DNA from: a virus
DNA: 21,963 nucleotides
Reading direction: 5' to 3' (one strand)
Virus record (IMG/VR): IMGVR_UViG_3300009413_000100
Span: 1 to 21,963 of that record
Position numbers and translations under genes: made by a program. Below the pieces are notes generated by a model. The model saw only the letters and a program-made list of their open reading frames with translations. It had not been told where the DNA came from and did not search any database. The stretch's first letter is position 1. Every line of letters begins with the position of its first letter. Below, piece after piece: positions 1 to 21,963 of the stretch.

Positions 1-2
1 CC

Positions 3-626
3 TTATTAGCAGGATGGGGGCCTGCAGGCCCGTACGGGCCTGCTTTTGGAGCAGTAGCGCCAGCAGTAGCGCCAGCAGTAGCGCCAGCAGTAGCGCCAGC
101 AGTAGGTGGTTTGAAAGCTGGTCTGGCAAATATAGGACGTGGAATAGGGGCTTTGACAAGTAGGGCAGTTGAAGCTGTAGCAGAAAATCCTATAGCAGCA
201 ATAAGTTCAGGTTTAAAGAGTCTTGTAGTTCCAAGCACTACGGGTGTGTATAGTGGTTTGGGACCGATAGCCAACAAACTTGCTACAGTTGCCAATGTTT
301 TAGGCTCTCCTGGCGGACAATTTTTAACCAGTGTAGGCACAAGTCTGGCTACTCCTTTGCCTAAATATGAAGGTATTATTCTTGGCGAAGATGCACCGCC
401 TATTATTCCTCCAGCGCCTACCTCTGAAGGAATTGCCTCCTTGGCGACCCAGGCACCTGAATATGTTGATCCGACCCCTTATTTAGGTCGTGCGCCCTTG
501 AGTCCGGCGTTTATGAACCAATTTGAAAGAGCTGCGTTAGGCTTTAATCCACCAGGGTTTGGCGTGGGGACACTTAATCCGTCTTATATGAACCAGTTTG
601 AAAGAAATCAATTGGGGCCAACCTAA
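3..626 (+). CDS. Virion-region protein with AVAP repeats, 5' end missing
   Basis: The reading frame is open to the left edge, so the N-terminus lies outside the window; 207 residues are visible. It begins with a Gly/Pro/Ala-rich stretch (WGPAGPYGPAFG), then four AVAP units from 12-base DNA repeats, then a small-residue-rich region. It ends with two copies of a motif around MNQFER (SPAFMNQFERAALG and NPSYMNQFERNQLG). A TTG at 111 could be read as a start, but the frame and its protein-like repeats continue upstream and the only SD-like bases there sit too close to it. The stop overlaps the next ATG by one base (TAATG), which suggests translational coupling. Position ahead of a gp10-like gene suggests a tail or head-tail protein; I do not recognise the family. 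No catalytic motif is seen. Confidence 0.7.
   Translation, partial: LLAGWGPAGPYGPAFGAVAPAVAPAVAPAVAPAVGGLKAGLANIGRGIGALTSRAVEAVAENPIAAISSGLKSLVVPSTTGVYSGLGPIANKLATVANVLGSPGGQFLTSVGTSLATPLPKYEGIILGEDAPPIIPPAPTSEGIASLATQAPEYVDPTPYLGRAPLSPAFMNQFERAALGFNPPGFGVGTLNPSYMNQFERNQLGPT
24..47 (+). other. Perfect 20-base palindrome followed by T4
   Basis: Positions 24-43 are a perfect palindrome with 8-base GC-rich arms (GCAGGCCC and GGGCCTGC) around GTAC, followed by TTTT at 44-47. A second palindrome, GGCCTGCAGGCC, overlaps it at 19-30. The shape resembles an intrinsic terminator, but it lies inside an open reading frame and the T tract is only four bases, so a terminator role is uncertain. Confidence 0.4.
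51..105 (+). repeat. 12-base tandem repeat, four full units plus a part
   Basis: The unit GCAGTAGCGCCA occurs at 51-62, 63-74, 75-86 and 87-98 without mismatch, then a partial unit at 99-105. The period is a multiple of three and encodes AVAP in the frame of the surrounding gene, so changes in copy number would keep the frame. Confidence 0.95.
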
Positions 627-2905
627 TGCCTTTAGCTAAAGTTGTATTCAGACCGGGCATTAATAAAGAGACGACTTCTTACGGAAGCGAACAGGGTTGG
701 TTCGACTCGAGCCTTATTCGTTTCCGTAAAGGCCGTCCGGAAAAAATGGGAGGCTGGCAGAAGCTCAGTTCCAATACTATCCAGGGAACTCCTCGTTCCA
801 TGCATGTATGGGCCGCATTGGATGGCACCAAGTACATGGGCATGGGAACTGAGTCGAAAATGTATGTCGAGGAGGGCGGCGACTATAATGACATCACGCC
901 TATTCGTAGCACTGTCACACTGTCCTCCAACCCTTTCAAAACAGGCAGTGCCAGCAGCGGCACTGTCACCGTGACGCATATTGATCACGGTGCCAATACC
1001 GGCGATTTTGTAACGTATACCGGCGCTACGACTACTGATGGCATTACAGCAGCCCAGTTAAACCTGGAATTTGAAATAACGGTGGTCAATAGCAACAGTT
1101 ACACCATTTCCACTGCCGGCAGTGCTTCTTCTGGTTCCACTGCCGGGGGTGGTACGCCCACGGCGGCTTATCAAATCAACGCGGGTCTTACCACCACGGT
1201 TGCTGGTCCAGGATGGGGGGCAGGTTTTTGGGGTGGTATTACCTCTGGTTATTCGCAAACCACGCTGAATGGCGCCATTACCGATTCCGAGACATCATCC
1301 ATTATTTTAACCAGTGCCGCATCTTTTGAGACAGCCGCCACTACGCTTTCCGGTGCGCTTACGGTTGCCAGCACCATTGTTACTTTGGCTGATTCTACTG
1401 GAATGCCTTCCAAGGGAACTATTTTAGTAGATAGTGAAAAGATTATTTACGGCACGAATGCAGGCAATGTACTGGGGGACATTACCCGAGCAGCGGATGG
1501 CACCACGGCAGCAGCGCATAGCGACGGCGCTACAGCCACTTTTGTGGGCCTTATATTGATTAACAATGAGCTTATTCAGTATACCGGCAAGTCTTCCAAC
1601 ACCCTTAATGCAGGCATTGTACGAGAAGTCCGTGGCACCACGGCAGCAGCACATAGCGACGGCGATGTCGTAAAAGAAGCCAATGATTTCGTGGGATGGG
1701 GACAGGTGGCTTCGACATCTGCATCAAGCGGACAGCAACTTCGCCTGTGGACCCAGGACAACTGGGGCGAAGATTTGGCCTTCAGTGTGTTTGATGGCGC
1801 TCCTTATTACTGGGACAAAACATTGGGCATACTTAACAGAGCCACTACGTTCGCCTCCCAGACAGGCGCTTCAGCTGCCCCTACCATTACTCGTCAAATC
1901 ATGGTTTCCGGCGCAGATCGCCATATTATCTGTTTTGGCTGTAATCCCAGAGGAGAAACTGCCCAGGATCTCCTGCAGGTTCGATGGTCAGACCAGGAAA
2001 GCCCTTTTGATTGGACGCCTACGGCAACCAATACAGCAGGCTCGCAGCGCATTTCTTCCGGCTCTGAAATCATTCGAGCACAGAAAACACGCCAGGAAAT
2101 CCTGATATGGACCGATATTAACTTACACACAATGCGGTTCGTAGGACCCCCTCTGACTTTTGGATTTTCCCTTTTAGGTAGCGGTGTATCACTTATTTCC
2201 CCTAACGCACTAACGGCCATCGGAGACCGGGTGTTTTGGATGTCGCGGGAAAATTTCCATGCTTATTCCGGACGTATAGAAACGATTCCATGCACCGTTT
2301 TGCGTTATGTTTTTGACGATATGAATATCTATCAAGGCCGAAAGTTTTTCGTTGCATCAAACAAAATGTTTGACGAGGTGATCTGGTTCTATGTATCGTC
2401 AGATGCCACCGAAATTGACCGTTACGCCAAGTTTAATTACGTGGAAGGCACCTGGGATATTGGCACCTTGTCGAGAACAGCATGGACAGATTTTGGTGTT
2501 CACGATTTCCCACGAGGTGCGGGATCTGCAGATAGTACGCAATACGTGTATCTGCATGAAAACGGGTCTAATGCTGATGACTCTGCCATGACCTCCTATA
2601 TCGAGTCTGCGGATTTTGACTTAGATCCGGACGGCGATAAATTCATGTTTATCAGTCGTCTGATTCCGGACATTGATATCACCTCTCCACCCAATAACCC
2701 TGTAAATTACATCTTAAAAACAAGGAATTATCCTGGTGAGTCCTTGTCCACCAACTCTACTAATGAAGTTGTGGGCACTACTACGCAGTCTTTTCTACGT
2801 GCTCGAGCCAGACAAGCCGTTATCCGCATTGAAAGTTCTTCCACCAATATTGCATGGACATTGGGCGATTTACGGTTGGAGATTAAACCGGATGGGAGGC
2901 GCTAA
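626..2905 (+). CDS. gp10-like tail / DNA-stabilisation protein
   Basis: This 759-residue protein resembles the P22 gp10-type packaged-DNA stabilisation or tail-hub proteins that are frequent in marine phage genomes. The N-terminal segment (FRPGINKETTSYG, then WFDSSLIRFRKGRPEKMGGW) is the usual opening of that group. The C-terminal half has repeating aromatic beta-strand blocks (SDQESPFDWTP, GDRVFWMSRENFHAYSG, YAKFNYVEGTWDIGTL) expected of a beta-propeller. Between them, about residues 85-350, lies a Ser/Thr/Gly-rich insertion with two copies of a roughly 45-residue module ending in GTTAAAHSDG. It starts at an ATG sharing one base with the preceding stop, and its stop shares one base with the next start. 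It probably acts at the portal-tail junction. The fold is inferred from sequence feel, not from a search. Confidence 0.7.
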   Translation: MPLAKVVFRPGINKETTSYGSEQGWFDSSLIRFRKGRPEKMGGWQKLSSNTIQGTPRSMHVWAALDGTKYMGMGTESKMYVEEGGDYNDITPIRSTVTLSSNPFKTGSASSGTVTVTHIDHGANTGDFVTYTGATTTDGITAAQLNLEFEITVVNSNSYTISTAGSASSGSTAGGGTPTAAYQINAGLTTTVAGPGWGAGFWGGITSGYSQTTLNGAITDSETSSIILTSAASFETAATTLSGALTVASTIVTLADSTGMPSKGTILVDSEKIIYGTNAGNVLGDITRAADGTTAAAHSDGATATFVGLILINNELIQYTGKSSNTLNAGIVREVRGTTAAAHSDGDVVKEANDFVGWGQVASTSASSGQQLRLWTQDNWGEDLAFSVFDGAPYYWDKTLGILNRATTFASQTGASAAPTITRQIMVSGADRHIICFGCNPRGETAQDLLQVRWSDQESPFDWTPTATNTAGSQRISSGSEIIRAQKTRQEILIWTDINLHTMRFVGPPLTFGFSLLGSGVSLISPNALTAIGDRVFWMSRENFHAYSGRIETIPCTVLRYVFDDMNIYQGRKFFVASNKMFDEVIWFYVSSDATEIDRYAKFNYVEGTWDIGTLSRTAWTDFGVHDFPRGAGSADSTQYVYLHENGSNADDSAMTSYIESADFDLDPDGDKFMFISRLIPDIDITSPPNNPVNYILKTRNYPGESLSTNSTNEVVGTTTQSFLRARARQAVIRIESSSTNIAWTLGDLRLEIKPDGRR
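1499..1664 (+). repeat. 31-base direct repeat inside the gp10-like gene
   Basis: Positions 1499-1529 and 1634-1664 match at 30 of 31 bases and both encode GTTAAAHSDG. They are 135 bases apart, exactly 45 codons, and mark a duplicated protein module rather than a separate element. Confidence 0.9.
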
Positions 2906-3105
2906 TGGCTAAACTACTGGATCATAGTCTTCCGGACGTTGCGGGAGTAGATGTGAACACTATTAGCCCTATTACCGGACAACCGCAATTTATTGAAGCG
3001 ATACAACGTGCTATAAAGGATATTGAAATGGCTATGATGAAAATTGACTTTCCGGCTCAAGTAGAAGGAAAAGACGAATCCAGAGCTTTGACCTGGTTTA
3101 TTTGA
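2905..3105 (+). CDS. Small 66-residue virion-region protein
   Basis: An unrecognised short protein. Its ATG overlaps the upstream stop by one base and is preceded by a good ribosome binding site (GGGAGG, about six bases away), so it is very likely translated. Residues around 18-30 (NTISPITGQPQF) resemble NSLNPVTGQPEF in the 516-residue protein encoded at 4619-6169. The middle (about residues 33-50) looks like an amphipathic helix. It is acidic-to-neutral with no membrane segment or catalytic motif. Its place between a tail-type gene and a repeat-rich gene suggests a small structural or assembly protein, but that is inference. Confidence 0.65.
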   Translation: MAKLLDHSLPDVAGVDVNTISPITGQPQFIEAIQRAIKDIEMAMMKIDFPAQVEGKDESRALTWFI

Positions 3106-3128
3106 CACTACACTAGAGGACATTAAAA

Positions 3129-4256
3129 ATGGCATATCAACCTAGCTCATTACCTCTTACTCTGTTTGAACGGTTTGGTGGATTACAGGGCCTTCACCAA
3201 GCCGGATATATCGACCCGCGAGATGCAATCATCCGAGGGGCGAAGCCCCACCTAATGCCGCTAGTGCCACCAGGCGCTGGACGTACGCTCCGCCCAATGC
3301 CGCCAGCGACAGTACCGGATTTCCCCACTATTTCTATGCGAGATGCAATCATCCGAGGGGCGAAGCCCCACCTAATGCCGCTAGTGCCACCAGGCGCTGG
3401 ACGTACGCTCCGCCCAATGCCGCCAACGACAGTACCGGGCCCAATGCCGCCAACGACAGTACCGGATTTCCCCACTCCTCTTGGGCAGCCAAAGCGAAGA
3501 GGAGCTTTCACCGCAATGACCGGCCCCACACTTGAAACGCCAGTAGCGGCAGACGATGTTCCGGCGCCAGTACCGGATTTCCCCACTCCTCTTGGGCAGC
3601 CAAAGCGAAGAGGAGCTTTTGAAACGCCAGTAGCGCCAGTACCGGATTTCCCCACTATTTGGATGCCGCCCAACCACCCATTAGTACCGGATCTCCCCAC
3701 TACTTTACCAACCGGGACTGGGATCCTTCCCCATCGTCGAACGGATTTATTCGGACAGGGAATACCACAAGAACCACCGGGAATACCATCGGGTGGTCAT
3801 GCACCGGGAATGGCCGACCAGATCATGTCACTACAACCCTCTGACCCTGGACTCCACTTACTAGGACTCGGCGCACGTCCACTGGGTTTACCCAAACAGG
3901 TACCGAGTTTACCACCGGGATTATTCGTACAGGGCCTACCACCAGGACCACCAGGAATATCACCGGGTTTACCACCCTCACCTTCACCTTTACAACCCGC
4001 CACAGGACTCGGCATACCAGGTCTGTCGGCCATAGGAACTCCGGGGGGACTCTCACCTTTAGGAACAGGTCTACAACCCGCCATAGGAACTCCGGGCGCT
4101 CCAATGCCGTTGCCCCAACAGCAGGCAGCACCCTCCGCCTTACCTTTTCCCAATCAATTTACAGGTCTGGGTCAGGGCAACATACCGCCTGGTGGGATAG
4201 GGACCTTTGGAAACGCTTTTAGAGACACCCTTCAATGGCCTTTTGGACCTATGTAA
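3129..4256 (+). CDS. Proline-rich repeat protein of the virion gene block
   Basis: A 375-residue protein of very low complexity, rich in Pro, Gly and Leu. The N-terminal half is built from near-identical DNA repeats: two 40-residue blocks beginning RDAIIRGAKPHLMPLVPPG, several VPDFPT or VPDLPT motifs, and two copies of PDFPTPLGQPKRRGAF. The C-terminal half has collagen-like runs such as LPPGPPG and ends in a less repetitive tail (GTFGNAFRDTLQWPFGPM). All repeat lengths keep the frame. An AGAGGA site at 3115-3120 precedes the ATG. I do not recognise the family. Context suggests a virion-associated extended linker, fibre or decoration-type protein; an unstructured scaffold is another possibility. 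The open frame on the opposite strand here is a by-product of the repeats. Confidence 0.65.
   Translation: MAYQPSSLPLTLFERFGGLQGLHQAGYIDPRDAIIRGAKPHLMPLVPPGAGRTLRPMPPATVPDFPTISMRDAIIRGAKPHLMPLVPPGAGRTLRPMPPTTVPGPMPPTTVPDFPTPLGQPKRRGAFTAMTGPTLETPVAADDVPAPVPDFPTPLGQPKRRGAFETPVAPVPDFPTIWMPPNHPLVPDLPTTLPTGTGILPHRRTDLFGQGIPQEPPGIPSGGHAPGMADQIMSLQPSDPGLHLLGLGARPLGLPKQVPSLPPGLFVQGLPPGPPGISPGLPPSPSPLQPATGLGIPGLSAIGTPGGLSPLGTGLQPAIGTPGAPMPLPQQQAAPSALPFPNQFTGLGQGNIPPGGIGTFGNAFRDTLQWPFGPM
3218..3438 (+). repeat. 101-base direct repeat with 120-base period
   Basis: Positions 3218-3318 and 3338-3438 match except for one base (G at 3306, A at 3426). The period of 120 bases equals 40 codons. A third partial copy of the end of the unit (about 3439-3465) follows directly, giving PMPPTTVP again. 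Confidence 0.95.
3457..3619 (+). repeat. 52-base direct repeat with 111-base period
   Basis: Positions 3457-3508 and 3568-3619 are identical and encode VPDFPTPLGQPKRRGAF. The spacing of 111 bases equals 37 codons. A shorter core (ACCGGATTTCCCCACT) recurs near 3640, and a variant near 3686. Confidence 0.93.
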
Positions 4257-4268
4257 AACATTGCATTA

Positions 4269-4592
4269 GTGGCAACCTTCTACAAAAACGCAAAAGTAGA
4301 CCTGACATCGACGGCGGTTACGACGTTATATACCGCCCCGGAGGCCAAAACCGCCGTGTTCAGGTCGATCTTGGTTGCTGATGACAGTGGTAGTACGTCC
4401 ACGATTACGCTCACCCTTACGGATTCGGCAGCTGCCGTGTTTGTCCTGTATAACGTCAAGGCGACCGTGGCCAACGGAACAGTCGAATTACTTACTCAAC
4501 CTCTGGTGGTGCAGGAATCAGAGGTTTTGAAAGTAACGGCTGCAAATGCCAATCGATTACATGTCGTTGGCAGTTACATAGAGATTTCTTGA
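4269..4592 (+). CDS. Small beta-rich virion-type protein
   Basis: A 107-residue protein starting at GTG, 12 bases after the preceding stop, with no clear Shine-Dalgarno site. The opening MATFYKNAKVDLT and the alternating hydrophobic/Thr pattern (ITLTLTDSAAAVFVLYNV) suggest a compact all-beta sandwich. Similar short proteins with a FYKNAKVDLT-like start are common in marine phage genomes next to structural genes, as far as I recall, without a firm function. A head decoration or tail accessory protein is plausible. The GTG start gives the full motif and there is no earlier in-frame alternative, so it is accepted. Confidence 0.65.
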   Translation: MATFYKNAKVDLTSTAVTTLYTAPEAKTAVFRSILVADDSGSTSTITLTLTDSAAAVFVLYNVKATVANGTVELLTQPLVVQESEVLKVTAANANRLHVVGSYIEIS

Positions 4593-4598
4593 TATACT
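4590..4598 (+). promoter_or_regulatory. Possible extended -10 promoter before the 516-residue gene
   Basis: TG-A-TATACT at 4590-4598 fits an extended -10 element. A TTGGCA lies about 20 bases further upstream of the hexamer, a long spacing for a -35. Transcription would start near 4605, just before the AGGGG ribosome binding site and the ATG at 4619. This could give the ejection-type genes their own transcript. Sequence match only. Confidence 0.3.
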
Positions 4599-4618
4599 AG
4601 AATTACAGGGGTGTTTTA

Positions 4619-6169
4619 ATGCAAACCACCAATCATCATAGCCCCCAAGCGATGGCGCATGGCCTGGCGAGTTTAGGTCGTTATGGCGACACGTACATGG
4701 TACATGCCGCTGAAGGCGAGACCGTGATCCCGGCTGAAATACTACTTGCCAATCCAAGATTGAAGGCCGATCTGTTTCGTCAGATGCAGATGATGGGAAT
4801 TAAGAACCCTGGCCGTTATGTAGTGGGCAATACCCTTAATTCCCTTAATCCTGTTACAGGTCAACCTGAGTTTTTCTGGAAAAAGCTGAGAAAGTTTGCA
4901 CCAATATTGGGAGCGGCAATAGGCCAATCAATTCTTGGTCCATTGGGAGCACCAGCTCTCGCTGCTGGAACGGCAGCACTTGTAGGTGAAGACCCAGCAG
5001 CATTCGGAATAGGAACACTTGCAACTCAAGCACTTGGACGAGGAATTAGTAGCGCCTACGGCGCAGAATCAGGCTTCGGCAACCGATTAGCGGGCTTCGG
5101 CAGTGGAGTAGCAAAAGGATTTACTGATCCTTTTAGAGCACTTGGCAACCTATTTACGGTTGGCCCTCAGAACCCAATTGCACAAGGTGCTTTGGGTCCA
5201 ACTCTTATGAAAGAATCTGCAGCGCGATTTCGTGAACTTTATCCCGATCAACAGGCTTTTAGTCCTTATCGAACAGGAAAAGATATTAAGGAACAAGCGA
5301 TTGCCTTTGCACAACGACCTCCGGCGCCCGGTGTTGCTGATGAACTCTCAAAAAGACAGCAATTAATGGAAACCAAAAGGCAGCTGATGACTAACAGTCA
5401 ACAGGTTGGATCGGATCAAGTTAGAACTCCTTATGGCACTCTAACAAATGATAAATATAGAGAAGCAGTCGCCGAAATAAATAGGCTAATTGATGTTTCA
5501 TCGCAAACAGGAATTCCTTCTGGAGGGGCCGTATCCCCCGAACGCTTTGCTGAGCTAGTACAAAGTGGTGATCTTCTACCTAACGATACGATGGACGTAA
5601 TAATTGATGGCCAGATAGTTCAACGAACAGTTGGGGAATCCCCATCAACTTTCATGGAAAGTCTTAAAAGTCCTCAAACCTTGGGTAATCTTGCGGCTTT
5701 CACTATTCCAGCCGGCCTTGCTTATTTTGCAGCCAAGGGTGATGAAGACGAAGACTTAACTCCGGAAGAAGTAGCCGCGCAGCAACGTGCGGCAGATCCA
5801 CAACGCGTGGCCTATCGGGAAAGTGGTACTGCTGATCCAGAACAAAGAGACAGATTACGTGCAGAAGCTGGAATTAGACCAGCTTATGCTTATCAAGGGG
5901 AAGAAGGCATACGTCGTCTTGCACGTAGTATGGGAATTTCTATGGATGCCGCACGACGTTATGTTGGTGGTTATGGCTCACAGTATCTGGCTGGTGGTGG
6001 TGAAATCATGGGTCCAGGAACAGGAACCTCGGACAGTATTCCTGCCAGACTTTCTGATGGAGAATTTGTCATGACCGCCGATGCTGTACGAGGCGCCGGC
6101 AACGGTAATAGAGATATGGGTGCTGCAAGAATGTATGACCTGATGTCCAGATTTGAAGGTTTAAGTTAG
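4619..6169 (+). CDS. Putative internal virion protein with LSDGEFVM motif
   Basis: A 516-residue protein. Residues 27-42 (MVHAAEGETVIPAEIL) and 65-86 (around NSLNPVTGQPEFF) form a conserved-looking N-terminus. A Gly/Ala-rich hydrophobic region follows at about 93-140, possibly membrane active. The C-terminal 60 residues carry GPGTGTSDSIPARLSDGEFV followed by a DAVRGAG segment, a motif I know from many marine phage proteins of undefined function located among ejection-type genes. A short hydrophobic stretch near residue 360 is followed by an acidic patch (DEDEDL). Translation starts at ATG after AGGGGTG. It probably belongs to the particle and may be delivered with DNA; this rests on context and remembered resemblance. 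Confidence 0.65.
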   Translation: MQTTNHHSPQAMAHGLASLGRYGDTYMVHAAEGETVIPAEILLANPRLKADLFRQMQMMGIKNPGRYVVGNTLNSLNPVTGQPEFFWKKLRKFAPILGAAIGQSILGPLGAPALAAGTAALVGEDPAAFGIGTLATQALGRGISSAYGAESGFGNRLAGFGSGVAKGFTDPFRALGNLFTVGPQNPIAQGALGPTLMKESAARFRELYPDQQAFSPYRTGKDIKEQAIAFAQRPPAPGVADELSKRQQLMETKRQLMTNSQQVGSDQVRTPYGTLTNDKYREAVAEINRLIDVSSQTGIPSGGAVSPERFAELVQSGDLLPNDTMDVIIDGQIVQRTVGESPSTFMESLKSPQTLGNLAAFTIPAGLAYFAAKGDEDEDLTPEEVAAQQRAADPQRVAYRESGTADPEQRDRLRAEAGIRPAYAYQGEEGIRRLARSMGISMDAARRYVGGYGSQYLAGGGEIMGPGTGTSDSIPARLSDGEFVMTADAVRGAGNGNRDMGAARMYDLMSRFEGLS

Positions 6170-6180
6170 GGGAATTTAGT

Positions 6181-7215
6181 ATGCCGACAGAACAAGAAAT
6201 CCAGGTCCTTAGACAAGCGCCGTATCTGGAAGAGTTCCAGAGGCGCTTGTTAGATCAGGCTTTTGCTCGTGGTGAAACACCCGTAGGCATTCCTGACATA
6301 CCTGTGGCAGGGTTTCACCCCCTCCAACAGCAAGCGATTACTGCGGGAGAAGGTGTGGGGCAGTTTATGCCCTACCTTACGCAAGGCGCTGAAACAATTG
6401 GCACAGGGTTACAAACGCTGCAGGACCGTTCAGCAGGTGTCCCCGGTTTGTTTAGCAGTGCTGCTGAACAGGCGCGAGGGACAGCGGGTCTCTATACACC
6501 GACCACTGAAACGCTTCAGCCCTACATGGATCCTTATCAGCAGCTTGTTACACAGGAAGCTGTAGCCGAAATGGGTCGCCAGGGAGAACTGGCCTCGAAC
6601 CAATTAAGAGCGCAACAGGTCGGATTGGGTGCATTGGGCGGTGAGCGAGGGGCCTTGCAACTCGCAGAATTGCAGAGAAACGTCACCGAGCAGCAAAGCC
6701 GTCGCATTTTTGAGGACATGTCCCGTAATTTTAACCAGGCCCAGAATGCAGCACAGACCGCTTTTGAGAGTCAACAGCGCAGACAGCAGGGGGTGGGTCA
6801 GTTGTTAGCGGGTATCGGTCAGGCCGCAGGACAGGAAGCGGTTCGTACCGGCGCCGGCATTGGCCAGTTTGGGGGCCTTCAGGCCAATTTAGCCGGCCAG
6901 GGGTTAGGGCTGCTGGGTCAGCAGACACAGCTTCAATCCCAGTTAGGTGCATTGGGGCAGACTCAAGAACAACGACAAATGGACGCAGCGCGTCAAACCC
7001 AGATGCAACAACTTTACGAGCCGTTCCAGCGTCTGGGTTATATGGCGGATATCTTTAAACCTTCCATTGGCTCAGCAAGTTCCACCCTGGGGGTAGCGAC
7101 GGCTCCCAATCCCAGTGCAATATCACAAGCACTGGGCTTTGGAATAGCGGGACTGGGAGCCAGTAGAGCTTTGGGCAATCCTTTTGGGGCCTTATTTGGC
7201 GCCCAAACACCATAG
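6181..7215 (+). CDS. Gln-rich putative DNA-ejection protein
   Basis: A 344-residue protein rich in Gln, Ala and Gly. The signature runs from LQPYMDPYQQLVTQEAV through QVGLGALGGERGALQLAELQ to a long helical Gln-rich segment (SRRIFEDMSRNFNQAQNAAQ, then LLGQQTQLQSQLGAL), followed by LYEPFQRLGYMADI and a Gly/Ala-rich tail. This architecture is typical of a widespread family of marine phage internal virion or injection proteins, resembling P22-type ejection proteins in composition. A strong AGGGGAA site at 6168-6174 overlaps the preceding stop and fixes the start. It likely sits inside the capsid or tail channel; the family match is from memory. Confidence 0.65.
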   Translation: MPTEQEIQVLRQAPYLEEFQRRLLDQAFARGETPVGIPDIPVAGFHPLQQQAITAGEGVGQFMPYLTQGAETIGTGLQTLQDRSAGVPGLFSSAAEQARGTAGLYTPTTETLQPYMDPYQQLVTQEAVAEMGRQGELASNQLRAQQVGLGALGGERGALQLAELQRNVTEQQSRRIFEDMSRNFNQAQNAAQTAFESQQRRQQGVGQLLAGIGQAAGQEAVRTGAGIGQFGGLQANLAGQGLGLLGQQTQLQSQLGALGQTQEQRQMDAARQTQMQQLYEPFQRLGYMADIFKPSIGSASSTLGVATAPNPSAISQALGFGIAGLGASRALGNPFGALFGAQTP

Positions 7216-7224
7216 GTTGTAAAA

Positions 7225-9261
7225 ATGAGCAGACTTAAAGAAGTTCTGGAAAGGCGGTTGTTTCGTAACAATGGCATGCTTGGCTCTGAAAATCCGCAAG
7301 GTATCCTTAATTCTTCCAACGAGCTTGCTAATACGGTCCGCATGCAGAATGGTGGCCAAATACAACTGGGTGAAGGGCCAGCAGCCATATCTTACTCAGG
7401 CGTTCCCATTCCAACGGCTGAAGAACTTGAACAAAGTGATGTAGCTGCTATTCCTGTTCTAGATCCTTTAATGGGAGTAGCTGACCAAGGGTTATTGATG
7501 AGTGATCCTTTTGCTGCCATAGAATCGCAAGAAACAAGTCTTATGGATCCTTTTACTGTGTCTGAAACACTTCAGGGAGAAATTCCTTCACCTGAAATAA
7601 TACCAGCAGAAGAACCTGAAAGTCTTGAACAAAGACCATCAGGAGAAACTATAACCCTAGAAGAAGCGACAGCGGATAATATTAAAGAATTTCAAGAACG
7701 ACAAACCGATTTAACCGTTGCAGAACCTCCTGAGATGGTTACGGCAAGACTTACAGAGCAACGCTTACTTGAAGGACCTCCAGAAGAAACAGATCCTGAT
7801 ATAACAATAGAACAAGATGAACTCGATCCAACTCATATAACTGGGGAAGCTTTTTTACGTGCAAAAAAAAGAAGCATAGCTGGGGCCACGATGGGTCCAG
7901 AAGATGAAGCTATTATAGAAACCGTAGAAGGTATTGAAGAGGTCCGAAATAAATATTTAGATGAAAATTCATCTTATGAAGATGCAAGATCCGCATACGA
8001 TCATGTAAAAGGTCGCCGAGAGACGCCACCAACAATAAATGATTACAGTAAGATCGTTGGAGAGCGATTAGAGGACTCACGTAAAGTATTTTTTGACAAT
8101 ATTAAAAAAGAACTTGATGAAATAGAGGAATTAGAAGAGCCATCTGAAGAAGAACTTGCTGCTCGTATGGAGTCTGCCAAAGAACAATTTATAAACGCAC
8201 TTCCAGAATACGAAGGAAAAACTCAGTTTGAGAAGGGCATGACATTTGCCAAATTGGGCATGGCTATAGCCGCAGGTAAAAGTCCCCACGCAATACAAAA
8301 TATTGCGAATGGATTTTTAGCCATGGCCGATGAATTTACTACTGACGATAAAGAAAAACGTGCTTATGACAGGCAAATTAAATTAAGTGCCGCTAACTTT
8401 GCCCTAAAGAGAAATAAAGAAGACAGAGATCGTCTTAATAAACTGACAGATGACAGATCCACCTTTAAGAGAAATCTTATCCTGGAGGGTCTTAAAATAG
8501 GCGTTGAGTACGATAAGGCTCTTGCAACCCTTAATGCTAATGCGTTAAAGGAATTAAGAAGACCTCCGACAGAAACATCAAAAGCAAGAGAAGATTATCA
8601 AAGGCTTTTGGGTGAATATCGAGGTTCAATAGCCATGAAAGCAAATCTCTCTCGTATTATTACGCTAAGCTTTAAAAAAGGTTCAAATGCTCAGATTGGA
8701 ATGCTTAGTCAAATGGGTGATTGGCTGAACAGTGGTTTTAATGCAGCTGAGATGGATCCAGACAAATGGAAACGTGACTGGCTCAATGCCTCCGGTGATA
8801 GAAAAGAACGGAAGATTTTAATGGGCCAATTAAGTGCAGAATTAGCTCCTGTTATTTTAGGGGAAAGCGGCAGAACTATTTCTGATGCTGATAGAAAAAG
8901 AGTGGATGCAATAATGAGCCATTATGCGGACCTAATTACTGGTATAACTTCATCACCGAGGGCCATTAGAGTTGCATTGAAAGGGCTTGAAAACCATATC
9001 AACTCACAAATATTAAGAACTTCTACTGGCCTTAATTCAATAGAACAAGAATGGACTGATTTATATACCAAGGGTTCTGTACCGATGTCTGCTATATTTA
9101 AGCAAAAAAGGGAAGCCTATTTTGGTAGAGAAACTCCGATTTATGGTGCAGGAACGAAGGGTCTTACGGGTGCTCAACAAGTATTAACCTTTAGTGAGAT
9201 TTGGGATCCAGAAAAAAATACCTTTAGTGAAAAATATTACTCGTTAGGAAAACAGATATAA
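7225..9261 (+). CDS. Large acidic putative internal virion protein
   Basis: A 678-residue protein without a recognised catalytic motif. Residues 1-45 are basic-to-neutral; about 60-200 form an acidic Pro/Glu-rich region; about 210-330 are charged and helical with likely coiled coils (DNIKKELDEIEELEEPSEEE). A conserved-looking patch follows, KTQFEKGMTFAKLGMAIAAG, then a helical C-terminal half ending in YYSLGKQI. It lies between the Gln-rich protein and a 1243-residue protein, in the order expected of an ejection set of small, medium and large internal proteins. Codons are more AT-rich than in the replication genes. The start is a plain ATG with only a weak AGG upstream. Function is inferred from context. 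Confidence 0.55.
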   Translation: MSRLKEVLERRLFRNNGMLGSENPQGILNSSNELANTVRMQNGGQIQLGEGPAAISYSGVPIPTAEELEQSDVAAIPVLDPLMGVADQGLLMSDPFAAIESQETSLMDPFTVSETLQGEIPSPEIIPAEEPESLEQRPSGETITLEEATADNIKEFQERQTDLTVAEPPEMVTARLTEQRLLEGPPEETDPDITIEQDELDPTHITGEAFLRAKKRSIAGATMGPEDEAIIETVEGIEEVRNKYLDENSSYEDARSAYDHVKGRRETPPTINDYSKIVGERLEDSRKVFFDNIKKELDEIEELEEPSEEELAARMESAKEQFINALPEYEGKTQFEKGMTFAKLGMAIAAGKSPHAIQNIANGFLAMADEFTTDDKEKRAYDRQIKLSAANFALKRNKEDRDRLNKLTDDRSTFKRNLILEGLKIGVEYDKALATLNANALKELRRPPTETSKAREDYQRLLGEYRGSIAMKANLSRIITLSFKKGSNAQIGMLSQMGDWLNSGFNAAEMDPDKWKRDWLNASGDRKERKILMGQLSAELAPVILGESGRTISDADRKRVDAIMSHYADLITGITSSPRAIRVALKGLENHINSQILRTSTGLNSIEQEWTDLYTKGSVPMSAIFKQKREAYFGRETPIYGAGTKGLTGAQQVLTFSEIWDPEKNTFSEKYYSLGKQI

Positions 9262-9274
9262 GTAGTTTATTCAC

Positions 9275-12200
9275 ATGACTCAAATCAGTCTTCCATCTGG
9301 AACCATAATTGATTTTAAGGATTTAGGTTCTAAGGAAATAGAAAGTGCTCTTGTTCGTATGCAGGAGGAAGATCCTTCTTTGTTTGTTGCACCAGAACAA
9401 GAGGAAAGGCTTTCTCTTCCCGTTCCTGAAACTGAGAGCATGGTAGAGAAAGCCTATCAACAATATTTGATGAGAGGAACTCCTTCTGAGGTCAGCATTG
9501 GTGAATACGGAGATATTGAATACGGACCAGAAGGAGCTGCAGCTACTAATGAAGGGGAAGTAGACGATCATTTTTTTCAATTTAAGTATGGACGAGCAGA
9601 TAATGATGAGGAAAGAGAAAAACGACTTACTGCAGAATTTGGAGAAAACAGTTTTATTCGTAAAGGATACGGAGATTATTTACTTAATCTAGATAATATT
9701 GGCCAAGCAAAAAAGGAAGAATATAACCTACCTCTTGAAGGAACAATACACGTCAATGAACCGGGTCTTTCTTGGTACGATGTTTCTGGATTTTTAGGAG
9801 GAGAAGCTGCTCCCCTTGGAGCTGCTCTAGGAGCAGGTCTTGTATTTAGTGGTGTAGGGATTGTACCGGGAATGTTGATAATGGGTGCTGCCGGTGCAAC
9901 AGGTAAAGGCTTTGATGAACTTATAGAAGCCAAATTTGAAAAAATGAACACCCAGACAGATGATGAGGTTTATAAAGATATTGCATTGACTGGTGGTCTA
10001 TATGCTGTTGGTGAAGGACTTGGAAGAGGACTTTTTGCAGCAGGTAGATATCTTTTAAAAGGTCCTGGTCCAAAGCCAGATCCTCAAAGAATAGCTCAAT
10101 TAATAGAAAAGGGTTTGCCAGAAGGCGAAGCCACTGTTCTTGCTAGAGAAGAAGCTAAGAAAAGTTTAAGACAGGCTGTAGAAGAAGGGGCCAGACCTAC
10201 ATTAAAAGAAGCTTCTGGAAAAGCACTCGCTGGTAGATTGCAGGCTATTTACGAAGGTATTTTTGAAAATAGAGTCGCCGCTGAATCAAATAGGAAATTC
10301 ATCCAAAAGAAAATGGATGCTTTTAAAGAAGGTCGTCTTAGTGAAGCAGATTTAGTGAAAGTATTAGATGAACAAGCTGTTGCGATCCAAGCTCAAGTTA
10401 AATCCGCCATGGAAAATGCAGATATAACTCAAGCTGAAAAATTAGCTAAAAAGCATTTAGATGAAGTTATTGATAATGAATTCAAAATCATTACAGATTT
10501 GTATGATCCTAAACTCGGTTTAAGTGCAAATGCATCACAGTCACTGAGTCAAGCCGCTCGTTTATTTGAACAAGATTCTCAGTATCTTTATAAAAAGTCA
10601 GAGGATCTTCTTTCTGGTGTAGTAGACAATGAAGGCTATAATGCAGCCACTTTTAGCACTAATTTAATTAGGGGTGCTTTAAATAATATCGCTTCTGATA
10701 AAGCCACCACTGCTGTTGTTGGCGATGCTTTTCGTACAGGGTTATTTCAATATATAAGAAGTAACGAAAGACTTTCTCTGACTGAGCTTACCTCTTTAAA
10801 AAGTGCCATACGTTTAGTAGGCAAAGATCCAGGTCTTATGCCTGGAGTAACTGATAGACATATTGGTTCACTTGTTGATTCAATTAGCAATACTATAACT
10901 CAAAGATTTGAAGGACTGGCTTATCTTAGAGCTGCAAAAGGACGTGCCATAGGGCGTCTTTCCGAACCATCAGAACAACTTTTTAATGAGGGAATAAGAG
11001 CCTTTTTGAAGGCTCAAAATTTTCATTCAAAAGGAATGCAGCGTTTTAAATCAGCTAATATAGATATGCTGCATAAAAATATAGATGCTGGCGTGATAGT
11101 TGGTAGTAAACCTGTTATGGAGACGTTGGTTCAACCTGGAAATGCACAACCATTACGTTCCTTTCTTAAAGCGGCTACTCCTAGTGGAATAAAAGCAAAA
11201 GAACGTGCTTCCAGTTTAATGCAAGCAGGTCCTGAAGTATTTAGAAATGCTTCAAGAGCCGCTTTTAATGGTAATTTAAAAGAGGCTAACACTATTTTGA
11301 GAGAAGCCAATGTATCTGAGGATTTAATCCCAAAACTTCCTGAATTTGTTGAACGGTTACTTGCTCATGATCCTGAAACAGGCGCCTTGGTTCGTCCTTC
11401 TGTTAAAGGGAGCTATAACCGATTAAATGTTCCCGAAAGAAAAACTTTAACAGAAGCCCAAGAAAGACATATTACAAGAAATCGGGATCCTGATGTTCCA
11501 ACAGGCCGACCATTGTCTATGCAAGAAGCTCGAGGCATGGGATACACAAAACCGCCAGAGACAGTGACTGTTAGAGTTGATCCTGTAGACAATTATTACT
11601 CACATATATCCAAAGAATTTGGTCAAACTATGCGTGGTTATGCAGATTTGGCTGTGGCAAGAGCGTCACCTCAAGCTGTCAGAGATTCTGTCAGGGATTC
11701 TTTGGCAAAAGAATGGCTTGATCAAAGCGCAACTAAAATTCAAGGCGTTGTTGATGGAGCATCTTTTGCAAAGAAATTTGAAGCTTTAGGCACCGATCTT
11801 CAAAATGTTTTATTTGGTAAGAAAAACGCAGCAGCTTTCAGAGCACTTACCAAAGACTGGTACATGATGGGGTCCAGTAACAAAGAACTTTCTGATCAGG
11901 TTGTTAGAACTATTCAAGAATCTATTGAATTTGGAAGACCAGTTCGCCCAGGTTTATCTGAAGAAGCTGCAGAACTAGCTGCTACGATTAGAACAAGAGC
12001 CGAAGCGGATATCCCAGGAGGCACTGTTTTAGGTGAGGACAAGACCCTTGGCGGTTTAATTTCTGGGCTTAAAAAAGTTATGGATTTAAATAAGGCCCAA
12101 AGTGAAGATGCCTTATTTAAAGCCATTAAAAAAGGAGAAATTGATGATCCAAATAAATTGGTTGATGCTGTCTTAAAAGATCCAAAAAATTATCGAAGAT

Positions 12201-13006
12201 TAGTTGGTGAGTTTGGAGATGAGACGCTTGATTTACCCCTGAGTTTAAAGGATGCCGTTGCGGCAAGGATAGTTAATGCGGCTTTTCCAGAAGGAGTCAT
12301 TGATGGTGAATTAGTAGCAAGTGGCGCATGGGCAAAACCTATGCGAAAAGCCATTAGAGAACTTAATAAAAACGGATCAGTTTCTGAAATATTAGGACAA
12401 GACACAGTTAATGGGCTACTTACTCTTACTAAAGTAGGTGAAGCTATATCCTCAAAACCATTGGCGGGTAAAGGTGGTCTGGCGGCTGCTACTTTTGCTG
12501 CCGCAGCTTTATTTAGATTAATAACATCACCCCTTTCTTTTTTGACTGAAGCAAGTGCTATTTTTGCCATGGGTAGAGTTTTACGTCAAAAATGGTTTTT
12601 AAAATCAATGCTCGCTCCTAGATTTGAAACTCCGAGTGGAATTGTAAGTGTTGGAGGAAAGCGTCTATATGAAAAAGCTTTGGAGAAAGGTGTTGACGTA
12701 GATCCAGTTCTAAACAGTCCAGTTCTAATGGAACTCGTAGATAGAGTTAACCAAGAAGCTAGATTAGTTGTCGCAGCTATGGCAGGTCGTGGTTCAGAAA
12801 CGGGTGTAGAAATGGTAAAAGAAGAAGTAGCTCCAATTATGGAAGAAATAGCCCCAGCCCTAGAAGAAGCCAAACAACAAGTTCAAGAAGTCGTTCCTCA
12901 ATTAACTCCCGGCCAACCGCTTGCTGCAGTTGCCCCCGGCCAAATGACCGCTGCTGATGTCGAAAGGCAACGAGTAATGAATCAACTTGCAGGTTTACCA
13001 GCCTGA
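9275..13006 (+). CDS. Very large putative internal virion / ejection protein
   Basis: A 1243-residue, mostly helical protein, the largest in the window. Two Gly/Ala-rich hydrophobic regions lie at about residues 171-211 and 237-262, and a third at about 1063-1104 (ATFAAAALFRLITSPLSFL); these could insert in membranes during DNA entry. The remainder is charged helices. The C-terminus (about 1185-1243) is an acidic helix followed by a Pro/Gln segment. No lytic transglycosylase or polymerase motif was recognised. Size, composition and position at the end of the ejection-type genes recall T7 gp16-like or P22 gp16-like roles, without visible sequence similarity. The ATG lacks a clear ribosome binding site. 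The whole gene is AT-rich relative to its flanks. Confidence 0.6.
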   Translation: MTQISLPSGTIIDFKDLGSKEIESALVRMQEEDPSLFVAPEQEERLSLPVPETESMVEKAYQQYLMRGTPSEVSIGEYGDIEYGPEGAAATNEGEVDDHFFQFKYGRADNDEEREKRLTAEFGENSFIRKGYGDYLLNLDNIGQAKKEEYNLPLEGTIHVNEPGLSWYDVSGFLGGEAAPLGAALGAGLVFSGVGIVPGMLIMGAAGATGKGFDELIEAKFEKMNTQTDDEVYKDIALTGGLYAVGEGLGRGLFAAGRYLLKGPGPKPDPQRIAQLIEKGLPEGEATVLAREEAKKSLRQAVEEGARPTLKEASGKALAGRLQAIYEGIFENRVAAESNRKFIQKKMDAFKEGRLSEADLVKVLDEQAVAIQAQVKSAMENADITQAEKLAKKHLDEVIDNEFKIITDLYDPKLGLSANASQSLSQAARLFEQDSQYLYKKSEDLLSGVVDNEGYNAATFSTNLIRGALNNIASDKATTAVVGDAFRTGLFQYIRSNERLSLTELTSLKSAIRLVGKDPGLMPGVTDRHIGSLVDSISNTITQRFEGLAYLRAAKGRAIGRLSEPSEQLFNEGIRAFLKAQNFHSKGMQRFKSANIDMLHKNIDAGVIVGSKPVMETLVQPGNAQPLRSFLKAATPSGIKAKERASSLMQAGPEVFRNASRAAFNGNLKEANTILREANVSEDLIPKLPEFVERLLAHDPETGALVRPSVKGSYNRLNVPERKTLTEAQERHITRNRDPDVPTGRPLSMQEARGMGYTKPPETVTVRVDPVDNYYSHISKEFGQTMRGYADLAVARASPQAVRDSVRDSLAKEWLDQSATKIQGVVDGASFAKKFEALGTDLQNVLFGKKNAAAFRALTKDWYMMGSSNKELSDQVVRTIQESIEFGRPVRPGLSEEAAELAATIRTRAEADIPGGTVLGEDKTLGGLISGLKKVMDLNKAQSEDALFKAIKKGEIDDPNKLVDAVLKDPKNYRRLVGEFGDETLDLPLSLKDAVAARIVNAAFPEGVIDGELVASGAWAKPMRKAIRELNKNGSVSEILGQDTVNGLLTLTKVGEAISSKPLAGKGGLAAATFAAAALFRLITSPLSFLTEASAIFAMGRVLRQKWFLKSMLAPRFETPSGIVSVGGKRLYEKALEKGVDVDPVLNSPVLMELVDRVNQEARLVVAAMAGRGSETGVEMVKEEVAPIMEEIAPALEEAKQQVQEVVPQLTPGQPLAAVAPGQMTAADVERQRVMNQLAGLPA

Positions 13007-13021
13007 CATTGACCTTTTGTA

Positions 13022-13672
13022 ATGCCCAATGAAATCCAGGCCCAAATTCTAAAGCCATTTGGTCCACGCATTTTAAAGGCTCTCGTTCCTAAAGCCATTC
13101 TTGATACGCTCAATGACCAGTGCGATGAGATCGTAGCTGGCTCCGACCATGACAAACTTGATATTTCCAATGACCTGGTAGGTCATGTGCAGGAAGAATG
13201 GTCATGTGACATTGAACAAGTACCTGATTTTGGGAATATGCTTTTTCTACTGACCAAGGGCCTTTATGAGCATTTTCTAGTGGAGACCGAGGCAGATCAG
13301 TCCGAGAAGCCCGTAAGCCTGGTTGTCCATAAGAGCTGGTTCATCCGGTCCTTTGAAAACGACTACAACCCGACGCATATGCATACCAGTGGCAGTTATT
13401 CCTGTGTACTGTTTCTCAAGGTGCCTGACACCGTTTCAGACACCAACAGCAAAAACACGAAGAAAAAAGCCACCGAAGGCTATATTGATTTCGTCTACGG
13501 GACTTCTCTGGTGTGCTGTGCCGGCAACAAATGCATCCAACCTACCATTGGAAGCCTGTATATTTTTCCTTCATACCTGTTCCACACGGCTTATCCGTTT
13601 TACGGCTCTGGGGAAAGACGCTCTTTTTCAGCCAACATGTCTCTGGGAGTCGAACCAAATGAAACTGTCTGA
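13022..13672 (+). CDS. 2OG-Fe(II) oxygenase-like protein
   Basis: A 216-residue protein resembling the 2-oxoglutarate/Fe(II) oxygenases often carried by marine phages. The putative metal site is H119-x-H121 (in NPTHMHTSGSYS), with the distal histidine H188 in FPSYLFHTAYPF and R199/R200 (GERRSFSANMSL) suited to bind 2-oxoglutarate. The next segment, CVLFLKVP, matches the usual SGVLYLKVP-like strand. The second metal position is His where the classic motif has Asp; I recall HxH in the phage-associated subfamily, so this need not mean loss of activity. Substrate is unknown (protein, nucleic acid or small molecule). It overlaps the peptidase gene by 14 bases, so both are probably expressed late. 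Confidence 0.75.
   Translation: MPNEIQAQILKPFGPRILKALVPKAILDTLNDQCDEIVAGSDHDKLDISNDLVGHVQEEWSCDIEQVPDFGNMLFLLTKGLYEHFLVETEADQSEKPVSLVVHKSWFIRSFENDYNPTHMHTSGSYSCVLFLKVPDTVSDTNSKNTKKKATEGYIDFVYGTSLVCCAGNKCIQPTIGSLYIFPSYLFHTAYPFYGSGERRSFSANMSLGVEPNETV
13645..13649 (+). promoter_or_regulatory. Ribosome binding site that sets the peptidase start
   Basis: GGGAG lies nine bases before the ATG at 13659, inside the 3' end of the oxygenase gene. It supports this start over in-frame ATGs further upstream, the earliest at 13323, which would add residues lacking any family resemblance. Confidence 0.6.
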
Positions 13673-14105
13673 CCACTTCACCCTGAAAGAACTAACCAAG
13701 TCCCATACCGCAGAGCGCAAGGGGATCGACAATACCTGTAACGATGCCCAGTTAGCCTGCCTAACATCCTTGTGCATCAAAATTCTGGAGCCTGTTCGAG
13801 ACCACTATGGTATTCCTTTCACACCGTCGAGCGGCTTTCGATGTCTGGCTCTGAATCGTGAGATAGGCTCGTCTGACAAGTCTCAGCACACGCTGGGTCA
13901 GGCGGCAGATTTTGAAGTGCCAGGTATCTCAAACATGGATCTGGCGCGGTGGATCATGGCCAACCTGGACTACGACCAGCTTATCCTGGAGTTTTATGAC
14001 GGCGTAGATCCCCACTCAGGCTGGGTACATTGCAGTTACGTGGAGAACCGAAATCGCAAAAAGGCGCTTCGTTTTGATGGAAAGATTTTTCAGCCTTTAT
14101 CGTAA
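13659..14105 (+). CDS. M15A-type peptidoglycan peptidase, probable endolysin
   Basis: A 148-residue protein with the peptidase M15A pattern. It opens with LSDHFTLKELTKS, followed by SSGFRC (residues 57-62), the zinc motif SQHTLGQAADFEV (ligands H77 and D84) and WVHCSY (ligand H124). Such enzymes cleave cross-linking peptide bonds in peptidoglycan, and phages use them for host lysis. It has no signal peptide and no membrane segment, so it would need a holin or another route across the inner membrane; no holin is visible beside it. The start at 13659 is chosen for the family's N-terminus and the ribosome binding site. Its last 9 bases overlap the convergent gene on the other strand. Confidence 0.88.
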   Translation: MKLSDHFTLKELTKSHTAERKGIDNTCNDAQLACLTSLCIKILEPVRDHYGIPFTPSSGFRCLALNREIGSSDKSQHTLGQAADFEVPGISNMDLARWIMANLDYDQLILEFYDGVDPHSGWVHCSYVENRNRKKALRFDGKIFQPLS

Positions 14106-14119
14106 TTTTTTCAGCCTTT
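14086..14119. repeat. 13-base direct duplication at the convergent gene ends
   Basis: TTTTTCAGCCTTT occurs at 14086-14098 and 14107-14119, 21 bases apart. The first copy encodes the last residues of the peptidase (FQPL) and the second lies beyond its stop; on the other strand they flank the end of the sigma-region-4-like gene. No hairpin terminator is evident here. Confidence 0.8.
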
Positions 14120-14762
14120 CTAACCATGGTGGTTGGTTATCCATTACCCAAACATCGCCAATTATTTTAACAACCACACGATGGTATATTGTATTAAGTG
14201 CTTGTCGCTCTAGCTGTATAACTCTATTGCCAGAAATTTTCCATGCAGCACCTATCTCACGATAAGTTTGTTTCAGCAACCAACGCCTGTTAATAATGTC
14301 TTTTTTTCGTTCATTTAAACCATAACCGCTATACTTGCTTGGAGGAATATTATATTTGATCGATCCGTTTTCCGATGTATCCAAAACGTGATTGAGGCCA
14401 GATTCAATACTTCTGCCATAATTTATATTACCGACAGAAGAAAACAGTCGTGTAACATACTTTTCTGCTTTTTTACGTTGTTCAGGCGCTTTACATCCCT
14501 CTTGTATACTCGTTAAAACTCTTTCTTTAAACAGCTTGATTAGTTCATCAAGTCTTTCTTGCCTGATTTTTTCTATTTCAGCCCGTTTTCTTGCCTGTTT
14601 TTCCTGCCTGATTTTTTTATTAGCTGCTTTTGTTTTTGCAGAACGGTATGCCTTTTGGTTTTTGCGCTTCAAGTGCTCTATGGCTTTTGCTCTGTGTTCC
14701 TCCCACTCATTTATCAGCGCCAGTCTTGCTTCTGTATCACTGATTGTATGCTCATCAATCAT
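14097..14762 (-). CDS. Basic protein with sigma-70 region 4-like domain
   Basis: A 221-residue protein. Residues 25-80 are a strongly basic, probably coiled-coil segment rich in Lys, Arg, Glu and Ala. Residues 149-195 match the pattern of sigma-70 region 4: LNERKKDIINRRWLL, then TYREIGAAWKISGNRVIQLE and QALNTIYHR, with the helix-turn-helix at about 167-186. No region 2 is visible, so it is not a complete sigma factor; a phage transcription activator, as in RinA/ArpU-type sigma-like regulators, is one option and a DNA-binding packaging or recombination protein another. It is the last gene of the replication operon, its ATG overlaps the polymerase stop (ATGA), and it converges on the late block. 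It is more AT-rich than the polymerase gene. Confidence 0.65.
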   Translation of the reverse strand: MIDEHTISDTEARLALINEWEEHRAKAIEHLKRKNQKAYRSAKTKAANKKIRQEKQARKRAEIEKIRQERLDELIKLFKERVLTSIQEGCKAPEQRKKAEKYVTRLFSSVGNINYGRSIESGLNHVLDTSENGSIKYNIPPSKYSGYGLNERKKDIINRRWLLKQTYREIGAAWKISGNRVIQLERQALNTIYHRVVVKIIGDVWVMDNQPPWLERLKKLR

Positions 14763-16687
14763 TTCGCATCTCCCCAGTTCTTGCCAATCCCCACATCGAC
14801 CCGAGAAGGAATGCGGCGCTCTGGTACACAGTTCTCCATGGCCTCCTTGATTTGTGGCACCTGCTCACGGCTCTCAATCGAAAAGCAAAGCTCGTCATGC
14901 ACCGTGACCATGGGCAAATGACCAAGGTCCATGCATTTCCTCATGGCCGTCTTCGTCTCGTCGCTTGAACTGGCCTGTACCAATCGGTTCAATGATTTGT
15001 ATGTGAATGCAACGCGGTATCTTCGAGGGTCGTGGTCCCTCCAGTTGGTTTCGCGTTCTTCCAGAGGTATATCCATGATGGCACGCCAGTTTTGCTCAAG
15101 CGTATCCACATGAACAGGATTCTTGCTGGAGTCATAAACACGCTGTTCCCGCATGGGAAAGCGGCATTTACGGCCTCCTAGCGTGCGTAACTCCTTTCTT
15201 TCGGAGGCTACCCGCGTGACGGCACCCGCCAGAGCGCGGATAAAAGGCACTTTTTCGTCATATTCGTCCCGGATCTCCCGCGCTTCCTCAAAAGAGACCC
15301 CCAGAACATTGCTGAGCTTGCCCAAACCCATTCCATACATAATGCCCAGGTTGATGGTCTTGGCGAGAGAGCGTTCCACGTCTGCAAGATCGGCAACCAT
15401 CTGGTGGAAATCCAAATCGTCGTTCTGGTATTGCTCGACGATCTCAATCACTTTTTCGTTGTCTCGAGTAGTGGGCGCCAGTGAGGCATAGTGCATAAGC
15501 CACCGTGGCTCTTGGGCGCTGTAATCGAAACTAGCCCATTCGCAGCCTTCTTCCGGAAGGAATAAACCCCTAATCATTTCCTTGATTTCAGGGTGACGAG
15601 ACGGCATTTGTTGCAGATTCGGATGGCTCGACGAAAATCTCCCGGTCACTGTCCCGGCACCGTCCGAACGAAGCTGGTTGAACTCGCAATGGATCCGTCC
15701 TTTATGCTGGTGGTCAAGAATAGTGTTCACAAAGGTCGTGTTGGCCTTGTTGTATTCCCGTATCTCCAGAATCTTTTTGGCGACAGGATGCTTGTGCGCC
15801 TTGAGAAATGCCTTGGTAAAGCTGGGCGCCTCAGTCTTTCCAGTGCGCTCATAGCTTAGCTTCAAACTGTCAAAAGCAGTTGCCAGACTGGTCGCGTTCC
15901 ACGGCTCAATGTCCACCCCCGTTTCATCCTTAACCTCTTTCAGAAGCTTCTTTTCCTTACGCTCCAGTGTCTTTTTAACCTTTTCGGCGCCCTCCAGGTC
16001 TACGCGCACACCTCGTTTTCGCATCTCAAATACCAGCGGCAGCAGCGAAAGCTCCAGTTCTAAAATCTTTTCGCAGTCGTCCTTGATAAGTTTTTTGTGA
16101 AGCGTGTTCCATAACGAAAGGGTAAGCTTGGCATCCGTCTCGGCGTACAGGGCTACCCGAGCCGCCGGCAACTTCCACATCTCCGCCTTGGCATCCACAC
16201 CATGCTGGCTGGCAGCACGACGCAGATCCGCCTCCTGCTTGCGTTCTCCCAGGTAAGCTGCACCCAGCGCGTTCAGTGAGTAGCTCATGCGGTTCTCGTC
16301 CAGCAACGGCGCCGCAATCATGGTATCCAAAATGGGACCCCTGATCTCAATGCCTTCCGTCAGCAGCCATCCGAGATCGTACTGGGCATTGTGGTACACG
16401 GTAGTAATGCCGTCCTTCAACTGGTCCTTCAGCCACCGTACCACGGTACTTTTGCCCATGTTTCCGCGTCCTTCATGGGCAATTGGCAGGTATGCACTCC
16501 AGTCGGCTACCGCTACGGCGATCCCGATCAACTGCCCACTGCCCGTGGCCCATCCCGGCCCCCGTGAGGTCAGGTAGGGATCTCGAGTTTCCACGTCAAT
16601 GGCCATGATTTTCTCTGCCGACAAATCAGGAAGTTCTTCTGGCGGAGTCCATGTGGACTCGTCAAACAGGTCGTCTTGTGAAGTCAT
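14759..16687 (-). CDS. polA: Family A DNA polymerase with 3'-5' exonuclease domain
   Basis: A 642-residue replicative polymerase. The exonuclease domain has motif I (D31, E33 in AIDVETRDP), motif II (N100 to D104 in HNAQYD) and motif III (Y181 to D185 in YAETD). Polymerase motifs follow: TVTGRFSSSHPNLQQMPSR (347-364), motif A FDYSAQEPR with D388 and E393, motif B R439 and K443 to Y451 in RSLAKTINLGIMYG, and motif C VHDE with D598. All metal ligands are present. The residue at the E. coli Pol I Phe762 position is Leu447. No 5' nuclease domain is present, as is usual for phage enzymes. The ATG overlaps the helicase stop by four bases (ATGA), and its own stop overlaps the next start in the same way. 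Confidence 0.95.
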   Translation of the reverse strand: MTSQDDLFDESTWTPPEELPDLSAEKIMAIDVETRDPYLTSRGPGWATGSGQLIGIAVAVADWSAYLPIAHEGRGNMGKSTVVRWLKDQLKDGITTVYHNAQYDLGWLLTEGIEIRGPILDTMIAAPLLDENRMSYSLNALGAAYLGERKQEADLRRAASQHGVDAKAEMWKLPAARVALYAETDAKLTLSLWNTLHKKLIKDDCEKILELELSLLPLVFEMRKRGVRVDLEGAEKVKKTLERKEKKLLKEVKDETGVDIEPWNATSLATAFDSLKLSYERTGKTEAPSFTKAFLKAHKHPVAKKILEIREYNKANTTFVNTILDHQHKGRIHCEFNQLRSDGAGTVTGRFSSSHPNLQQMPSRHPEIKEMIRGLFLPEEGCEWASFDYSAQEPRWLMHYASLAPTTRDNEKVIEIVEQYQNDDLDFHQMVADLADVERSLAKTINLGIMYGMGLGKLSNVLGVSFEEAREIRDEYDEKVPFIRALAGAVTRVASERKELRTLGGRKCRFPMREQRVYDSSKNPVHVDTLEQNWRAIMDIPLEERETNWRDHDPRRYRVAFTYKSLNRLVQASSSDETKTAMRKCMDLGHLPMVTVHDELCFSIESREQVPQIKEAMENCVPERRIPSRVDVGIGKNWGDAK

Positions 16688-18207
16688 AATAAATAATGTT
16701 CAGGAGTAGAGGGTTCCATGATGTGCAAAGATTTTTTGGCTCGAGTCGTAGCCACGTAATACACGCGATGTTCCGTATTGGGATTTTGCTGATATTCACG
16801 ATACGCAGCTCTTGATAGATCCGGAACGACCACGACGTTATCGCACTCACCACCCTTCATGGAGTGGATGGTGGAAACCGTTATGCGTGGATTCTTCACG
16901 TTTTCCCCACGCTTCAAGGCGTTCAAAATATAATTTCGATTGTCGTCGTCAATCTTCCCAAGGGCCTCGTGCCAACGCATATTTTCATTAACCAAAAGGC
17001 CCAGTGATTTTTTGGCCGTTTCCATATTGATAGGTACTTCTTCGTCGAACTGTCGCATTTTCTGGGACTTAGGCCCGAAGCCATGAGCGACTTCCGTCTC
17101 ACTCTCCATAAACGAGTAAATGTTTCTAAGCTCTGGAATAAAAAGTTCACTCCCTTTGCACAGTCTCTCCCAATCAACGATGGCCTCGTACATTCTCGTG
17201 GGAATGCTGGGATGTCCAAAGCGGCTATAAATCCATCCCTCGTCTCTTAGCGCATTTGCATAGGTGCTGGCGATCCGGTTGGTTCTTGCCATGATGCACC
17301 AGTTACCCTCGTGCAGAGGGATATCCCAGATGTTCTGATGGCCCTGAACAAAACCCTTTTCCGCCGTGGGCATCCAGTCTTTATGCTCCCGTCCGATTAT
17401 GCGTGAAGCAATGTTGCATGCCTGCAGCCACGGATCTCGTGGAACCCGGTACGACTGATTTAGTACCTCTTTCTCCTTGGTAGCAGCCATAAAGGCTTCT
17501 ACGTCAGCGCCCTGAAAACCCATGATGGCCTGGTCATCGTCACCCGTGAACACCTGTATACGTGGTGTGTTTCTTAGAATATCCACCATTTTCCATTGGA
17601 GCGTGGACAAGTCCTGGGCCTCGTCTACAAACAACGCATCAATGTCCAATGGCACCTGACGCTCGACAAAGGTTTCAATCATGTCTGCAAAGTCAATCTT
17701 TCCATTGAGGCGCTTGTAATCCTCATAAGCGTCCACCAGCCGTCGAAGTTCTGACCAATGCAGAGTGTGGCGCCCATACTTCTGATAAACGTCGTCAAGT
17801 GAGAGCATCAGGCTCCGCCCGAGGTGATACAACCCTAAATAGTAATCGCCTTCGGCCTGACCCAGTTGGTCAAAATCAGTCTCAATATCACTGCTTTTCT
17901 GGCGCCCGAACGCAATCCCAAGTTCATCCCCTATAACTTTAAGATCCTTACCACTCATCACCTCCCCTGACTTATAGCCGCCGGCAAGAAACGCTATCGA
18001 GTGGAGCGTCCGGAAATAAGGGAGCATGTCTTCCTCGAGACCCCAGTCATTGCAGACACGGTTTTTGCTCTCCGTGGCCGCTTTGCGTGTAAAAGACACG
18101 CAGGCAATTCGGTCTGGGTCGATCCCATCTTCAATGCAGTTGCGGATCAGGTTGGAGTTGGTCTGCGTCTTGCCACAGCCAGGGGGTCCAAGAATTGTTT
18201 TGATCAT
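16684..18207 (-). CDS. UvrD/Rep-like superfamily 1A DNA helicase
   Basis: A 507-residue helicase, shorter than UvrD or Rep (about 670-720). Motifs, counted from the ATG: Walker A GPPGCGKT (7-14), Ia FTRKAATES (39-47), II VDEAQD (194-199), III GDDDQAIMGFQGAD (222-235), IV NQSYRVP (near 250), V STIHSMKGGECDNVV and VI YYVATTRAKK near 483-492. It would unwind DNA 3' to 5' by family precedent; between primase and polymerase it may serve as replication helicase. The ATG at 18207 is preferred to a GTG at 18219 because MIKTILGPPGCGKT is the normal family start and GGGA lies just upstream. The stop overlaps the polymerase ATG. Confidence 0.92.
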   Translation of the reverse strand: MIKTILGPPGCGKTQTNSNLIRNCIEDGIDPDRIACVSFTRKAATESKNRVCNDWGLEEDMLPYFRTLHSIAFLAGGYKSGEVMSGKDLKVIGDELGIAFGRQKSSDIETDFDQLGQAEGDYYLGLYHLGRSLMLSLDDVYQKYGRHTLHWSELRRLVDAYEDYKRLNGKIDFADMIETFVERQVPLDIDALFVDEAQDLSTLQWKMVDILRNTPRIQVFTGDDDQAIMGFQGADVEAFMAATKEKEVLNQSYRVPRDPWLQACNIASRIIGREHKDWMPTAEKGFVQGHQNIWDIPLHEGNWCIMARTNRIASTYANALRDEGWIYSRFGHPSIPTRMYEAIVDWERLCKGSELFIPELRNIYSFMESETEVAHGFGPKSQKMRQFDEEVPINMETAKKSLGLLVNENMRWHEALGKIDDDNRNYILNALKRGENVKNPRITVSTIHSMKGGECDNVVVVPDLSRAAYREYQQNPNTEHRVYYVATTRAKKSLHIMEPSTPEHYLL

Positions 18208-18269
18208 GGGGCTTCCCACTTTACAGACAGATTCATATTTAAAAAGCCTTTTTGGCGCGTTCTGTCACC

Positions 18270-19805
18270 TCAAAAAGGTACGTCGTCATCTTTTTCAAAC
18301 GTCACATCTGGCAATTCCACGTCTCCACGCTGGATTTTAGGAATAAACCAAACACGGACCTTGGCCCACTCTCCTTTGTTATCCTTGAATTTGTACTCCT
18401 TCCTGGCGTCGTTGCCGTTGTTCATTTCCTTGAGACGCTCAGTGATCTGACCACGGGTATACTGGGTAAACCCGTTGCGTTTCAGAAAGTCCTGTAGCGC
18501 CCCCAGCTTGAAGAAAGTGAAATTGCCGTCTGTCCATGGCTTGCCTGTCAAAAGCTCCTCTTCGCTTCGAGCCTGAAGGCGTCCTATACAGAAAGTTTCC
18601 AGTAATTCGTTGAATTGACCTTTGCGAGTCAGTTCTTCAGGCACCGTAATGCGTGTCGCGTTGTCCATGAGGTTGTCCACCAGATCGCGCCAGTCTGCGT
18701 CTTTCATACGTGCCGGCATCTTGAAAATCTGGTCCATGCATGCTCGTTGAAACTCCATCTGGATCTGGAGTTGCTTGGTTCCAATCTCCAGACGAGAACC
18801 ATCCACGTCCATGAACCACACAGGCGGTTCACTTTCCACCACCGTGAGACCTCCAAGTGCCGGAAATGCCTGATTTCGACTGATCCCGAATTTTCGTGAA
18901 CGGCACAGGGTGCGGTTGCAATGGGACTGAAGCGGCTCCGTCTTGCACTGATAGTGGTAGTCCTTTTTCCGCAACTGTTCCTGCAGCGTGGCGACCTCCT
19001 TGGCTGGCAGTGAGGGACTGGAGTGGTCTTGATTGTGCTTTTCCATGGCGGTTTCCCAGGTGTCCGGAAAAGCCTTTTTTAAATAGGTGCCGACATTGAA
19101 CATAACGATGTTGCGTCCGCCTTCCGGAATACCAAATTCTGAGAGTTGCTGGAGGCAAGGCGGACCATTTGGCAACAGATCGTCGTTGTTACCGATCTTG
19201 AACTCTCGTAACTCCTGCAAAGACAGTTTGGCCTTGTCCGCAAGATCCAGAAATTCTTCAAGCGTCAGGCTGTCGCCATCGTCTTTAAGGGCATACCGCG
19301 TGGTGTGCTTTTCATTGTAGTACGGTAAGTTTAGGAAATTCCCCAGATCCCCGCGCTCTGACAGGATCTCACTCTGCTTCGGATAAAGTTCACACGTACC
19401 CAACCCTAACGCCGATGCGAACTCTGCCAGCTTGTCGCGCACTTCGACCGCAGCGACACTTTCAGACAGAAAAAGATAGAGGTGAGCACCTCCGGATTTC
19501 GACCGGCACATGACCAAAGGCAGCTTTAGGCGCCCAACCTTTCGCTTCAAAATAACCAGATCAAGGTTGTAGTCGTCCACGTCCAAGGCGCCGAAACGAC
19601 AGCAACTGGTCTCGTCAATAGGAATGCTGGCGATACCCATTTTGCCATCAAAATGCTGCTGCACGAGGTCTTCTGTCAACGGCTCACGGACAGTCCGGTA
19701 TTTTGCCTCCTGCTTGCCGTGACGTTGTGATTTTAAAACCGTGGTTTGACCGTGGCCGTTTTCACATCCGGCAAACAAAGCAAGAAATCGCGTAATAAAA
19801 GACAC
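18270..19805 (-). CDS. AEP-family primase (TOTE/PrimPol-like)
   Basis: A 511-residue archaeo-eukaryotic primase-type protein. The catalytic domain (about 1-175) starts with FLALFAG, then REPLTEDLV, motif I FGALDVDD (D75, D77), motif II SKSGGAHLYLFL (S104, H108), ELYPKQ (139-144) and NLPYYN. About residues 205-310 resemble a PriCT-like or PriL-like helical module: PPCLQ, GGRNIVMFNVGTYLKK, and cysteines C217, C287, C296 and C301. A winged-helix-like segment covers about 425-490, and the protein ends in EKDDDVPF, like the tip of bacterial SSB. It likely makes primers for the adjacent polymerase. The start is GTG, 6 bases beyond the T tract of an intrinsic terminator, without a normal ribosome binding site; the FLALFAG homology supports a start at or near here. 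Confidence 0.85.
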   Translation of the reverse strand: MSFITRFLALFAGCENGHGQTTVLKSQRHGKQEAKYRTVREPLTEDLVQQHFDGKMGIASIPIDETSCCRFGALDVDDYNLDLVILKRKVGRLKLPLVMCRSKSGGAHLYLFLSESVAAVEVRDKLAEFASALGLGTCELYPKQSEILSERGDLGNFLNLPYYNEKHTTRYALKDDGDSLTLEEFLDLADKAKLSLQELREFKIGNNDDLLPNGPPCLQQLSEFGIPEGGRNIVMFNVGTYLKKAFPDTWETAMEKHNQDHSSPSLPAKEVATLQEQLRKKDYHYQCKTEPLQSHCNRTLCRSRKFGISRNQAFPALGGLTVVESEPPVWFMDVDGSRLEIGTKQLQIQMEFQRACMDQIFKMPARMKDADWRDLVDNLMDNATRITVPEELTRKGQFNELLETFCIGRLQARSEEELLTGKPWTDGNFTFFKLGALQDFLKRNGFTQYTRGQITERLKEMNNGNDARKEYKFKDNKGEWAKVRVWFIPKIQRGDVELPDVTFEKDDDVPF

Positions 19806-19811
19806 TTAGAT

Positions 19812-19837
19812 AAAAAACCCCCCGCCGAAGCGGGGGG
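19812..19837 (-). terminator. Strong intrinsic terminator with UUCG tetraloop
   Basis: On the - strand an 8-bp stem (CCCCCCGC and GCGGGGGG) closes the loop TTCG, giving the very stable C(UUCG)G tetraloop, and is followed at once by TTTTTT. On the + strand there is no T tract, so it acts only for leftward transcription. It fills most of the 42-base gap between the candidate ssDNA-binding gene and the primase gene. Confidence 0.92.
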
Positions 19838-19847
19838 AAAGACCTAT

Positions 19848-20606
19848 TTAGAACGGCAAGTCTTCGGCGGAGTCACCGAGCGCCTCTGGTGGGGGTGGCG
19901 CTAGTCGAAGTTCTCCGGTCGAAACACTTTTGTGAAAGTCCTTGCATTCCGTATAGGTTTCTAAGCCGTCAATGTCGCCCTCAACGCTGACATTCCACGA
20001 GTACCAGCTGCCCTTGTCGTTGCCGTCCTCCACGCTTTTCAGGCGATAGGTTTTGGCAAAACTGGGCAATGTTTTACCGTTGCGCTTTTGCATGGTCATC
20101 ATGGACATCCAGATCCTGGACCGCTTCAACTGTGTCTTCTTCATGTCGATGATGGCGCTCTCCAGAGAACCGTCTTCATGGACAAGCTTGACATAGTGCT
20201 GGGCCGTGCGGACCAACTCGTTGCCGTTCTCCAGCAACTCCATGCCCGTGTCCTTATCGCGGATGGCGGTACGCACCTCTTCGCTGGCGGCGCTGAGTTC
20301 ACCAATGAAACCACCGCCTTGGGTACGCGGCACAAATTCCAAGAACTTCATCTGGAAATAGGTAGGAATGACCACCACACCGCCGCCCTTCCAGCATTTG
20401 CGGGTGACCGTATTGAAGATGTCTCCCTGAGAGGCGCCCTCAATGTATTCGCCATCACTCTTCTTGATCTGCGGGCTTAGTGCCTGAATGATTCGCAAAA
20501 AAGGAATTTGAAGATCGGTAGCAGTGACCTCCTCAAACCCCAAATTCATGTCCTCTGCAAAAGCTTTTTCAAGCTCTGTGAGTCCTTTTCCGTTCGTTCT
20601 AGCCAT
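19848..20606 (-). CDS. Candidate ssDNA-binding protein
   Basis: A 252-residue protein. The N-terminal part (TDLQIPFLRIIQALSPQIKK, then QGDIFNTVTRKCW and VVVIPTYFQMKFLEFVPR) recalls a phage family found next to replication genes. The middle looks like mixed alpha/beta OB-type sequence. The end is Pro-rich and acidic, closing with GDSAEDLPF, close to the DDDIPF tip by which bacterial SSB binds its partners. No enzyme motif is seen. These points plus position upstream of the primase suggest an ssDNA-binding replication protein; this is inference. The ATG overlaps the previous stop by one base (TAATG) and follows a good AAGGGAG site. The gene is GC-rich, and its transcript probably ends partly at the terminator just downstream. 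Confidence 0.55.
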   Translation of the reverse strand: MARTNGKGLTELEKAFAEDMNLGFEEVTATDLQIPFLRIIQALSPQIKKSDGEYIEGASQGDIFNTVTRKCWKGGGVVVIPTYFQMKFLEFVPRTQGGGFIGELSAASEEVRTAIRDKDTGMELLENGNELVRTAQHYVKLVHEDGSLESAIIDMKKTQLKRSRIWMSMMTMQKRNGKTLPSFAKTYRLKSVEDGNDKGSWYSWNVSVEGDIDGLETYTECKDFHKSVSTGELRLAPPPPEALGDSAEDLPF

Positions 20607-21184
20607 TACTTTGCTCCCTTGATCTTAGCTACTGTTCCAATGTACGTGTTAAAAATTTCACCATCGATCTTGTGACCGTTCTCCATATCCTCGCGGATAA
20701 GCTTTTTTAGCGTTTGCGGTTCAACCCAGACGCGGCTCGTGGTTTGATGTCCTCGTGCGTCCAAATCCTGCTGCAATTGCTGCGCCTTCTCGTCTTCGTT
20801 GATCCCAAAAGAGACCTGAACCTCATTCTTGATGAAGTCCGAAAACCCCTGGTCACGAAGATGATTCAGCGCACTGGATCTTTCGGCTGGATCTTTGGGC
20901 ATCCGCGCACTGACAAACGTGGAGAGCGTCACGGAGTTACCGTCCACCTCCACTTTCTGCATCCCCATCTCATTCATCCGACCTGGAATGAGGTCGAAGA
21001 CCAGCTTTTCATGGTCCTTCTTGAGCTGTTTCAGCTCCTCTTCCTTCGCGGAAATTTGCGCCTCAACTTGGCCGGCGCCCCGAATGAGATCGGAAAGCTC
21101 TGTACCTGCTTCCATCGTCAATCCGTCAAACGCACCCGCGTCCGCTGTAATTTGGTCCCATAACTTGTCGTCAATTGTTCCCAT
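20606..21184 (-). CDS. Conserved-looking early phage protein, 192 residues
   Basis: Unrecognised function. The N-terminal half has a short coiled coil (about residues 43-62, AKEEELKQLKKDHEKL), followed by GMQKVEVDGNSVTLSTFVSA, a beta-rich segment, and a C-terminal part with VWVEPQTLKKLIRE and IDGEIFNTYIGTVAKI. I recall similar proteins in marine phage replication operons, without a role. The start at 21184 (MGTIDDKLW) is chosen over a TTG at 21217 because GAGGAC lies seven bases upstream, while the TTG lacks a site and would lengthen the overlap with the preceding gene to 47 bases; with the ATG the overlap is 14 bases. It is coupled to the candidate ssDNA-binding gene. Confidence 0.65.
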   Translation of the reverse strand: MGTIDDKLWDQITADAGAFDGLTMEAGTELSDLIRGAGQVEAQISAKEEELKQLKKDHEKLVFDLIPGRMNEMGMQKVEVDGNSVTLSTFVSARMPKDPAERSSALNHLRDQGFSDFIKNEVQVSFGINEDEKAQQLQQDLDARGHQTTSRVWVEPQTLKKLIREDMENGHKIDGEIFNTYIGTVAKIKGAK

Positions 21185-21527
21185 GAAACGTGTCCTCGTC
21201 AGGTTGTAAGTTGTCAATTCCGCCGCGCACCTGAATCTTTACCGGATAATAGGTACGCTCGAATTTGTCCCACTTGAGCAAGTTGATACGACCGTTGTTC
21301 ATGTCCGCAGCCACGGCAAAAGCCACCCCAATGATGGCTGGATCGCCCATGGGCAATAACCAGTCGTCGTCGTTAAATTGGTGGAGTCGTCGTTTGATGT
21401 GGGCCACGACGCGACCAGGTGACAGATGGATCTGCTCCTGCGGTGAAGTCAGCGGAGCCAACTCACCGTACTTCCGTGCTGACAGAATGTCCATGCGCGG
21501 ATTTTCTTGCGTCACGTAAACGGTCAT
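21171..21527 (-). CDS. First gene of the replication operon, 118 residues
   Basis: Unrecognised function. The protein opens with TVYVTQENPRMDILSARKYG, followed by LTSPQEQIHLSPGRVVAHIK, an acidic DDDWLLPMGDPAIIGVAFAV segment and a C-terminal basic patch (LLKWDKFERTYYPVKIQV). Short proteins with a VYVTQE start and the GDP-I-IG segment are, as I recall, found widely in phages as hypothetical proteins. It looks soluble and mixed alpha/beta, with no membrane segment. A clear ribosome binding site (AAAGGA, about six bases before the ATG) fits its place at the head of the operon. Being first in the transcript suggests early expression. Confidence 0.65.
   Translation of the reverse strand: MTVYVTQENPRMDILSARKYGELAPLTSPQEQIHLSPGRVVAHIKRRLHQFNDDDWLLPMGDPAIIGVAFAVAADMNNGRINLLKWDKFERTYYPVKIQVRGGIDNLQPDEDTFHGNN
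21192..21197 (-). promoter_or_regulatory. Ribosome binding site fixing the start at 21184
   Basis: On the - strand GAGGAC lies seven bases before ATG at 21184, within the end of the upstream gene. It decides the start of the 192-residue protein. Confidence 0.6.
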
Positions 21528-21660
21528 CTTTCATCCTTTCTCAAGTCTTGTGGCCACCCTACTAAACTTTGTTACTCAATGCAAGCCTCACATGAACTCA
21601 TTGATGTAACGCGTTTCAAAACATGATACGATGTAATCCATCTGGATATCATCCAATACG
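21528..21660. promoter_or_regulatory. Divergent intergenic control region
   Basis: These 133 bases separate the leftward replication operon from a rightward SNF2-type helicase gene, so promoters for both should lie here. I see no convincing sigma-70 pair: TTGAAA and TTGCAT on the - strand and TTGATG on the + strand lack good -10 partners, and TGTAAT at 21632-21637 lacks a -35. Host factors other than sigma-70, or phage factors, remain possible. Confidence 0.45.
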
Positions 21661-21663
21661 ATG
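21626..21663. repeat. Direct repeats flanking alternating half-sites
   Basis: ATACGATG occurs at 21626-21633 and 21656-21663, 30 bases apart; the second copy contains the helicase start codon. Between them lie ATCCA (21636-21640), TGGAT (21643-21647) and ATCCA (21651-21655), forming two overlapping inverted repeats. This could be an operator or a translational control hairpin. Confidence 0.5.
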
Positions 21664-21963
21664 CCATACTCCTTCAAGACAACGCCCTACACACATCAGA
21701 AGGAGGTTCTTGAAGCCTCCTGGAACAAAACCGTGTGGGCGTATTTCCTCGAGATGGGAACAGGCAAGTCCAAGATTTGCATCGACAACGCCGCGATTTT
21801 GTTCGAGCGCGGCCAGATCGACACCTTGATCGTGATCGCCCCGAAAGGTGTCTATCGCAACTGGGCGCGGATCGAAGTGCCAGAACACTTACCAGAGCGC
21901 ATAGAGCGCGACTTGGCCGTTTGGCGACCTAACCCCAACAAAACCGAAAAGAAGGCGCTGACG
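21661..21963 (+). CDS. SNF2-type helicase, N-terminal part only
   Basis: The gene runs off the right edge; 101 codons are visible. The N-terminus MPYSFKTTPYTHQKEVLEAS contains a Q-motif-like YTHQ, followed by Walker A in EMGTGKSK (about residues 32-39) and motif Ia in LIVIAPKGVYRNW. This matches SNF2/DEAD-like superfamily 2 ATPases that phages often encode near replication genes; they use ATP to move on duplex DNA or unwind it. The ATG is the only likely start, since an in-frame stop lies at 21634-21636. The ribosome binding site is weak (GGAT about 13 bases upstream), so start control through the repeats above is possible. Confidence 0.85.
   Translation, partial: MPYSFKTTPYTHQKEVLEASWNKTVWAYFLEMGTGKSKICIDNAAILFERGQIDTLIVIAPKGVYRNWARIEVPEHLPERIERDLAVWRPNPNKTEKKALT

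Follow-up and report, generated by a model that had tools for sequence, protein, structure and literature searches.

Does a viral protein that has region 4 of a sigma-70 type factor and no region 2 act on RNA polymerase, and is it a switch for late genes or something more dispensable? In bacterial sigma factors, region 4 holds on to both RNA polymerase and the -35 DNA of the promoter. The question is raised by a gene in the IMG/VR virus record IMGVR_UViG_3300009413_000100, of which positions 1 to 21,963 were analysed (the window; 21,963 nucleotides). An earlier note on this DNA had proposed that the gene product couples early transcription to the activation of late genes. The comparisons described here favor, with slightly better than even confidence, a different role: a stand-alone sigma-region-4-like protein that acts as an accessory modulator of the host RNA polymerase with a changed DNA specificity.

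The gene and its genomic context

The open reading frame had been placed correctly by the earlier note; it begins with an ATG start codon and encodes 221 amino acids on the minus strand. The features of the locus are the following:

14097..14762, minus strand: gene for the stand-alone sigma-region-4-like protein, 221 aa (open reading frame; Sigma70_r4 match; two homologues with the frame kept; dN/dS below 1 against L002)
14187..14318, minus strand: sigma region 4 domain, residues 149-192, RpoH-like (Pfam, NCBIfam, structure-sequence and pairwise matches)
14496..14753, minus strand: long helix at the N-terminus (residues 4-89; predicted by AlphaFold), with a basic stretch at residues 20-75 (charge count)
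14759..16687, minus strand: family A DNA polymerase, directly upstream in the replication operon (phrog_17, E 1.1e-117)
14759..14762, minus strand: ATGA overlap of the polymerase stop and the start of the sigma region 4 gene (GTGA in L001)
13659..14105, plus strand: convergent endolysin (phrog_894), whose 3' end shares 9 bp with the 3' end of the sigma region 4 gene

The minus-strand replication operon of the window consists of small genes of unknown function and the genes for a primase, a helicase, the family A polymerase and the sigma region 4 protein, the last of which directly follows the polymerase gene and closes the operon. The plus-strand block, which ends in a 2OG oxygenase and then the endolysin, contains structural genes, as judged by position and by comparison with contig G002. 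This contig of 55,769 bases carries one of the homologues (L002) and is probably a complete genome because it has a 91-bp direct terminal repeat. In profile scans covering 20 ORFs of G002, genes for terminase, portal and head proteins were located on the strand that does not carry the sigma region 4 gene, and the gene order around the latter is like that of the window, except for a 1.4 kb insert between the polymerase and the sigma region 4 gene. The gene order bears out the earlier description: the sigma region 4 gene comes last in the replication operon and points towards the structural and lysis genes. The ATGA overlap is consistent with translational coupling of polymerase and sigma region 4 protein; a scan for sigma-70 promoters and terminators around the gene gave matches that were not above chance.

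An RpoH-like region 4 without region 2

A region 4 pattern had been noticed earlier at residues 149-195, and the Pfam profile Sigma70_r4 indeed matches residues 149-192 (E 4.8e-8; 32.8 bits, gathering cut-off 24.1), which assigns the protein to PF04545 (sigma-70 region 4) by profile score. In a DNA search of the three records, all three homologues scored above the cut-off (best protein E 1.2e-9), and amino-acid conservation among them is highest in region 4. Among the curated NCBI profiles, sigma-32/RpoH ranks first, with E 3.5e-7 for the window protein and 3.2e-8 for the best of the three; the full-length equivalog profile of sigma-32/RpoH is reached with 24.3 bits, in contrast to a curated cut-off of 323.1, region 4 being all that is shared. 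Among solved structures, the RpoH chain 8hkc_E was the sole sigma factor matched (E 0.012 with the single sequence, 1.8e-4 with a three-sequence profile). Aligned pairwise, the domain and Escherichia coli RpoH share 44% identity across 45 residues (E 4e-7), whereas identity to RpoD is 25% (E 0.004). By sequence, region 4 of the 221-aa protein is nearest to that of sigma-32/RpoH. This likeness was absent from the earlier note, as were the rarity and the AT-richness of the gene described below.

An unrelated helix-turn-helix (HTH) fold had been named as the result that would speak against a sigma-like function, and by sequence there was none: no other HTH family matched the three homologues at E <= 1 in Pfam, and in Pfam, NCBIfam and PHROGs the protein matched neither nucleases nor transposases nor any further HTH family. 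PADLOC returned nothing. The reported absence of region 2 was corroborated as well. Neither region 2 nor region 3 was detected in the 221-aa protein with Pfam and NCBIfam profiles, and Sigma70_r2, which matched the positive controls, had no match in the window, the two other carrier contigs or ten related records. Region 2, which in a complete factor of the sigma-70 family binds the core enzyme and recognizes the -10 element, was found neither in the protein nor in the phage.

In Bacillus, SigO/RsoA is a split sigma factor with region 4 on its own polypeptide. The protein described here shares the separate region 4, and it could be one half of such a factor that needs a region 2 partner supplied by the host or the phage. 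However, this is a very improbable explanation, since Sigma70_r2 is unmatched in the carriers, including the probably complete G002, and the present phage differs from SigO/RsoA in that no region 2 partner was found; a partner from the host or a strongly diverged phage protein could escape such a search.

The remainder of the protein is dominated by its N-terminus, the basic character of which had been pointed out before: residues 20-75 contain 19 K/R versus 9 D/E. AlphaFold models residues 4-89 as one helix, with a pLDDT of 80-84 at residues 11-60 and lower values beyond. Based on a three-sequence alignment, the region 4 part of the full protein is predicted with a pLDDT of about 45, and a fragment of 86 residues is predicted as a single 60-residue helix with no turn, plus a short helix (pTM 0.37). 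The single-helix model of the fragment may well be a product of the shallow three-sequence alignment.

Distribution among related phages

Homologues of the window protein occur in just two further IMG/VR contigs (L001 and L002; 87-88% and 66-69% identity). No others were found in IMG/VR, also in a polymerase-anchored search, or in bacterial and archaeal genomes, phage records and plasmids. From 80 relatives fetched by means of the polymerase, which are not all independent, 54 extend at least 887 bases 3' of the polymerase gene; the sigma region 4 gene is present in two of these, which are the two homologues, and missing in 52, and in the listed relatives without it, convergent genes or other genes directly follow the polymerase. 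Sigma70_r4 was above the cut-off in none of 33 related records, which include five complete phage genomes. Two annotated ORFs in related phages, L006:6231-6488 ("sigma-G factor") and L008:11052-11315 ("DNA-directed RNA polymerase"), were considered as relatives and rejected because their translations are unlike the sigma region 4 protein; both public annotations are possibly wrong.

One of the five complete phages is HTVC027P, whose genes fall into early, middle and late transcription classes, with the host RNA polymerase said to serve throughout (PMC12753301). The late programme of HTVC027P is independent of the sigma region 4 gene, and presumably the same holds for the carriers. A search for a phage RNA polymerase gave no match; for that family, no control genome matched either.

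These data bear on the proposal of the earlier note that the protein is a dedicated late-gene activator of this phage, comparable to the RinA/ArpU group. In favor of it, the gene closes the replication operon and points towards the late genes, and this positional part of the proposal stands. The role itself is weakened: 52 relatives with the same type of polymerase and enough downstream sequence lack the gene, as do the five complete related phages, and a late class exists in HTVC027P without it. Kinship to RinA/ArpU was not supported, as neither NCBIfam nor PHROGs gave a match to such a profile at E <= 1, and by profile the protein does not belong to this group. It resembles RinA/ArpU, following the earlier note, in the presence of a region-4-like domain in a small phage protein, but it is encoded by a rare accessory gene. 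A dedicated activator is therefore a most unlikely explanation, although the gene may have taken over late control in this particular lineage. Overall, it looks like a rare accessory and not an essential late-gene switch, and because of this rarity the preferred reading treats the protein as an optional modulator.

Composition and evolution of the gene

The sigma region 4 gene has a G+C content of 37.5% versus 53.6% for the polymerase gene, and the difference is larger at third positions (30% versus 62%). When the window is compared with L001, the sigma region 4 gene has a synonymous divergence of 0.085 and a dN/dS of 0.71; the values are 0.51 and 0.07 for the polymerase gene, and 0.56 and 0.12 for the helicase gene. 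When the window and L001 are each compared with L002, dN/dS of the sigma region 4 gene is less than 1 (Fisher p 0.006 and 0.01), which suggests selection on the protein; for the window and L001, the deviation is not significant. Judged by these sequence ratios, the gene is under weaker constraint than its neighbors. A history of its own might explain why its synonymous divergence is so low; the nucleotide identity profile, which was checked for recombination, has no sharp boundary at the gene. The 1.4 kb insert in L002 (L002:4589-6000) contains a short zinc-ribbon-like frame and a frame of 426 aa, and the junction between polymerase and sigma region 4 gene seems to be open to insertions.

The AT-rich composition, the patchy and restricted distribution, the additional insert at the same junction, the weak constraint and the basic helix would all suit a protein that binds DNA via its HTH and the basic helix and makes no contact with RNA polymerase, for instance a regulator or a passenger of a mobile cassette. 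This alternative is rather unlikely. The absence of matches to nucleases, transposases and other HTH families argues against it, and so does the pattern of conserved residues described in the following section.

Contact residues and proposed role

The sigma-32 side of the interface with the flap tip is formed by A221, L225, W244, L245, L278 and E283, and alanine at E265, R266 or R268 leads to a substantial loss of transcription (PMC10216364). W244, L245 and L278 align with W161, L162 and I192, all of which are invariant in the three homologues, and A221, L225 and E283 fall into stretches without a possible alignment. R266 corresponds to the likewise invariant R180; however, E265 is replaced by N179 (N, N and T in the three homologues) and R268 by I182 (I, T and K). 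At the alignable positions, the putative flap-contact face is kept and the predicted DNA-reading face is altered. For a protein that binds only DNA, the opposite would be expected, namely varying residues at the W244, L245 and L278 positions and constant ones at the base-contact positions.

The proposed mechanism rests mainly on this combination of kept flap-contact and changed DNA-contact positions, as seen by comparison of residues. The sigma region 4 protein would be made from the distal end of the replication-operon transcript and would therefore appear together with the DNA polymerase. Region 4 would bind the flap, and the basic N-terminal helix would add DNA grip or dimerise. The -35 element of sigma-32 would probably not be read as such because two of the three key residues of the recognition helix are replaced; the polymerase might be steered to other sites, or -35-dependent host transcription might be weakened. 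The sequence comparisons establish the domain, the lack of a region 2, the gene order, the rarity of the gene and the identity of the kept contact residues; flap binding, timing and direction of the effect are what we infer here. A more specific version, which we regard as tentative and rather improbable, is that a mobile gene has combined a detached RpoH-like region 4 with a DNA-gripping helix, that the product displaces the host sigma region 4 on the flap, and that it retargets the polymerase without a region 2 of its own.

The W-L pair at the flap contact and the R266 equivalent are shared with region 4 of sigma-32; in contrast to sigma-32, the protein lacks regions 2 and 3, has replacements of E265 and R268 and a shorter loop before the HTH, and carries an unrelated basic N-terminus. 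The late coactivator gp33 of T4 replaces sigma 4 at the flap-tip helix and contacts upstream DNA, and it is structurally unrelated to sigma 4 (PMC7892883). By analogy, the model would assign the same mode of action to the protein studied here, of which residue conservation is the aspect examined; unlike gp33, it is homologous to sigma 4, and a region 2 counterpart was not found in the phage. No phage protein of this make-up was found described in the open-access literature, and the protein is a variation on the known use of the sigma 4 module by phages. If the preferred reading is correct, a phage lineage employs a region 4 of the sigma-32 kind, detached from the rest of the factor, as an optional means of acting on transcription, and W161, L162, N179, R180 and I182 are the residues singled out by the kept flap and changed DNA positions.

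Further observations

Positions 9275-13006 of the window, a region of about 40% G+C, encode a protein of 1243 aa that has no PHROGs match at E <= 1. An ORF of 157 aa in the interval between primase and helicase of L001 (L001:2086-2559) is missing from the window; it is acetyltransferase-like by eye only. In L016:7961-9232, two neighboring ORFs cover consecutive parts of the helicase profile phrog_62, which suggests a split or interrupted helicase gene.
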